NCBI RefSeq assembly: GCF_014202215.1
Contig: NZ_JACHGB010000005.1
Span: 62,001-126,000 of the forward strand
Length of the DNA stretch: 64,000 bases
Direction: 5' to 3'
Source: Quisquiliibacterium transsilvanicum
GTDB lineage: Bacteria; Pseudomonadota; Gammaproteobacteria; Burkholderiales; Burkholderiaceae_E
Positions within the stretch are counted from its first letter, which is position 1; the number at the start of each line of letters is the position of its first letter. The position numbers were made by a program, and so were the translations under genes. Positions 1 to 64,000 of the stretch are shown in pieces. Below the pieces are notes generated by a model that worked only from the letters and a program-made list of their open reading frames with translations, had not been told where the DNA came from and ran no database searches.

Positions 1-2
1 AG

Positions 3-1454
3 CGCGTGCGTGACCGCGAGGACAAGATCGCGGACTTCCGCGGCAAGCCGGAGTTCTTCGACGGCTACCTGGCGCGCAACGCCAGGGCCTTCCGCGGCCT
101 GAAGGCGCCGGTCAACATCACGCGCGCCGTTCAGGCGGCCGTGGACCTGCCCTTCGACGAAGGCATGAAGCGTGAACGCGAGCTCTTCCTGGAGCTGGTG
201 TCGGGTCCGCAGAGCGCGGCGCTGCGCTACTACTTCTTCGCTGAGCGCCAGGCCGCCAAGATTCCGGACGTGCCGGCGGACACGCCGAAGCTGCCCATCA
301 GGAAGGTGGGCGTGATCGGCGCCGGCACGATGGGCGGCGGCATCACGATGAACTTCCTGAACGTGGGCATCCCGGTCACGCTGGTCGAGACCACCCAGGA
401 GGCGCTGGACCGCGGCCTGAAGGTGATCCGCCGCAACTACGAGGGCTCGGCCGCCAAGGGCCGGATGACGCAGCAGCAGGTGGAAGAGCGCATGGCGCTG
501 ATCACCCCGGCGCTGTCGATGGACGCGCTGGCCAACGTGGACCTGGTCATCGAGGCGGTGTTCGAGGAAATGGGCCTGAAGAAGGAGATCTTCGGCAAGC
601 TCGACAAGATCGTCCGCCAGGGCGCCATCCTCGCGTCCAACACCTCCTTCCTCGACATCGACGAGATCGCGTCGGCCACCTCGCGCCCCGAGTGGGTGGT
701 GGGCCTGCACTTCTTCTCGCCGGCCAACGTGATGCGCCTGCTCGAGGTGGTGCGCGGCGCCAAGACCTCGAAGGAAGTGATCGCCACGTCGATGGACCTG
801 GGCAAGACCATCGGCAAGGTGTCGGTGCTGGCGGGCGTGTGCTTCGGCTTCATCGCCAACCGCGTGATGTCCAAGCGCTCGCTGGCGGCCAACGAGCTGG
901 TGCTGCGCGGCCCGACGCCGCAGCAGATCGACAAGGCGCTGTTCGACTACGGATTCGCGATGGGTCCGTTCGCGATGACCGACCTGGTGGGCCTGGACGT
1001 GATCGGCCGCGGCTCGGGCGAGCGCACGCTCAACGGCGACCTGGTGGCGCTGGACCGCCTGGGCCAGAAGAAGAACGGCGGCTACTACGACTACGACGAG
1101 AAGCGCAAAGCCTCGCCGAGCCCGGTGGCCGCCAAGGTCATCGAGGACTTCGCGGCCTACAAGGGCATCGAGCGCGGCCTGACGCTGAGCGACGAGGAGA
1201 TCGTCGGCCGCCTGCTGTTCCCGGTGGTCAACGAAGGCGTGAAGCTGCTCGAGGAAGGCATCGCCCTGCGCGCCAGCGACATCGACGTGGCCCTGATCCT
1301 GGGCTACAACTGGCCGGCCTTCACCGGCGGCCCGATGCACTGGGCCGACAGCGTGGGCCTGCAGAAGGTGGTCGACAGCCTGCGCTCGATGGGCATCGAG
1401 CCGGCGAAGACGCTGGTGGAGCGTGCGCAGCAGGGGGGTGCGCTGGCGAAGTAA
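3..1454 (+). CDS. 3-hydroxyacyl-CoA dehydrogenase, FadB-type (5' end outside window)
   Basis: C-terminal part of a multifunctional beta-oxidation protein, which oxidises 3-hydroxyacyl-CoA to 3-ketoacyl-CoA with NAD. The frame is open to the left edge, so an enoyl-CoA hydratase (crotonase) domain probably lies upstream; the first visible residues look like the end of such a domain and the linker. The NAD-binding glycine motif [11 protein letters not shown] is near nt 309-341 and the catalytic histidine motif HFFSPANVM is at nt 708-734. A second dehydrogenase-type domain fills the C-terminus. It ends with TAA at 1452-1454. About 65 bases of its 3' end recur near 5434-5498 with only third-codon-position differences (see findings). 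Family is clear; chain-length preference is unknown. Confidence 0.9.
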
Positions 1455-1557
1455 GGAGCCGGGTCGCGGGTGGGCGTGCCGGCGGCGCGCTCATCCCGTC
1501 GGCGAGCGCTTCGACAATCCGGGGACCGGTCGGCAGTTGCGGGTGCGCAAACCGCAG

Positions 1558-2784
1558 TTACGGTTCTCCGCCGGGGCGCCGCCGTACAGATCGCGCAAGA
1601 AGCACCGCCGCTGCTCCCATTGCTGCTCCCATTGCGGCGCCGGTAAGCGCCGGCACCAGCACCGCTGACGGGCGCTGTCTCCAAGACGGGGGCTTGGTTT
1701 CAAGCCTGGCCTGGAAGGGTTGTGTCACAGCGTCGACAAGATCAGGCGCGCCGGCCGCGTTTCGATCTGGAATCGGCGGTGCAATGCGTGCTTCTTCGAA
1801 GGTGGGCTCGGCATGGGCCCGTCGCGAGCCAAAGCGCTGAGCGTAGACCCAGGTGAACTCGGCGCCGACCAGAAAAATCTGCGCCGAGTAGTAGACCCAC
1901 ACGAAGATCACGGCAACCGATCCCGCAGCGCCGAAGCCGCTGGCGATGCCGGTCGTGCCGATATACAGGCTGATGAGGTAGCGCCCCACCGTGAAGAGCA
2001 GCGCCGTCACGGCGGCGCCGACCCACACGTCACCCCAGCTCACTTTGACGCGCGGCATCAGTTTGTAGATCAGGGCAAAGACCGCCATCGTCATCAGGAA
2101 ACCGACAACGGTGTTGATGATCTGTGCCAGCACATCCCAGCCCTCGAACCAACCGCCCCACCATTTGCCGAGCGCTGCAATTCCCGCCCCGACAACAAGG
2201 GACACCACCAGCAGGAACGCGATTCCCAGGATCATGCCGAACGACAGCAGCCGGGTGCGCACCAGCGTGATCCACCCACTTGCTGACGCGCGGGCCGGGG
2301 CCCGCCAGATGCGGTCGAGTGCGTCTTGTAACTCGCCGAAGACGCTGGTGGCGCCGATCAGCATTACGACGGCACCGATGACGGTGCCCAAGACGCCAGC
2401 GCTGGGCTTGCTGACGCTGCTGAGGAGATCTTGAATTCCCTTGGCGGCCTCGGCGCCCATCAAGCCGTCGATCTGGGCAAAGATCTCCCCCCTGACGGCG
2501 TCAGCGCCGAAGATCAGGCCGGCCACCGAGATCACGATCACCAGAAGCGGCGCGAGCGAAAACACGGTGTAATACGACAGCGCAGCGCCCATGCTGGGCG
2601 CATAGTCGTCGATCCAGGCCGCCAGCGCAGCCTTGACCATGCTCCACCATTGCCTCGCCGACCATCGCGATGCCTGCTGCGGCGAAGTCTTGGCTCCCGC
2701 GCCTGCGACGCGGGCAGTGTTGTCGGCTGACGTTGCGGCGGGCGCCTCGGCTCGGCCGGTCGTGGGTGCGTGGGTCACAGGCAA
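1558..2784 (-). CDS. YihY/BrkB-family inner-membrane protein
   Basis: 408-residue integral membrane protein of the YihY/BrkB (formerly RNase BN-like) family, whose molecular role is not settled. About 70 N-terminal residues are hydrophilic. The family-typical start of the membrane domain follows (AALSYYTVFSLAPLLVIVIS), then several further hydrophobic segments and the signature region IWRAP near the middle. The C-terminal tail is rich in small residues (GAAMGAAMGAAAVLL), a possible extra helix with glycine-zipper spacing, and ends in a basic stretch. It is transcribed towards the FadB-like gene and divergently from the AsmA-like gene. No operon partner is visible. Confidence 0.88.
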   Translation of the reverse strand: MPVTHAPTTGRAEAPAATSADNTARVAGAGAKTSPQQASRWSARQWWSMVKAALAAWIDDYAPSMGAALSYYTVFSLAPLLVIVISVAGLIFGADAVRGEIFAQIDGLMGAEAAKGIQDLLSSVSKPSAGVLGTVIGAVVMLIGATSVFGELQDALDRIWRAPARASASGWITLVRTRLLSFGMILGIAFLLVVSLVVGAGIAALGKWWGGWFEGWDVLAQIINTVVGFLMTMAVFALIYKLMPRVKVSWGDVWVGAAVTALLFTVGRYLISLYIGTTGIASGFGAAGSVAVIFVWVYYSAQIFLVGAEFTWVYAQRFGSRRAHAEPTFEEARIAPPIPDRNAAGAPDLVDAVTQPFQARLETKPPSWRQRPSAVLVPALTGAAMGAAMGAAAVLLARSVRRRPGGEP

Positions 2785-3057
2785 CCCCTCCTGCTCAAGG
2801 TGCTGAGTTCTTCAGGTCGAGCCTGCGCTCGCAGTCCGCGATCGTCTGTGCGGCGGCGCACCCCCGCCATTGAATCGAGCAGCCGGGCGACGTCCTCGCG
2901 AATGCCTGCCGGCTGCGGTCCGGGCCCCCTTGACCATGTCTCGATTCGATGCGCTGTTGTAGGCCGCGGCTGACACGCCTGCGAGGCCGGCGCTGATTGC
3001 GCCCGTCGCGCCACGGCCGCAAGCTGGGCTTCAGCCATCACCCTCCGAGGCGCTGCG
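2785..3057. other. Divergent intergenic region, no gene supported
   Basis: 273 bases between the divergent YihY and AsmA-like genes. Open frames exist on both strands but show no recognisable domain and have arginine/alanine-rich compositions typical of out-of-frame GC-rich DNA. The region presumably holds both promoters, but I could not point to a convincing -35/-10 pair. Confidence 0.4.
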
Positions 3058-5262
3058 ATGAACCAGCAACAGCAGCCCGACCGCGTCGCGACGCAGCAAG
3101 AGCAGCAAGCCGGCCGCGCGCCCCGCACAATCGTGACGCCCAAGCGCCTGGCACTGCGCGTGGCTGGCGCCCTGCTGGCCCTGCTGGCGCTGGGCGTCGC
3201 AGTCGGTGAACTCAGCGGCTGGCCGTTCCTGCGTCAACCGCTCGCCGACGCACTGACCCGAACTGCCGGCGTTCCGGTGCGGCTCGACGGGCACTTCCGC
3301 ACCCGGCTGCTATGGCGGCCGCGGTTGTCGGTGGAGCACCTTAACGTCGGCGCCGGCGGCGGCGTCGAAGTTCCGCACCTTGTCGACGCCCGGAATATCG
3401 AACTTGCCTGGGGCTGGGACGACGTTTTGCGCTGGCACCGGCACGGCGAGCCGTTGCGGGTGCAGCGACTGCGCGCTAAGGCCCTCGACGCACACCTGGT
3501 GCGCACCGACCGCGAACATGCCAGCTGGCAGATCGGGCGACAGTCGCTCCCGCAGCCTCCTCGACCCGAGCGCACCCTGACCGAGACGCTGCCGCGCTTC
3601 GGCGCCTTCGTCGTTGACCACGGGTTCGTGACCGTCGACGACCCGTTGACGGAAACGAAGTTGCGCATCGACATCGCCGGCCGCGAAGGCGATGCCTTGC
3701 CCGACTCGACGCTGCCCGACTCGACGCTGCCCGACGAGCAGGCGGGCTATCGCGCCGCGGTCAATGGCCGCTGGCGCGCACTGCCGCTGCAGATGAAGGT
3801 CAGTGCCGGCGGCGCGCTGCCTTTGCTGGACGAGAACCCCGAAGCACCGCTGGTGCCGGTGCGCATCGAAGGCCGGGCCGGCGCGGCGACGCTGCTGTTC
3901 GAGGGCCGGGCTGGCGCCCTGCTGGGTGCTCGCAGACTCGAGGGCAAGGTACAGCTGCGCGGCCCGTCGCTGGCTCCGGTCGGCAAACCCTTGGGCGTAA
4001 CGCTGCCGCAGACGCCGCCCTTTGCGTTGCATGGCGCGCTGACGCATGCCGGCGGTTTGTGGCACCTCCGGGCCGATCGCGCGACGATCGGTGGCAGCCG
4101 CCTGGCGGGTGAGTTCGACTTCGACACGCGTCCGAAGACGCCGCTTCTGAAGGGCAGCCTGGTCGGCACGCGGCTGGCGTTGGCCGACCTCGGCCCGGCG
4201 ATCGGCACCACTGGAACCGGCGACCCGAAAGCTGCGGCGAAGAAGCCTAAGCCCGGGCGCGTGCTGCCCGACCGGCGCTTCGACCTGCCCTCGCTGCGTG
4301 CGATGGAAGCCGACGTGCAGGTGGCGATCGAAGAGCTGGCGTTCGACAGCGACAAGTTGTCCGAGTTGCGCCAGCTGCGCACGCAGGTCGTGCTCGCCGA
4401 CGGCGTTCTGACGCTGAACAAACTGCAGGCCTCGGTGGCCGGCGGCACATTCGCGGGCTCGACGCGGCTGGACAGCAACGCGACGCCGGCCCAGTGGCAG
4501 GCAGACCTGCGCTTCGCCACGGTGGACATCGCGGGCTGGATCAACGGGCTGAAGACACCGGCCGGTACAGCCACACAACCGGAAACACAGAGCCGCAAGG
4601 CGCTGAAAAGGCGACGTGACGAGGCGCGTGCCGGCGGCGCTCAGCCGGCGAAGGCCTACCTGACAGGCACTGTCGACGGCCACTTGAAGGCCAGCGGCCG
4701 CGGGCGCTCTACGGCCGAGATCCTGGGCACACTGGACGGCCGGGCGCACGTGTTCCTGCGCGACGGCACCATGTCACATCTGGCCACCGAGGGCGCAGGA
4801 CTCGACATTGCCCAGGCGCTGGGCGTGATGGTGCGCGGCGACCGCCCGTTGGCGCTGAACTGCGCGCGGCTGGACCTGGACATCGTCGGCGGTATCGTGC
4901 GGCCGCGCGTGGCGGTGCTTGACAACAAGGACACGACGATCCGTATCCACGGTGTGCTGAACTTGCGCACAGAGGCACTGGATCTGCGGGCAGTGGCCAA
5001 GCCCAAGGACGTGTCCTTGTTCACGCTGCGCAGCCCGGTAACGATCAAGGGCACGCTGGGCAGCCCGAACTTCGGCGTCGAGCCCCGGCGCCTCGCGGGC
5101 CGGGCCGTGGCTGCAGCGGTGCTGGGCGCAGCGGTGGCCCCGGTCGCGGCGGTGCTGCCGTTCATCGATCTCGGCGACAAGCAAGCGTCGCCTTGTGAAT
5201 CCGGCGCTGCGCAGGCTGCAGCGCCGTCGGCCGCACCGCCTGGAACAGCACCCGACAAGTAG
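3058..5262 (+). CDS. AsmA-family protein
   Basis: 734-residue protein of the AsmA superfamily, envelope proteins thought to bridge the periplasm and take part in lipid transport or outer-membrane homeostasis. A glutamine-rich cytoplasmic N-terminus of about 40 residues precedes one transmembrane segment (about residues 40-58), followed by a long periplasmic region. The C-terminal AsmA_2-like part contains the typical stretch ARLDLDIVGGIVRPRVAVLDN and a DLRAVAKPKD motif, and the end is Ala/Pro-rich. A small in-frame duplication gives DSTLPDSTLPDE at nt 3709-3738. Start ATG 3058 is the first good start and precedes the membrane anchor. It stands alone; the toxin-antitoxin patch begins directly after it. 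Confidence 0.85.
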   Translation: MNQQQQPDRVATQQEQQAGRAPRTIVTPKRLALRVAGALLALLALGVAVGELSGWPFLRQPLADALTRTAGVPVRLDGHFRTRLLWRPRLSVEHLNVGAGGGVEVPHLVDARNIELAWGWDDVLRWHRHGEPLRVQRLRAKALDAHLVRTDREHASWQIGRQSLPQPPRPERTLTETLPRFGAFVVDHGFVTVDDPLTETKLRIDIAGREGDALPDSTLPDSTLPDEQAGYRAAVNGRWRALPLQMKVSAGGALPLLDENPEAPLVPVRIEGRAGAATLLFEGRAGALLGARRLEGKVQLRGPSLAPVGKPLGVTLPQTPPFALHGALTHAGGLWHLRADRATIGGSRLAGEFDFDTRPKTPLLKGSLVGTRLALADLGPAIGTTGTGDPKAAAKKPKPGRVLPDRRFDLPSLRAMEADVQVAIEELAFDSDKLSELRQLRTQVVLADGVLTLNKLQASVAGGTFAGSTRLDSNATPAQWQADLRFATVDIAGWINGLKTPAGTATQPETQSRKALKRRRDEARAGGAQPAKAYLTGTVDGHLKASGRGRSTAEILGTLDGRAHVFLRDGTMSHLATEGAGLDIAQALGVMVRGDRPLALNCARLDLDIVGGIVRPRVAVLDNKDTTIRIHGVLNLRTEALDLRAVAKPKDVSLFTLRSPVTIKGTLGSPNFGVEPRRLAGRAVAAAVLGAAVAPVAAVLPFIDLGDKQASPCESGAAQAAAPSAAPPGTAPDK

Positions 5263-5279
5263 ACGCGCAGGCCACCGCC

Positions 5280-5522
5280 GCGCGGCCCCGACCCTCACCC
5301 AACCAGCTGCGCATCCGGCCCGATCGTGCGGCCGAACTCCTGACGCTGATCGAGCAGACTGCCGACTGGGTGGCCGTTGCGGCCTTCGCTGGCCTGCCGC
5401 CGCTGCCCGATCCGGATGACTGGGCCTTCTTCGCGATGGGCATCGAGCCGGCCAAGACGCTGGTGGAGCGGGCACAGCAGGGTGGTGCGCTGGCGAAGCA
5501 AGCGGATCCGTGTGGCGGATGA
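5280..5522 (+). pseudogene. Chimeric relic: PIN-domain fragment fused to a FadB C-terminal tail
   Basis: An open frame without a usable start reads as the C-terminal half of a PIN-family toxin of the putative TIGR00305/PIN_3 type (LRIRPDRAAELLTLIEQTA, then FAGLPPLPDPDDWAFFA). At nt 5436 it passes in frame into [21 protein letters not shown], the exact C-terminus of the FadB-like protein ending at 1454. The original FadB stop codon has become CAA, and translation would run on to TGA at 5520. No catalytic N-terminal PIN residues remain. I read this as a recombination scar, not a working gene. The FadB part is certain from the match; the PIN assignment is by recognition. Confidence 0.7.
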
Positions 5523-5560
5523 GCGTGTCGGCGGGCGCCGCCGACCGCTTTTCCGTCACC

Positions 5561-5995
5561 TCACCGGCGGTGCCGGCCAGCGGCTGACGGTGCCAGCAAC
5601 TCCACGGGTGGCGATAGCGCGAGGCCCTTCGCCCGCCTGGCCAGTCGCCGGTCGAAAGTCGCGAACCCGGAAGCACGTGAACTGCGCGCCAGATGCAGCG
5701 CGTCAGCGAAGTCGAGACCCTTGCCAAAGGCATCGACCGCCACCAGAACCGCGTCGCGATCTTCGAGCGTGATGTGTTCGATGCTCGCCAGCGCACGCAA
5801 CACGCGGGAAATGTCCTTCGCTGGCAGTTCATAGAACCCGCGCATGACCCATTCCAGTTCAAGCAGCACGGTCACCGAGACGAACGATCGTTCGGCAAGC
5901 GCGGCGACGGCCGCGGGCCGCTGCCTGGCTGCCTGTGGATCGTCGGCATCATCGATGAAGAACCGTGCCAGGACGTTGGTGTCCAGTGCCCTCAT
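5561..5995 (-). CDS. PIN-domain toxin (VapC-like)
   Basis: 144-residue PIN-domain ribonuclease, the probable toxin of a type II toxin-antitoxin pair. The expected acidic residues are present: Asp5 in RALDTNVLARFF, Glu in LLELEWV, Asp in DFADALHLA and Asp in FATFDRRLARR. These would form the metal-binding site that cleaves RNA. Start ATG 5995 is preferred over an in-frame start 15 bases upstream because it overlaps the antitoxin stop codon (ATGA), a typical coupled arrangement that limits toxin made without antitoxin. The complete active site suggests it is functional, unlike its neighbours. Confidence 0.87.
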   Translation of the reverse strand: MRALDTNVLARFFIDDADDPQAARQRPAAVAALAERSFVSVTVLLELEWVMRGFYELPAKDISRVLRALASIEHITLEDRDAVLVAVDAFGKGLDFADALHLARSSRASGFATFDRRLARRAKGLALSPPVELLAPSAAGRHRR

Positions 5996-6255
5996 GGCTT
6001 GCTGCGCCACGCTCGGGTCAGTATCGACGCCGGGTCGAAATCCTCCAGGCGGCGCGGTACACCGCGCGCTGGCGCCTTGACCAGGCCCGCCATTCCGGTC
6101 ACGTCGGCCGTCGCGACCGGCCGTACGACGCGCAGCTTCAGGCCGTCCGGTTCCTCGAGCACTTCGATCCTGGCGCCTGCCCCCATGCCGAGCCGGCGCC
6201 GCAAGGCGGCGGGCAACACGATCTGGCCTTTGGAAGATACGAGAAGCGTCGACAT
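5992..6255 (-). CDS. AbrB/MazE-type antitoxin
   Basis: 87-residue antitoxin whose N-terminus (MSTLLVSSKGQIVLPAALRRRL) is a swapped-hairpin AbrB DNA-binding domain. The acidic/hydrophobic C-terminal part (RRLEDFDPASIL) probably wraps the PIN toxin encoded next. The frame is open 42 codons further upstream, but ATG 6255 is chosen because the AbrB domain begins there and the promoter at 6286-6314 lies inside the longer version. Proteins of this type usually repress their own operon, and an inverted repeat sits in the promoter spacer. It overlaps the toxin by 4 nt. Confidence 0.87.
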   Translation of the reverse strand: MSTLLVSSKGQIVLPAALRRRLGMGAGARIEVLEEPDGLKLRVVRPVATADVTGMAGLVKAPARGVPRRLEDFDPASILTRAWRSKP

Positions 6256-6285
6256 GCGAGATTCCGTGCCGATTGAGTGGATCCC

Positions 6286-6314
6286 ATCGTAGCTTGGCTT
6301 ACTTGGTAAGTCAA
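6286..6314 (-). promoter_or_regulatory. Sigma70-type promoter and operator of the AbrB-PIN module
   Basis: On the minus strand, -35 TTGACT (6309-6314) and -10 TACGAT (6286-6291) are separated by exactly 17 bases. The spacer contains a perfect inverted repeat, CTTAC-TTG-GTAAG at 6298-6310, well placed for the antitoxin to block RNA polymerase. The transcript would start about 20-25 bases before ATG 6255. Boxes and repeat are seen directly; autoregulation is inferred from the family. Confidence 0.65.
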
Positions 6315-6374
6315 AAACTGGCAGTACTGTTCCAAGGTCGACCAATTGCGTTGCGCCCATCGACACCCGCACGT

Positions 6375-6788
6375 TCAGCAATCAAGATTCCTGACCGTCG
6401 CCGCATCCGCCTCGCCGCCGTAGAACGCGGCGAGCGCTGCGCCGAACAGCGGCTCGTCCGGCGCCGCCAACCCGAACAGCGTCATGCACGAGCGGAACTT
6501 GAGGTCGTCCGGCGTGCCGAAGATGGCCCGCGCGGAACTGCCGCGGTGGACGAGCACCGTGCGCGTGCAGGCGCGCAGCCGCTGGCCCAGCACCGGGTGC
6601 GCGAGGTAGGCGCGGGCCTCGTCGAGGTCCGCCAGCCCGTAGAACTTCGCAGTGCCGCTGCGCCCGAGCGCCGCGAGCTGAGGGAACACGAACCACATCC
6701 AGTGCGTGCGCTTCTCGCCGGCGGCGAGTTCGGCCATCACGGTGGAGATCACGGGGGCCTGGGCGTCTACGAAACGCTGCAGGTTCAT
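6375..6788 (-). CDS. DUF1810 family protein
   Basis: 137-residue cytoplasmic protein of the DUF1810 (YbiA-unrelated, calpastatin-annotated) family; function unknown. It shows the family's conserved core: N-terminal RFVDAQ, then KRTHWMWFVFPQLAALG, the HPVLGQRL segment and the IFG-DDLKFRSCMTLF block. Length fits the family. A strong Shine-Dalgarno sequence (GAGGAG) lies 6 bases before ATG 6788. It sits between toxin-antitoxin genes, and such small accessory proteins often move with them, but nothing in the sequence links it to toxicity. Confidence 0.85.
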   Translation of the reverse strand: MNLQRFVDAQAPVISTVMAELAAGEKRTHWMWFVFPQLAALGRSGTAKFYGLADLDEARAYLAHPVLGQRLRACTRTVLVHRGSSARAIFGTPDDLKFRSCMTLFGLAAPDEPLFGAALAAFYGGEADAATVRNLDC

Positions 6789-6839
6789 GTCGTCTCCTCG
6801 AACGGGATCGGGCCGGAACCAAAGACCAACTTGCGGGCG

Positions 6840-7034
6840 TCAGGATGCATAGACGGGAACTCGCTCCGCCTCCACGCGCCGGCGAAGCCACGGGTTGCGC
6901 AGGCTGCGCTCCGACGAGAAGTCCGCGCGCACGACCGACCCGAACGCGTCGAGCCGCCTCACCCGCGTCTGCGCGCAGAGCCGGGCGATCTCGTCCCGGT
7001 GGGCTTCGATAAGGGAGGCGGAAATCGAGGACAT
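6840..7034 (-). pseudogene. Internally deleted MntA-type nucleotidyltransferase
   Basis: 64-residue frame that starts like a minimal nucleotidyltransferase (IARLCAQTRVRRLDAFGSVVRADFSSERS, the GSxxR-D motif region) and ends like one (SLRNPWLRRRVEAERVPVYAS). The roughly 35-40 residues that should lie between, including the DxD metal-binding aspartates and the following strand, are missing without loss of frame. Family members are near 100 residues. No HepT-like partner is adjacent. I therefore call it a non-functional remnant of a HepT-MntA-type toxin-antitoxin module. ATG 7034 is chosen as the conventional N-terminus; a second in-frame ATG lies 21 bases upstream. Confidence 0.7.
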
Positions 7035-7141
7035 CAGGAGATTATGCGGGCGCATGGACCGTCCAGGAGCGGACTTGTCCGATCCTCCTCTCCGGAGGAA
7101 CTCATCACCATCGGCGCCATCTGATCGGCGTTCTCGAAGCC

Positions 7142-7159
7142 CACATTTGTGCTAATGTG
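7142..7159. promoter_or_regulatory. Inverted repeat, probable ParD operator
   Basis: Perfect inverted repeat CACATT-tgtgct-AATGTG, 22 bases before the ParD start and just upstream of its ribosome binding site (AGGAGA, 7169-7174). ParD-type antitoxins bind such palindromes in their own promoter. The site is seen; binding is inferred. Confidence 0.5.
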
Positions 7160-7181
7160 AGTTTCAGCAGGAGAGCCCCCT

Positions 7182-7436
7182 ATGAGCAGACTCACCATCG
7201 ACATCAGCGACCAGCAGCACCAGGCACTCAAGGCCATGGCCGCGCTGCAGGGCAAGACGATCCGCCAGTACGCCATCGAACGCCTGTTTCCAGCCACCCC
7301 CGACGAAGAACAGGCCCTGCAGGAATTGAAGGCCCTGCTGCTTGCACGCTTGGCGGAGGCTGAGCGGGGCGAGGTGGTCGCCATGAGCGCTGCGGAAATT
7401 GCAGAGAGCGAGTTCCGCAGCAGCGGCGACGCGTGA
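7182..7436 (+). CDS. ParD-like antitoxin
   Basis: 84-residue protein with an N-terminal ribbon-helix-helix-like region (MSRLTIDISDQQHQALKAMA, then LQGKTIRQYAIERLF) and a helical, acidic C-terminus (QALQELKALLLARLAEAE...) of the kind that masks ParE toxins. It has a good Shine-Dalgarno sequence and an operator-like inverted repeat upstream. Its stop overlaps the start of the ParE gene by 4 nt, the usual coupling. Because that toxin is truncated, this is now an orphan antitoxin. It may still repress its promoter or protect against related toxins. Confidence 0.8.
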   Translation: MSRLTIDISDQQHQALKAMAALQGKTIRQYAIERLFPATPDEEQALQELKALLLARLAEAERGEVVAMSAAEIAESEFRSSGDA

Positions 7437-7576
7437 CACGCGCCTACGTCTTCGCGAAGGCCGCGGCCGCCGACATTCGCGCGATCGCCCGGTATACGAA
7501 AGAGCAGTGGGGCGAGGAGCAGGCCCGCAGCTACCTGGCATCAATCGACGAGGCCGCGGCGGCCTTAGCCGCAGGG
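7433..7576 (+). pseudogene. ParE-family toxin, truncated by deletion
   Basis: The first ~45 residues match a RelE/ParE toxin (RAYVFAKAAAADIRAIARYTKEQWGEEQARSYL, then a helix ending in AAAALAAGR). The family then needs another ~50 residues with the conserved RxG/HHYxF-type core. Here the homology stops near nt 7575 and the frame runs, with proline-rich nonsense, antisense through the MFS gene to 7879. The junction looks like a deletion that joined the middle of parE to the 3' flank of the MFS gene. The product lacks the fold's C-terminal strands and should be inactive. Confidence 0.72.
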
Positions 7577-7628
7577 CGGTGTGGCCCGCCTGCCGAGCTG
7601 AACAAGAACGCGGCGATCGGCGCTTCAG

Positions 7629-8867
7629 TCAGGCAGGCGCAGCAACCCGCCCCCGCGCCAACCCCCGCCCCACCATCAGCGCCCCCGCCGCCCCCACCGC
7701 AATCCCGCCTGCCACCACCAGCCCCGGCCCGTACCCGCCAAAGCCGTCGCGCAGCCAGCCCAGCAGCGCCGGGCCGAAGGCCGAGGTCAGCTGGATCGCG
7801 GTGGCTGCCGCGCCGTAGGTCGTGCCGAAGGCCGCCGCGCCGAACTCGCGGCGCACCACGATGGGCGCCAGCGTGGTGACCTGCCCCATGCAGAATCCGT
7901 AGACCAGGCTGGCGCCGACCAGCACCGCGGTGCCCGGCAGCGCGGCGATGGCGAACAGGGACAGGGCCTGGGCCAGCAGCAGCCCGGCGGCGAGCCGGCG
8001 CACGTCCACGCGGTCGACGATGCGGGCCAGCAGCATTCGGCCGGCGAACGCGGCGGCGCCGGTGGCGCTGACCAGCAGGCCGGCGCCCGCCAGGCCCAGG
8101 GACTCGGCGCCCAGCGCCACGTGATGGGTGACGAAGCCGATCTGCACGTTGAGCCCCAGCGCAAACCCGGCGGCGGCGGTCCACAGCAACCAGCCGGGGC
8201 GCGCCACGCTGGCGGCCAGCGGCGCCGCGGCCGGCCCCGCAGCCGCGCCGGGCGCCGGTGCGGCGTCGCCATCGCGCGCGAGCCCCAGCGCCGCCGGTCC
8301 GCGATGCCGCAGCACGCCCCAGATCAGTGGCAGCAGCACGAGCACGGCCGCCAGGCCGACCAGCGCCAGCCCCTGCGCCAGGCCCAACGCCGCCAGCGTG
8401 AACAGCAGCAGCGGAACCCCGGCGATGCCGGACACGCTGGCGCCCATGGTGGCCAGCGCCATCGACCGGCCCTGGTGGCGCTCGAACCAGGGTGCGATCG
8501 TGGCCGCGAGCCCGGTCATCGACAGCGTGGCCCAGCCGATGCCCACCAGCACGAAGCACGGGTACAGCTGCCAGGGCGCGGACACTTGCCCGATCAGCGC
8601 GGCGCCGGCGCCCATCGACACCGCGCCCGCAGTCATCACCGGCCGCGGCCCGAAGCGGTCGAAGGCGCGCCCCACCGAACGCTGCAGCACCGCGCTGACC
8701 AGGAAGAACAGCGTGATCGCCGACGAGACCCCGGCGATCGGCCAGCCGTGCGCCGCGGTGACCGACTGCAGGTAGACGCTTGCGCCATACAGGCCGAGCG
8801 ACCAGGAGATCACCGCGATGCAGAAGCACGCGGCGACCACCTTCCAGCCGTGGAACACCCGGCCCAT
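7629..8867 (-). CDS. MFS transporter
   Basis: 412-residue major facilitator superfamily permease with about twelve hydrophobic segments in two halves. The start MGRVFHGWKVVAACFCIAV is typical of the monocarboxylate/oxalate-formate-type MFS group. The loop between helices 2 and 3 carries FDRFGPRPVM, a variant of the MFS motif A. The substrate is not deducible. It lies 7 bases after the acyl-CoA synthetase on the same strand, so the two are probably co-transcribed, suggesting uptake of a carboxylic acid that is then CoA-activated. Its 3' flank is the breakpoint of the truncated parE. Confidence 0.85.
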   Translation of the reverse strand: MGRVFHGWKVVAACFCIAVISWSLGLYGASVYLQSVTAAHGWPIAGVSSAITLFFLVSAVLQRSVGRAFDRFGPRPVMTAGAVSMGAGAALIGQVSAPWQLYPCFVLVGIGWATLSMTGLAATIAPWFERHQGRSMALATMGASVSGIAGVPLLLFTLAALGLAQGLALVGLAAVLVLLPLIWGVLRHRGPAALGLARDGDAAPAPGAAAGPAAAPLAASVARPGWLLWTAAAGFALGLNVQIGFVTHHVALGAESLGLAGAGLLVSATGAAAFAGRMLLARIVDRVDVRRLAAGLLLAQALSLFAIAALPGTAVLVGASLVYGFCMGQVTTLAPIVVRREFGAAAFGTTYGAAATAIQLTSAFGPALLGWLRDGFGGYGPGLVVAGGIAVGAAGALMVGRGLARGRVAAPA

Positions 8868-8874
8868 GGCGCGT

Positions 8875-10434
8875 TCAGCCGACGCCGCGGCCCTTGCCCT
8901 CCCAGTACGGCACCCGCAGCTCGCGCTTGAGCACCTTGCCCACCGGGCTGCGCGGCAGGTTCTCGACGAAGTCCACCGACTTGGGCGCCTTCATCGAGCC
9001 GATCAGAGACTTCGCGTACTCGATCAGTTCCTCGGCCCCCGCCTTCATTCCCGGCTTGAGCTGCACGCAGGCCTTCACCGCCTCGCCCCATTTCTCGTCG
9101 GGCACGCCGATCACCGCGCAGTCCTGCACCGCGGGGTGCTTCATCAGCGCGCTCTCCACCTCGAAGGGGAAGATGTTGAAGCCGCCGGAGATGATCAGGT
9201 CGCGCTTGCGGTCGGTGATGTAGAAGTAGCCGTCCTCGTCGCGCTTGCCGATGTCGCCGGTGTGATGCCAGCCGTACTTCTGGATCTCCGCGGTGGCGGT
9301 CTCGTCGTCCAGGTAGCACTCCATCAGCGTGGGGCCGCGCAGCACCACCTCGCCGGTCTCGCCCGGGCCCAGGATACGGCCCTCCTCGTCCATCACCTCC
9401 ATCGCCTCCACGGTCACCGTGGGCCGGCCGCAGGACAGCAGCAGGTGGCGCTTCGCGGGGTCGCTCACCGCCTGCGCCATCTCGTGCGGCGACATGAAGG
9501 TGGTGGGGAAGCCGGACTCGGTCTGGCCATAGGCCTGGCAGACCACCGGCCCGAGGCGATTGACCGCCTCGACGATCTTCTCGGGCGCGAAGGGCGAGGC
9601 CGCGGCGATCAGGTAGCGCAGCGAGGAGAAGTCCGCGCTGGCCGCCTTCGGGTGCGCCAGCAGCATGTAGATCAGCGTCGGCGGCAGGAACAGCACGCTG
9701 ACGCGGCGCTGCTCGATCAGGTCGATCATGTGGCCCACGTCCGGCGCGCCCATCATGATCGTGGTGCCGCTGAACTGCCCCATGCCCAGCGCGATAAAGC
9801 CGCCGGCATGGGTGATCGGCGCCACCGCCAGGTTCACCGGCGGCTCGTCGAAGTGCAGGCAGGTGGACCAGGCCATCACGCTGGTCAGCATGAAGCGGTT
9901 GGAGCCCACGGTGAGCTTGGAGCGGCCGGTGGTGCCGCCGGTTGCGCCCTGGAAGCCCTGCGTGTCTTCGGGGATGCGGAAGTCCAGCGGCGCGTCGTCG
10001 ACGCCTTCCAGCCAGGCCTCGAGCGTGGGCGCGGACGGATCGGTGCCGCCGATGCACACCGCTTCGCGCAGCGTGGGCACCGCCTTGCGGATCTCGGCCA
10101 GCATCGGCGCGGCCGACTGGTCGAAGAACAGCAGGTTGCACTTGCCGGCGGCCAGGATGTGCAGGATGTCCGGCAGCGCGGCCTTCATGTTCAGGTTGCA
10201 CCAGGCCACGCCCGCGCGCATGCCGCCCAGCATCGACAGGAAGGCGCGGCTGGAGTTGGGGCTCAGCACCGCGAAGCGGTCGCCCGGGCCGAAGCCGCCG
10301 TCGCGCAGGCGGCGCGCGATGCGGTTGGCCATTCCGTAGGCCTGGCGGTAGGTGAAGTCGCCGCCGTCGCCACTCAGCGCCAGCCGCTCGGGGTGGTTGC
10401 GGTAGCCGCGGAAGAACAGGTTGGTGGTGTGCAT
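8875..10434 (-). CDS. Acyl-CoA synthetase (AMP-forming)
   Basis: 519-residue adenylate-forming enzyme that activates a carboxylic acid to an acyl-CoA with ATP. The P-loop-like motif (GATGGTTGRSKLTVG), the AYGQTES motif, the GWHHTGDIG aspartate motif and the C-terminal lysine region (LPRSPVGKVLKRELR) are all present. ATG 10434 (MHTTNLFFRGYRNHPER) is preferred over an upstream start because the family begins with such a segment. It is upstream of and probably co-transcribed with the MFS permease. The acid substrate is unknown; the family covers medium- and long-chain or aromatic acids. Confidence 0.88.
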   Translation of the reverse strand: MHTTNLFFRGYRNHPERLALSGDGGDFTYRQAYGMANRIARRLRDGGFGPGDRFAVLSPNSSRAFLSMLGGMRAGVAWCNLNMKAALPDILHILAAGKCNLLFFDQSAAPMLAEIRKAVPTLREAVCIGGTDPSAPTLEAWLEGVDDAPLDFRIPEDTQGFQGATGGTTGRSKLTVGSNRFMLTSVMAWSTCLHFDEPPVNLAVAPITHAGGFIALGMGQFSGTTIMMGAPDVGHMIDLIEQRRVSVLFLPPTLIYMLLAHPKAASADFSSLRYLIAAASPFAPEKIVEAVNRLGPVVCQAYGQTESGFPTTFMSPHEMAQAVSDPAKRHLLLSCGRPTVTVEAMEVMDEEGRILGPGETGEVVLRGPTLMECYLDDETATAEIQKYGWHHTGDIGKRDEDGYFYITDRKRDLIISGGFNIFPFEVESALMKHPAVQDCAVIGVPDEKWGEAVKACVQLKPGMKAGAEELIEYAKSLIGSMKAPKSVDFVENLPRSPVGKVLKRELRVPYWEGKGRGVG

Positions 10435-10487
10435 GGCGAGGGGCCTCGTGAATGCCGGGGATTGTGCGGCCGGGCGCGGCACGCGTC

Positions 10488-10493
10488 TAGAAT
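10488..10493 (+). promoter_or_regulatory. -10 element TAGAAT close to the helicase start
   Basis: TAGAAT ends 9 bases before the ATG of the SNF2 helicase gene in otherwise GC-rich DNA. No good -35 box is at the right distance. If used, the mRNA would begin at or within a few bases of the start codon, leaving no room for a ribosome binding site. Confidence 0.4.
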
Positions 10494-10502
10494 CCGGCCA
10501 CT

Positions 10503-13500
10503 ATGCCGCATGACGATCTCTTCGGCCCGGGGGCTGCTGCCGGGCCGCTTGCTACGGACCCCTGGTCGCCGCTGCTGCGCGCCCTCGCACTGGCCTGGAC
10601 CCCCAGGCACCGCACATGGCTGGTCGGCGTGCTGCGCGCCGCCGGGGCGCGGATGCCCAGCGGGCGCCAGTTCACCGGTGTCGACACCGACGAGGGGCTG
10701 GCAGCGCTGGCCGAGCGCGGTCTCGTCGTCCGCGACGCCGCAGGCTGGCGCTGCGCCGACGAACACCGGGTCCGCCTCGCGCGCGAAGCGCTGCTACTTC
10801 CGGACCATCCGGAGTGGCGCAGAGCGGTGCTGGACGTGGACGGAGTGCGGCTCGGCACGCATGGGGGATGGTTGAGCTCGTCGGCGCCGCTGGTGACCGC
10901 GGCGCGGATGCTGTTCTACGGCGGCGAGCCGATGGACGCCTGGCAGGCGCTCGAGCGCTTCGCCGGTGCCCGCTTCGATTGGGACGAAATCACCCGGGCG
11001 CTGATGCTCGAAGGCTTCGATCCGGAGCTGATCGCGCGGGCGAACCCGGTGCTCTCCGCCCGGATGATGAGCGCGACGCTGTCCTACGGGCTGGTGGTCC
11101 TTGACCCCGGCGCGACCCCGGTGTTCCTGGCGGCGCGCGACGCAATGGAGGCGCGCGGTATCGGGCCGGATGCGCTGGTGCTGCGGGCCATGGTCGCCGA
11201 GACGCAGATCCTGCGCGGCGAGCCGGACGCGGCGCTCGCGACGATCGCCACCATGGCGGGCGAGCAGCTGGGCGTGGTGCGTGCCTCGGCCGATGCGGTC
11301 CGCGGGCGCTGGGACGAGGCAATCGCGGGCTTCGAGGCGACGCTCGCCGCACTGCGCAAGTCGACGGGGCAGCGCAAGGGTGTGCTGCCCGGCAATATTG
11401 CCTGGCTCTATCCGATGTGCCTGTTCGCAAGCCGCGATACGGGCCGGATCGTCGCGGCGCGCAAGTTCTGCGCAGCCGAGTCCGGCACGCGCGCGCCGCA
11501 ATTGCACGCGCCCTGGGGCCCCTGGGTCCATGCGGCCGACATCCGGCTGGGCGACCGCCCGGCGCGTGCGGACTTCCTTCGGCCGCCGGATGGCGGTCGC
11601 ACCGTGCTGTCGCTCGAATCGGTGGAGCGCCGGATGCTGCAGGCCTGGGCCTTCGCCGGCGGCGGCGCGCACGCCGATCCCGGCAGCAGCGAGGCGCTGC
11701 GCAAGCGGCTGGCTGCCTGCGGGTTCCACTGGCTGCTTGCGCAGGTCGAGGCCGCCGACCGTGTGCTCGCCGGCGAGGCGCCGGCGACGCCGTTCTTCGC
11801 GACCAGCGGCGGCGAACGCTGGCGCGAGGCACTGTCCGCCATCGCGGCACTCGGCAACGCGGCGCCACAGGCCCAGACGACCGCAGCCGAGACCCAGCTG
11901 CTCTGGCTGATGGACGTCGATGGCCACGGGCGGCTGCGCGGGATCGTGCCGGCCGAGCGCAAGCGCGGCGCGCGCGGCTGGGGCAAGCCCAGGCCGGTCG
12001 CGCTGTCCCGGCTTGCCAAGTCCGGGACGCTGGACCCCTGGGATTCGCGGATCGCGCGGGCCATCCGCGAGCTGCGCAGCTTCGGGGGAAAGAGTCTCGT
12101 CCTGGATCCCGAGGAAGCCGCGGCGGGACTGGCCGGTCATCCGCGGGTGGCCTTCGAGGATGCGCCGGACCAGCTGCTCGGCATCACCGACGAGGCGCCC
12201 GAAGTGCAGCTGGTCCAGGAAGACGGCGCGTGGCGTCTGGAATTCGTCCCCGACATCGGGGCGGCGATGCGCCGGAGCGACGGGGGCCAGTGGCTGCCGA
12301 TCCTGGTCGAGCGGACCGGAGAAGCGTCGGCGCGGCTGATCCGGATGACGCCGGCGCACCGCCGCGTGGTGGAGCTGGCGGAATCGGGGCTGCGGGTGCC
12401 CGCCGAGGCGCTGCCTGAACTGCAGGCGGTGCTGCCGGTACTTTCAGCGCACTTCAGGATGAAGGCGGGATCGGCGCAGGCCGCGCTGCGCAGCGACGCC
12501 GAGGCGAAGCTGCGCGCGGAACTGTCGCCGCTCACGGCCGGGCTGCGGCTGCGACTGGTCGCCGCGCCGCTGGGGCCGGCCGGGCCGCGGCTCGCGCCGG
12601 GCGCGGGGCGCGAGGACGTGTTCGCACCGGTCGACGGCCGGCTGCGCGCCTGCGAGCGCAGGCTCGCCGACGAGCGCTCGGCGCTCGCAGCGGTGCTGGA
12701 GACCTTCGCGTTCCTGGAGCCGCCGGCCGACGCGGACGAGGCGCCCGAGTGGGACGTGATCGAACCGCGCGAGGCGCTGGCGCTGGTCGAGCGGCTCGGC
12801 GCGCTCGAGGCGATCGCCGGGGTCGACTGGCCGAAGGGACGTTCGATCCAGGTGCTGCAGGCCGTCAGCGAGCAGCTGCGGGTCAAGGTCGACGAGGAGC
12901 GGGGCTGGTTCGCGCTGTCGGGCGGCCTGCGGATCGACGAGAACGAGGTCGTGGCGCTGTCGAAGCTGATCGAGCTGGTCGGCCAGCACCGCAGCCGCTA
13001 CGTGCCGCTCGACGGCGGGCGCTGGCTGGCGCTGTCGGACCGGCTGCGCCAGCAGGTCGAGGACCTCTCGGCGGTCGCCGACCGCACGCGCGGCGGCACC
13101 CTGCGTGCGCCCGCGCCCACTGCCGGCTGGCTCGAGGGCGCGCTGGCCGGCGCGTCGGTCGATGGCGACGGCGCGCTCGGCCGGAAGCTCGCCGCGCTGC
13201 AGGCCTCGATGACGATCGACCCGGCGCTCCCCCCGACGCTGCAGGCGGAGCTCCGCCCCTACCAGCGCGAGGGCTTCACCTGGCTGATGCAGCGCGCGGC
13301 GGCGGGCTTCGGCGCCTGCCTGGCGGACGACATGGGCCTGGGCAAGACGCTGCAATCGCTCGCGGTGCTGCTGGCCCGCGCGGCCCTCGGCCCGGCACTG
13401 GTGGTGGCTCCGACCTCGGTGTGCTCGAACTGGCTCGACGAGACCCGGCGCTTCGCGCCGTCGCTGCGGGTGCACGCATGGTCGCAGGCATTGGACCTCT

Positions 13501-14618
13501 CGACGGTCCGCGCGATGGACCTCGTCGTCGTCTCGTACACGCTGCTGCAGCAGAACATCGAGCGCTTTGCGGGCTGCGGCTGGGCGACGCTGGTCGCCGA
13601 CGAGGCGCAGTCGATCAAGAACGCCGCTGCCAAGCGCACCCAGGCAGTGATGTCCGTGCCCGCGGGGTTTCGCATCGCACTGTCCGGCACGCCGATCGAG
13701 AACCGGCTCGGCGAACTCTGGTCGATCATGGGCTTCGCGAACCCCGGGCTGCTGGGCAGCGCGGACCGCTTCACGCAGCGCTTCGTCCGGCCGATCGAGC
13801 GCGACCGCGACCTGCGCGCGCAGCGCACCCTGCGCCGTATGATCGCGCCGTTCGTGCTGCGGCGGACCAAGACCCAGGTGCTCGATGACCTGCCGCCGCG
13901 CACCGAGATGACGCTGGCGGTGACGCCTGGCACGCGGGAGGCGGCACATTACGAGTCGCTGCGCCGCGAGGCGCTGGCCGCGGCGATGCAGGCCGTGGCA
14001 GGGGCGGCTCCGGCACAGCGGCAGTTCCACGTACTGGCGCAGCTGACGCGGCTGCGGCGCGCGGCCTGCGACCCCCGGCTGGTGCATCCGGAGCTGGGAC
14101 TCGTCGGCGCGAAGGTCGATGCCTTCGCTGAACTGGCCGCGGAGATCGTCGCCAATGGGCACAAGGCGCTGGTCTTCAGCCAGTTCGTCGACTTCCTCGG
14201 GCTCTTGCGCGCAGCGGCCGACGCACAGGGGCTGCGCCACCAGTACCTGGACGGCGCCACGCCGGCCGCCGAACGCGCGCGCCGGATCGCCGCGTTCCAG
14301 GCCGGCGACGGCGACCTGTTCCTGATCAGTCTGAAGGCCGGCGGCTTCGGCCTGAACCTGACCGCCGCCGACTACGTGATCATCACCGACCCCTGGTGGA
14401 ATCCGGCCGCCGAGGACCAGGCCAGTGGCCGGGCACACCGGATCGGCCAGTCGCGGCCGGTGACCGTCTACCGGCTGGTCACCGCGGGCAGCATCGAGGA
14501 ACGGATCGCCCGGCTGCACCACGACAAGCGCGCGCTGGCCGACGGCATCCTCGAAGGCACGGAGGCGACCGCCGCGCCGGACACCGCGGCGCTGATCGCG
14601 CTGATTCGCGGAGACTGA
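10503..14618 (+). CDS. SNF2-family DEAD/DEAH-box helicase
   Basis: 1371-residue protein with a C-terminal SNF2 ATPase. The domain begins with the Q-motif-like LRPYQREGFTWLMQ near residue 920, then Walker A DDMGLGKT (about residue 943), motif Ia VVAPTSVCSNW, the DEAQ box (about 1033), motif III ALSGTPIENRL, and the helicase C lobe ending with LNLTAADYVIITDPWWNPAAEDQASGRAHRIGQ. The first ~880 residues have no recognised domain but contain the acidic/Trp-rich modules seen in bacterial SNF2-associated regions. Such proteins translocate on double-stranded DNA or displace bound protein; the specific role is unknown. It has no methylase or nuclease neighbours, so a restriction or defence role is not indicated. 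Confidence 0.9.
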   Translation: MPHDDLFGPGAAAGPLATDPWSPLLRALALAWTPRHRTWLVGVLRAAGARMPSGRQFTGVDTDEGLAALAERGLVVRDAAGWRCADEHRVRLAREALLLPDHPEWRRAVLDVDGVRLGTHGGWLSSSAPLVTAARMLFYGGEPMDAWQALERFAGARFDWDEITRALMLEGFDPELIARANPVLSARMMSATLSYGLVVLDPGATPVFLAARDAMEARGIGPDALVLRAMVAETQILRGEPDAALATIATMAGEQLGVVRASADAVRGRWDEAIAGFEATLAALRKSTGQRKGVLPGNIAWLYPMCLFASRDTGRIVAARKFCAAESGTRAPQLHAPWGPWVHAADIRLGDRPARADFLRPPDGGRTVLSLESVERRMLQAWAFAGGGAHADPGSSEALRKRLAACGFHWLLAQVEAADRVLAGEAPATPFFATSGGERWREALSAIAALGNAAPQAQTTAAETQLLWLMDVDGHGRLRGIVPAERKRGARGWGKPRPVALSRLAKSGTLDPWDSRIARAIRELRSFGGKSLVLDPEEAAAGLAGHPRVAFEDAPDQLLGITDEAPEVQLVQEDGAWRLEFVPDIGAAMRRSDGGQWLPILVERTGEASARLIRMTPAHRRVVELAESGLRVPAEALPELQAVLPVLSAHFRMKAGSAQAALRSDAEAKLRAELSPLTAGLRLRLVAAPLGPAGPRLAPGAGREDVFAPVDGRLRACERRLADERSALAAVLETFAFLEPPADADEAPEWDVIEPREALALVERLGALEAIAGVDWPKGRSIQVLQAVSEQLRVKVDEERGWFALSGGLRIDENEVVALSKLIELVGQHRSRYVPLDGGRWLALSDRLRQQVEDLSAVADRTRGGTLRAPAPTAGWLEGALAGASVDGDGALGRKLAALQASMTIDPALPPTLQAELRPYQREGFTWLMQRAAAGFGACLADDMGLGKTLQSLAVLLARAALGPALVVAPTSVCSNWLDETRRFAPSLRVHAWSQALDLSTVRAMDLVVVSYTLLQQNIERFAGCGWATLVADEAQSIKNAAAKRTQAVMSVPAGFRIALSGTPIENRLGELWSIMGFANPGLLGSADRFTQRFVRPIERDRDLRAQRTLRRMIAPFVLRRTKTQVLDDLPPRTEMTLAVTPGTREAAHYESLRREALAAAMQAVAGAAPAQRQFHVLAQLTRLRRAACDPRLVHPELGLVGAKVDAFAELAAEIVANGHKALVFSQFVDFLGLLRAAADAQGLRHQYLDGATPAAERARRIAAFQAGDGDLFLISLKAGGFGLNLTAADYVIITDPWWNPAAEDQASGRAHRIGQSRPVTVYRLVTAGSIEERIARLHHDKRALADGILEGTEATAAPDTAALIALIRGD

Positions 14619-14863
14619 GCCAGGCCTGGCGAGGGCGGTTGCGGGGGGTGGATCAGCAAGCGGATCATCGACGGGAGTCCATGAAGTCGTCCGCCGGCAT
14701 CGGACCATCGATGAAGAAACTGTCCCATCCGTGCCCGACCGGAGCGATCACGCGCTCGACCCGTGACATCGATGGAATGTGGCACGAGCATCTCCTCGTG
14801 GAAGGCCCGATGCCAGGGACACGCTGCCAGCGAATGCGGCCATCGATGTGAGCTCTGTCCGCT
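14619..14863. other. Convergent intergenic region, no gene supported
   Basis: 245 bases between the ends of the helicase and acetoacetyl-CoA synthetase genes. A 56-codon frame (from ATG 14681) is present on the plus strand but has no family resemblance, no ribosome binding site and no conserved context. No convincing terminator hairpin was seen. Confidence 0.35.
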
Positions 14864-16960
14864 TCATCGACTCGTGCGGCTGCGCGCGAATTCCACGAAC
14901 CAGTCCAGCGACCCCGGGTTGCCCATCGAGTCGCGGTTGGCCGCCTTCTCCACCGGCTGCCCCAGCAGGATCTTCTTCACCGGCACCTCCATCTTCTTGC
15001 CCGAGATGGTGCGCGGCACTTCCGGGATGACGAAGACGTCGTCGGGCACGTGGCGCGCCGAGCAGCGGGTGCGGATCGCGTCCAGCATCGCCTTCTTCAG
15101 CGCTTCGGGCAGCCCGTTGGAGGGGTGGCGCAGCACCACGAACAGCGCCATGAACGAGGGCCGGCCCAGGTACTCGAGGTCGATCACCAGCGAGTCGAGC
15201 ACTTCGGGGAAGTCTTCCACCACCCGGTACAGCTCGCTGGTGCCCATGCGGATGCCGTGCCGGTTGATGGTGGAGTCGGAGCGGCCGTAGATGATTCCGG
15301 TGACCGACTCCGGCCGGCGGCGCAGCTCGAGCCAGTCGCCGTGGCGCCAGACATTGGGCGGGCCGGGGAAGGTGTCGAAGTAGCTCTCGAAGTAGCGGCG
15401 GCCGTCGGGGTCGTTCCAGAAGTACAGCGGCATCGACGGAATCGCCTTCGCGCAGACCAGCTCGCCCACCTTGCCGTACACCGGCTGGCCCGCGTCGTCG
15501 TACGCGTACACCGCGACGCCCAGGCTGCGGCACTGCATCTCGCCGGCGTACACCGGCAGCATCGGGCTGGCGTCCAGGAAGGCCGTGCCCGGATCGGTGC
15601 CGCCGGAGATCGCCGCCAGCAGGATGTCCGGATGCACGTTCTCGTAGACCCAGCGGTAGCCCTCCTCGGTGAGCGGCGAGCCGGTGCAGCCCAGCGTGCG
15701 CAGCGCGGAGAGGTCGAAGCGCTCGCGCGGCTTCGTGTCGGCCTTCATGTTCAGCGAGATGAAGGCCGGGCTGGTGCCGAAGAAGGTGGCGCGCTCGTCG
15801 GCGGCGAAGCGCCACAGCGGGTCCAGGTCCGGCCAGCCGGGATTGCCGTCGAACTGCAGGATGGTGCTGCCGGTCATCAGGCAGGACACCAGGAAGTTCC
15901 ACATGATCCAGTTGGTGGACGTGAACCAGAAGGTGCGGTCCTCGGGGCCGAGATCCAGCGACAGCAGCCGGCTCTTGAGCGTCTCGACCACGGTGCCGCC
16001 GTGGCCGTGAACGATCGGCTTGGGCATGCCGGTGGTGCCCGACGAGTAGACGATCCACAGCGGGTGGTCGAAGGGCACGGCGTCGAATTCGGGGGCTGCG
16101 GCGTGCGCGATGGCGTCCTGGTAGGTCGTCACCGGCACGCGGCGCGCGGCCGTGCCCGGAGCCGCTGCGCCACCGCCCGCCGCGACTGCGCATCCGTCCT
16201 GCGCTGGCGACGCGGCCGCCGCGCATTCGATCGCCTGCATCCGCAGCGTCGGATCGAGCCGCGGCACCAGAATCACCTGCTCGACGCTCGGCAGGTTCTC
16301 GACCAGCTCGCGCACGCTGTCGCGCCGGTCGTAGGCCTTGCCGCCGTAGCGGTAGCCGTCGACCGCGATCAGCGCCTTCGGCTCGATCTGCCGGTAGCGG
16401 TCGAGCACGCTGGCCGCGCCCATGTCGGGCGAGCTGCTCGACCACACCGCGCCCACGCTGGTCACTGCCAGCAGCGCAACCACGGTCTCGGGGATGTTGG
16501 GCAGGTAGGCCGCCACGCGGTCGCCGCGGCGCACGCCCAGCCGCCGCAGCGTGGCGGCCAGCGCGCCCGCCTGCGCGGCCAGCTGCGCCCACGAGAGCTC
16601 GGCGCGCGCGCCCGCCTCGTCGCGGAACACGATCGCCGGGTGCGCGGCCGCGTCGGGCCGCTGCGCATGCGCGAGCAGGTGCTCGGCGTAGTTGAGCGTT
16701 GCGCCCTCGAACCACTGCGCGTGCGGCATCTCCGCGTTGCCGAGCACGCGCGCGTACGGCGAGTGCGACTTCACGCCGCCGAAGTCCCAGATGCTGGCCC
16801 AGAAACCCTCGGGGTCCGCCACCGACCACTCCCACAGCGACTCGTAGTCGTCGAAGCTGCGGCCGTGGGTGTCGGCCAGCCAGCGCCGGTAGCGGGTGAT
16901 GCCGGCGCGCGCGAGGCGCTCGGGGCTCGGGGTCCAGAGGGGGCGGAGGACTTCGGTCAT
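14864..16960 (-). CDS. Acetoacetyl-CoA synthetase
   Basis: 698-residue AMP-forming ligase converting acetoacetate, ATP and CoA into acetoacetyl-CoA, which feeds ketone-body and polyhydroxyalkanoate metabolism. The N-terminus (LWTPSPERLARAGITRYRRWL) and the HAQWFEGATLNYAEHLL motif are diagnostic of this subfamily rather than acetyl-CoA synthetase. The YSSGTTGMPKPIVHGHGG phosphate-binding loop, GGTDPG motif and C-terminal TISGKKMEVPVKK lysine region follow. It is longer than usual owing to an Ala/Gly-rich insertion around residues 255-285 (nt ~16100-16200). ATG 16960 begins the conserved part; an upstream in-frame start would add an arginine-rich leader. Confidence 0.9.
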   Translation of the reverse strand: MTEVLRPLWTPSPERLARAGITRYRRWLADTHGRSFDDYESLWEWSVADPEGFWASIWDFGGVKSHSPYARVLGNAEMPHAQWFEGATLNYAEHLLAHAQRPDAAAHPAIVFRDEAGARAELSWAQLAAQAGALAATLRRLGVRRGDRVAAYLPNIPETVVALLAVTSVGAVWSSSSPDMGAASVLDRYRQIEPKALIAVDGYRYGGKAYDRRDSVRELVENLPSVEQVILVPRLDPTLRMQAIECAAAASPAQDGCAVAAGGGAAAPGTAARRVPVTTYQDAIAHAAAPEFDAVPFDHPLWIVYSSGTTGMPKPIVHGHGGTVVETLKSRLLSLDLGPEDRTFWFTSTNWIMWNFLVSCLMTGSTILQFDGNPGWPDLDPLWRFAADERATFFGTSPAFISLNMKADTKPRERFDLSALRTLGCTGSPLTEEGYRWVYENVHPDILLAAISGGTDPGTAFLDASPMLPVYAGEMQCRSLGVAVYAYDDAGQPVYGKVGELVCAKAIPSMPLYFWNDPDGRRYFESYFDTFPGPPNVWRHGDWLELRRRPESVTGIIYGRSDSTINRHGIRMGTSELYRVVEDFPEVLDSLVIDLEYLGRPSFMALFVVLRHPSNGLPEALKKAMLDAIRTRCSARHVPDDVFVIPEVPRTISGKKMEVPVKKILLGQPVEKAANRDSMGNPGSLDWFVEFARSRTSR

Positions 16961-17071
16961 GGCGGCTTCTGGGCGTGGGGTTTGTCGACCGGCAGACCGC
17001 GCGGCGGGAGCGCTTCGCCGCCCGCGCGCTTCGACGGATTGCGCCCGCCGCGTCCGGGACATCCTGGTCGT

Positions 17072-17998
17072 TCAGTCGTGGTGGTGGTGCTCGTCGAGGA
17101 TCAGGTAGCAGGTGCGCCCCTCCACCGCCAGCGCCACCTCGGCGCCGTGCGGCAGCGTGAGCTTCGGACTGGCATGGCCAAAGGGCAGCCCGGTGAGGAT
17201 GGGCGTGCGGGTCTGCGTGCGCAGCCACTTCACCACCGCGGGCATGTCGAAGCCCGCATCCGCTTCTGAGAGCCGGTAGCCGTTGAAGTGGCCCAGCAGC
17301 ACCGCCTTCTGGCGGTCGATCACCCCGGCGTGCAGCAGCTGGGTGAGCATGCGCTCGATGCGATAGGGATGCTCGTTGATGTCCTCGACGAACAGGATGC
17401 CGCCGTCCACCTTGGGGAACCAGGGCGTGCCCAGCAGGCCGCAGACGATCGCGAGGTTGCCGCCCCAGAGCGTGCCGCGCGCCTCCACTCCGGAGGGCCC
17501 GCCGCAGCGGAAGCCGACGATCTCCAGCGCGCCCGACATCGCGTCCTGGAAGGTGCCGACGGTGATCTCGTCAAGATCCTCGAAGCGCTCGGCGCCGAAG
17601 TCGGCGATCAGGCTCGGCCCCGACCAGGTGGCCGCCTTGGCCTTCGCGAGCATCGCGAGCTGGAAGGCGGTGAAGTCGGACAGCCCCACCCAGCGCTTGC
17701 GCGCGCGCGCCAGCGCCTTGAAGTCCAGCCGCGGCAGGATGCGCGTGAGCCCGTATCCGCCGCGGGTGACCATCACGATTTCGGCGTCCTGCGCGGCGGC
17801 GCGCCCGATGGCGGCGACACGATCGTCGTCGCTGCCAGCGAAACGCTGCCGGCGCCTGAGCGCCGCGCGGTCCATCTTCGGCGCAAAGCCGGCGCGGCGC
17901 AGGTTCTCGAGGGCCCGCTCCACTGGCGCATCCGGCGCCAGCGCGCCCGAAGGCGAGACAAGGTAGACGGGCGTGGGCCGGGCCGCTGTATCGTTCAT
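17072..17998 (-). CDS. ldcA: LD-carboxypeptidase (peptidase S66 family)
   Basis: 308-residue serine peptidase that removes the terminal D-alanine from murein tetrapeptides during cytoplasmic peptidoglycan recycling. The nucleophile serine is in GLSDFTAF. The glutamate of the Ser-Glu-His triad is likely in the ILFVEDINEHPYRIERML region, and the histidine is in GLPFGHASPKLTLPHG. No signal peptide is present, in keeping with a cytoplasmic enzyme. ATG 17998 is chosen because homology begins there (PVYLVSPSGAL). The protein ends in a DEHHHHD tail. It is divergent from the halohydrin-dehalogenase-like gene. Confidence 0.9.
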   Translation of the reverse strand: MNDTAARPTPVYLVSPSGALAPDAPVERALENLRRAGFAPKMDRAALRRRQRFAGSDDDRVAAIGRAAAQDAEIVMVTRGGYGLTRILPRLDFKALARARKRWVGLSDFTAFQLAMLAKAKAATWSGPSLIADFGAERFEDLDEITVGTFQDAMSGALEIVGFRCGGPSGVEARGTLWGGNLAIVCGLLGTPWFPKVDGGILFVEDINEHPYRIERMLTQLLHAGVIDRQKAVLLGHFNGYRLSEADAGFDMPAVVKWLRTQTRTPILTGLPFGHASPKLTLPHGAEVALAVEGRTCYLILDEHHHHD

Positions 17999-18030
17999 GG
18001 CTGAAGTCTGCCACAGGGCCCGCGCGTGCC

Positions 18031-18055
18031 GCACTGCCGCGGCCCCGGGCAGTGC
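18031..18055. repeat. Inverted repeat in divergent promoter region
   Basis: Perfect 8-base arms GCACTGCC / GGCAGTGC separated by 9 bases, in the 97-base gap between ldcA and the halohydrin-dehalogenase-like gene. It could be an operator or an mRNA leader hairpin for the plus-strand unit. Function is inferred only from location. Confidence 0.35.
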
Positions 18056-18095
18056 GCCCGCGGCGCGGGCACCCCATCGGACGAAGGAACAGGGC

Positions 18096-18779
18096 ATGAG
18101 AATCGGAGACAGCCTCGCCGGCAAACGCGTGCTGGTCACCCAGGCGGACGACTTCATGGGCCCGGTGCTGTGCGAGGTCTTCGCCGCGCACGGTGCGCAG
18201 GTGATCGCCGACAAGACGACGCTGGGCAGCATCGCTGCCGGCGAGGCCGCGGTGCGCGCCGCGGGCGAGGTCGACGTGGTGATCGCCAACCTCGGCGTTC
18301 CCGCGCCCACCTCGCGGGTCGCCGACGTCACCGACGAGGAGTGGCGGCACGTGTTCGCGCACATCGTCGACCCCCTGCCCGGCATCGCGCGCGCCGTGCT
18401 GCCGCAGATGACGAAGCGGCGCGCCGGCAAGATCGTGGTGATGGGCAGCGCCACCGCCTTCCGGGGCCAGAAGCGCACGTCCGTCTACAGCGCCGCGCGC
18501 GGCGCCCAGGCCTCGTGGGTGCGCGCGGTGGGCACCGAGGTGGCGCCCGACAACGTCCACGTCAACCTCATCGCCCAGAACTTCGTCGAGAACCCGATGT
18601 ACTACGGGCCGGAGGTCCAGGCGCTGCCCGCGTTCCAGGAGCGGCTCAGGCGCGAGGTGCCGCTCGGCAGACTGGCCACGGCGCAGGAGGACGCGATGTT
18701 CGCGGTGTTCCTGGCCTCCTCGGAGGTGAGCTTCTTCGCGGGACAGAGCATCCCGTTCGCTGGCGGCTGGGCAACCTGA
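18096..18779 (+). CDS. Halohydrin dehalogenase-like SDR protein
   Basis: 227-residue member of the short-chain dehydrogenase/reductase fold that lacks dehydrogenase hallmarks. The NAD-binding glycine motif is replaced by T-X4-F-X-G (Thr15, Phe20, Gly22 in VTQADDFMG). The catalytic signature is S-X12-Y-X3-R (Ser118, Tyr131, Arg135, in GSATAF...VYSAARG), with arginine instead of the SDR lysine. These two patterns together define halohydrin dehalogenases, which turn vicinal halohydrins into epoxides and can run in reverse with other anions. Length fits (about 225-255). ATG 18096 has AAGGAACAGG just upstream. The next gene, 13 bases on, is an AhpD-like protein, likely co-transcribed. Activity is inferred from motifs alone. 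Confidence 0.75.
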   Translation: MRIGDSLAGKRVLVTQADDFMGPVLCEVFAAHGAQVIADKTTLGSIAAGEAAVRAAGEVDVVIANLGVPAPTSRVADVTDEEWRHVFAHIVDPLPGIARAVLPQMTKRRAGKIVVMGSATAFRGQKRTSVYSAARGAQASWVRAVGTEVAPDNVHVNLIAQNFVENPMYYGPEVQALPAFQERLRREVPLGRLATAQEDAMFAVFLASSEVSFFAGQSIPFAGGWAT

Positions 18780-18792
18780 GCGGAGCGTGCCG

Positions 18793-19329
18793 ATGAACGC
18801 ACCGCGAATCCCCTATCTCCCCGCCAACCTCGCCGAACCCGCGGCGCTGGTTTCGGCGATCCGCGCGCGTCGCGGCGGCGCGCTGCTGGAGCTCGACCGG
18901 ATGCTGCTGCACAGCCCGGCGTTGGCGTCCGGCTGGAACGCTTTCCTGGGCGAGGTGCGCAGCGGCCTGGCGCTCGACCCGAAGCTGCGCGAGCTCGCGA
19001 TGTGCGTGGTGGCGGTGCTCAACGGCGCGGAGTACGAGTTCGTGCATCACGCGCCGGTGTACCTGGCGGCGGGCGGCACGCAGGCTCAGCTGGACGCGAT
19101 GCGCGATCCGGAGCGCGCGAGCGGCAACACCGCGCTGTTCGACGCGACCGAGCGCGCCGCGCTGGCGCTCACCGTGGAGATGACGCGCAGCATCCGGGTG
19201 GAGGACGGCACCTTCGCCGCGGTTCGCGACCAGCTCGGCGAGCAGCAGACCGTGGAACTGGTCGGCGTGATCGCCGCCTACAACATGGTTTCGCGCTTCC
19301 TGGTGGCGCTGGGAGTGACGCCCGGATAG
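18793..19329 (+). CDS. Carboxymuconolactone decarboxylase / AhpD-like family protein
   Basis: 178-residue all-helical protein of the CMD/AhpD-like fold. The conserved core is KLRELAMCVVAVLNGAEYEFVHHAPVYLAAGGT. The AhpD-type CxxC redox pair is absent, so a peroxidase-reductase role is unlikely and a lyase/decarboxylase-like or unknown role is more probable. The C-terminal half carries the paired helix repeat (FDATERAALALTVEMTRS). ATG 18793 is preferred to the GTG two codons earlier. It follows the halohydrin-dehalogenase-like gene closely, suggesting the two act on one substrate. A hairpin follows its stop. Confidence 0.78.
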   Translation: MNAPRIPYLPANLAEPAALVSAIRARRGGALLELDRMLLHSPALASGWNAFLGEVRSGLALDPKLRELAMCVVAVLNGAEYEFVHHAPVYLAAGGTQAQLDAMRDPERASGNTALFDATERAALALTVEMTRSIRVEDGTFAAVRDQLGEQQTVELVGVIAAYNMVSRFLVALGVTPG

Positions 19330-19357
19330 AGGCACCGCGCAGCCGGCGGGAACGCGT

Positions 19358-19388
19358 GGCGACGGGCGCAGCCGCTGCGCCCGTCGCC
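19358..19388. terminator. Strong hairpin between convergent genes
   Basis: Perfect 14-base stem (GGCGACGGGCGCAG / CTGCGCCCGTCGCC) with a 3-base loop, 28 bases after the CMD gene stop and 3 bases before the dolP stop. There is no clear T-run on either side, so it is a terminator or 3'-end stabilising hairpin serving both convergent transcripts. Confidence 0.6.
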
Positions 19389-19391
19389 TGC

Positions 19392-20039
19392 TTACTTCTG
19401 GCCGCCTTCCCGGCTCACCCGCTCGATGCGCGCGAGCTCGTCCGCAGTCACGTACTCGAACACCGTGACCACGCGCTGCACGCCGGACACGCGGCTCGCC
19501 ACCTGGGCGGCGCGATCGCCCTCGGGGCGCGTGACGATGCCCATCAGGTAGACCACGCCGGCCTCGGTCACCACCTTGATGGTGGTGGCCTGGATGTCGC
19601 GCGCCTCGATCAGCATGGTCTTGACCCGTGCGGTGATCGAGGTGTCCGCCGCCGAGGTGCCAAGCGACACGCGGCCCGCGACCTGCAGTTCGTTGTGCAC
19701 CGAGCGCACGTTGTCGAGCCGGCCGACGATGGCCGCGGCTTCGGTGCGCGAACGTTCGTCGAGCACCTGGCCGGTGAGCAGCACCTTGCGGTTGAAGCTG
19801 GTGACGCCGATCCCGCCGGCGTCGGGCAGCTGCTGGCGCAGCTGTGCGGCCGCCTTGACCTCGATTCCGGTGTCCTCGGTCTGGGCGCCGATGGTGCGGC
19901 GATCGTTCGCCGCCATTGCGCCGACCACAACGCCGGTGGCCGCCAGCGTGAAGCACCCCGAGAGTGCCAGCGTGGAACCGACCAGCGAGCCGACGACAGC
20001 GGCCCGCGACAGCGCGGACATTGCGCGATTGAACTTCAT
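19392..20039 (-). CDS. dolP: BON-domain lipoprotein DolP
   Basis: 215-residue outer-membrane lipoprotein with a signal peptide ending in the lipobox LALSGC (Cys about residue 29), then two BON domains (residues ~55-125 and ~130-205; see VLLTGQVLDERSRTEAA and GVVYLMGIVTRPEGDRAAQ). DolP (YraP) protects outer-membrane integrity and helps divisome-linked amidase control. ATG 20039 gives a sound signal peptide; longer in-frame starts do not. It sits downstream of diaA and near yraN and rsmI, the same neighbourhood as in many gamma- and betaproteobacteria, which supports the assignment. Confidence 0.88.
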   Translation of the reverse strand: MKFNRAMSALSRAAVVGSLVGSTLALSGCFTLAATGVVVGAMAANDRRTIGAQTEDTGIEVKAAAQLRQQLPDAGGIGVTSFNRKVLLTGQVLDERSRTEAAAIVGRLDNVRSVHNELQVAGRVSLGTSAADTSITARVKTMLIEARDIQATTIKVVTEAGVVYLMGIVTRPEGDRAAQVASRVSGVQRVVTVFEYVTADELARIERVSREGGQK

Positions 20040-20077
20040 GAATCCCCCTCGTGCCATGGCGCCCGTGCGGGCACGAC

Positions 20078-20685
<608 letters not shown>

Positions 20686-20777
20686 GCCGTCGTCGATGAC
20701 GAGCCCGGGTCATCCGCGTGACGGGCTCCGCGGCAGGCATGCCCTGGCGGTACCGAGGCTGTGTCGGGGCGCCCAGT

Positions 20778-21152
20778 TCAGAACGCCGCCCGGATCCAGT
20801 CCAGGCGCTCGCCCTCGATGGCGACGACGTCGAAGCGCATCGGCGGCCAGCGGCGAGCGCCCCAGCGATCGGCAAGGAAGGTCTGCGCGGCCCGCCGCAC
20901 CCGCGCCTGCTTTTGCGGGGTGACGCTGGCGGCGGCACCGCCCCAGCCGATGCTCGATCGCCGGCGCACCTCCACGAAGACAATGTCGGCGCCGTCGGCC
21001 ATGACGAGGTCGAGCTCGCCGACGCGGACCCGGTAATTGCGCGCGAGCAGCCGCAGGCCGCGCGCCGACAGATAATCGAGGGCGCGCTGCTCGGCGGCGT
21101 AGCCGGCAAGCTGGCGCGCCGACGCGCCAGGCGGCATCGGAAGGGAGCGCAT
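20778..21152 (-). CDS. yraN: YraN family endonuclease-fold protein (UPF0102)
   Basis: 124-residue protein with the predicted PD-(D/E)xK nuclease-like fold of the YraN family; function unknown, possibly linked to nucleic-acid transactions. Core motifs are GYAAEQRALDYLSARGLRLLARNYR, GELDLVM and VFVEVRRR. The start at 21152 overlaps the ATG of the divergent rsmI (shared CATG at 21150-21153). An alternative ATG at 21137 would avoid this, and neither has a good ribosome binding site. It belongs to the conserved rsmI/yraN/diaA/dolP neighbourhood. Confidence 0.85.
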   Translation of the reverse strand: MRSLPMPPGASARQLAGYAAEQRALDYLSARGLRLLARNYRVRVGELDLVMADGADIVFVEVRRRSSIGWGGAAASVTPQKQARVRRAAQTFLADRWGARRWPPMRFDVVAIEGERLDWIRAAF

Positions 21153-22059
21153 GACGAATCGATTGTATGTAGTGGCGACGCCGATCGGGAACCTGTCCGA
21201 CCTAAGCCCGAGGGCGGCCGAGACCCTGCGGACGGTCGACGTGGTGGCGGCGGAAGACACGCGGGTCACACGGGTCCTGCTGCGCCATGTCGGCTCGGGG
21301 GCGAAAACGATGGCCGCCCACGAGCACAACCAGCGCGCTGCGGCTGAATCGGTGCTGGAGCACCTGCGCGCCGGCCGCGCGGTGGCGCTGGTCAGCGATG
21401 CCGGCACGCCGGCGGTGAGCGACCCCGGCAACCTGATCGTCGCGGCAGCGCACGAGGCGGGCTTCGTCGTCGAGCCCATCCCGGGCCCAAGCGCGGTGAT
21501 CGCGCTGCTCAGCGCCGCCGGCCTGTCTGAGGCGCCCTTCCTGTTCGAGGGTTTCCTGCCTGCCCGCCCGAAGAACCGCGACGCCCGTCTCGCAACCGCG
21601 GCCGGCGCCGCCGACGCCGCTGGAGCGCTGCTGGTGCTCTACGAGGCGCCGCACCGGATCGCGGCCACCCTCGCCGCGCTCGCCGGGCACTACGGCGAAA
21701 CCCGGCTGCTGGCCATCGGGCGCGAGCTGACCAAGACCTTCGAGGAGGTCTGGCGCGGGCCTGCCGGACAGGCGCCCGCGTGGCTTGCCGCCAGGCCGGA
21801 GCGCACGCGCGGCGAGTTCGTCATCGCGATCGACCGGCGCACCCCCGAGGAGGCCGCCGAGGCGGGCGACGGCGCCTCCGCCATCGATGCGCAGAAGCTG
21901 CTGGCACGGCTGCTCCAGGACCTGCCGGCCAGCCGCGCAGTGAAACTCGCCCAGGAACTCACCGGGCTGCCGCATCGGGAGCTCTACGCGAAGGCGCTGT
22001 CGCTGCGCGCCGAGGCTGCCGAAACGCCGCCGCCCGAGGACGAGCCCCGGGACGACTAG
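21151..22059 (+). CDS. rsmI: 16S rRNA (cytidine(1402)-2'-O)-methyltransferase RsmI
   Basis: 302-residue SAM-dependent methyltransferase of the tetrapyrrole-methylase fold that 2'-O-methylates C1402 of 16S rRNA in the ribosomal P site. Signature segments are YVVATPIGNLSDLSPRA, VVAAEDTRVTRVLL, LVSDAGTPAVSDPG and PIPGPSAVIALLSAAGL. The C-terminal domain ends in an acidic tail. ATG 21151 has GGGAG 4 bases upstream. It is divergent from yraN with overlapping start codons, so its promoter must lie within the yraN coding region. Confidence 0.93.
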   Translation: MTNRLYVVATPIGNLSDLSPRAAETLRTVDVVAAEDTRVTRVLLRHVGSGAKTMAAHEHNQRAAAESVLEHLRAGRAVALVSDAGTPAVSDPGNLIVAAAHEAGFVVEPIPGPSAVIALLSAAGLSEAPFLFEGFLPARPKNRDARLATAAGAADAAGALLVLYEAPHRIAATLAALAGHYGETRLLAIGRELTKTFEEVWRGPAGQAPAWLAARPERTRGEFVIAIDRRTPEEAAEAGDGASAIDAQKLLARLLQDLPASRAVKLAQELTGLPHRELYAKALSLRAEAAETPPPEDEPRDD

Positions 22060-22112
22060 GCAGGCTTCAGCCCGGAGTGCGGCGACGAAGCGCGGCCGTA
22101 CCGGGCCTGGGT

Positions 22113-23219
22113 TCAGCGTGCCACCGGGAAAGGCCTGAAGACGCTCGAATGCCGGATGCGCTCGGCTGCGGCCAGCGCCTCGTCGCGGCCCGCCCACGGC
22201 CCGGCATCCACCTTGAAGAGCCCGCCGTCGGCGCGCACCTGCAGCCGTTGCGCAAGCCAGCCGAACTCGCGTCCGATGCGCTCGCGCATCGCCTGGGCGC
22301 CGTCCAGCGAGGTCAGCGCGCCGAACTGGAGGAAGAGGCCGGGACCGCCGGCAGCGGCGGGCGCTGCGGGCGCTGCTGGCACAGCGGGCGCTGCGGGCGC
22401 TGCTGGCACAGCGGGCGTTGCAGTTGCTGCTGACGCCGCTGGCGCTGCGCTTGCTGCGGAGGCGCCGGGCACTGCCCTCGAAGGCGGCTGCGAGAACGCG
22501 GCGGGTGCCTGCACGTCAGGGGCAGGCGCAGCGACGGGCGACATCGTGATGAGCGGAGGCCCATCGAGGGCGCTGCCGCCAGCCAGCACCGGGCTGGCGT
22601 TCGCTGAGTTCGCTGAGTTCGCCGCCACTGCAGCGGGAACCTCGACGGCGCCCAGCAGTTCCACCTCCACCTCGGCGCTGCCGGCCTGGACGAAGCCCAG
22701 CTTGGCGGCCGCAGTCCAGGAGAGGTCGATCACCCGATCGTTCAGGAAGGGGCCGCGGTCGTTGACCCGCACCACCACGCTGCGGCCGTTGCCCTGGTGG
22801 GTGACGCGCACGTAGCTCGGCAACGGCAGCGTGGGATGCGCCGCAGTCATGCCGTACATGTCGTAGACCTCGCCACTGGACGTCTGGCGCCCGTGGTACT
22901 TGCGTCCATACCAGGACGCAGCGCCGCGGCTGCGATATGGCTCGAGTCGCGTCATTGGCACGTAGCGCCTGCCGAAGACTTCGTACGGACGGTTCGCCCG
23001 CGCGAGCAGCGGCTCGGCCCTGGGCACCGCGTCGGGGATCGCGTCCAGGTCGACTGGTGCGCCCGCGCCGGGACCGTCGTCCTGGTAGTAGCCGCCACCG
23101 CGGGGCGCAGGTGACGGCGACCCGCCCGGCCCGGGCGACGCGCACGCACCGACCAGCAGCGCCAGCCCGAGCAGGACGGCGCCGCGCGCCCGCCCGGCGG
23201 TGCGGAGCAGGCTTGCCAT
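22113..23219 (-). CDS. rlpA: RlpA-like septal-ring lytic transglycosylase with SPOR domain
   Basis: 368-residue lipoprotein that cleaves stem-peptide-free glycan strands at the division septum. It has a signal peptide with lipobox LLVGAC, a double-psi beta-barrel RlpA domain ([24 protein letters not shown] to [19 protein letters not shown]), a long Ala/Pro linker with near-identical 27-base repeats around nt 22371-22430, and a C-terminal SPOR domain ([21 protein letters not shown]). The start is uncertain: ATG 23219 gives the best signal peptide. An ATG at 23252 lies in a 33-base duplication, and a GTG at 23285 overlaps the preceding gene's stop (GTGA). Confidence 0.88.
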
Positions 23220-23281
23220 GTCTGCACGCCCGCGCCGGCGCAGCCCGGCCATGTCGGCACGCCCTCCACTGCGCGCTCCGA

Positions 23282-24121
23282 TCACGTCGGCAAGCCCTCG
23301 GCGGCACGCGCCAGATCGAGCTCGCGGCGGAAGGCACGGAGGTAATCGAGGCCGTCGATGGCGCGGGATCCGTACCAGGAGGTCATCTCGCCGTCGATCA
23401 GGCAGACGGGCCGGCCGGCCAGGCGCGGATCGGCGCGCAGCGCGCGGCAATGCTCCTCGGTGAACCGGTAGGGCTCGGTGGACAGCAGCACCGCGTCGAA
23501 GCGCTCCGCGCCGAAGCCGTCGAGATCGACCTGCGGATAGCGCGCAGGCGACTCGGGCGCCACCGCATGCAGTCCCACCTCGGCGAGCATGCGGGCTATG
23601 TAGGTTTCAGGTCCCACGGTCATCCAGGGATTGCTCCAGATCAGGTAGAGCACCCGCAGCGGCGCGTGCGCCTGCGCGCGTGCCGCTGCCAGCACGGTCC
23701 GCAGCCGGGCCTCGAGCTCGCCAGCGCGCCCTTCGCAACCGAAGATGCCGCCGAACAGGCGATAGAGCCCGATGTTGTCCTCCACCTCGATCGGGTGGGT
23801 GACTACGACGCTGCCCACGTGCGGGCGCAGTGCGTCCACCGCCGGCTTCTCGTTCTCGTCGACGTTGACCAGCAGGTGCGTAGGCGCCAGCGCCATGACG
23901 CGCGCCAGGTCGACGTCCTTGGTGCCGCCGACCTTCGGAATGCTGCGCACCGTGTCGCGCGGATGGATGCAGAAACCGGTGCGCCCCACCAGGCTGCCGG
24001 CCAGGCCCAGCGCGCACGCGAGCTCGGTGAGGCTGGGCACCAGCGACACGATGCGCGCTTCACCGCGGAAGGGCCGGTGCTCCTGGCCCGCCGCGTCGAG
24101 CAGTCTGGGCGCCTCGCCCAT
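23282..24121 (-). CDS. Cobalamin-binding / helical-backbone metal-receptor family protein
   Basis: 279-residue protein of the BtuF/FecB-like periplasmic-binding fold ([26 protein letters not shown], then [31 protein letters not shown]). It has no signal peptide or lipobox in this reading, so it may be a cytoplasmic relative rather than a transport receptor. No BtuC/BtuD partners are nearby. The start is uncertain: ATG 24121 follows a run of four 9-base repeats; TTG 24160, close to the dsbA stop, would add ASA repeats. It lies in the argS-SPOR-dsbA-rlpA string. Confidence 0.75.
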
Positions 24122-24122
24122 C

Positions 24123-24158
24123 GCCGCCGATGCCGCCGATGCCGCCGATGCCGCCGAT
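24123..24158. repeat. Four tandem copies of GCCGCCGAT
   Basis: Perfect 9-base tandem repeat x4 in the short gap between dsbA and the BtuF-like gene. It encodes repeated Ala-Ser-Ala if translation starts further upstream. Copy-number change would keep the frame but alter spacing to the ATG. Confidence 0.85.
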
Positions 24159-24165
24159 GCCAACG

Positions 24166-24816
24166 TCAGCGCGCGCCCCTGCGCTCGCGTTCGATCAGTT
24201 GCTCCAGCACGCGCAGCGCCTGCGCATTGCCGCCGGCCATCGAGGGCGATGTGAACCACTTGCCGTTGACCCCGAAGGCCGGCACGCCGTCGAGCCCGTA
24301 AGCCTCGGCCACCGCGGAGGCCTTGCGCATGCGCGTGCGCACTGCGAAGGACTGATAGGTGTCGGTGAACAGCTTGCGATCGACGCCGTGCTTCGCGAGC
24401 AGGTCGGCCATGGCCTCCGGGCGCGAAAGCATGTTGCGCTCGACGTGGATCGCGTTGAACACCACGGACCCGAGGCTGTCGGCCTTGCCCATGGATTCGA
24501 GCGTGTAGAAGAGCTGCTGGTGCGGCACCCAGGAGGGGCCGAGACCGACGTGGATCTTGCGGAACGAGACATCCGCGGGAAGCTTGGCGGCCCAGTCCTT
24601 GAGCATCGGCTCGAGCGAGTTGCAGTGCGGGCAGCCGTACCAGAAGAACTCGAGCACCTCGACCTTGCCTGGAGCGTCGGTGGGCTGGGGCGGATTCACC
24701 GCCCGGAACTCGGCCGCCTTCTGCTGCGCCAGCAGCGGCGACGCCACGAGCGCGACCGCGCCCCCGGCGATCGTCTTCAGGAAGCGCCGGGTGGCGAGGT
24801 CTTTGGGTTCAGTCAT
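24166..24816 (-). CDS. dsbA: Thiol:disulfide interchange protein DsbA
   Basis: 216-residue periplasmic oxidoreductase that introduces disulfides into exported proteins. It has an N-terminal signal peptide (ATRRFLKTIAGGAVALVAS) with two arginines, close to a Tat motif, and a cleavage site near LLAQQ. The active site is Cys62-Pro-His-Cys65 within FFWYGCPHCNSLEP, and the cis-proline loop is GVPAFGVNG. The helical insertion typical of DsbA lies between them. It is 12 bases downstream of the SPOR gene and probably part of an operon starting at argS. Confidence 0.9.
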   Translation of the reverse strand: MTEPKDLATRRFLKTIAGGAVALVASPLLAQQKAAEFRAVNPPQPTDAPGKVEVLEFFWYGCPHCNSLEPMLKDWAAKLPADVSFRKIHVGLGPSWVPHQQLFYTLESMGKADSLGSVVFNAIHVERNMLSRPEAMADLLAKHGVDRKLFTDTYQSFAVRTRMRKASAVAEAYGLDGVPAFGVNGKWFTSPSMAGGNAQALRVLEQLIERERRGAR

Positions 24817-24828
24817 TCGTGGCTCCGG

Positions 24829-25551
24829 TCATCGCTGGCGCACGACCGAGGCCTCGATTCCGTTCTCGGCCAGCCGTGCCCGTGCGTTGTTCAATTCGTC
24901 GAGTTGCGCGAACGGTCCTATCCGAACGCGGTACATCGGCTGTCCGTTGACCTCGGCGTCGAGCACGCGGCCCTCGAGACCGAGCAGGGCCAGCTTCGCG
25001 CGCATGCCTTCGGCATCATCGCGGCCCCTGAAGGCACCCGCCTGCAGCAGGTAGCCGCTGCCGGTCGGGGCGTCGGCGGTCGGCCGGGCCGCTTTCGGCT
25101 CCGCCGGCGGCGCAGCGGCAGGACGCGAGGCCACGACCGGAGCGGCGCCGGCATCGGCGTCACCGGGCTCCGACTCGGCTCCGCGCCCGAACAGGCGCTC
25201 CAGGATGCCGCCGCCTTCGTCGCGCGGCGCGGGTGCGCCGCGCGTCTCCTGGGGCTGGGGCGGAGGCGAAGGCAGGTTCTTCGAGTAGAGCGGCGCGTTG
25301 GGGTCCGGCGCATCGGCGGGAGTGCGGGGCTGAAGCACCTTGTCCGGAGCGCGACCCGCCTTGTTCACGAACGGCACCGGGGCCCGCGTGACGAAGAGCG
25401 CAACCACGACCGCGATCGCGAGCCCGATCACCAGGCCGATCATGAACCCCAGGACGGTGCCGCCGCGCACCGCGGAACGCGGCCGCCGGCTGCGCGCCGC
25501 GTTGTCCGTCCGGCTCTGCGGAGTCCGGTCCCCTTTGGTGGAACGCGCCAT
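24829..25551 (-). CDS. SPOR-domain membrane protein (FtsN-like)
   Basis: 240-residue bitopic protein. It has a basic cytoplasmic N-terminus, one transmembrane helix (GFMIGLVIGLAIAVVVALFV, about residues 36-55), a Pro/Ala-rich periplasmic linker and a C-terminal SPOR domain (YLLQAGAFRGRDDAEGMRAKLALLG) that binds denuded septal glycan. The architecture matches FtsN, the late division activator, but the essential FtsN helix is not recognisable, so I leave the symbol blank. ATG 25551 overlaps the argS stop (TGATG), indicating translational coupling. Confidence 0.82.
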   Translation of the reverse strand: MARSTKGDRTPQSRTDNAARSRRPRSAVRGGTVLGFMIGLVIGLAIAVVVALFVTRAPVPFVNKAGRAPDKVLQPRTPADAPDPNAPLYSKNLPSPPPQPQETRGAPAPRDEGGGILERLFGRGAESEPGDADAGAAPVVASRPAAAPPAEPKAARPTADAPTGSGYLLQAGAFRGRDDAEGMRAKLALLGLEGRVLDAEVNGQPMYRVRIGPFAQLDELNNARARLAENGIEASVVRQR

Positions 25552-27386
25552 CACATCCTCTCGGGAGCAGACACGCCGATCAGCGCAAGACCGTTGCGCA
25601 GCACCTGCCGCGCAGCCAGCAGCAGCGCGAGCCGCGCGTTGCGCAGCGCCGCGTCCTCGACGAGGAAGCGCTCCGCGTTGTAGTAACCATGGAAGTCCGC
25701 GGCGAGGTCCTTCAGGTAGAAGGCCACCGCATGCGGCGCGAGCTCCTCGCAGGCGTCGGAGAGCAGCTCCGGGTACTGCGCCAGCCGCGCGGCGAGCGCG
25801 AACTCGCGCGACAGCGCGAGCGGCGCAAGCAGCGCGCCAGCGCCTTCGGGCGAGGCGATCGCGTCGTCGAGCAGTGCGCCGATCTCGTGTTCACCCGGGC
25901 CGCCCTGCGCCTTGGACTGGGCCAGCACCGAGCAGATGCGCGCATGCGCGTACTGGATGTAGTAGACCGGGTTTTCGTCGGTCTGGGCCAGCGCGAGGTC
26001 GACGTCGAAGACGAACTCGGTGTCCGCCTTGCGGGAGATCAGGAAGAACCGGACCGCGTCGCGGCCACGCCGGATCGCCTGCTCCGGATCGGCGCCGCCG
26101 CTCCATTCGATCAGGTCGCGCAGGGTCACGTAGGCGCCGGCGCGCTTGGATATCTTCACCTCCTCGCCGCCCTTCATCACCGTGACCATCTTGTGCAGCA
26201 CGTAGTCCGGGTAGCCCTCCGGAATGCCCGCGCCCAGCGCCTGCAGGCCGGCGCGCACCCGCGCCATGGTGCCGTGGTGGTCGGAGCCCTGCACGTTGAT
26301 CGCCTTGGCGAAGCCGCGCTCCCACTTGCCGAGGTGATAGGCGACGTCCGGGACGAAGTAGGTGTACCCGCCCCCGGACTTGCGCATGACGCGGTCCTTG
26401 TCGTCACCGTAGTCGGTGGTGCGCAGCCAGAGCGCGCCCTCGTGCTCGTAGGTCCGGCCGGCCGCGACCAGGGCGCCGACGACCGATTCCACGCGGCCGT
26501 CCTCGTACACGGAGGACTCCAGGAAATAGTTGTCGAAGCGCACGCCGAAGGCCTGCAGATCGCGATCCTGCTCGTTGCGCAGATAGGCGACGGCGAAGCG
26601 CCGGATCGCGTCGAGGTCGTCGGCGTCGGCCGCGGCAGTGACCGGCTCGATGCGTTCGGCGGACACCGTCCTGCCGGCCATGTAATCGGCGGCGATCTCG
26701 GCGATGTAGTCGCCGCGATAACCATCCGCGGGGAAGCGCTCGTCGCCGGGCTCGATGCCGCGCGCCCGCGCCTGCACCGACAGCGCAAGGTTCGCGATCT
26801 GGGCGCCGGCGTCGTTGTAGTAGAACTCGCGGGACACCTGCCAGCCGTTGACCGCCAGCAGCGAGGCGAGCGCGTCGCCGAGCGCGCCCTGCCGGCCGTG
26901 CCCGACGTGCAGCGGGCCGGTGGGATTGGCGGACACGAACTCCACCATGACGTGCCGGCCAGCGCCGCGCGCGCTGGCGCCGAAGGCCTCGCGCTCGCGG
27001 CAGACCGCGGCCACCACGGCGAGCTTGGCGGGCGCGGTGAGCCTGATGTTGACGAAGCCCGGACCTGCGATCTCGAGCGCCTCGATCATCGGCGCGCCGG
27101 CTTCGATGCCGAGCTCGCCCGCGGGCGCCGACGCAGCCGCGTCGAAGGCGCGGACGCGCTCGACCAGGGCCTCGGCCACCTGCCTCGGGTTCATCCGCAG
27201 GGGCTTGGCCAGCTGCAGCGCGAGGTTGCAGGCGAGGTCGCCGTGCGCTGCCTGCTTGGGGCGGTCGAGCTCGATGTCGGGGATCGCGAGGCCGAGATCG
27301 CCCAGTTCGCCCGCACGGGCGTGGATCAGTGCGGCGGCCGCATCGCGGAACCAGCCGGCGAGGAGTTGCTTTTGCTCGGGTAACAT
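25551..27386 (-). CDS. argS: Arginyl-tRNA synthetase
   Basis: 611-residue class I aminoacyl-tRNA synthetase charging tRNA-Arg. It has an N-terminal Add-1 domain (residues 1-130), the HIGH-equivalent HVGH in [20 protein letters not shown], a KMSKS-region equivalent [12 protein letters not shown] as in many ArgS, and the C-terminal DALR anticodon-binding domain ([13 protein letters not shown] onward). It is first in a probable operon with the SPOR, dsbA, BtuF-like and rlpA genes. A TACAAT -10 box ends 8 bases before ATG 27386 and no ribosome binding site is visible. Confidence 0.95.
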
Positions 27387-27394
27387 GGACCGGG

Positions 27395-27400
27395 ATTGTA
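27395..27400 (-). promoter_or_regulatory. -10 element TACAAT of argS
   Basis: Minus-strand TACAAT, 8 bases (CCCGGTCC) before the argS ATG, in very GC-rich surroundings with no good -35. It would give an mRNA with essentially no 5' leader. Confidence 0.45.
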
Positions 27401-27477
27401 CGGACTTCCGCCGCTCCGCCGGAGCCCGGGACCTGCGGACCGGGACGGCAGCGCCGGCCGCCCGGCCACGCCCAGGG

Positions 27478-28320
27478 TCAGAACAGCACCGAGCTCAGCC
27501 GCCGCCGCCAGGCGGCAACCAGCTGCGGCTGCGCGGCCGCCAGGTCGAACACCTGCAGCATTGTCTTGCGGCCAATGTCCTCGCCGAACGCGCGGTCGCG
27601 GCGGACGATCTCGATCAGCTGCTCCAGCGCAGGCTCCCAGGCCTTGTGCGCGATGCAGTGCTGCGCGAGTTCGAGCCGCGCCTCCAGATCACCGGGGTTG
27701 GCCACGATGCGCGCCTCCAGCTCGGGCGTCGGCGGCAGCGCGTTCTCCTCGAGCAGCGCATTGATCCGGGTCTCCAGAGCCTGCGCATGCGGGTCCTGGC
27801 GCGCCGCCGGCGACAGCCCTTCCAGATGCGCCTTGGCCGCCGCAGGATCCTCGTCGGCCAGCAGCTCCGCGTACATCAGCCGCGCGCCGTCGCTGGCGGG
27901 GTCCAGCAGCAGCGCCTTCTTCAGGTGCTCGACGGCCTTGTCACGGTCGCCGGCCTGCATCGCGCGGAAGGCCTCGTCCAGCTCGATGTCGGCCGGATTG
28001 GGCATCAGCCGGTCGATGAACTCGCGCAGCTGCCCCTCCGGCAGCGCGCCCTGGAACTGGTCCACCGGCTGCCCGTCGACCACCGCGAAGACGGTGGGGA
28101 TGGAGCGGATCTGGAAGTGCTGGGCCAGCTCCTGCTGCTCGTCGGTGTTGACCTTCACCAGCTTGAAGCGGCCGTTGTACTGCGTCTCGAGCTTCTCGAG
28201 CATGGGCCCGAGCGACTTGCAGGGGCCGCACCAGGGCGCCCAGAAGTCGACCAGCACGGGGACCTGCGTCGACGCGTCGATGACGTCGGCCTGGAATCGT
28301 TCGATGGTTGTGTCGATCAT
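27478..28320 (-). CDS. cnoX: Thioredoxin-TPR co-chaperone (CnoX/YbbN)
   Basis: 280-residue protein joining an N-terminal thioredoxin domain (residues 1-110; active site Cys31-Gly-Pro-Cys34 in [11 protein letters not shown]) to C-terminal TPR-like repeats ([24 protein letters not shown] onward). CnoX holds unfolded proteins and passes them to GroEL or DnaK under oxidative stress. Unlike the E. coli protein, the full CGPC pair is kept, so it may also have redox activity. ATG 28320 begins the thioredoxin domain. The frame stays open far upstream (to 29274) only because of base composition. Confidence 0.87.
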
Positions 28321-28417
28321 TTCACTCAGTTCGGGGCGGTTCGCTCGGATGCAATGGTGCCATGAGCGCCGGCCGCTTCGGCGAGAATCGGGCCCCTGTC
28401 CCCTGGAACCGCACGGC

Positions 28418-29365
28418 ATGAGCCCTTCGAAGCGAAAGACCCCCTGCCTCCTCCTGCGCGCCGCCGGCGCGCTGCTGGCGGCCGCCCTGCACCTTCCGGC
28501 CGCCGCGCTCGAGGACGTGCCCTTCGTGCGCACGCCCGCGCCGGTGGTCGATGCGATCCTCGAGCTGGCCGAGGTCGGACCGGACGACCGCCTGGTCGAC
28601 CTGGGCTCCGGCGACGGCCGGATCGTGATCGCCGCGGCCAGGCGCTTCGGCACGCACGGCCTGGGCGTCGAGATCGTTCCCCGCCTGGTCGAACAGGCGC
28701 GGCTGGACGCCGCGGCGGCCGGCGCCGCCGACCGGACCCGCTTCCTGACGCAGGACCTGTTCGACACCGACCTCTCCGGCGCCAGCGTGGTCACCCTGTA
28801 CCTGCTGCCCGACGTCAACCTGGCGCTGCGCCCGCGGCTGCTCGAAACCCTGGCGCCCGGAGCCCGGGTGGTTTCGCACGACTGGGACATGGGCGACTGG
28901 CGCCCGGACCGCAGCGTCACCGTGCCGGCGCCCGACAAGCCCGTGGGCCCGCTGCAGCAGAGCACGCTGCACCTGTGGGTGATCCCGGCGAGGATCGCAG
29001 GCGGCTGGCGCATGGAGACCACCGACGGCGCCGACCGGGCGCAGGCGCTGAGCCTGAACTTCCGCCAGCGCTTCCAGGACTTTTCGGTGGCGGTGCAGGC
29101 GACGCCGGACCGGCGAGCTCCTGCCGGCGAGTCGGCGGCGCCTTTGCGCGTCGATGGCGCGAAGACGGCCGCGGATGGCGCCGTGTCCGCCGTATCCGCC
29201 GACGGTGCCGGAAGCCTCGCCGGCCGCCGGCTCTGGTTCGAGGTCGCGCTCGACGGCCGCACGCTGCGTTTCAATGGTCTCGTCGATGGGGATCGGATGG
29301 CCGGCCAGCTGAACGACGGGACCTCGGTGAGGCCCTGGTCGGCAGCCAGGGAGCCGGCCCGCTAA
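28418..29365 (+). CDS. Class I SAM-dependent methyltransferase with export signal
   Basis: 315-residue protein. A predicted signal peptide (basic start, then LLLRAAGALLAAALHLPAAALE) is followed by a Rossmann methyltransferase core: motif I LVDLGSGDGRIVIAAARRFG (about residue 65), an acidic motif II (GLGVEIVPRLVEQARL), and motif IV region VVTLYLLPDVNLALRPRLL. A C-terminal beta-rich stretch after residue ~200 is unassigned. SAM is not known to be supplied to the periplasm, so either the leader is a membrane anchor or the enzyme is not catalytic in the usual way. The substrate is unknown. Confidence 0.75.
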   Translation: MSPSKRKTPCLLLRAAGALLAAALHLPAAALEDVPFVRTPAPVVDAILELAEVGPDDRLVDLGSGDGRIVIAAARRFGTHGLGVEIVPRLVEQARLDAAAAGAADRTRFLTQDLFDTDLSGASVVTLYLLPDVNLALRPRLLETLAPGARVVSHDWDMGDWRPDRSVTVPAPDKPVGPLQQSTLHLWVIPARIAGGWRMETTDGADRAQALSLNFRQRFQDFSVAVQATPDRRAPAGESAAPLRVDGAKTAADGAVSAVSADGAGSLAGRRLWFEVALDGRTLRFNGLVDGDRMAGQLNDGTSVRPWSAAREPAR

Positions 29366-29426
29366 CCCGGGGCGCCCTGCCCGTGTAGCCTTGCAGGATC
29401 GCCCCGAACCGCGAGGAGGCTCGCCC

Positions 29427-30830
29427 ATGGTCACGCCCGAACTGCCCTTCACCGGCATTGTCGATCTCGCCGCCGCCTACCGCCAGCGCACTCTGTCGCC
29501 GGTCGAGGTCACCCGCGCGATGCTCGAGCGCATCGAGCGGCTCGACCCCGCGCTGCGCAGCTACCTCACCGTCACCCCGGAGCGCGCGCTGGAGCAGGCC
29601 GGCCGGGCCGAGGCGGAGATCGCGCGCGGCGACTGGCGCGGCCCGATGCACGGCGTGCCGATTGGCCTGAAGGACCTCTGCGGGACGCGCGGCGTGCGGA
29701 CCACCTGGGGCACGCGGGTGCTGGCCGCAAACGTGCCCGCGGAGGACGCGACCGTCGTGCGCAGGCTGTTCGAGGCCGGTGCGGTGATGCTGGGCAAGCT
29801 GCACATGACCGAAGGCGCCTACAGCCAGCACCACCCGGACTACCCGGCGCCGCTCAACCCCTGGAACGCGGCGCACTGGCCGGGGAATTCTTCGAGCGGC
29901 TCCGGCGTCGCCACCGCGGCAGGCCTGTGCTTCGGCGCGATCGGCACCGACACCGGCGGGTCGATCCGGTTCCCGAGCGGCGCCAACGGCATCACCGGCC
30001 TGAAGCCGACCTGGGGACGCGTCAGCCGGCACGGCGTGCTGCCGCTGGCCGACAGCCTGGACCACGTCGGCCCGATGACGCGCTCGGCCGAGGATGCTGC
30101 CGCGATGCTGGGCGCCATCGCGGGGGCCGACCCGCTGGATCCGACCAGCCTGGACGCGCCGGTTCCCGACTACCTCGATGCGCTCGGCGGCGGGATCGCG
30201 GGGCTGCGCATCGGCGTCGACGCGTCCTACTGCCATGACGCGAGCGACGCGCAGACCTCGGCAGTGCTCGAGGAGGCGCGCCGCGTGCTCGAGACCCTGG
30301 GCGCGCGCACCGTCGCGGTGTCGATGCCGCCCTCGACCGCCGACATGTACCGCGGCTGGACGATGCTGTGCGCGGTCGAAGCCGCCGTCGCACACCGCGC
30401 GACCTATCCGTCGCGCGCCGGGGACTATGGCCAGGGGCTGGCCGCGCTGCTGGAACTGGGCCACCGGACGGACGCGCTCGAACTGATGGCGCTGCAGCAC
30501 CGCCGGCTGGAGTTCGCAGGCGCGCTGCGGCGGCTGTATCGAGAAGTCGACCTGCTGCTGGTGCCGGTGCAGCCCTTCGCGAACCCGTCGCTGGACTGGC
30601 TCGCGACGAACCGGCGCCGCCCCGGCGGCGTGGACGACCTGCTGCGCTTCACCGCGCCCTTCGACATGTCCGGCAGCCCCACGATCACGCTGCCCGGCGG
30701 GTTCACGCCGCAGGGCCTGCCGGTCGGGTTCCAGCTGGCGGGCCGCCACCTGGAGGAGGCGCTGCTGCTGCGCGCCGGGCACGCGTTCCAGCAGGTCACC
30801 GACTGGCACCTGCGGCGCCCGCCGGTCTGA
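29427..30830 (+). CDS. Amidase (amidase-signature family)
   Basis: 467-residue hydrolase of carboxylic amides with the Ser-cisSer-Lys triad: Lys82 in PIGLKDLCGTRG, cis-serine near residue 157 in GNSSSGSGVA and nucleophile Ser179 in TDTGGSIRFPSG. GatA-like proteins share these motifs, but no gatB or gatC is adjacent and the C-terminal part resembles stand-alone amidases. ATG 29427 has GAGGAGG 7 bases upstream. Its 3' end overlaps the convergent transglycosylase gene by 35 bases. The substrate is not predictable. Confidence 0.88.
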   Translation: MVTPELPFTGIVDLAAAYRQRTLSPVEVTRAMLERIERLDPALRSYLTVTPERALEQAGRAEAEIARGDWRGPMHGVPIGLKDLCGTRGVRTTWGTRVLAANVPAEDATVVRRLFEAGAVMLGKLHMTEGAYSQHHPDYPAPLNPWNAAHWPGNSSSGSGVATAAGLCFGAIGTDTGGSIRFPSGANGITGLKPTWGRVSRHGVLPLADSLDHVGPMTRSAEDAAAMLGAIAGADPLDPTSLDAPVPDYLDALGGGIAGLRIGVDASYCHDASDAQTSAVLEEARRVLETLGARTVAVSMPPSTADMYRGWTMLCAVEAAVAHRATYPSRAGDYGQGLAALLELGHRTDALELMALQHRRLEFAGALRRLYREVDLLLVPVQPFANPSLDWLATNRRRPGGVDDLLRFTAPFDMSGSPTITLPGGFTPQGLPVGFQLAGRHLEEALLLRAGHAFQQVTDWHLRRPPV

Positions 30831-32064
30831 GCGCCTCCAGGATGCCGAGCCCCGCGCGGCCGCTCGGCGCACGTCCGAGCCGCAGCTCCTCGGCCCGGAT
30901 CGCCTCGCGAGAACGCGCCCCGATCATCCCGTCGACCGGCCCGATGTCATGGCCGCGTTCCGCCAGCAGCGCCTGCAGCTCGCGCCGCTGCGCGCGCGAC
31001 AGGCCGGGGTCGTCGGTCGGCCAGGCCGCCGCGAACGGAGCGCCGCCGCGCAGCCGGTCGGCCAGGTGCGCGATCGCCAGCGCGTAGCTCTCGGCCGCGT
31101 TGTAGGAGTAGACCGCGTCGAAGTTGCGAAGCACCAGGAATGCGGGCCCTGCGGGCCCGGCCGGCAGCAGCACCGCGGCGCGCGCCTGCGGGTCAGCAAG
31201 CCCGGCCGCGGGCGCGGCGGCGGGCCCGGGCGCGGCGACCGGGCGCACGCCGAGCGCGGCCCACTCCGACAGCGCGCGCTTGCTGCGCCGACCGGCCAGC
31301 GATGCGTCGAAGCCCGCCGGCAGGCGCACCTCCCAGCCCCAGGGCTCGCCGGTGCGCCAGCCGGCGCGGCGCAGGAAATTGGCCGTCGACGCGAGCGCGT
31401 CAGGCACGCTGCCGACGATGTCGCGGCGGCCGTCGCCGTCGAAGTCCACCGCGAGGCGCTGGAAGGTCGAGGGCATGAACTGCGTGTGGCCGAAGGCCCC
31501 GGCCCACGAGCCGACCAGCTGCTCGGCCGGCACGTGCCCCTCCTGCACGATGCGCAGCGTGGCGACGAACTCGCCACGAAAGAAGCCCTGCCGGCGGCCG
31601 TAACAGGACAGCGTTGCCAGCGATGTCAGCAGCGGCCGGCTGCCGAACGACCGGCCGAAGTCGCTTTCCACGCCCCATACCGCCACCACGGTCTGCGGGT
31701 CGACGCCGTAGCGCCGCTCGACCTCGGCCAGGGTGTCGCGCCAGCGCTCCAGCATCGCGCGGCCGTCGGCGATGCGCTCGTCGTCGACGAGTGCCGCCAG
31801 GTAGTCCCAGATCGGCGTGCGGAACTCGGGCTGGAAGTCGAGCAGTTCGAGCACGCTTCGATCCGGCGCGAGGCCGCGGGTGCCGTCGTCGAAGGTGGCG
31901 GCGCTGATGCCCTTGCCGAGCGCATCGCGACGCAGCTCGGAGAGGCAGGCAGCGAAGCCGTCGTCGGCCTGCGCGGGGAATGCCATCGACAGCAGAACGG
32001 CGGCCAGTGCGACCCTCGGGCCGGCGCGCTCGGCAGCACGCCGGGTGGCAGCGAGGCGCGCCAT
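30796..32064 (-). CDS. Lytic murein transglycosylase, MltB type (GH103)
   Basis: 422-residue periplasmic enzyme that cleaves peptidoglycan with 1,6-anhydro ring formation. A signal peptide ends near AFPAQADD. The SLT_2 domain has the catalytic glutamate in VVAVWGVESDFGRSFG and the family motif GAFGHTQFMPSTFQRLAVDFDGDGRRD. Near the C-terminus is a peptidoglycan-binding_1 domain (SRAQRRELQALLAERGHDIGPVDGMIG). The start ATG overlaps the stop of the upstream acyl-CoA synthetase (TGATG), so they are co-transcribed, an odd functional pairing. The end overlaps the convergent amidase gene. Confidence 0.9.
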   Translation of the reverse strand: MARLAATRRAAERAGPRVALAAVLLSMAFPAQADDGFAACLSELRRDALGKGISAATFDDGTRGLAPDRSVLELLDFQPEFRTPIWDYLAALVDDERIADGRAMLERWRDTLAEVERRYGVDPQTVVAVWGVESDFGRSFGSRPLLTSLATLSCYGRRQGFFRGEFVATLRIVQEGHVPAEQLVGSWAGAFGHTQFMPSTFQRLAVDFDGDGRRDIVGSVPDALASTANFLRRAGWRTGEPWGWEVRLPAGFDASLAGRRSKRALSEWAALGVRPVAAPGPAAAPAAGLADPQARAAVLLPAGPAGPAFLVLRNFDAVYSYNAAESYALAIAHLADRLRGGAPFAAAWPTDDPGLSRAQRRELQALLAERGHDIGPVDGMIGARSREAIRAEELRLGRAPSGRAGLGILEALRPAGAAGASR

Positions 32065-33743
32065 CAGATCGCGCTCGCCGATTTCACCTCGGCGCGCAGC
32101 AGGTGCTTCTGGACCTTGCCGGTGCTGGTCGTCGGCACCGCCACGAAGCGAACCTCGCGCGGGCACTTGAAGCGCGCCAGGTGCGCGCGGCAATGCTCGA
32201 TCAGCTCGTCCGCAAGCGCCTTCTCGGCCTCCGGCGTGGCCGGCATGCGCTCGGGCTTCACCTCGACGAAGGCCAGCGGCGTCTCGCCCCACTTCTCGTC
32301 GGGCCGCGCCACCACCGCGCAGGCGAGCACCGCCGGGTGCTTGTAGAGCGCGTCCTCGACCTCGATCGAGCTGATGTTTTCGCCGCCGGAGATGATGATG
32401 TCCTTGGCGCGGTCCTTGAGCTTCACGTAACCGTCCGGGTGCAGCACGCCGAGGTCACCGGTGTGGAACCAGCCGCCGCGGAAGGCCTCCTCGGTGGCCG
32501 CCGTGTTCTTCAGGTACCCCTTCATCACGATGTTGCCGCGGAAGACGACCTCGCCCATGGTCTCGCCGTCGCGGGGCACCTCGCGCATCGTCTCCGGGTC
32601 AATCACGGTGAGCGCCTGCTGCAGCTGGTAGCGCACGCCCTGGCGGCCGTTCCTGTCCACGCGCTCGGCCAGCGGCAGCGCGTCCCATTCGTCCTGCTTC
32701 GCGCACACCGACGCCGGGCCGTAAACCTCGGTCAGTCCGTAGACGTGCGTGACCTCCCATCCCATCCGTTCCATGCCCTCGATCATCGAGGCCGGCGGCG
32801 CGGCGCCGGCCACCATCGCCTTGACCGGCCAGTCGATTCCTGCGCGCAGCGCCTCGGGCGCGGCGATCAGCGTGCTGTGCACGATCGGCGCGCCGCAGTA
32901 GTGGCTGACGCGGTGCTCGCGCACCAGTCCGAAGATCAGCTGCGCGTCCACCTTGCGCAGGCACACGCTGGTGCCCGCCACCGCGGCGAGCGTCCACGGG
33001 AAGCACCAGCCGTTGCAGTGGAACATCGGCAGCGTCCACAGGTAGACCGGGTGCCTGGGCAGGTTCCAGGCGACCACGTTGGCGATCGCGTTCAGGTAGG
33101 CGCCCCGGTGGTGGACCACCACGCCCTTCGGGTTGCCGGTGGTGCCCGAGGTGTAGTTCAGGCCGATCGCATCCCATTCGTCTTCCGGGTAGCGGGCCGC
33201 GAAGGCCGGATCGCCGCCGTCGACGAAGGCCTCGTACTCCGCGTCGCCGATGCGCTCGCCGGGCCCCGCGTACTCCGGGTCGTCGACGCCGACCACGAAG
33301 GGCGGGCGCCGGCCCTGCGCGCGCAGCTGCGCCAGCGCCTCGGCGGCCACGCCGGAGAACTCGCGGTCGACGATCAGCACCTTGGAGTCGGAGTGCGCGA
33401 GGATGAAGGCCACCATCGCGGCGTCCAGCCGCGTGTTGATGCTGTTGAGCACCGCGCGCGTCATCGGCAGCGCGAAATGCGCCTCGAGCATCGGCGGGGT
33501 GTTGGGCAGCATCACCGCGACGGTGTCTCCCTCGCCGATGTCCATCGCCGCAAGCGCGCCCGCCAGCCTTCGCGAGCGCTGCGCCACCTCGCGCCAGCTG
33601 CGGCGCAGCGGCCCGTGCACCACCGCGCAGCGCTCCGGATAGACGTCGGCGGCCCACTCCACGAGGCTGACCGGCGTGAGCGGCACGTGGTTGGCCGGGT
33701 TGCGGTCGAGCTGCTGGCGGTACGGGTTCGGGTGGGTGGGCAT
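32064..33743 (-). CDS. Acyl-CoA synthetase, medium-chain/cinnamate-type
   Basis: 559-residue AMP-forming acyl-CoA ligase. It has LNYTSGTTGNPKGVVVHHRGAYL (phosphate loop), LWTLPMFHCNGWCFPW, VYGLTEVYGPAS, the GWFHTGDLG motif and a C-terminal STGKVQKHLLR lysine. The HCNGWC block and overall pattern fit the group often annotated as AMP-dependent acyl-CoA ligase for medium-chain or 2-methyl-branched acids, but the substrate is not deducible. ATG 33743 begins the usual N-terminus. A palindrome at 33783-33796 lies in its promoter region. Confidence 0.88.
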   Translation of the reverse strand: MPTHPNPYRQQLDRNPANHVPLTPVSLVEWAADVYPERCAVVHGPLRRSWREVAQRSRRLAGALAAMDIGEGDTVAVMLPNTPPMLEAHFALPMTRAVLNSINTRLDAAMVAFILAHSDSKVLIVDREFSGVAAEALAQLRAQGRRPPFVVGVDDPEYAGPGERIGDAEYEAFVDGGDPAFAARYPEDEWDAIGLNYTSGTTGNPKGVVVHHRGAYLNAIANVVAWNLPRHPVYLWTLPMFHCNGWCFPWTLAAVAGTSVCLRKVDAQLIFGLVREHRVSHYCGAPIVHSTLIAAPEALRAGIDWPVKAMVAGAAPPASMIEGMERMGWEVTHVYGLTEVYGPASVCAKQDEWDALPLAERVDRNGRQGVRYQLQQALTVIDPETMREVPRDGETMGEVVFRGNIVMKGYLKNTAATEEAFRGGWFHTGDLGVLHPDGYVKLKDRAKDIIISGGENISSIEVEDALYKHPAVLACAVVARPDEKWGETPLAFVEVKPERMPATPEAEKALADELIEHCRAHLARFKCPREVRFVAVPTTSTGKVQKHLLRAEVKSASAI

Positions 33744-33782
33744 GGCGAATCTCCTGGTCCGATCACGGCTGCGCCGGCTGGT

Positions 33783-33796
33783 GGACAATATAGTCC
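33783..33796. promoter_or_regulatory. 14-base near-perfect palindrome between divergent genes
   Basis: On the minus strand GGACTATATTGTCC, symmetric except for one base pair. It lies between the acyl-CoA synthetase and thioredoxin starts and overlaps possible AT-rich -10 elements in both directions (TATAGT on plus, TATATT on minus), next to a TTGACA on the minus strand (33797-33802). It is a plausible operator for a TetR-type fatty-acid regulator; the regulator is not in the window. Confidence 0.4.
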
Positions 33797-33849
33797 TGTC
33801 AACGAACCGTCGCGCATCGCAGACCGACCGCGCCGCAGGAGCCCGAGCC

Positions 33850-34263
<414 letters not shown>

Positions 34264-34339
34264 CCCCGGCACGCGCCGGCGCAAGCCTCCCAGGCTGCGC
34301 GCGGCGCCCGAACCCCTCCACAAGCCACAGCGAGCCAGC

Positions 34340-34723
34340 ATGAATCTCGAGAAGGTGATCTTCGGTTTCGTCATCGTGCTGGCCGCGACGCTGAACTTCG
34401 GCTTCGTGGTCGGCGACATCGACAACCCGGCGCACCATCACGTCGGCGAACTGTTCGCCGCGGTCGTGGTGAACCTGATCGCCACCGTCCTGAAGTTCGG
34501 CGACCGCACGCAGGTTGGCGCCATCCACCTTTCCACCAGCCTCGTGTCCGACGTGCAGCTGCTGATCGCTGCCAGCGTGTGGGCCTGGGCCGTTCACGTG
34601 AGCGGGGTCGGCTTCACCCCGGAAGTCACCGCCAGCGTGGTTTCGCTGTCGGCGGGCGCGCTGTTCGCGAACGTGATCTCGGTGGCGATCCTGATCGGCG
34701 AGACGCTGATGCTGCGCCGCTGA
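34340..34723 (+). CDS. Small membrane protein, DUF6394-like
   Basis: 127-residue membrane protein with about four hydrophobic segments (EKVIFGFVIVLAATLNFGFV; ELFAAVVVNLIATVLKFG; SDVQLLIAASVWAWAVHV; LSAGALFANVISVAILIGE). It includes a conserved-looking GDIDNPAHHHVGEL loop with three histidines between the first two. Function unknown. It lies 28 bases before the potassium-channel gene, so the two are probably co-transcribed and may form an accessory-channel pair. The family name is from memory and less certain than the membrane topology. Confidence 0.6.
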   Translation: MNLEKVIFGFVIVLAATLNFGFVVGDIDNPAHHHVGELFAAVVVNLIATVLKFGDRTQVGAIHLSTSLVSDVQLLIAASVWAWAVHVSGVGFTPEVTASVVSLSAGALFANVISVAILIGETLMLRR

Positions 34724-34751
34724 TGCTGCGCAGCTGACGCCGGGGCCGCAG

Positions 34752-36551
34752 ATGGCGGACTACGAGCAGCCGGTCAGCGCCGAATCGCCGGTGGCCGCGA
34801 GCGCGAGCATCCTCATCCTGGTGATGCGGCGCCTGCGCGTGCCGCTGGTCACGATCATCCTGGTCTATGCGGTGTCGGTGCTGGGCCTGTCGCTGATCCC
34901 CGGCATCGACGCCGAGGGACGCCCGACGCCGCCGATGAGCGTATTCCACGCCCTCTACTTCGTCAGCTACACCGCGACCACCATCGGCTTCGGCGAAGTC
35001 CCGGCGCCGTTCTCGAACGCGCAGCGGATGTGGACCGTGGCGGTCATCCACATGACCGTGATCGGCTGGACTTACGCGGTGCTGACCATGATCGCGCTGT
35101 TCCAGGAACCGGCCTTCCAGCGGGCGATCGGGGTGGTGCGCTTCGGCCGCAGGGTGCGGCGCATCGGCGAGCCCTTCTACCTGATCCTTGGATGCGGCGA
35201 CACCGGCCAGCGGCTGATCCGCATCCTCGACCGGCGCGACCTGCGCTTCGTGGTGGTCGAGATCGACGACCGGCGGATCGCCGAGCTGGAGCTGGAGGAC
35301 TTCCGGACCGATGCGCCGGTCATCGACGCTGATGCGCGATCGCCCCAGGTGCTCCTGCATGCGGGCATCACCCATCCGGCGTGCGCGGCAGCGCTCGCGC
35401 TGACCAACGACGACCGCGCCAACCTGGCGATCGCCGCCGCGGCCCGGCTGCTGAACCCCGGGCTGCCGGTGCTGGCCCGGGTCCATACCCGGAAGGCCGC
35501 GGAGAACCTCCGCTCGTTCGGCGCCGAGCACATCATCGATCCCTTCCAGACATTCGCCCAGCACCTGCTGCTGGCGATGCGCGCCCCCGGAGCCTACCGG
35601 CTGCTCGACTGGCTCACCGCGGCGCCGGGCACCCAGCTGGCCAGGGAACACGAGCCGCCGCGCGGCGCCTGGGTGATCTGCGGCTACGGCCGCTTCGGCC
35701 GCGCAATCCGCGACTCGCTGGCAGCGCAGGGCATCCCGACGCGGATGGTGGACCCCGGTTCGGTGACCGGCACGGGCGCGGAGACCACCGCTTCGGAAGC
35801 GGCGGGCACAAGCTCGATGGTCGACGGCATCGCCACCGAACTCGACGTGCTCCAGCGCGCCGGGATCGCCGACGCGGAGGGCCTGGTGGCCGGCACCGAC
35901 GACGACGTGGCCAACCTCGCGATCCTGGCGCTGGCGCGCCAGGCCAACCCGCGCCTGTTCACCGTGGCGCGGCAGAACGAGGCGGCCAACCAGGCGCTGT
36001 TCGACCGCATCCGCGCCAACCTCGTGATGCGCCCAAGCGAGATCGTCGCCGAGGAGGCCATCGCCCGCCTGACGACTCCGCTGCTGGACCGCTTCCTCGA
36101 GGAGGTGCGCCGCCAGAGCGACGCCTGGGCCGACGAGGTCATCCACCAGTTGCGCAAGCGGATCGGGACGCGATCGCCCCGCACCTGGTCGTTCCGGGTC
36201 GACGCGGCGCAGGCGCCGGCGCTGCACGCGGCGATCGGCGCCGCGCGGCGCCCTGTCACGCTGCACGATCTGCTGCGCCATCCGCAGGACCGCGAGGAGC
36301 GGATCGCAGCGCGGGCGCTGCTGGTGCTGCGCTCCGGGCGCCAGTTCCTGCTGCCCACCGACGACTTCGAGCTGGCCGCGGGTGACCGCGTGCTGATGGC
36401 CGGGCGCAGCCGCGCCCGCCGCGAGCTGGAGTCCGCGCTGGGCAACGTCAACGTGCTCGAGTACCTGCGCACCGGCCGGGACCTGCCCGGCGGATGGATC
36501 TGGAGACGCCTGACCCGGGATCGGCGAACGGAGAGCCCGGAGAGCCCGTGA
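34752..36551 (+). CDS. Two-RCK potassium channel protein
   Basis: 599-residue predicted K+ channel. It has one membrane helix (about residues 30-50), a pore loop with filter-like TTIGFGEVP (residues 76-84), a second helix, then two tandem TrkA-N/RCK domains each with a GxGxxG motif (YLILGCGDTGQRL near 150; WVICGYGRFGRAI near 310) and a TrkA-C-like end (LVLRSGRQFLLPTDDFELAAGDRVLMAGR). The filter reads GFGE instead of the canonical GYGD, which may alter selectivity. RCK domains gate the pore on nucleotide or ion binding. It is paired with the small membrane protein upstream. Confidence 0.85.
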   Translation: MADYEQPVSAESPVAASASILILVMRRLRVPLVTIILVYAVSVLGLSLIPGIDAEGRPTPPMSVFHALYFVSYTATTIGFGEVPAPFSNAQRMWTVAVIHMTVIGWTYAVLTMIALFQEPAFQRAIGVVRFGRRVRRIGEPFYLILGCGDTGQRLIRILDRRDLRFVVVEIDDRRIAELELEDFRTDAPVIDADARSPQVLLHAGITHPACAAALALTNDDRANLAIAAAARLLNPGLPVLARVHTRKAAENLRSFGAEHIIDPFQTFAQHLLLAMRAPGAYRLLDWLTAAPGTQLAREHEPPRGAWVICGYGRFGRAIRDSLAAQGIPTRMVDPGSVTGTGAETTASEAAGTSSMVDGIATELDVLQRAGIADAEGLVAGTDDDVANLAILALARQANPRLFTVARQNEAANQALFDRIRANLVMRPSEIVAEEAIARLTTPLLDRFLEEVRRQSDAWADEVIHQLRKRIGTRSPRTWSFRVDAAQAPALHAAIGAARRPVTLHDLLRHPQDREERIAARALLVLRSGRQFLLPTDDFELAAGDRVLMAGRSRARRELESALGNVNVLEYLRTGRDLPGGWIWRRLTRDRRTESPESP

Positions 36552-36600
36552 CGCCCGGCGCGCCGGCCCCAGGTCGGCAGCCGCCCGCGGCGCGCCGGCC

Positions 36601-37878
36601 TCAGGACGCTGCGCGCATCGCTGCCAGCCCGTCGGCCAGGTCGGCGATCAGGTCGGCGGGATCCTCCAGCCCGATGTGCACCCGCACCAGCGGACCGCCC
36701 TGCCAGGGGGTGGCGGTGCGCAGACTGCCGATGCGTCCGGGAACGATCAGGCTCTCGAAGCCTCCCCAGGAGTAGCCGATCCGGAAGAAGCGGCGCCGTT
36801 CGCACAGCGCCGCCAGCGCGCGCTCGAGTCCCGCATCGTCGGCCGGCAGCGCGTCGCGCCGCAGCTCGAACGAGAAGAGGCCGCAGGCGCCCTCGAAGTC
36901 CCGCTTCCAGAGCGCATGGTCCGGGTGGCTCTCCAGCGCCGGGTGAAGCACCCGGGCCACTTCCGGCCGGCCCTCGAGCCAGCGCGCCACCTGCAGCCCG
37001 GAGGCCTCGTGCCGGCGCATCCGGACGTCCACGGTGCGCAGCCCGCGCAGGATCATGAAGGCATCGTCGCCGCCGACGCAGATGCCCAGCTGGCGCACCG
37101 CGCTCCACAGCGGCAGCCAGAGCGGCTCGCGGACCACGACCGCGCCCATCAGCGTGTCCGCGTGTCCGCTCCAGTACTTGGTGAGCGGCAGGATGGAGAC
37201 GTCGACGCCCCAGTCGAAAGGCCGGGCGAACACCGGCGACGCCCAGGCGTTGTCGATCATGCTGACCGCGCCCCGGCGGCGCGCCACCGCGCAGATCGCC
37301 GGCACGTCCTGCAGCTCGAAGGTGTAGCTGCCCGGGCTCTCCAGGTACACCACGCGCGTGTTCGAGCGCATCAGCGCCTCGATGCCGGCGCCGATCCGCG
37401 GATCGTAGAAGGTGGTCTCGATGCCCAGCCCGGCGAGCATTCCCTGCGCGAACACGCGCGCCGGACCGTAGACCGAATCGGGCATCAGCACGTGATCGCC
37501 GGTGCGCGCGTACGCGAACAGCGCGGCGCTGATCGCCGAAAGCCCGGAGGGCATCAGCGCCGCGCGGCAGTCGTGGCCCCGGCCCTCGACCTCGGCCAGC
37601 GCGTCCATCAGCGCGAAGGTGGTGGGCGTGCCGGCGGTGCCGTAGGTGCTCGCATGGCGCGTGCCGGCCCCGGTGGCCCGCCCGGTGGCGTCGGCCTGGG
37701 CGAGCGAGTCGAACAGCACGGTCGAGGCGCGGTAGACCGGCAGGCTGGCGGTGACGATGCGTTCGTCGAAGCGCCGCGCCACTTCGGTGACGAGCGACGA
37801 GAGAGCCGGCGTTGCGGCCCTGGCGGGCGCGCTGCCGCCGCTGGGGGCCGGACGGCCCGTGGGGTCTTCGGTTTTCAT
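36601..37878 (-). CDS. metC: Cystathionine beta-lyase (trans-sulfuration PLP enzyme)
   Basis: 425-residue PLP enzyme of the Cys/Met metabolism family that splits cystathionine to homocysteine, ammonia and pyruvate. The PLP lysine is in [17 protein letters not shown]. Other marks are the [21 protein letters not shown] and [12 protein letters not shown] blocks, the phosphate-binding SGLSA, and the [20 protein letters not shown] stretch typical of MetC in alpha/betaproteobacteria. A ~25-residue Ala/Pro-rich N-terminal extension precedes the fold. A perfect TATAAT ends 6 bases before ATG 37878, so the mRNA is probably leaderless. Confidence 0.9.
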
Positions 37879-37884
37879 CGGACG

Positions 37885-37890
37885 ATTATA
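37885..37890 (-). promoter_or_regulatory. -10 element TATAAT of metC
   Basis: Minus-strand TATAAT followed by CGTCCG and the metC ATG. The diaA promoter has the nearly identical TATAATCGTTCG. The -35 region is poor. It implies a transcript starting at the start codon. Confidence 0.5.
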
Positions 37891-37900
37891 GGAGCCCCGT

Positions 37901-39016
37901 TCAGCCGATCAGGACGGCCGGATCGACGCAGGGCAGGCCGAGCGCCTGCGCGACCGCCGGGTGCGTGACCTGCCCGCAGGCCACGTTCAGCCCGGCGCGC
38001 AGGTGCGGATCCTCCGCCATCGCGGCGCGCCAGCCCTTGCCCGCCAGCGCCAGCACGAAGGGCAGCGTGGCATTGTTCAGCGCGAAGGTGGAGGTGCGCG
38101 GCACCCCGCCGGGCATGTTGGCGACGCAGTAGTGCACCACGCCCTGCTCGACGAAGGTGGGCTGCGCGTGGGTGGTCGGCCGCGAGGTCTCGGAGAAGCC
38201 GCCCTGGTCGATCGCCACGTCGACGATCACCGAGCCCTTCTTCATCCTGCCGACGAGCTCGCGCGTCAGCAGCTTCGGCGCGGCGCCGCCGGCGACCAGC
38301 ACCGCGCCGATCAGCAGGTCGGAGGCCATCGCCTCACGCTCGATCGCATCGCGGTTCGCGTGGCGGGTGATCACGCGCGCGCCGAAGCGGGCGTCCAGCC
38401 GGCGCAGCGCATCGACCGAACTGTCGAGCACGACGACCGCCGCACCGGAGCCCACCGCCATCAGCGCCGCGTTGGCGCCCACGCTGCCGGCCCCGAAGAT
38501 GGCGACCCGCGCCGGCGGCACTCCGGGCACCCCGCCCAGCAGGATGCCCATGCCGCCGCGCTCGCGCTCCAGGCAGCCCGCGCCGACGTGCACCGCCATC
38601 CGCCCTGCCACCTCGGACATCGGCGCCAGCAGCGGCAAGCCGCCGCCGGCCTGCGTCACGGTCTCGTAGGCGATGCACACCGCGCCGCTGGCCATCAGGT
38701 CGCGGCACTGTTCCGGGTCCGGCGCCAGGTGCAGGTAGGTGAACAGCATCTGCCCGTCGCGCAGCCACGCGCGCTCGGCGGGCTGCGGCTCCTTCACCTT
38801 GACGAGCAGCTCGGCGCGCGCGAACACCTCCTCCGCGCCATCGGTCACCTGCGCGCCGGCCCGGCGGTAATCGTCGTCGAGCGCGCCGATGCCGCCCCCC
38901 GCGTCGCGCTCGACGAGCACCTCGTGCCCCTGCGCCACCGCCTCCCGTACCGAGGCCGGCGTCATGCCCACCCGGTACTCGTGGACCTTGATCTCCTTCG
39001 GCACTCCGATCAGCAT
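37901..39016 (-). CDS. ald: Alanine dehydrogenase
   Basis: 371-residue NAD-dependent enzyme interconverting L-alanine and pyruvate plus ammonia. Substrate-binding residues match the family: Arg15 in VGMTP context, Lys75 in VKVKEPQ and His96 in FTYLHLA. The Rossmann motif is [19 protein letters not shown]. The conserved DVAIDQGG and [22 protein letters not shown] blocks follow. Length is exactly typical. It lies 22 bases upstream of metC on the same strand, yet metC has its own strong -10. Confidence 0.93.
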
Positions 39017-39226
39017 CGCCCCTCCGCTGGATGGTCTGTCCCCGCGAGTCTATGTGAATGCTGGAGCGGAAACGGCTGCTGCGGGTCGTACGCATCCGCC
39101 CGAAGCGCGCAACCGCGTTGCGCTTAAGCGATACGAGCGTCCCCCGAAGTCGCACCGCGGCGTCGTAAGATCGGCGCCCCGACAGATCCCACCGGGCGGC
39201 GCCTCGCGACCGCCCCGAATCCTTCA

Positions 39227-40171
39227 ATGAGCCAGACGCATGGAGGCGGCCTGCTCGCCGCCCTGAACGGTGCGGCGCCGCCCGCGCCCCGATGGTTCGC
39301 CGAAGCCCTCGGCGCGCCGCACGAGACGAACCTGCACACCGTTGCGGGCGCCCGCATCGAGAGCCTCGCCTGGGGCGAGCGCGGCCGGCCCGGCCTGCTG
39401 CTGATGCACGGCAACGGCGCGCATGCGCGCTGGTGGAGCTTCATCGCGCCCTTCTTCGCCAGCACCCACCGGGTGGTCGCCTTTTCCTGGTCCGGCATGG
39501 GCGGCTCCGACTGGCGACCGTCCTATTCGCTGGACCTGTACGTCGAGGAGGCCTTCGCGGTGGCGCAGGCCGAGGGGCTGTTCGACGCGCCGACGCCGCC
39601 GGTGTTCCTTGGGCACTCCTTCGGCGGCTTCCCCACGATGGCCTGCGCGGCGCGCGGCGGCGAGCGCCTGCGCGCGGCGGTGATCCTCGACAGCCCGCTG
39701 CGCACGCCCGAGCAGCGCAAGGTGCGCGAGGCCGCCCGGCAGCGCGCCGAACCCAAGCCGCCGCGCCCCTACGCGACCCTCGAAGACGCGCTGATGCGCT
39801 TCCGCTTCATGCCGGTGCAGCCATGCGAGCACCTGTACATCGCAGACCACATCGCGCGCACCTCGATCAAGCGCGTGGAAGCCACGCCGGAGCGCGACGA
39901 GCACTGGACCTGGCGCTTCGACCCCCACCTTTGGCGCGACTACCGGATGGGCAACCCTAGCGCCGACCTGGCCGGCGCGAAGTGCCCGGTGGCGATCGTC
40001 TGGGGCGACCGCTCCAGCCTGGTGACGCCGGCAGTGCGCGAGTACATGGCCAGCCTGGCGCCGGCCGGTGCGCCGCTGGTGGAGATCCCCTACGCCGACC
40101 ACCACGTGATGATCGACCAGCCGCTGGCCTTCGTGGCGGCGCTGCGCGGCCTGCTGGCCGGCTGGCCCTGA
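39227..40171 (+). CDS. Alpha/beta-hydrolase
   Basis: 314-residue cytoplasmic hydrolase. The oxyanion-region motif is LLLMHGNGAHARWW, the nucleophile elbow is LGHSFGGF, the acid is probably Asp in VAIVWGDRSSLV and the histidine is in PYADHHVMID. A lid of about 70 residues separates the core halves. The substrate is unknown; epoxide hydrolase, esterase and haloalkane-type enzymes share the fold, and nothing here decides among them. It has a 210-base upstream region without a recognised gene. Confidence 0.85.
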   Translation: MSQTHGGGLLAALNGAAPPAPRWFAEALGAPHETNLHTVAGARIESLAWGERGRPGLLLMHGNGAHARWWSFIAPFFASTHRVVAFSWSGMGGSDWRPSYSLDLYVEEAFAVAQAEGLFDAPTPPVFLGHSFGGFPTMACAARGGERLRAAVILDSPLRTPEQRKVREAARQRAEPKPPRPYATLEDALMRFRFMPVQPCEHLYIADHIARTSIKRVEATPERDEHWTWRFDPHLWRDYRMGNPSADLAGAKCPVAIVWGDRSSLVTPAVREYMASLAPAGAPLVEIPYADHHVMIDQPLAFVAALRGLLAGWP

Positions 40172-40181
40172 GCGCCGGAGC

Positions 40182-40631
40182 TCAGCCGGTCGCGCCTTCA
40201 ACCGGATTGACCACCTCCACCGACCGGAAGCGCAGGAAGTCGGTGTCTGCGGTGTAGATGCGGCGCAAGCCGTGCTCGCGCATGAGGACCACCGTGCGCA
40301 GGTCGAAGAACAGGTTTCCGGATGCCCGCCGTTCCTCGGCGAGCACCTGGCCGAGCGTCGCCCAGTGCCTCGGCCCCGCGACCAGCATGGAGAAGCGGGG
40401 ACTCTCGAGGAAGGGGCGAAGAAAAGAGAGGGCCTGCGCGGACGTGAGCGGTTTTCCGAACACCCTCGGGTGGGTGCTCACCCGCAGGAACTCGTAGACG
40501 ATTCCCTCTGTCAGGCACCATCCGGCCCCTGACCGACCCGCTTCGGCCAGGAAGGCGAAGGCCTTGTCGTGTTCCGGCGCATCGCCATTGACGGCATAGA
40601 GCAGCAGATTGGTGTCGATGACGCCGGACAT
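40182..40631 (-). CDS. vapC: VapC-type PIN-domain toxin
   Basis: 149-residue PIN ribonuclease. The four expected acidic residues are Asp6 (GVIDTNLLLYA), Glu in TEGIVYEFLRV, Asp in NLFFDLRTVVLM and Asp in IYTADTDFLRF. These proteins cleave tRNA or rRNA and arrest growth when not bound by antitoxin. Its ATG overlaps the antitoxin stop (TGATG). The active site is complete, so the module is probably functional. Confidence 0.88.
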   Translation of the reverse strand: MSGVIDTNLLLYAVNGDAPEHDKAFAFLAEAGRSGAGWCLTEGIVYEFLRVSTHPRVFGKPLTSAQALSFLRPFLESPRFSMLVAGPRHWATLGQVLAEERRASGNLFFDLRTVVLMREHGLRRIYTADTDFLRFRSVEVVNPVEGATG

Positions 40632-40864
40632 CAGCCGTCCATGGCCGCTTCGAGCGCATCGCGATTGGCCAGGTCCACCCGGGGCAGGCCCATGCGGAAA
40701 CTGGGCAGCACGAAGGCCGGCGGCTCGTCGGACGCCAGGCGCCGCTGAAGCCCTTCCGCGAGCAGTTCGTTCACCACCTCGGACAAGGGCCGCCCCTGTC
40801 GATGCGCCAGCTCACGCACCGCATCGATGCAGCCGTCCTCCAGCACCAGCGTCGTTCTCTTCAT
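40631..40864 (-). CDS. vapB: VapB-type ribbon-helix-helix antitoxin
   Basis: 77-residue antitoxin with an N-terminal RHH domain (MKRTTLVLEDGCIDAVREL, then GRPLSEVVNELLAEGL) and a C-terminal segment (FRMGLPRVDLANRDALEAAMDG) that should thread into the toxin. ATG 40864 is chosen because the RHH starts there; the open frame upstream merely runs through the next gene's antisense. An inverted repeat with a TTGACA box lies immediately upstream, consistent with autorepression. Confidence 0.85.
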   Translation of the reverse strand: MKRTTLVLEDGCIDAVRELAHRQGRPLSEVVNELLAEGLQRRLASDEPPAFVLPSFRMGLPRVDLANRDALEAAMDG

Positions 40865-40887
40865 GCGGAAAGGATGATGGGCGCGCA

Positions 40888-40914
40888 CCTGTATGTCAAG
40901 AATCGGCATACAGG
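40888..40914 (-). promoter_or_regulatory. vapBC operator and promoter region
   Basis: Perfect 8-base inverted repeat CCTGTATG / CATACAGG with 11-base spacing, 24 bases before the vapB start. A consensus -35 TTGACA (minus strand, 40894-40899) lies within it; the matching -10 near 40871-40876 (CATCCT) is weak. The repeat is ideally placed for RHH-antitoxin repression. Confidence 0.62.
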
Positions 40915-40929
40915 CGCAAGCTGCCCGGC

Positions 40930-41790
40930 TCAAGCGGCCGGCGGCGGATACGCCATCGCTGCCGAGGCGTCCAGCGCGCCCGCGCCGCGCGCGATCGCCG
41001 CGTCGAGCAGCGCAGCGACCGCCGGCATCACGGCCAGGTCCACACCGTGCGACGCCGCCTCCTCGATCATCAGCCGGACGTCCTTGCGGGACATCGACAC
41101 CTCGAAGGAGGCCGGCGTCCACGGCCCCGACGCCACCTTGGCCGCCCGCGCCTTCAGCATGCTCCCCGGATTGAAGCCGTCGAACAGCTCGATCGCCTCG
41201 GCGGGCGGGATGCCCACCGCATGGGCCAGGCGCATCATGTCGCCGAGCACCCCGTTCATGCCGACCAGCACCAGGTTGCCGAACAGCTTGAACGCCGCCG
41301 CGCGCTCCGGAGCCTCGCCCAGCCACCACACCTTGCCGCTCATCCCCAGCAGGGCAGGCGTGATCGTGTCGCAGTTCTCCTTGTCGCCGGAAAGCAGCAT
41401 CAGGCCGCTGCCCTCGTGCGCATGCGCCGGCGCCATGAAGACGGGCGCGTGCAGGAAGACGCGGCCGCGGGCCGCCCAGCGCGCGCAGCGCTCGGCAGTG
41501 GGCGTGACCGCGGTCGTCGTGTGATCCACGATCCAGGCCTGGCCCGGCAGCACGTCCAGCAGCGGCTCGAGCACCGCGTCCACCGAGGCATCGTCGGACA
41601 GCGAGAGGTGGATGCGGTCCGCGCCCCGCACCGCGTCGGCCGCCTCCGCGAAGGCTTTTGCGCCATGCGCCTGCAGCGCGGCCGCCTTGTCGTGGCTCCG
41701 GTTCCAGACGCGGACCTGGTGTCCGTTGGCCAGCATGCGTCGCACGAAGCCGGTGCCCATCAGGCCGGTGCCGAGGAAGGCGATGTTCAT
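40930..41790 (-). CDS. NAD(P)-dependent oxidoreductase, 3-hydroxyisobutyrate dehydrogenase family
   Basis: 286-residue beta-hydroxyacid dehydrogenase. The nucleotide motif FLGTGLMGTGFVRRML is at the N-terminus. The substrate-binding block is HAPVFMAPAHAHEGSGLMLLSGD (replacing the usual DAPVSGG), and the catalytic lysine is in AAAFKLFGNLVLVGMNG. A mostly helical C-domain follows. It would reduce or oxidise a small beta-hydroxyacid or aldehyde such as tartronate semialdehyde; the altered substrate loop prevents a sharper call. It is divergent from the MBL-fold gene. Confidence 0.82.
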   Translation of the reverse strand: MNIAFLGTGLMGTGFVRRMLANGHQVRVWNRSHDKAAALQAHGAKAFAEAADAVRGADRIHLSLSDDASVDAVLEPLLDVLPGQAWIVDHTTTAVTPTAERCARWAARGRVFLHAPVFMAPAHAHEGSGLMLLSGDKENCDTITPALLGMSGKVWWLGEAPERAAAFKLFGNLVLVGMNGVLGDMMRLAHAVGIPPAEAIELFDGFNPGSMLKARAAKVASGPWTPASFEVSMSRKDVRLMIEEAASHGVDLAVMPAVAALLDAAIARGAGALDASAAMAYPPPAA

Positions 41791-41973
41791 CGTAGATCTC
41801 CTTTCTGCTGTTGGCGGCCCGGGCGGCCAGCCGCACGCCATCTTGCACCAGGACCGCGCCGGCGCTCACTCCCGGTTCGATTCACCGGTGGGCGCGCCGA
41901 CGGATTCCGCCTGGTCTGTTCAAATACGTTCCATGAACGAATCCAGGGGGACACACCCCCGCCAGAGGACGAG

Positions 41974-43074
41974 ATGACCGACAAGAACACCCGCACCGGC
42001 AAGCCGGTGCTCGACTATCCCTGCGGCGAAGCGCCCGCCCCCGGCCAGGCGCGCGAGGTCGCTCCCGGCGTCCTCTGGCTGCGCATGCCGCTGCCCTTCT
42101 CGCTGTCCCACATCAATCTCTGGGCGGTGCGCGACGGCACGGGCTGGGCTGTGTTCGACACCGGGATCAGCTCCGACAAGACCTCCGAGGCCTGGCGCGA
42201 CCTGGTCGGCGCCGGCGGCCCGCTTGCCGACGGCGTCACCCGGGTGTTCGTTACCCATATGCATCCGGATCACGTCGGCATGTCCGGCTGGCTCACCCGC
42301 CGCTTCGACGCCCGCCTGTGGATGACCCGGCTGGAGTACCTGAACTGCCGCGTGCTGGTGGGCGACACCGGCCGCGAGGCGCCGCCCGATGGAGTGCGCT
42401 TCTATCGCGAGGCCGGCTGGGGCGAGGACTCGATCGAGCACTACCGGACGCGCTTCGGAAACTTCGGCAAGACCACCTACGCGCTGCCCGAGAGCTACCG
42501 GCGCATCCGCGACGGCGAGCGGATCCGCATCGGCGACCACGACTGGCAGGTGGTGGTGGGCACCGGCCACTCGCCCGAGCACGCCTGCTTCTGGTCCCCG
42601 GACCTGAAGCTGCTGATCTCCGGCGATCAGGTGCTGCCCAAGATTTCCTCGAACGTGTCGGTGTTCCCCACCGAACCGGACGCGAATCCGCTGCACGGCT
42701 GGCTCACGTCGCTGGAGCGCATCGCCCGCACCGTCCCGGACGACGTGCTGGTGCTGCCCGCCCACAACGAGCCCTTCCGCGGCATGCATGCGCGGCTCGC
42801 CCACCTGGTTCGCGGGCACGAGACCTCGCTCACCCGGCTGCGGCGCACGCTGCGCGAGCCGAAGCGCGTGATCGACGTGTTCGGCGCGCTGTTCGCGCGA
42901 CCGATCGACGACCGCCACCTGCTCAGCCTGGCCACCGGCGAGAGCCTCGCGCACCTGAACTACCTGGTGCACCGGGGCGAGGCCACGACCCGCGTCGACA
43001 ACGACGGTGTGCGCTGGTACGAGGGCGTGCCCGGCGCGGTGCCGGAGGATCCTCAGGAAGAGACGCCGGTCTGA
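41974..43074 (+). CDS. MBL-fold metallo-hydrolase
   Basis: 366-residue metallo-beta-lactamase-fold hydrolase. The metal motif is FVTHMHPDHVGMSGW, with further ligands likely in GTGHSPEHACFW, ISGDQVL and VLPAHNEPF. A C-terminal helical extension resembles that of the BLACT/LACTB2-like winged-helix group. It probably hydrolyses a thioester or lactone in this CoA-rich region, but that is inference. ATG 41974 has a purine-rich AGAGGACGAG just upstream. It abuts the convergent FAD oxidoreductase gene with a 1-base gap between stop codons. Confidence 0.82.
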   Translation: MTDKNTRTGKPVLDYPCGEAPAPGQAREVAPGVLWLRMPLPFSLSHINLWAVRDGTGWAVFDTGISSDKTSEAWRDLVGAGGPLADGVTRVFVTHMHPDHVGMSGWLTRRFDARLWMTRLEYLNCRVLVGDTGREAPPDGVRFYREAGWGEDSIEHYRTRFGNFGKTTYALPESYRRIRDGERIRIGDHDWQVVVGTGHSPEHACFWSPDLKLLISGDQVLPKISSNVSVFPTEPDANPLHGWLTSLERIARTVPDDVLVLPAHNEPFRGMHARLAHLVRGHETSLTRLRRTLREPKRVIDVFGALFARPIDDRHLLSLATGESLAHLNYLVHRGEATTRVDNDGVRWYEGVPGAVPEDPQEETPV

Positions 43075-43075
43075 G

Positions 43076-44203
43076 TCAGCGGGTTTCGCCGGGGGCGTCG
43101 AGCACCGCCAGGGCAAGCGCCCGCCCGCTGGCCCAGGCGCCCTCGACCTTGCCCCCCGCGAGCCAGTCGCCGCACAAGCCCAGGCCGGCTTCCCGGTTCC
43201 AGACGCAGCCGGCCGCCAGCGGCGCGGCGGTGTCCGCGAAGCGCCACCGGTGCGCGGTCCAGGCCGCGGGCGTCGCGCCGCCAAGACGCTTGAAGGCGTC
43301 GACCAGAATCGGCGCGACGCGCTCGGGCGACTCGTCCACGTGCTCCTCGCTCCATTGCGCCTCGGCGTGCAGCAGCCAGGTCTCGGGGCCGGCACGGCCC
43401 GGCTTGCCCGCGTCGCGTGCCACCCAGCGCAAGGGCCCCTCGTTGACGAAGGCCGCATCGAAGTCCAGCTCGAGCCGCGCCGGGTAGCGCAGCATCAGCG
43501 CCCAGCAGGCGCGCATCCGGGCAGTGCGCGACAGGGTTTCCAGGGCAGCGGCCGCCCGCACGATGGCATCCGGCGCGACCGCACCCCCGGAGACCGAGGG
43601 CGAGGTCCGGCCCGAGTCCGCCGCACCCGCCAGCAGCGCAGCCGCCTGGGGTGCCGGCACTGCCAGCAGCACCGCGTCGAAGCGTTCGTCGATCCAGCCG
43701 CGTTCGGCGCAGCGCAGCCGCCAGGAGCCGGCCTCGCGGGCCAGCGCATCGACGGTGCAGGAGATCTCCACCGGCAGCCCTTCGGCCAGCCGGCGCGCCG
43801 GCGCGGTCATGCCGGGCACGCCCACGAAACGCTCGAGCGACTCGTCGGGCACCCGCACCGCAGCGCCCGGCCCGAAGGCCCGCAGGCGCGGCTGCCAGCG
43901 CTGCGCAACGCCCGCGTCCAGCCAGCGTCCGACCTCGGCGCGGAAGGCCGGATCGCGCGCGGTGAAGTACTGCGCGCCGTTGTCGCACTGCCAGCCCTCT
44001 CCGCGCCGCGTGCTCATGCGGCCGGCGACGCCGCGGCTCTTCTCGAACAGCCGTGGCGTCGCGCCGGCCTCCAGCAGCGCCCGCGCGCAGGCGAGCCCGG
44101 AGAGCCCGGCGCCGACGATCGCCACCCGGCGGGCAGCCGCAGTCGACTTGCTGAGCGGCAGCCTGGCGGGATTCAGGCGGCGGGGCTGGAGGGGTTCTGA
44201 CAT
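43076..44203 (-). CDS. FAD-dependent oxidoreductase, renalase/amine-oxidase type
   Basis: 375-residue flavoprotein. The N-terminal dinucleotide-binding motif is VAIVGAGLSGLACARALLEAGA, followed by LFEKSRGVAGRMSTRR, the hallmark of bacterial renalase-like proteins. It ends with the FAD-contacting GLGLCGDWLAGGKVEGAWASGRALA. Bacterial relatives oxidise aberrant dihydro-isomers of NAD(P)H. It has a ~20-residue N-terminal extension. ATG 44203 is preferred over upstream in-frame starts in low-quality sequence. Confidence 0.82.
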   Translation of the reverse strand: MSEPLQPRRLNPARLPLSKSTAAARRVAIVGAGLSGLACARALLEAGATPRLFEKSRGVAGRMSTRRGEGWQCDNGAQYFTARDPAFRAEVGRWLDAGVAQRWQPRLRAFGPGAAVRVPDESLERFVGVPGMTAPARRLAEGLPVEISCTVDALAREAGSWRLRCAERGWIDERFDAVLLAVPAPQAAALLAGAADSGRTSPSVSGGAVAPDAIVRAAAALETLSRTARMRACWALMLRYPARLELDFDAAFVNEGPLRWVARDAGKPGRAGPETWLLHAEAQWSEEHVDESPERVAPILVDAFKRLGGATPAAWTAHRWRFADTAAPLAAGCVWNREAGLGLCGDWLAGGKVEGAWASGRALALAVLDAPGETR

Positions 44204-44442
44204 TGTCTGTCCTGGGCAAGATGCAGGTTCGCATCTTGAAGAGCAAGCCGATGCCGCGCAACGAAGCCGGGGATCGGGCTTACCCATTCGTCTCGCTCGA
44301 TCGCTTGCTTCGGGATGCAGCCCGCACGGACGGACCGCGCGGCAACCGGTCATGTCGGCATGAACGCGCACAATGCCGGAATCTGCGCCGCCGCCTGCGC
44401 TCCAACCGGCGCGGCGTCCGCCCCTCACCTCGCGAGCCCCCG

Positions 44443-45171
44443 ATGATCGAGTCCATCCTGCTGACCGCAGCGCGCATCTTCACCTTCGACGGGCAGCGCA
44501 TGCTGACCGGTGCCAGCGGGTTCTATTTCGAGCGCGACGAACGCCTGTTCCTGGTGACCAGCCGGCACGTGATGATCGACGAGCCGAGCCGCCACTTCCC
44601 GGACCGGATCGAGATCGAGATGCACACCGACGCCGGGGACATGGCGAAATCCACCGGGTTCTCGATTCCGCTGTACCGTGACCGCGAGAGCCTGTGGCGC
44701 CAGGGCACCGACTCGGCCGGCGGGATCGACGTCGCGGTGATCGAACTCGAGCGCGCGGCACTGCCCGCGACGGCAGTGTTCCACGCGTTCACGCCGGCCC
44801 ACCTGCAGGCGTCACCCGATCAGGTGGAGGTTGGCAGCGCGCTGCTGGTGGTCGGATTCCCCCTCGGATTCCACGACTCGCTGCACCACATGCCGGTGGT
44901 GCGCCAGGCGGTGCTCGCATCCTCGTTCGGGCTGCGCTTCGAGGGACAGGGTTACTTCCTCACCGATGCCCGCACGCACCGGGGCACCAGCGGCGCGCCG
45001 GTGGTGATGCGGGCGCCCGAACACCCCGCGCTCGGCGGGCTGCCCTGGAAGCTGCTGGGCGTGCACTCGGCGCGGCTCGACGTGGGCACCCGCGACCTGA
45101 AGCTGGACGAGGCGCTGGGCCTGAACTGCGCCTGGTACGCCGACATCCTGATGACGCTGACCGCGCCCTGA
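44443..45171 (+). CDS. Trypsin-like serine peptidase domain protein
   Basis: 242-residue protein with a trypsin-like chymotrypsin fold. Histidine is in FLVTSRHVMID, aspartate in GIDVAVIEL and the nucleophile serine in DARTHRGTSGAPVVM. There is no signal peptide, so it is probably cytoplasmic. It lacks the PDZ domain of Deg proteases. The 239-base gap upstream holds no recognised gene. The biological target is unknown. Confidence 0.8.
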   Translation: MIESILLTAARIFTFDGQRMLTGASGFYFERDERLFLVTSRHVMIDEPSRHFPDRIEIEMHTDAGDMAKSTGFSIPLYRDRESLWRQGTDSAGGIDVAVIELERAALPATAVFHAFTPAHLQASPDQVEVGSALLVVGFPLGFHDSLHHMPVVRQAVLASSFGLRFEGQGYFLTDARTHRGTSGAPVVMRAPEHPALGGLPWKLLGVHSARLDVGTRDLKLDEALGLNCAWYADILMTLTAP

Positions 45172-45209
45172 CGCGCGCCGGGCCTGATCACGCCACGTCT
45201 GGACGGCCC

Positions 45210-45995
45210 CTACTCCGGCCGGTAGCGATCCGCCTCGATCGTTCCGCCGCCGTCGCAGGGAATGATCGCGCCGCTCAGGTAGCCGGCGAACGGCGAGGCG
45301 AGAAACATCGCCAGGTTGCCGATGTCGTCCAGTTCCCCGAAGCGCCCGAGCGGGATGCGGGCCTCGGCGCGCTTCTTCGACTCGGGGCTGTTGGCGACCA
45401 GGCGGCGCACGCCTTCGGTGTCGCCGATCGGCCCCGGCGAAATCGCATTGACCCGGATGCCTTCAGCGCCCCATTCCTGCGCGAGCACGCGCGTGAGCTG
45501 GTCGACGCCGGCCTTGGCCGCGCAGGCATGCACCTGCCTGCGCACCGGCCGCTGCCCCTGCGGCGCGGTGATGTTGATCACCGAGGCGCCGGGCTTCGCG
45601 AGATGCGGCCAGGCCATGCGCATGACGTGGAAAGTGCCCTTGAGGTCGATGTCGACCACCACCCCGAAGCCGTTCGGCGAAAGATCCTTCGCATCGGCCA
45701 GAAAGTTGCCCGCCGCGCCCGAAACCAGCACGTCGATCGCGCCAAAGCGCGCCACCGAGGCCTCGATCGCGGCCTGCACCGCCTGCGGGTCGCGCACGTC
45801 CGCCACCAGGCCCAGCACTTCGCCGCCATGGCGCGACAGCTGCGCCACCGCGGCGTCCACGTTCTCCTGCTTGCGGCTGACCACCGCGACACGGCCGCGC
45901 CGCTGCGCGAAGCAGTCGGCGATGCCGAGGTTGATGCCGGTGGTGCCGCCGAAAACCATCACGTGACGCCCGCTGAAGTCGAGATCCATGCGCAT
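45210..45995 (-). CDS. SDR oxidoreductase, peroxisomal-type 2,4-dienoyl-CoA reductase-like
   Basis: 261-residue SDR. The glycine motif is VFGGTTGINLGIADCFAQ, the mid-block VSGAAGNFL and the late motif NAISPGPIGDTEGVRRL. The segment VHACAAKAGVDQLTRVLAQEWG keeps the lysine but has no catalytic tyrosine, the same replacement known in peroxisomal 2,4-dienoyl-CoA reductases (DECR2), whose overall pattern it follows closely. It would reduce 2,4-dienoyl-CoA with NADPH during unsaturated fatty-acid oxidation. The start is ATG 45995; a second ATG two codons in is equally possible. Confidence 0.75.
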   Translation of the reverse strand: MRMDLDFSGRHVMVFGGTTGINLGIADCFAQRRGRVAVVSRKQENVDAAVAQLSRHGGEVLGLVADVRDPQAVQAAIEASVARFGAIDVLVSGAAGNFLADAKDLSPNGFGVVVDIDLKGTFHVMRMAWPHLAKPGASVINITAPQGQRPVRRQVHACAAKAGVDQLTRVLAQEWGAEGIRVNAISPGPIGDTEGVRRLVANSPESKKRAEARIPLGRFGELDDIGNLAMFLASPFAGYLSGAIIPCDGGGTIEADRYRPE

Positions 45996-46142
45996 GTCGT
46001 TCTCCCTGTTGATGGCCCGAGGGGCCCTGCCTGGTGATCCGGGCACGCAGGCCGGCATGCCTGCGTGCTCACGTCCTGCGATTCTGCCCCCGCAGAATGC
46101 GGCACGGTCCGGGCGGCGCCGAGCGCTGCCGTGCAGGCCGCG

Positions 46143-46805
46143 TCAGGACCTGCGATGCGGCGTCGGCGCCACGCCCTGCTCGCGGGCGGCGCGCTCCTGG
46201 TGCGCCATGGCGCGCTGGAAACCGTCCCGGCGCTGCAGCCGCTCCCAGTAGGCGCGCACCGCCGGAGTGAAGCCGTCGTCGAGAGACAGACGCTCGGCCA
46301 GCAGCATCGCGTAGCCCACCACGATGTCCGCGGCAGTGAAGCGGCCGGCGCACAGGAACTCCTCGCGTGCGAGCAGCGGCTCGAGCTTCTTCAGCCGCCC
46401 ATGGAAGACGATCCGGTAGTCCTCGACCGCCTGCGGCAGCCGGCGCTCCGGCGGTTCCAGGTGCGTGTAGCGCAGCACGATGGTCTGCGGCACCGTCAGG
46501 GTGGCCTCGCCGAAGTGCAGGAAGTTCAGCCACGCCCCATAGGCCGGTTCGTCCTTGGCCACCGCCAGCGGGCTCGGCCCGTGCCGCTCCACCAGGTACT
46601 GGCAGATGGCGGCCGACTCGCTCATCCGCGTGTCGCCGTCGATCATGAAGGGAATGGTGCCCAGCGGGTTGATGCCCAGGTATTCCTTCGCCAGCGCGCG
46701 CGGCGGGAACGGCAGCATCTTGAGATCGCAGGGCAGCCCCATCTCTTCCAGCGTCCACAGGGGGCGGAAGGAACGGGCGCTGCTGCAGTGATAGAGGGTG
46801 ATCAT
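46143..46805 (-). CDS. Glutathione S-transferase family protein
   Basis: 220-residue GST: thioredoxin-like N-domain (ITLYHCSSARSFRPLWTLEEMGL; glutathione-binding INPLGTIPFMIDGDTRMSESAAICQYL) and helical C-domain (FTAADIVVGYAMLLAERL). A serine or tyrosine near the N-terminus would activate glutathione. The substrate is unknown. It is divergent from the CoA transferase gene. ATG 46805 begins the fold; the 15-codon upstream extension is not GST-like. Confidence 0.87.
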   Translation of the reverse strand: MITLYHCSSARSFRPLWTLEEMGLPCDLKMLPFPPRALAKEYLGINPLGTIPFMIDGDTRMSESAAICQYLVERHGPSPLAVAKDEPAYGAWLNFLHFGEATLTVPQTIVLRYTHLEPPERRLPQAVEDYRIVFHGRLKKLEPLLAREEFLCAGRFTAADIVVGYAMLLAERLSLDDGFTPAVRAYWERLQRRDGFQRAMAHQERAAREQGVAPTPHRRS

Positions 46806-46912
46806 CGGGGCTCTGCGGGGTTCGGACGGGTGCGCAGCACGATAAGCCATCGCGGCCCGTCCGCCATGGTGCCGCCGCCGCTTCCGGAACGGTCACCACC
46901 GCTTGAAGGCGG

Positions 46913-46918
46913 TATTCT
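46913..46918 (+). promoter_or_regulatory. -10 element TATTCT before the CoA transferase
   Basis: TATTCT followed by six bases and the ATG at 46925. Transcription would start at the start codon. No strong -35 was found. Confidence 0.35.
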
Positions 46919-46924
46919 CGGCCC

Positions 46925-48109
46925 ATGAGCTATGACGCGCCGTTCGCAGGACTCAAGGTCGTCGACCTGAGCCAGGGCATCGCCGGCCCGTACTGCGCGA
47001 TGCTGCTCGCGCAGCACGGCGCGCAGGTGATCAAGGTCGAGAACGCGGGAGAGGGCGACTGGAGTCGCGTGCTGGGTGCGCGCTACGGCGACCACACCGC
47101 GTTCTCGATCATCGGCAACCTGGGCAAGCGCAGCGTGGCGATCGACCTGAAGACCGAGGACGGCAAGAACGTGCTGTGGCGCCTGCTGCGCGGCGCGGAC
47201 GTGTTCCTCGAAGGCTTCCGCCCGGGGGTGATCGGGCGGCTGGGCTTCGGCTACGATGCGGTGTCGGCCCGGGAGCCGCGCCTGCTTTACGTCTCGATCT
47301 CGGGTTTCGGACAGACCGGGCCGCTGGCCGAGCGGCCCGCGATGGACCCGGTGCTGCAGGCCTTCACGGGGCTCACTGCGGAGAACAAGGGCGAGGACGG
47401 CATCCCGCACCGCGTGCCGGTGATTCCGGTCGACATGGCCACCGCGCTGTACGCGTACCAGGCGCTTTCGTCGGCGCTCTACGCGCGGCGCGACGAGACG
47501 CGTGGCCGCCATATCGATGTCAGCCTGCTGCAGGGGGCCGCGGGACTGCAGGCGATCCGGATGATGGCCTCCACCCTGGAGGGCGGGACGGTGCGTCCGG
47601 GGGGCGTGCCCTACGGCGTCTACCGCACGGCCGACGGCTGGATGACGATCACCGCGATCCACGACCGCGAGTGGCGGGACCTGTGCGCGGCGCTCGAGCA
47701 CCCCGACCTGGCCGGGGACGATCGCTTCTCGAGCCCGAAGTCGCGCTACGACAACGAGGCCGCGCTCAACGAACTGCTGCGTCCGCTGCTCGCGACGCGC
47801 GATTGCGCGGAATGGTCGCGCCGTTTCACCAGCGCCAGGATCCTGCACGAGCGCGTGAACGGCTACGCGGATTTCCTGCGGGAACCGCAGGTGAGCGCAA
47901 CCAGCGCGGTCGCCTGGCTGGACCAGCCCGGCGTGCCGCAGGCGGTACCGGTGCCGCAGGTGCCCGGGACCCTGCCCGCCGCGAACGGGACGGCGCGCTC
48001 GACCGCGCCGGCCTGCGGCCAGCACACCCGGGAAGTGCTGCGCGAGCACGGCTACGACGATGCCGAGATCACTGCGCTGGTGGCGCGCGGCGTCGTGGGC
48101 GGCGGCTAG
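46925..48109 (+). CDS. CaiB/BaiF-type (family III) CoA transferase
   Basis: 394-residue CoA transferase that moves CoA between carboxylic acids via enzyme-bound anhydride and thioester intermediates. The N-terminal block is GLKVVDLSQGIAGPYCAMLLAQHGAQVIKVE, the CoA-binding region NLGKRSVAIDL, and the catalytic aspartate lies in VPVIPVDMATALYAYQAL. Likely donors are succinyl-CoA or acetyl-CoA; the acceptor acid is unknown. It stands next to the acyl-CoA dehydrogenase operon but on the opposite strand and convergent with it. Confidence 0.9.
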   Translation: MSYDAPFAGLKVVDLSQGIAGPYCAMLLAQHGAQVIKVENAGEGDWSRVLGARYGDHTAFSIIGNLGKRSVAIDLKTEDGKNVLWRLLRGADVFLEGFRPGVIGRLGFGYDAVSAREPRLLYVSISGFGQTGPLAERPAMDPVLQAFTGLTAENKGEDGIPHRVPVIPVDMATALYAYQALSSALYARRDETRGRHIDVSLLQGAAGLQAIRMMASTLEGGTVRPGGVPYGVYRTADGWMTITAIHDREWRDLCAALEHPDLAGDDRFSSPKSRYDNEAALNELLRPLLATRDCAEWSRRFTSARILHERVNGYADFLREPQVSATSAVAWLDQPGVPQAVPVPQVPGTLPAANGTARSTAPACGQHTREVLREHGYDDAEITALVARGVVGGG

Positions 48110-48149
48110 CGGCGGCCTCCCGAAGCGACGGGATCCGGCAGCGGCGCCT

Positions 48150-49286
48150 TCAGAGCGCCCGCGCGATGATCTCCTTCATCACCTCGGAGGCGCCGCCGAA
48201 GATGCGGTTCGGGCGCGCGTCGGTGTAGGCGCGCGCGATGCGGTACTCGCGGACCATGCCGTAGCCGCCGTGCATCTGCACGAGGTCGTCCAGCAGCTTC
48301 GTCGCCTCGGTGGCCCACAGCTTGGCCACGGCCGCGTCCTCGGCGCGCAGCCGGCCCTTCAGGTGCAGCGCGGTGCAGCGATCGACCAGCGCGCGCGTCG
48401 CGTCGACATGCGCCCTGATCTCCGCTAGCCGGAAGCGCAGCGCCTGGTTGTCGAACAGCGGCTTGCCGAAGGCCTGTCGCTCCTTCGTGTATTCGATGGT
48501 CCAGCCGAGCGCGGCCTCGATGAGCGCTGCGCAGCGGATCGCGATCATGATGCGCTCGTGCGCGAGCTCCGAGGTCAGGTAGTGGAAGCCCCGGCTCTCC
48601 TCGCCCAGCCGGTCGCCGACCGGCACGCGGATGTCGTCGAAGAAGAGCTCGGCGGTGTCCTGGCCGCGCAGCCCGATCTTGTCGAGCAGCTTGCCGCGCG
48701 AGAAGCCCCGCGCCCGGGTGTCGACCCGCAGCAGGCTGATGCCGCGCGCCCCGGCCGACGGGTCGGTCTTCGCCGCCACCAGCACGAAGTCCGCGTTCCA
48801 GCCGTTGGTGATGAAGGTCTTCTGGCCGCTGAGCAGGTAGTGGTCGCCGTCGCGCCGCGCGACGGTGCGGATCGCCTTCAGGTCGCTGCCTGCCGAGGGC
48901 TCGGTCATCGCGATCGACCAGATCGCCTCGCCGCTGGCCATCGGCGGCAGCCACGCGCGGCGCTGCTCCTCGGTGCCCAGGTTCAGGATGTAGCGGCCGA
49001 CGATGTCCGAGTGCGTGGTGAATCCCATCACGGCGGTGACCACCGAGCGCGCGATCTCCTCGAGGATGACTGCGGTGTGAAGGAAGTCGCCTCCGCCGCC
49101 TCCGTATTCCGCGGGCGCAGAGGGCAGCAGGAAGCCTGCCGCGCCGGCCTTGCGCCAGACCTCCCGGGGCGCCACGCCGGCCGCCTCCCAGGCGTCGTGG
49201 AAGGGCTCGATCTCGGCTGCGACGAAGCGGCGAAAGCTGTCGCGGTAGAGCTCGTGCTCGTGTGCAAAGAGGCTATCGCCCTGCAT
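48150..49286 (-). CDS. Acyl-CoA dehydrogenase
   Basis: 378-residue FAD enzyme introducing an alpha-beta double bond into acyl-CoA. Signature segments are WSIAMTEPSAGSDLKAIRT (FAD/substrate contact), NAALRFRL-like helix region and QMHGGYGMVREYRI near the end. The terminal motif is IFGGASEVMKEII: the position that holds the catalytic glutamate in medium-chain enzymes is glycine here, as in isovaleryl- and long-chain-type dehydrogenases where the base comes from another helix. It overlaps the upstream acyl-CoA synthetase gene by 14 bases, so both are in one operon with the Bug receptor. Confidence 0.9.
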   Translation of the reverse strand: MQGDSLFAHEHELYRDSFRRFVAAEIEPFHDAWEAAGVAPREVWRKAGAAGFLLPSAPAEYGGGGGDFLHTAVILEEIARSVVTAVMGFTTHSDIVGRYILNLGTEEQRRAWLPPMASGEAIWSIAMTEPSAGSDLKAIRTVARRDGDHYLLSGQKTFITNGWNADFVLVAAKTDPSAGARGISLLRVDTRARGFSRGKLLDKIGLRGQDTAELFFDDIRVPVGDRLGEESRGFHYLTSELAHERIMIAIRCAALIEAALGWTIEYTKERQAFGKPLFDNQALRFRLAEIRAHVDATRALVDRCTALHLKGRLRAEDAAVAKLWATEATKLLDDLVQMHGGYGMVREYRIARAYTDARPNRIFGGASEVMKEIIARAL

Positions 49287-50787
49287 ATCGGTCCTTGAGG
49301 AGGCGCTTGAGGAGCTTGCCGGTCTCGGTGCGCGGAAGGCTGTCGGCGAAGTCGATGCTGCGGGGACATTTCACCGGCGAGATCCGCGCCCTGCACCAGG
49401 CGATCAGCTCGCCGGCCAGCGCATCGCTCGCATCCGCGGCGTCCAGCGGCACCACCACCGCCTTCACCTGCTCGCCGTACTCCTCGTCGGGCACGCCGAT
49501 CACCGCGACGTCGGCAACCTTCGGGTGCGTGGCCAGCACGTTCTCGGTTTCCTGCGGATAGATGTTCACGCCGCCGGAGATGATCATGTGCGAGCGCCGG
49601 TCGGTCAGGTAGAGATAGCCCTCGGCATCGAGATAGCCGACGTCGCCGATGGTCGCCCAGCCCCGGTGATCGTACGCCTCGCGGGTGCGCTCCGGGTCGT
49701 TGTGGTATTCGAAGGGCGGCACGCCGGAGAAGTACACGGTGCCGATCTCGCCAGAGGGAAGTTCCCGCCCGTCGTCGCCCACGACGTGGATCTCGCCCAG
49801 CTCCGGCCGCCCGACCGAGCCCGGATGCGCGAGCCACTCCTGCGAGTCGAGCGAGGTCCGGCCGACGGCCTCCGTGCCGCTGTAGTACTCGACAAGGATC
49901 GGGCCCCACCAGTCGATCATCGCCCGCTTCACCTCGACCGGGCAGGGAGCGGCAGCGTGGATCGCGACCTTCATCGAGCTTAGGTCGGAGCGGCTGCGGA
50001 CCTGCTCCGGCAGGCGCAGCATGCGGATGAACATCGTCGGCACCCACTGCGCATGGGTGACCCGATGCTGTTCGATCGCCTCGAGCGCGCGCTCCGGATC
50101 GAAGCGCGCGAGCAGCACGCAGGTGCCGCCGGCACGCAGCACGTTCATGTTCCAGCGCACCGGCGCGGCATGGTACATCGGCGCGGTCGACAGGTAGACC
50201 GAGTGTTCGTCGAAACGCTTCCACCACAGGTCGCTGCGCTGCAGGTCGTGTGCCGCGAGCTGAGCGAGGGGACGGCGGATGCCCTTGGGCCGCCCGGTGG
50301 TGCCGGACGAATAGAGGAAATCGGTGCCCTCCGGGGCATCGGGAAGCGGGCCATCCGCGCGGACGCGCGACAGCGCCGAGTCGTAGTCCTCGAAGCCCGC
50401 GGCTGCGCCGTCGAGCATGACGCGCAGCCGAAGCTCCGGCAGATCGAGCGCGGTGGCGACCCCGGCCATTGCCGCCGAGGTGAACAGTGCCCTGGCCCCG
50501 GAATCGCGCAGGATGTAGCCGACTTCGTCCGGCTTCAGGTGGGCGCTGATCGTCGTGTAGTACAGGCCGATGCGGCGCGCCGCCCAGAGGATCTCGAGGT
50601 AGCGCCGATGGTTCTCCATGAACACCGCCACCACGTCGCCGACGCGCAGCCCGCTGGCCAGCAGCAGCTGCGCGCAGCGCCGCGAGCCGGCTTCGAGCTC
50701 GCGCCAGGTGATGCGCTCGCCGGTCTCGTGCATCACGCAGGCCGTTGCGTCCGGCCGGCGGGCCGCGTGTCTGCTCAGGATCGGCAT
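49273..50787 (-). CDS. Acyl-CoA synthetase (AMP-forming)
   Basis: 504-residue acyl-CoA ligase of the FadD/FadD13-like group. It has YSSGTTGRPKGIRRPLAQL (phosphate loop), YYSGTEAVGRTS, RGWATIGDVGYLD and the C-terminal LPRTETGKLLKRLLK lysine region. It is second in the operon Bug receptor - acyl-CoA synthetase - acyl-CoA dehydrogenase (gap of 4 bases to the receptor gene), so it probably activates the acid the receptor captures. Confidence 0.9.
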   Translation of the reverse strand: MPILSRHAARRPDATACVMHETGERITWRELEAGSRRCAQLLLASGLRVGDVVAVFMENHRRYLEILWAARRIGLYYTTISAHLKPDEVGYILRDSGARALFTSAAMAGVATALDLPELRLRVMLDGAAAGFEDYDSALSRVRADGPLPDAPEGTDFLYSSGTTGRPKGIRRPLAQLAAHDLQRSDLWWKRFDEHSVYLSTAPMYHAAPVRWNMNVLRAGGTCVLLARFDPERALEAIEQHRVTHAQWVPTMFIRMLRLPEQVRSRSDLSSMKVAIHAAAPCPVEVKRAMIDWWGPILVEYYSGTEAVGRTSLDSQEWLAHPGSVGRPELGEIHVVGDDGRELPSGEIGTVYFSGVPPFEYHNDPERTREAYDHRGWATIGDVGYLDAEGYLYLTDRRSHMIISGGVNIYPQETENVLATHPKVADVAVIGVPDEEYGEQVKAVVVPLDAADASDALAGELIAWCRARISPVKCPRSIDFADSLPRTETGKLLKRLLKDRYAGR

Positions 50788-50791
50788 CGGC

Positions 50792-51769
50792 TCAATCCAC
50801 CTTGATGCCCGCCTGCCGCACCACCGTGCCCCATTTCTCGGTCTCGCGCTGGATGAAGCCGCCGAACTCAGTCGCGCTCATCGGCAGGCTGGCCCCGCCC
50901 ATCTCCGCCAGGCGCTGCCTGACGTGGGGCATCGCCAGCACCTTGGCGATGTTCTGGTGCAGGTAGGCCACCGCTTCGGGAGGGCTCTTGGCCTGCGTGA
51001 GCAGGCCCACCCAGACCGTGACCTCGAAGCCGGGATAGCCGGACTCCGCAACCGTGGGCACGTCCGGCAGCTCCGGCACACGCTGCCCCGCCGTGACCGC
51101 CAGCGCGCGCAGCTTGCCGGCCTTGATCTGCGGCAGCGCGGTGATCAGGTTGTCGACCATCACCTGCACCTGGCCGCCGAGCAGGTCGCCCATCGCGGGG
51201 GCGGCGCCCTTGTACGGCACGTGCACCAGGTCGATGCCGGCCCGCCACTTGAGCATCTCCGCGGCCAGGTGGCTGGAGGTACCGTTGCCCGACGAGGCGA
51301 CCGAGAGCTTGCCGGGACTCGCCTTCGCCAGCGCCACGAGTTCCTGCACGGTGCGCGCCGGCACACCAGGGTGCACCAGCAGCACGTTGGACATCGACAC
51401 CACGTGCGCCACCGGCGCGAAGTCGGCCGGGCCGTAGGGAAGCTTCGAGTACAGGCTGTAGTTGGCGGCGTTGGGGCCGACGCTGCCCATCACCATCGTG
51501 TGCCCGTCGGGTTCCGCGCGCAGCAGCGCCTGCATGCCGATGATCTGTCCGCCCCCTGCACGGTTCTCGACGACGACAGGCTGGCCGATCAGCGGCGCGA
51601 GTTCATGCGCCACCAGCCGGCTAGACTGGTCGAGGATGCCGCCGGGCGTCGCGGGCACGATGATCGTGACCGGGCGGGAGGGGAACTGGGCGAACGCGCC
51701 TGCGCTCGTCATCAGACAGAACGCCGCCAGCAGGCGGCGTCCGATTCGGACCATGCGGGTTGCGCGCAT
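50792..51769 (-). CDS. Tripartite tricarboxylate transporter substrate-binding protein (Bug/TctC)
   Basis: 325-residue periplasmic receptor with a signal peptide (RIGRRLLAAFCLMTSAGAFAQ), then the Bug pattern: FPSRPVTIIVPATPGGILDQSSRLV, VVVENRAGGGQIIGMQALL and HVPYKGAAPAMGDLLGGQVQVMVD. The usual GG-D ligand loop has GGILDQ here. Such proteins deliver small carboxylates or aromatics to TctAB permeases; none is in the window. It has a strong Shine-Dalgarno (AGGAGA) and is first gene of the IclR-flanked operon. Confidence 0.9.
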   Translation of the reverse strand: MRATRMVRIGRRLLAAFCLMTSAGAFAQFPSRPVTIIVPATPGGILDQSSRLVAHELAPLIGQPVVVENRAGGGQIIGMQALLRAEPDGHTMVMGSVGPNAANYSLYSKLPYGPADFAPVAHVVSMSNVLLVHPGVPARTVQELVALAKASPGKLSVASSGNGTSSHLAAEMLKWRAGIDLVHVPYKGAAPAMGDLLGGQVQVMVDNLITALPQIKAGKLRALAVTAGQRVPELPDVPTVAESGYPGFEVTVWVGLLTQAKSPPEAVAYLHQNIAKVLAMPHVRQRLAEMGGASLPMSATEFGGFIQRETEKWGTVVRQAGIKVD

Positions 51770-51866
51770 CGATGTCTCCTCGTCTTCGGTGCTCGCCCCC
51801 AGCCTCTTCGGGCGGGTGACGGGGTCTTGGCAAGCCACCGGGATGGTGGCACATTGCGACTCATTC

Positions 51867-51881
51867 GTTCGCCTGCCGAAC
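51867..51881. promoter_or_regulatory. GTTCG-N5-CGAAC inverted repeat, probable IclR operator
   Basis: Perfect inverted repeat GTTCG / CGAAC with a 5-base spacer in the 126-base gap between the IclR gene and the divergent Bug operon, 14 bases before the IclR start. Half-sites of GTTCG type are known for IclR-family regulators such as PcaR-like proteins. It could serve both promoters. Confidence 0.55.
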
Positions 51882-51895
51882 AAACTGTCCGACTG

Positions 51896-52705
51896 ATGAA
51901 CATGGTAGAAAGTGCGTCGAAGACTGTCAATGCCGCGTCCGAGCCCGGGAAACAGGCCGGCGGCGAAGGATTCCTGCGCTCCTTCTCCCGGGGACTCTCT
52001 GTGATCTCGACGCTGGGCAAGCTGCGCGGCCGGCGCACCATTTCCACTGTGGCGGAGGCGACGGGCCTGCCGCGCGCGGTGGTGCGCCGGATCCTGTCGA
52101 CGCTGTGCGAGCTGCAGTACGCGCACACCGACGGCCGGGAGTACCAGCTGACGCCGAAGGTGCTCACCCTCGGGCTGTCCTACCTCGCCTCGCTGCCCTA
52201 TCTCGCCTACGCGCAACAGGCGCTGAGCGAGCTGTCCGCGGAGATCGGCGAATCCTGCGCAATGGCGGTGATGGACGGCAACGAGGCGGTCTTCATCCTG
52301 CGGATCCCCTCCCGCAAGGTGCTCTCGCCCAACCTGGTGGTCGGCAGCCGTCTGCCCGCATACGCAACCTCGCCGGGCCGGATGCTGCTGTCGCAGCTGG
52401 ACGAGGCCGCGCTCGAACGCTACCTGGAGGCGACCACGCTCAAGCCCTACACCGAGCGCACGCCGACCAGCCCCGGGCAGCTGCGCGAGGCGCTGGCGCG
52501 GGTGCGCGAGAAAGGCTATGCGTGGGTGGACAGAGAGCTCGACCCGGCGGTGGCGGGACTGTCGGTGCCGCTGCGCGACCGCCAGCGGCAGGTGGTGGCG
52601 GCCCTGAGCGTCAACGTGATCGCCGAGGGCTGGACCGAGGAGCGCGCAGTGGACGCCTATCTGACCCCGATGCGGCGCGCAGCCGAGTGCATCCGCATGG
52701 AGTGA
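51896..52705 (+). CDS. IclR-family transcriptional regulator
   Basis: 269-residue regulator with an N-terminal winged helix (residues ~28-90: FLRSFSRGLSVISTLG, RTISTVAEATGLPRAVVRRILSTL) and a C-terminal effector-binding domain (ESCAMAVMDGNEAVFILRIP, LPAYATSPGRMLLSQL, GYAWVDRELDPAVAGLSVPL). The pattern fits the PcaR/PobR branch that senses aromatic or related acids. It is divergent from the Bug - acyl-CoA synthetase - acyl-CoA dehydrogenase operon and likely controls it and itself through the inverted repeat just upstream. Confidence 0.92.
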   Translation: MNMVESASKTVNAASEPGKQAGGEGFLRSFSRGLSVISTLGKLRGRRTISTVAEATGLPRAVVRRILSTLCELQYAHTDGREYQLTPKVLTLGLSYLASLPYLAYAQQALSELSAEIGESCAMAVMDGNEAVFILRIPSRKVLSPNLVVGSRLPAYATSPGRMLLSQLDEAALERYLEATTLKPYTERTPTSPGQLREALARVREKGYAWVDRELDPAVAGLSVPLRDRQRQVVAALSVNVIAEGWTEERAVDAYLTPMRRAAECIRME

Positions 52706-52720
52706 GCGACGGCGCGGGCC

Positions 52721-53554
52721 TCAGCCCGCTCCGATCACGTCCGACAGCATCACCGTCTTGCGCGTCTTCATGTCGATCAGCAGCGCGGTGACGTCGGCGC
52801 GCGCGATCGGCGTGCCGCCCGGCATCCGGTAGAGGTGGTGCTGAAGGCGGATGCTGCGGCCCTGCGCAGGGCCCACGCGCGAATGCAGCACGAGGGCGTC
52901 GCCGACGCGGGCCGGCGCGAAGTGGGTGAACTTGGCCTCGACGGCGATGCGGCCGAGACCCTTCTCCCGCACCGTGACCACACCGACGCCGGCCTGCTCC
53001 CAGGCATGGCCGGCGGCGTCGCCGAGCATCGCGACGAGGTGCTGCTCGGTCATCTCGCCGGCCGCGGTGCAGCGGTCCATCGTCACCCAGCAGCGCGTCG
53101 TGGTCTGCCATCCGTCGCCCGCCATCGCCTCGATCGGCAGTGCGTCTTCGGCAGCATCGACGCTGCGCGGCAGCGCCGAGGCCACTGCCGACTCCGGCAA
53201 CTCGGGGCAGTCGAAGAACCCCACGCCGCCGTCCAGCGCGGTGGCCACCAGCGCGCCGGTGCCGCCGTGGCTCATCCAGTGCACCAGCGAGCCGGCGTGC
53301 GGCCCGTCGACGATGCGCGCCGAGTGCACCGTGAAGATGTCGCCCGCTACCAGCTCGGCGTGGAAGCGCAGGTGCCGCGTCTGCGGCAGCGGCCCTGCGG
53401 GGTCGCCCCCGCAGGACAGCGCGAGGAAACGCGCCGCCTGGTCGAACTCGCGGCAGTAGAACTGCACGTTCAGGTGGTGGTTGTAGTCGCACTGCCAGGC
53501 GTTGACGGTGCCGCGCTGGGTTTCGACGAGGCCGGGGGGCGGGGAGGCTGACAT
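52721..53554 (-). CDS. Acyl-CoA thioesterase, tandem hotdog (4HBT-like)
   Basis: 277-residue protein with two hotdog-fold halves: the first opens with GTVNAWQCDYNHHLNVQFYCREFDQA (a variant of the D-NGH-N-Y thioesterase motif), the second with QTTTRCWVTMDRCTAAGEMTEQHLVAMLGDAA. It ends with ADVTALLIDMKTRKTVML, typical of the 4HBT betaine/carnitine-CoA-like group. It would hydrolyse a short acyl-CoA. It lies 35 bases after the GST gene on the same strand. ATG 53554 is chosen; a longer in-frame start adds 13 Pro/Ser residues. Confidence 0.78.
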   Translation of the reverse strand: MSASPPPGLVETQRGTVNAWQCDYNHHLNVQFYCREFDQAARFLALSCGGDPAGPLPQTRHLRFHAELVAGDIFTVHSARIVDGPHAGSLVHWMSHGGTGALVATALDGGVGFFDCPELPESAVASALPRSVDAAEDALPIEAMAGDGWQTTTRCWVTMDRCTAAGEMTEQHLVAMLGDAAGHAWEQAGVGVVTVREKGLGRIAVEAKFTHFAPARVGDALVLHSRVGPAQGRSIRLQHHLYRMPGGTPIARADVTALLIDMKTRKTVMLSDVIGAG

Positions 53555-53589
53555 CGGTGGGCTCGGTAAGGGAAGTTCTGGGGCGCCGC

Positions 53590-54276
53590 TCACCAGTACG
53601 CCGGCACGTTACGCGCGAAGCTGCCGTGCAGCTCCAGGCAGCGGCCGAACCAGGCATGCAGCGGGTCGTCGTCGGCCAGCAGGCGGTACGGGCTCATGAT
53701 GCGCGCCCACTGCAGGGCGCCGAAAGGCAGGTAATCGGAGTACGTCGGCTGTGCGCCGCCGAGGAAGGGCTGTGACTTCAGCGTCATCCGCATCGGCTCG
53801 AGGCCGGCGCGGAAGGCCGGCAGCATCGCGTCGCGCTCGGCCTGCACCTCCGCCAGCGGGCGGCCCAGGCGCTGCTCGCGGGACTGGCGGAAGTAGTCGC
53901 GATCGACAGGGTCGATCCGCTCGTACAAGTCGGCGGCGATCATCCGGAAGATCGGCGCATGCAGCTGCGTGGCCGTCCAGTTCTGCATGAACACCGCATA
54001 GGCGCGGCCTGCCGGGCCGCCGAACAGTGAAGGGCGCTCGGGAAAGCGCGCCTCGAGGTGCTCGGCAATCGCCCAGCTGTCGCCGACCAGGGTGCCGTCG
54101 TGGTCGAGCACCGGCACCATGCGCTGCCCGCCGCCGATCGCGGCGATGCCGGCGAAACTGGTGCGGCGGGATTCCCATTCCAGGCCCTTGTGCGCCAGCG
54201 CCATTGCGCTGCGCCAGCAGAAGGGGCTGAAGCAGCGCCCCTGGTCACCGACGAGTTCGTGGAGGATCAGGCTCAT
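53590..54276 (-). CDS. Glutathione S-transferase family protein
   Basis: 228-residue GST: N-domain MSLILHELVGDQGRCFSPFCWRSAMALAHKGL with FSPFCWR instead of the more usual SPxxxRv, then MVPVLDHDGTLVGDSWAIAEHLEARFP for glutathione binding, and a helical C-domain (QPTYSDYLPFGALQWARI). It resembles the beta-etherase/GstB-like branch, but the substrate is unknown. It starts 16 bases after the end of the selenocysteine tRNA on the same strand. Confidence 0.83.
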   Translation of the reverse strand: MSLILHELVGDQGRCFSPFCWRSAMALAHKGLEWESRRTSFAGIAAIGGGQRMVPVLDHDGTLVGDSWAIAEHLEARFPERPSLFGGPAGRAYAVFMQNWTATQLHAPIFRMIAADLYERIDPVDRDYFRQSREQRLGRPLAEVQAERDAMLPAFRAGLEPMRMTLKSQPFLGGAQPTYSDYLPFGALQWARIMSPYRLLADDDPLHAWFGRCLELHGSFARNVPAYW

Positions 54277-54291
54277 GGCATCCTGGAAAAG

Positions 54292-54387
54292 TGGCGGAGG
54301 GAAATGGGAGTCGAACCCACCCGGCAACGCTTGGCGCCGCCCACCGGGTTTGAAGCCCGGCCGATCCACCAGGATCGTTTTCCCTCC
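54292..54387 (-). tRNA. selC: tRNA-Sec (anticodon TCA)
   Basis: 96-base tRNA-like gene on the minus strand: 8-base acceptor stem (GGAGGGAA at the 5' end, TTCCCTCC near the 3' end), encoded CCA at 54292-54294, discriminator G, anticodon stem-loop GGGCTTCAAACCC-like with TCA at 54351-54353, a long variable arm, and the T arm GGGTTCGACTCCC. The long acceptor stem, long extra arm and TCA anticodon identify selenocysteine tRNA. selA lies 211 bases upstream on the same strand. Confidence 0.93.
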
Positions 54388-54598
54388 GTTGAACAAGACC
54401 CGACCTGCGCACTGCCGGCCCACCGCGAAGAGCCCGCCTTCGATGGGCACACGATGTACGCAGGCCATGCACGCAGGCGATGCTGCGCAGCATACCAACA
54501 CGGTCGCAGTATTCGAGGCTCTGGATGGCCCGTTTTCGGCCCAGGCGGCTTGCACCCCGGACGCGGGCCGTGGCCGATGCGGCACGCGGCGCCGACGA
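54388..54598. other. selA-selC gap without selB
   Basis: 211 bases between selA and the selenocysteine tRNA. No coding remnant of the SelB elongation factor is recognisable here on either strand. The region presumably carries the tRNA promoter. Confidence 0.5.
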
Positions 54599-56089
54599 TC
54601 ATTTGTCGCGCAGAATGCGCCCAAGCTCATCGCACTGCGCCTGCAGCGGCCCGGCGTCCTCCAGGCAGCGCAGATCGAGCAGCAGCCGGTCGTCGGCGAT
54701 GCGGCCGATCACCGGGCGCGGCAGCGCGCGCAGCGCAGCGGCCAGCGCATCGAGCGCCCGCCCGGCGCCCTTGCGCTCGACCGGCGCAATCGCCAGCCCC
54801 GCGGAGGCGAGCCGGTCGACCGGCAGCGAGCCCGAGCCGATCTGCCCCTGCAACTCCACCGGCTCGACCGAGAAGCGGGGCGCGACCGCGTTCGCGAGCA
54901 GCGGGCGCAAGGCTTGAGCCTGAGCCCGGATCTCATCGATCGGGCGCACCAGCATCCGCAACGTGGGGAGATCGCGCGCCAGGCGCTCGGGGCGCAGGTA
55001 GAGCGCAAGCGTCGCCTCGAGCGCCGCCAGCGGCAGCTTGCTCACGCGCAGCGCACGCTTCATCGGAAAGGCGCGGATGCGGCCGATCGCCTCGCGGGTG
55101 CCCACGATCAGCCCGGCCTGCGGTCCGCCCAGCAGCTTGTCGCCGCTGAAGCTGACGACGTCGCAGCCGGCGGCGAGCTTCTCCTGCGGCGTGGGCTCCC
55201 TGGGCAGTCCGTAGGCGCCTAGGTCGACCAGCGAGCCCGCGCCCAGGTCGCTGGCCAGCGGCAGACCCCGGGCGTGCGCGATCTCGGCCAGCCTGGCCTC
55301 GTCCACCGACGAGGTGAAGCCCTGGATCGCGTAGTTGCTTGTGTGCACCTTCATCAGCAGCGCGGTGCGGTCGCCGATCGCACGCTCGTAGTCGTGAGGA
55401 TGCGTGCGGTTGGTCGTGCCCACCTCGACCAGCGTGGCGCCGGCCGCCTCCATGACGTCGGGCATCCGGAAGGCGCCGCCGATCTCGACGAGTTCGCCGC
55501 GCGACACGATCACCTCGCGGCCCCGCGCCAGCGCGGCGATCGTCAGCAGCACCGCCGCGGCGTTGTTGTTGACCACCGTGGCCGCCTGCGCGCCGGTCAG
55601 CGCGCACAGCATCTCCTCGACCAGGGCATCGCGGTCGCCACGCCGGCCGGTATCGAGGTCGTACTCGAGGTTGTTTGGACCGGCCATCATCGCGACCAGA
55701 TGCGAGACCGCCGCATCGGCCAGCACGGCACGGCCCAGGTTGGTGTGCAGCACGGTGCCGGTCAGGTTGATGACCTGCCGCATCCGCGGCGCAAGCCGGC
55801 GCTCCACCCGCCTGGACAGCGCCTGCTGCAGCGATTCTGCGCCGAGGGAGCCGGCATCCAGGACGCCGGCCAGCGCTTTCGCGCGCAGCGCATCGAGCAG
55901 CCCGCGCGCCTCGCCCGCGACCAGGGTGTGACCATGCTCGGCCAGCAGCGCCGACGCGCCGGGCAGGCGCAGCAGTCCGTCCACTGAAGGCAGATCCTTC
56001 GGGCCGGCCCTGGAACTTCCTTCGGCGTGCCGGGCCGGCGATGGCTCGGCGAAGGGATCGGGGTCGGTGTGCATGGTCGTGGCGCTCAT
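54599..56089 (-). CDS. selA: L-seryl-tRNA(Sec) selenium transferase
   Basis: 496-residue PLP enzyme that converts Ser-tRNA(Sec) to selenocysteinyl-tRNA using selenophosphate. Motifs are RQVINLTGTVLHTNLGRAVL, NNLEYDLDTGRRGDRDALV, VNNNAAAVLL and the PLP lysine in VVSFSGDKLLGGPQAGLIVG. The N-terminal ~30 residues are an acidic/Pro-rich addition before PSVDGLLRLP, where the family normally starts, so a later start is possible. It stands just upstream of its tRNA. selB and selD are not in the window. Confidence 0.94.
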   Translation of the reverse strand: MSATTMHTDPDPFAEPSPARHAEGSSRAGPKDLPSVDGLLRLPGASALLAEHGHTLVAGEARGLLDALRAKALAGVLDAGSLGAESLQQALSRRVERRLAPRMRQVINLTGTVLHTNLGRAVLADAAVSHLVAMMAGPNNLEYDLDTGRRGDRDALVEEMLCALTGAQAATVVNNNAAAVLLTIAALARGREVIVSRGELVEIGGAFRMPDVMEAAGATLVEVGTTNRTHPHDYERAIGDRTALLMKVHTSNYAIQGFTSSVDEARLAEIAHARGLPLASDLGAGSLVDLGAYGLPREPTPQEKLAAGCDVVSFSGDKLLGGPQAGLIVGTREAIGRIRAFPMKRALRVSKLPLAALEATLALYLRPERLARDLPTLRMLVRPIDEIRAQAQALRPLLANAVAPRFSVEPVELQGQIGSGSLPVDRLASAGLAIAPVERKGAGRALDALAAALRALPRPVIGRIADDRLLLDLRCLEDAGPLQAQCDELGRILRDK

Positions 56090-56276
56090 GGTCGGGCGGG
56101 CATCGCGGGCGCTGCCCGCGCGCGCCAGCCTTTCTGACGCGTCCTGGCCATCCTAACCTCGACCGGGGCCGCTTCGCCGGCAAGACGGATTCCGCGTAAG
56201 CGAAACGCGTCCGCCGCGGCCGGCATGGCGCACGGCGCGCGCGCTGGTGCAGACTGCCGATTCCGCCCTCACGCCC

Positions 56277-57107
56277 ATGGACACCGAGATGGAAAACACC
56301 AGCCCGCCGTCGCCCGCGAAGGCGCCGGTAAACCCGGTCCTCGCGGCCACCATCATGCTGCTGCGCGACGACCGCGGCGCGCTCGAGGTCTTCATGGTGC
56401 AGCGCCATCACCAGATCGACTTCGCCACCGGCGCGCTGGTCTTCCCCGGCGGCAAGACCGACCCCGCGGACCGCGAACCCGCGCTGCGTCCGCACTGCCC
56501 CGGCTGCGAAGGACTGGACGACGAGGCGCTCGCACTGCGCGTGTCAGCGGTGCGCGAAACCTTCGAGGAGTGCGGCGTGCTGGTCGCGCGGGCCCGGGGA
56601 GAGCAGACGCTGCTGCCGGAATCGCGGGTGCGCCCGCTCGAGACCGCGCACCGCGCCGACCTGCTCGCCGGCCGGTACACGATGCGCGACCTGGTGGAAC
56701 AGCACGGGCTGGAGCTCGCCACCGACGTGCTGGTGCCCTTCGCGCACTGGATCACGCCGGACTTCATGCCCAAGCGCTTCGACACCTGGTTCTACCTGGT
56801 GCCCGCCCCGGAGGACCAGGTGGCCGCGCACGACGGCGAAGAGTCGGTGGACTCGGTCTGGGTCAAGCCCGCGGACGCGATCGCCGAGGCGAAGGCCGGC
56901 CGTCGCACAATCATCTTCCCGACGCTGAACAACCTGATGAAGCTCGCGCGCAGCAGCAGCGTGGAAGAGGCCATCCATCGGGCGCGCACCGAGCCGCTGG
57001 TGACGGTGCTGCCCACGGTGCACAAGACCGAGGCGGGCAAGGTGCTGCGCATCACGCCCGAGGCCGGCTACGAACTGAACGAAGTGCCGATGGAAGGGCG
57101 CCCCTGA
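56277..57107 (+). CDS. NUDIX hydrolase
   Basis: 276-residue Nudix-fold protein. The start of the Nudix region is GALVFPGGKTDPADREP; after an insertion of ~25 residues containing HCPGC, it continues as RVSAVRETFEECGVLVA, giving the RETFEECG core of the Nudix box. This long-insert form matches the NUDT19/RppH-unlike group often linked to CoA or acyl-CoA diphosphate hydrolysis. ATG 56277 is chosen; an ATG at 56289 and one at 56247 are alternatives. There is no clear ribosome binding site. Confidence 0.82.
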   Translation: MDTEMENTSPPSPAKAPVNPVLAATIMLLRDDRGALEVFMVQRHHQIDFATGALVFPGGKTDPADREPALRPHCPGCEGLDDEALALRVSAVRETFEECGVLVARARGEQTLLPESRVRPLETAHRADLLAGRYTMRDLVEQHGLELATDVLVPFAHWITPDFMPKRFDTWFYLVPAPEDQVAAHDGEESVDSVWVKPADAIAEAKAGRRTIIFPTLNNLMKLARSSSVEEAIHRARTEPLVTVLPTVHKTEAGKVLRITPEAGYELNEVPMEGRP

Positions 57108-57202
57108 ACTGGCGCTTCGATCCGGCCGTTCGCGCAGGCGCCTGCTCCGAGGGCCGCTGACGCCTGCGGCCGGCGCGGCGCCCGGCAGCGCCGCCGGGCG
57201 GA

Positions 57203-57230
57203 CCCCGGGCGGCCCGCGGCCCGCCCGGGG
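57203..57230. terminator. Hairpin between convergent genes
   Basis: Perfect 10-base stem CCCCGGGCGG / CCGCCCGGGG with an 8-base loop, between the Nudix stop and the end of the convergent Bug gene. No T-run follows, so termination efficiency is uncertain. Confidence 0.5.
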
Positions 57231-57242
57231 ATGCGTCCCGAC

Positions 57243-58217
57243 TCAGTCGGTGCGCGCGCCCGACACCTTGACCAGCTTTTCGATGACCGGGCTGGTGGCC
57301 TCGAAGTTGCGCCTGAACTGCTCGGCGCTGCCGCCCACTCCCTCCAGGCCGAACACCTGGAAGCGCGCCTTCATCGGCGTGGACTGCGAGATCTCGCGCG
57401 CCTGCTTCTCGAGCAGGTCGAGGATGGGCTTCGGGGTGCCCGCCGGCGCCGACAGCGTGAACCACGCGACGGTCAGGAACTCCTTGTCGGTGAAGCCGGC
57501 CTCGGCCATCGTCGGCACGTCGGGCAGCTCGGGCAGGCGTTTCGCCGCCATCACTGCCAGCGGCCGCACCCGGCCGGACTTGACGTGGGGCAGGATCGGG
57601 CCGAGGGTGCCGATGCCCCAGGGGACGACGCCCCCGGCAAGGTCCTGCACGTACGGGCCCTCGCTCTTGTAAGGCACGTGCGACATCTCGAGATTGCGCG
57701 ACTGGCTCAGGTACGCGCTCATCAGGTGGCCCGCCGAACCGGTTCCGTATGAGCCGTAGCTCAGCTTGCCCTTGCCCTGCTGCGCCCAGGCCATGAATTC
57801 CTTCATGTTCCGGGCGGGCACGTCCTTGTTCACGGTCAGCACCAGGCTGGTGGTGGCCACCTCGGACAGCACCGCGAGATCGCGCGTGACGTCGTAGGGC
57901 ACCTTGGCGAACATGTGACGCGCGTAGTAGATGGGCGTGGAATATGCGAGCAGCAGCGTGTAGCCGTCCGGCGTGGCGCGGGCCACCGCCTGCGTGCCGA
58001 TCATCCCCGAGGCGCCCGTCCGGTTCTCGACCACGAAGGGCTGCTTGAGGCGCTTGCTGAACTCCTCGGCCATCACGCGGGCGATGATGTCGGTGGCCCC
58101 GCCCGGTCCGGCGGGCACGACAAGGGTGACCGGCCTGCTCGGATAGTCCTGGGCGTACGCGATGCTGCCGCAGACCAGCGCAGCGATCGACAGGATGGAT
58201 TTGAAGCTGAAGCGCAT
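57243..58217 (-). CDS. Tripartite tricarboxylate transporter substrate-binding protein (Bug/TctC)
   Basis: 324-residue periplasmic receptor with a signal peptide (FKSILSIAALVCGSIAYAQ) and the Bug pattern YPSRPVTLVVPAGPGGATDIIARVM, VVENRTGASGMIGTQAVA and SHVPYKSEGPYVQDLAGGVV. The ligand-binding GGATD loop is intact. No TctAB permease genes are nearby. It lies 112 bases upstream of the MFS transporter's end, same strand. The ligand is a small carboxylate at best guess. Confidence 0.9.
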   Translation of the reverse strand: MRFSFKSILSIAALVCGSIAYAQDYPSRPVTLVVPAGPGGATDIIARVMAEEFSKRLKQPFVVENRTGASGMIGTQAVARATPDGYTLLLAYSTPIYYARHMFAKVPYDVTRDLAVLSEVATTSLVLTVNKDVPARNMKEFMAWAQQGKGKLSYGSYGTGSAGHLMSAYLSQSRNLEMSHVPYKSEGPYVQDLAGGVVPWGIGTLGPILPHVKSGRVRPLAVMAAKRLPELPDVPTMAEAGFTDKEFLTVAWFTLSAPAGTPKPILDLLEKQAREISQSTPMKARFQVFGLEGVGGSAEQFRRNFEATSPVIEKLVKVSGARTD

Positions 58218-58329
58218 GGGTTTCGTCCTTTGATTGCGGCCCGGATGGCGCGCGCCGTGCGCGCCGGGGCGATGCCCGAGCCAGTATAGGTTCGGGCCGG
58301 TCCGTCGCGCCAGCTAGGGTCGACCCGGT

Positions 58330-59559
58330 TCAGCCTGCCAGCGCGGGCGGCGGCGGCCGCAGGTAGGCGAACAGGAACTGGAGCGTTCCGGCGGCCAGCC
58401 CCAGCCCGACGCCGAAGCGCCAGGCGAACTCGTAGGAGCCGAAGAAATCGAAGGCCAGGCCGCCGCCGAAGGCGCCCAGCGTGCTGCCGACCTGGTGGCT
58501 CATGAAGGCGAGTCCCTGGATCATCGCCTGCCAGCGCAGCCCGAACATCTCGGCCACCGACCCCGCGATCAGCGGCGACACGCCCAGCCACAGGAAACCC
58601 ATCAGGCCCGCAAAGAGCAGCGTGCTCTCCGGCGTGGGCGCGGCCGAGAAGAACCAGGCCAGCACCAGCGAGCGCGTGACGTACAGCAGGCCGAGCAGGG
58701 CCTGCTTGGACCAGCGTCCGCCCGCCCAGCCGAAAAACAGGCTGCCCAGCACGTTGAAGCCGCCGATCATTCCCAGCGCCTGCGCGCTGAGCATCGGGTC
58801 CATGCCGCAGATCTCGAGGTAGGACGGCAGGTGCGTGGTCAGGAAGACCAGCTGCATGCCGCAGACGAAGAAGGCGCCGGTCATCACCAGGAAGGGCGGG
58901 TGGCGCAGCGCGGCGCGGGCCATCGAGCGCGCGGTCGATTCGTCGGTCTGGCCCGGCGCGGACGGCGGCAGCGCGACCTTGTCGATGCGGCCCGCGATCC
59001 AGGCGGCCGGCAGCATGGCGACTGCCATCACGAGGAAGCCGATCACTCCGGCGCGCCAGCCGAAGCCGGTCTGCAGGTACTGGCCGATCGGCGCGGCCAG
59101 CATCGCGCCCAGCGAACCTGCAGCAGAGACCAGGCCCAGCACGGTGCTGCGGACCGCGACAGGCACCGCGCGCGAAGCCACCGAGTTCGCGATCGACGAC
59201 GCGGTGCAGGCCAGCGACAGACCGATCAGCAGGCCGGCGCCGATGGTGACGCCGAGCGCGCCCTGGGCGGTTGCCAGGAAGGCCAGCCCGGCGAGGTAGA
59301 ACAGTCCGCCGGCGACCATGATCCTGCGAAAACCCATCCGCACCACCAGGGCCCCGGTGATCGGCTGGGCGATGCCCCAGGCGATGTTCTGGATCGCGAT
59401 CGCGAAGGTGAACTCGGACACCGAGATCGCAATGTCGCGGGTCATCGGCTGCATGAAGATGCCGAGGCTCTGGCGCAGCCCGAGGGCCAGCGTGAGCATC
59501 ACCGAGGCCGCGATGAGGATGCCCGCGGCGGGGCGAAGACTGTCGTAGGTGTTTCTCAC
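58330..59559 (-). CDS. MFS transporter
   Basis: 409-residue permease with about twelve membrane segments, beginning SLRPAAGILIAASVMLTLALGLRQSLGIFMQPMTRDI, a start typical of the oxalate/formate-like MFS group. It carries RMGFRRIMVAGG, a motif-A variant, in the first half. The start is uncertain: GTG 59559 puts the first helix about 10 residues in, while the next ATG-type start upstream (59694) adds a 45-residue non-hydrophobic leader. The substrate is unknown. Confidence 0.83.
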   Translation of the reverse strand: MRNTYDSLRPAAGILIAASVMLTLALGLRQSLGIFMQPMTRDIAISVSEFTFAIAIQNIAWGIAQPITGALVVRMGFRRIMVAGGLFYLAGLAFLATAQGALGVTIGAGLLIGLSLACTASSIANSVASRAVPVAVRSTVLGLVSAAGSLGAMLAAPIGQYLQTGFGWRAGVIGFLVMAVAMLPAAWIAGRIDKVALPPSAPGQTDESTARSMARAALRHPPFLVMTGAFFVCGMQLVFLTTHLPSYLEICGMDPMLSAQALGMIGGFNVLGSLFFGWAGGRWSKQALLGLLYVTRSLVLAWFFSAAPTPESTLLFAGLMGFLWLGVSPLIAGSVAEMFGLRWQAMIQGLAFMSHQVGSTLGAFGGGLAFDFFGSYEFAWRFGVGLGLAAGTLQFLFAYLRPPPPALAG

Positions 59560-59684
59560 GGGCGGCTCCGGCTGCGGCGGCGCCGCACCCGCGCAAGCGT
59601 GACTGAAATCGGCGCGCTTTGCACGGCCGGGCCGATGCGCGCCGATGCGCGACAATCCGGTCACCCCGTTCCTGGAACAGAACC

Positions 59685-60542
59685 GTGAGCTCAATCGCCC
59701 TGATCACCACCTGCAAGGGAAGGCTGCACCACCTGCGCGAGACCCTGCCGCTGATGGCCGCGCAGGGCGCTGACGAGGTGGTCGTGGTCGACTACGGCTG
59801 CCCGGACGGCGCGGGCGACTGGGTGGAGCACGAGTTCCCCGGCGTGCGCGTCGTGCGGCTGACCGACGACCCCGGCTTCTGCCTGCCGCGGGCGCGCAAC
59901 GCAGGCGCCCGGGCGTCGAGCTCCGAATGGCTCGCATTCGTCGACGCCGACGTGAAGCTGCTGCCGGGCTGGATCGGCTGGCTGCGCGGGCACCTGGAGG
60001 ATGGACGCTTCTATCGCGCCAGCGCGGTGGCCGGCGTGCGCGACCTGGAGACCTTCGGCTCGGTGGTCTGTCCGCGCCGCGCGTTCGAGACGATCGGCGG
60101 CTACGACGATGCGATGCGGGGCTGGGGCGGCGAGGACGTCGACCTCTACACCCGGCTATCGCAGATCGGCCTGGCCGACACCGACTACCCCGCCAGCCTG
60201 GTCGACGTGATCCGCCACGGCGACGACCAGCGCACGCGCTGGTACGAGATCAAGGACCGCCGGCTGCAGGACGTGGTCAGCCACTGCTACCTGGCCGCGA
60301 AGTCTCAGCTGCTGGCCTTCCGCGGGCCGGGCCAGCCGCTGGAGCTGGAGGTGCGCGCCAGGTTGATCGAGCAGACCCGCAGGCAGCTGGCCGCCTGGAA
60401 CGGCGACGAGAGCGAGCCGCTTCCGGTGCTGAAATACACGATGGCCGGCGGTGGCTGGCTGCCGCCGCCCTTCGTGATGCGCAGGCAGGTGCAGTTCACG
60501 ATCCGGGTCGAGCGGCGCCGCGACGTCAAGCCGGCGCGCTGA
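59685..60542 (+). CDS. Family 2 glycosyltransferase
   Basis: 285-residue GT-A fold enzyme: SSIALITTCKGRLHHLRETLPLM at the N-terminus, a DYGCPDGAGDWVE loop for the nucleotide sugar, the metal-binding FVDADVKLLPGW (DxD-like) near residue 85, and GGYDDAMRGWGGEDVDLYTRL, the conserved ED acceptor/catalytic motif of chondroitin-synthase-like GT2 enzymes. It starts with GTG 59685, with GGAACAG 5 bases before it. Its last 17 bases overlap the convergent epimerase gene. Confidence 0.85.
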   Translation: MSSIALITTCKGRLHHLRETLPLMAAQGADEVVVVDYGCPDGAGDWVEHEFPGVRVVRLTDDPGFCLPRARNAGARASSSEWLAFVDADVKLLPGWIGWLRGHLEDGRFYRASAVAGVRDLETFGSVVCPRRAFETIGGYDDAMRGWGGEDVDLYTRLSQIGLADTDYPASLVDVIRHGDDQRTRWYEIKDRRLQDVVSHCYLAAKSQLLAFRGPGQPLELEVRARLIEQTRRQLAAWNGDESEPLPVLKYTMAGGGWLPPPFVMRRQVQFTIRVERRRDVKPAR

Positions 60543-61431
60543 GCGCCCGAAAGTCCCGGATCAGCCGCGCCAGGCCTTCGCGCAGGCCCACCTCGGCCCG
60601 CCAGCCGAGCAGTTCAGCGGCCCGGCCGGGATCGCCGTGGAAACTGTGGACGTCGAAGCTGCGCGATGGCGCCTCGACGATCGGCGAGCGGCTGCCGGCC
60701 AGTTCGACCGCGAGCGCGGCAAGTTCGCCCAGGGTCGTCGGCACGCCGGTGAGCAGGTGGAGCGGTGCCAGCGACTCGCCGCTCTCCAGGCTCCGGACCA
60801 CTGCGAGAATTCCACGCACCGTGTCGGCGACGTGCGTGAAGTCGAAGGTGCAGTCGCGGCCGTCCACGCGCAGCGGGCGGCCGAGCACCGCGTTGCGGGC
60901 GAAGGCGGGCACGACGCGGTCCGCATGGTCGTCGGTCGAACCATAGACGTTGGAAAAGCGCAGGATCGCGCTGCGCAGGCCGGAGCCCGACACCAGGTCC
61001 TCCGCCTCCACCTTGGAACGGCCGTAGGCATTGACGGGGGCGCGCGGCGAGGCCTCGCCCGCGGGCAGGCGGGCCGGCTGGCCGTACACCTCGCGGCTGC
61101 TCGCATAGATCACCCAGGGGGCTTCGGGGCGCGAGAGGGCGGCCTCGAGCAGGACCCGGGTGCCGCCGACGTTCACTTCGCGGCAGGTTTGCGGATCGCG
61201 CTCGCCATCGACCACCCGGGACACCGCAGCGAGGTGGACCACGCCGCAGCAGCCCTCCAGGGCCTGGCCCACGGCGGAAGGGTCGAGCAGGTCGCCGCGC
61301 GACTCGTCCGGCGCGCGCAGATCGAGGCCGCTCACCGCGTGGCCTGCCGCGCGCAGTGCGCTCGACAACGCCGTTCCGATGAGGCCGTGAGAGCCGGTGA
61401 CGAGGATTGGCAGCGGGTTTGGCAAGGACAT
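60526..61431 (-). CDS. NAD-dependent epimerase/dehydratase family protein
   Basis: 301-residue extended SDR acting on nucleotide sugars or related compounds. Dinucleotide motif ILVTGSHGLIGTALSSALRAAGH; catalytic YGRSK (Tyr-X3-Lys) with serine in IYASSREVYG; C-terminal FDFTHVADTVRGI, typical of GalE/RfbB-like epimerases. The exact reaction is unknown. It is convergent with the adjacent glycosyltransferase, so both may serve surface polysaccharide synthesis. Confidence 0.87.
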   Translation of the reverse strand: MSLPNPLPILVTGSHGLIGTALSSALRAAGHAVSGLDLRAPDESRGDLLDPSAVGQALEGCCGVVHLAAVSRVVDGERDPQTCREVNVGGTRVLLEAALSRPEAPWVIYASSREVYGQPARLPAGEASPRAPVNAYGRSKVEAEDLVSGSGLRSAILRFSNVYGSTDDHADRVVPAFARNAVLGRPLRVDGRDCTFDFTHVADTVRGILAVVRSLESGESLAPLHLLTGVPTTLGELAALAVELAGSRSPIVEAPSRSFDVHSFHGDPGRAAELLGWRAEVGLREGLARLIRDFRALSAPA

Positions 61432-61551
61432 GCGACGGAACCATGGAGGACGCGGCGGTGCGGCTGCCGCGGGGATCGGATTGTCGCAGAACGACCGCCC
61501 CAGCCTCGCGGCCCTGGCCGCACCGGCCGTGCCCAGGCAGGCGCGGCCACT

Positions 61552-62655
61552 TCAGCCCGCGACGGCTCCGCCCTGCTCCGGCTTCAGAAACACCCTCGCC
61601 TTCCTCGGCGAGACGACCACGATCTCACCCTCGCGCAGCCCGAGCTCGCGGAACCGCTCCGCCGCCATCTGCGCTTCGATCACCGGATCGTGACCGCCAG
61701 GCGCACCGGCATCGCGCGGCAGCAGCTCGAGCCGCACCAGCGGACCGATCGCGATCGCACGCTGCAGCTCGGCAACGATGCCCACGGCGCCGGGGCGGTA
61801 GCGCTCCACCGAAAGGTCGTGCGGCCGCACGTAGGCGAAGGCCTGCGCGTCGCGCGCGCCGGCGTGCTCGGGCGTGTCGATCGCCAGGCCGGCCAGGTGC
61901 GTGAGCCCCTCGTTCGCCCGGCCGTGGAACAGGTTCACGTCGCCCAGGAATCCATAGACGAAGGGACTGGCCGGGTGCTCCCAGACGTCCTGCGGCGTGC
62001 CGACCTGCTCGACGCGGCCCTGATTCATCAGCACCACCCGGTCGGCCACCTCCAGCGCCTCCTCCTGGTCATGCGTGACGAAGATGCTGGTGACGTGCAG
62101 ATCGTCATGCAGCCGGCGCAGCCAGCGGCGCAGCTCCTTGCGCACCTTCGCGTCGAGCGCGCCGAAGGGCTCGTCGAGCAGCAGCACCTTCGGCTCGACC
62201 GCCAGCGCCCGCGCCAGCGCGATCCGCTGGCGCTGTCCGCCCGACAGCTGCGCCGGGTAGCGGTCGGCAAGCCAGTCGAGCTGCACCAGCTGCAGCAGCT
62301 CGTGCACCTTGTCGCGGATCTGCGCCTCGGAAGGGCGGCGCGCGCGCGGCTTCACGCGCAGGCCGAAGGCGACGTTCTCGAACACGCTCATGTGCCGGAA
62401 CAGCGCGTAGTGCTGGAACACGAAGCCCACCTGGCGCTCGCGCACGTGCACGCCGGTGGCGTCCTCGCCGCTGAACAGGATGCTTCCGTGGTCGGCGGAT
62501 TCCAGCCCCGCGATGATGCGCAGCAGCGTTGTCTTGCCGCAGCCCGAAGGCCCAAGCAGGGCCAGCAGTTCGCCGGAGGCGATGTCCAGGTCGACCTCGC
62601 GCAGCGCCTGGAACTCGCCGAAGCGCTTGGAAACCTTGCGGATCTCGATGCTCAT
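61552..62655 (-). CDS. cysA: Sulfate/thiosulfate ABC transporter ATP-binding protein
   Basis: 367-residue ATPase of the CysTWA importer. Walker [10 protein letters not shown] (about residue 37), Q-loop FVFQHYALF, signature [15 protein letters not shown], Walker [13 protein letters not shown], and H-loop FVTHDQ. The C-terminal domain ([24 protein letters not shown]) is the TOBE-type regulatory part typical of CysA. ATG 62655 overlaps the cysW stop by 4 nt (ATGA), so it is the last gene of the operon. Confidence 0.92.
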
Positions 62656-63542
62656 GTGGATTCCTTCGGCAGCGTTGCGGGGCGCTCGGGCGGCAAGGCG
62701 GCAACCGCATCGAGTTCGCGCTGGTGGCGCCACTCGATCACGGTCTTGATCACCAGGGTGACGATCGCGAGCAGCGCGAGCAGCGAGGCCACGGCGAACG
62801 CCGCCGCCGACTGGTATTCGTTGTAGAGGACTTCCACGTGCAGCGGCATGGTGTTGGTCTGGCCGCGGATGTGGCCGGACACCACCGAAACCGCGCCGAA
62901 CTCGCCCATCGCGCGCGCGTTGCAGAGGATGACGCCGTACAGCAGGCCCCACTTGATGTTGGGCAGGGTGACCCGCCAGAAGGTCTGCCAGCCCGTGGCG
63001 CCCAGCACCTGCGCCGCCTGTTCCTCCTCGTTGCCCTGCGCCTGCATCAGCGGGATCAGCTCGCGGGCGATGAAGGGGAAGGTCACGAAGATGGTGGCCA
63101 GCACGATGCCCGGCACCGCGAACACGATGCGGATGCCGTGCTCGGCCAGCCACGGCCCGAACCAGCCCTGCGCACCGAAGACCAGCACGTAGACCAGGCC
63201 GGCCACCACTGGCGACACCGAGAACGGCAGGTCGATCAATGTCGTGAGGAAGGACTTGCCGCGGAACTCGAACTTGGCGATCGCCCAGGCCGCGGCCACG
63301 CCGAACACCAGGTTCAGCGGCACCGCGATCAGGGCGGTGATCAGCGTCAGGCGGATCGCGGCCCATGCGTCGGGTTCGCGCAGAGCCTCGAGGTAGGCTC
63401 CCACGCCCTTGCGCAGCGCCTCGGCGAACACCGCCAGCAGCGGCAGCACCAGGAACAGCAGCATGAACGCGAGCGCGATGGCGATCAGCGCAAAGCGCAC
63501 CGCGCGCGACTCGCCATGGAGAGGCAGACGTGCGGCGCTCAT
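62652..63542 (-). CDS. cysW: Sulfate ABC transporter permease CysW
   Basis: 296-residue inner-membrane permease with about six helices. The EAA loop, which docks to CysA, is [48 protein letters not shown] and the [16 protein letters not shown] segment are characteristic of CysW. ATG 63542 overlaps the cysT stop by 4 nt. Confidence 0.93.
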
Positions 63543-64000
63543 GACAGGCCTCCGGAACGGCGGCGCTGCCAGGCCTGCAAGCCATTGATGACGAGCAGGA
63601 GCAGGAAGGAGATGCCGAGCATGACCGAGGCCACGGCGGTGGCGCCCGCGTAGTCGTACTGCTCGAGCTTGCCGATGATGATCAATGGCGTGATCTCGGA
63701 AATCATCGGCATGTTGCCGGCGATGAAGATCACCGAACCGTATTCGCCGATCGCGCGTGCGAAGGCCAGCGCGAAGCCGGTGACCAGCGCGGGCGCGATG
63801 GTCGGCATGATCACGCGCATGAAGGTCTGCAGGCGGGTGGCGCCCAGGCACATCGCCGCCTCCTCCAGCTCCTTCTCGGCCTCCTCGAGCACCGGCTGCA
63901 CGGTACGCACCACGAAGGGCAGCCCGATGAAGATCAGCGCCACCACCACGCCCGCCGGGGTGAAGGCGATCTTGATCCCCAGCGGCTCCAGGTATTGCCC
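63539..64000 (-). CDS. cysT: Sulfate ABC transporter permease CysT/CysU (N-terminal part beyond window)
   Basis: C-terminal 153 residues of the partner permease; the frame is open to the right edge. It contains the EAA loop ([27 protein letters not shown]), [19 protein letters not shown], and a last membrane helix ending [13 protein letters not shown]. First of the cysT-cysW-cysA genes visible; a sulfate-binding protein gene may lie just beyond. Confidence 0.9.

Follow-up and report, generated by a model that had tools for sequence, protein, structure and literature searches.

Halohydrin dehalogenases (HHDHs) are prized biocatalysts that convert haloalcohols into epoxides. Two signatures have been published for these enzymes (PMC11976700; PMC4989007), T-X4-F/Y-X-G, to which the nucleophile (halide) pocket replacing the glycine motif of SDR proteins has been assigned (PMC11976700), and S-X12-Y-X3-R, which comprises the catalytic triad (PMC4989007). 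The D subtype is known in many versions, because a list from HheD to HheD38 was already given in 2016 (PMC4989007). Solved structures exist for HheD2 (PDB 7b73, according to the entry title and PMC9629495), for a triple mutant of HheD8 (PDB 8xxb) and for HheB (PDB 4zd6). HheC of Agrobacterium radiobacter AD1 bears the same signatures, and its gene is described as sharing an operon with that of an epoxide hydrolase (PMC11976700). The locus reported here belongs to the genome of Quisquiliibacterium transsilvanicum and was analyzed within a window of 64,000 nucleotides, i.e. the whole stretch of DNA under study. The original prediction had seen in it a candidate HHDH in a two-gene unit, with Thr15, Phe20 and Gly22 in place of the NAD-binding glycine motif, Ser118, Tyr131 and Arg135 in place of S-Y-K, and spacings exactly as published. 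These residues and both spacings were found as claimed in the translated open reading frame at 18096-18779 on the plus strand, which runs from ATG to TGA and encodes 227 amino acids. Motif 1 (T15-X4-F20-X-G22) is encoded at 18138-18161 and motif 2 (S118-X12-Y131-X3-R135) at 18447-18500, while the AAGGA at 18084-18088 on the same strand, 7 nt upstream of the ATG, is the likely ribosome-binding site. A scan of positions 17900-19500 for promoters and terminators found none. Despite the common signatures, the window protein aligns weakly with HheC (about 59 bits), and its gene, unlike that of HheC, is not joined to an epoxide hydrolase gene in an operon.

Matches to short motifs can arise by chance, and the protein might in that case be an ordinary NAD(P)-dependent SDR; profiles for SDR proteins from Pfam and NCBIfam do match it. 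As a point against the HHDH assignment, none of the best 25 of 183 NCBIfam models reaches its cut-off. The search of genome contigs with the window protein yielded 72 loci, comprising 64 close relatives (L003-L066, identity at least 47%) and eight weaker matches (L067-L074, identity at most 32%). Both motifs are present in the window protein and in all 64 close relatives (65 of 65 proteins), whereas neither motif was found in any of 28 SDR controls, which consisted of the eight weaker matches and 20 of the 35 other matches in the own genome. The controls show the S-Y-K pattern in 26 and a glycine-type motif in 27 of the 28 cases. In the structure alignment, which holds 64 of the 65 sequences (L022, truncated at a contig end, was left out), T15, G22, S118, Y131 and R135 show no variation, while conservation of F20 reaches at least 90%. 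Hence, the motifs of the window protein are beyond chance. The ranking of solved structures by phmmer points in the same direction, with HheD2 (3.5e-79), HheD8 (3.1e-74) and HheB (2.4e-61) in front, followed by a steep fall to 2.3e-25 and with FabG at 6e-23.

The phylogenetic analysis included 97 rows, namely 69 HHDH rows (66 from the loci together with the window and three from the PDB) and the 28 SDR controls. The HHDH rows split from the SDR proteins with a support of 100/99, a statement that is limited to B/D-like enzymes because HheA, C, E, F and G are absent from the tree and HheD2, HheD8 and HheB are its verified HHDH rows. One group of 54 rows (support 100/98) unites the window protein with HheD2, HheD8 and 51 loci, and the nearest kin of the window HHDH are from Quisquiliibacterium MAGs and related betaproteobacterial MAGs. 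HheB falls outside this group, together with seven loci including L055, and six further loci (L054, L057, L061-L064) belong to neither group; an assignment of all 64 relatives to the D type was therefore rejected. Although they come from a different lineage, HheD2 and HheD8 resemble the window protein in sequence (56% and 55% identity over 220 residues), motifs, shortened nucleotide region and predicted fold (rmsd 1.2-1.3). HheB is 52% identical and has the same motif spacings and shortened region, but carries Tyr instead of Phe in motif 1. By its sequence the window HHDH belongs to the already known D subtype, in a comparison that did without the sequences of HheD, HheD3, HheD5 and HheD6, and since its predicted fold agrees with this placement, it represents a known type of enzyme.

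The AlphaFold2 monomer model of the window HHDH reached a mean pLDDT of 94.4, and its best nine Foldseek matches were all chains of HheD2, HheD8 or HheB (rmsd 1.2-1.5). The predicted order of elements is beta1-alphaA-beta2-helix-beta4. Motif 1 and the beta4 Asn are separated by 50 residues in the window protein as well as in HheD2, HheD8 and HheB, whereas the 20 of 28 SDR controls for which the distance was measured have a median of 77 (67-90). The usual nucleotide-binding region is thus shorter by about 27 residues, and what has been lost probably comprises the strand that binds adenine in the SDR cofactor site. Sequence and model together indicate an SDR fold that has no nicotinamide cofactor site, with a putative halide/nucleophile pocket suggested by motif 1. 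The motif controls, the missing segment and the tree, together with HheD2, HheD8 and HheB as nearest structures, speak against an ordinary SDR with accidental motifs, which we rejected as extremely improbable. The phylogeny, named by the original prediction as a possible refutation, came out in its favor, and the sequence, the motif controls and the predicted fold support its call of an HHDH. We consider it very probable that 18096-18779 encodes an HHDH of the HheD subtype, in which the cofactor site of the SDR fold has been lost and a halide/nucleophile pocket has taken its place. By analogy to HheC, Ser118 would position the substrate hydroxyl and Tyr131, its pKa lowered by Arg135, would take the proton; the alkoxide might then displace the neighboring halide, so that an epoxide leaves, and in the reverse direction the epoxide would be opened by anions, for instance azide or cyanide.

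The gene downstream, at 18793-19329 on the plus strand, begins with an ATG 13 nt past the HHDH stop, as had been claimed, and encodes 178 amino acids (a GTG start at 18787 is also possible). The description of its product as an AhpD/CMD-like protein without CxxC was likewise correct. The Pfam CMD domain (PF02627) matches at 7.1e-10, and alignment and conservation place Ala79 and Glu82 at the positions of the two Cys residues of AhpD-like relatives. A function as redox-active AhpD peroxidase was rejected due to the lack of CxxC. The match is at the superfamily level, and the structures of 4-carboxymuconolactone decarboxylases, 4g9q and 2af7, are matched at E values of 0.2 and 1.6. The model of the protein shares its fold with the AhpD/CMD proteins 2ijc, 2pfx and 6k40 and, as a distant structural match, with the debrominase Bmp8 (6ohi), from which fold family it differs by the missing CxxC and by scores under the NCBIfam cut-offs. 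The gene pair is flanked by a divergent gene for an S66 LD-carboxypeptidase (LdcA, 17072-17998, minus strand) and a convergent gene for a BON-domain protein (19392-20057, minus strand), which served as locus markers. Pfam matches to these two and to an acetyl-CoA-synthetase-like AMP-binding protein, SIS and RsmI confirm that the surroundings are ordinary. Selection on the two genes was analyzed by Nei-Gojobori dN/dS ratios in four window pairs and three other pairs. The ratios were 0.13-0.31 and 0.025-0.125, respectively, for the HHDH and 0.24-0.49 and 0.08-0.32 for the CMD gene; both genes are under purifying selection.

The HHDH family had been called rare, which is partly right: 25 of 300 genomes drawn from the order gave a match (E 1e-40), but 30 of 74 genomes of the family (G037 and G049 counted on partial matches alone) and seven of ten genomes of the genus have a match at E 1e-30. 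Among plasmids, one in 72,556 records matched (E 1e-25). Four of the matches in the order (G090, G179, G253, G341), all from one small-genome genus, show 38-41% identity and perhaps represent another HHDH subtype. The original prediction had further suggested that the CMD protein may act on the same compound as the HHDH. Such a dedicated module, in which the HHDH would make or open an epoxide and the CMD protein (and a VOC protein in some genomes) would act on the product, is consistent with the common strand and the short gaps, and within the genus all seven genomes with an HHDH (G000, G023, G024, G027-G030) have the two genes side by side in the same orientation. Moreover, strong CMD orthologues (E not above 1e-40) occur in 26 of the 30 family genomes that have an HHDH versus 25 of the 44 that lack it, with a Fisher p of 0.0098 over the 74 genomes that is uncorrected for relatedness and includes the nine genomes of genus g11, which have neither HHDH nor strong CMD. 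However, adjacency was found in none of the 19 other family genomes carrying both genes; in 17 of these, all draft assemblies, the two genes are on separate contigs, and in two they lie more than 500 kb apart. Among 30 CMD loci read, 23 have no HHDH neighbor and show instead hemN-like, acyl-CoA synthetase, acyl-CoA dehydrogenase or other genes next to CMD, and CMD is present at five of the 72 loci of the contig search and absent from the rest. A cultured relative, Zeimonas arvi (L021), for example carries the HHDH gene but has no CMD gene next to it.

The sister genome G025 provides a natural empty site (L162:1827-9188), in which no HHDH match was found and the order AMP-binding synthetase, LdcA, CoA ligase, CMD, VOC, BON, SIS is kept. 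The VOC gene follows CMD in G024, G027, G028 and G025 and is not found there in G000, G023, G029 and G030. Such VOC-family genes directly after CMD were read at L003:5535-5948, L004:9232-9648 and L162:7391-7786, and in L003 and L004 they overlap CMD by 4 nt; gene calls at the loci come from a composition-based caller, so that start positions are uncertain. The two-gene unit is therefore real but restricted to the genus, an outcome of the suggested co-occurrence check that weakens CMD as obligate partner of the HHDH, and a common compound finds no support past the gene order. Because of this limited adjacency, the many CMD genes without HHDH and the empty site in G025, it seems that the HHDH comes and goes beside a self-standing CMD. 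The pairing is a genus-level gene order and no established module. Given that the companionship is constant only within one genus, it is probably not a new pathway, and we regard a dedicated HHDH-CMD module as quite unlikely. The pairing had been put forward as undescribed, and indeed no paper mentioning both halohydrin dehalogenase and carboxymuconolactone decarboxylase was found in the literature searched. Our preferred reading is that the HHDH would be an optional, lineage-variable gene inserted beside an independently existing CMD gene, and that it most likely serves to detoxify or exploit haloalcohols or epoxides encountered occasionally.

Alternatively, the window HHDH might be a cofactor-free protein of the HHDH fold whose true reaction involves a natural epoxide or another leaving group, with dehalogenation as side activity. 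The substrates on which HheC has been tested are probably not its natural ones (PMC11976700), the gene contexts of HHDHs vary widely over the 65 loci, and in 15 of these, all from the Limnohabitans group, a glyoxalase I gene precedes the HHDH gene (L030, L032-L034, L036, L037, L039, L041, L043, L044, L046, L047, L051, L053, L065). The glyoxalase I of L033 scores 165 bits with NCBIfam TIGR00068 (cut-off 120), and the pairs in this group are mostly situated behind a thioesterase-like gene. At L054:7323-8675 a tandem pair of HHDH-type genes was observed, with HHDH motifs in both. Against a different true reaction stands the conservation of the halide-pocket motif in every one of the 65 proteins, as well as the fact that some relatives adjoin epoxide hydrolases and one a haloalkane dehalogenase. 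On balance this alternative is possible but rather doubtful, and we keep to halohydrin conversion by an optional HHDH.

An epoxide hydrolase gene adjoins the HHDH gene in four of the 65 loci (L055, L061, L063, L064). In L055 (L055:6-1951), from a gammaproteobacterial MAG, the B-like HHDH is followed by an EHN-type epoxide hydrolase (8.5e-41), and in the other three an alpha/beta-type epoxide hydrolase overlaps the HHDH by 4-16 nt, among them Hwanghaeella (L063:7992-9580) and Bosea (L064:6649-9580). A second Bradyrhizobium (L158:4803-7730) has the HHDH next to an epoxide hydrolase, with no haloalkane dehalogenase found at that locus, and on the Novosphingobium plasmid pSA2 (L144:6793-8666) an annotated epoxide hydrolase is located 11 nt before the HHDH. 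The most complete arrangement was found in Bradyrhizobium erythrophlei GAS478 (L061:6636-10549), where a sulfopropanediol-dehydrogenase-like gene and the HHDH gene are accompanied by a fused open reading frame of 628 amino acids, the N-terminal half of which is an epoxide hydrolase (6e-55 to EchA of A. radiobacter AD1, 1ehy) and the C-terminal half a haloalkane dehalogenase (NF002938 with 476 bits at a cut-off of 241, 7pw1 at 2.9e-122, LinB at 8e-113). The residues that we take to be catalytic are conserved in the alignments of both halves. The gene upstream of the HHDH matches sulfopropanediol 3-dehydrogenase 8v35 at 1.1e-112, compared to 3.8e-75 for the best histidinol dehydrogenase, and the NCBIfam hisD model likewise scores above its cut-off. 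The haloalkane dehalogenase half is no general feature of such loci: among five genomes tested, a related gene exists elsewhere in that of L063 and in that of L055, where it is a haloalkane dehalogenase, and none was detected in those of L064 and L054. Judged from these genes, L061 possibly encodes a natural route from haloalkane to diol, and halogenated C3 sulfonates may be guessed as substrates. The literature searched contained no report on Bradyrhizobium with the three enzymes or with haloalkane dehalogenase, and none on HHDH genomic context or the degradation of chlorohydroxypropane sulfonate; the search for HHDH gene clusters and physiological role gave mostly unrelated papers.

The own genome encodes a single epoxide hydrolase of the EHN type, which lies beyond the window and far from the HHDH (G000:C5:291373-291690). 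It is 59% identical to the HHDH-adjacent one of L055 and belongs to a family present in one of 14 control genomes; this unlinked enzyme is a possible next step after the HHDH. A search of the own genome with the L061 fusion revealed no haloalkane dehalogenase, because all seven matches (E 1e-5) fall within the epoxide-hydrolase half, and for the sulfopropanediol-dehydrogenase-like gene one match of 36% was obtained, whose size is that of an ordinary HisD. It is conceivable, though unlikely, that the HHDH of the genus works in a real chromosomal halohydrin/epoxide route consisting of HHDH, CMD, in some genomes VOC, and the unlinked EHN enzyme, as a local version of a native haloalcohol catabolism of B/D-like enzymes. 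If true, it would belong to a wider theme that is fullest at the Bradyrhizobium locus L061, with halogenated C3 sulfonates or halopropanols as possible substrates.

Collectively, the window adds an HHDH that shares 56% identity with the closest D-type enzyme of solved structure, and its locus documents the presence and absence of an HHDH at an otherwise fixed gene order. The three enzyme classes united in L061 are the set that has been combined artificially for 1,2,3-trichloropropane, a compound of which, according to PMC5539299, aerobic degraders had not been isolated from nature. The survey of 65 loci with their gene order provides leads on the natural roles of HHDHs, above all through the epoxide-hydrolase neighbors and the enzyme set of L061.
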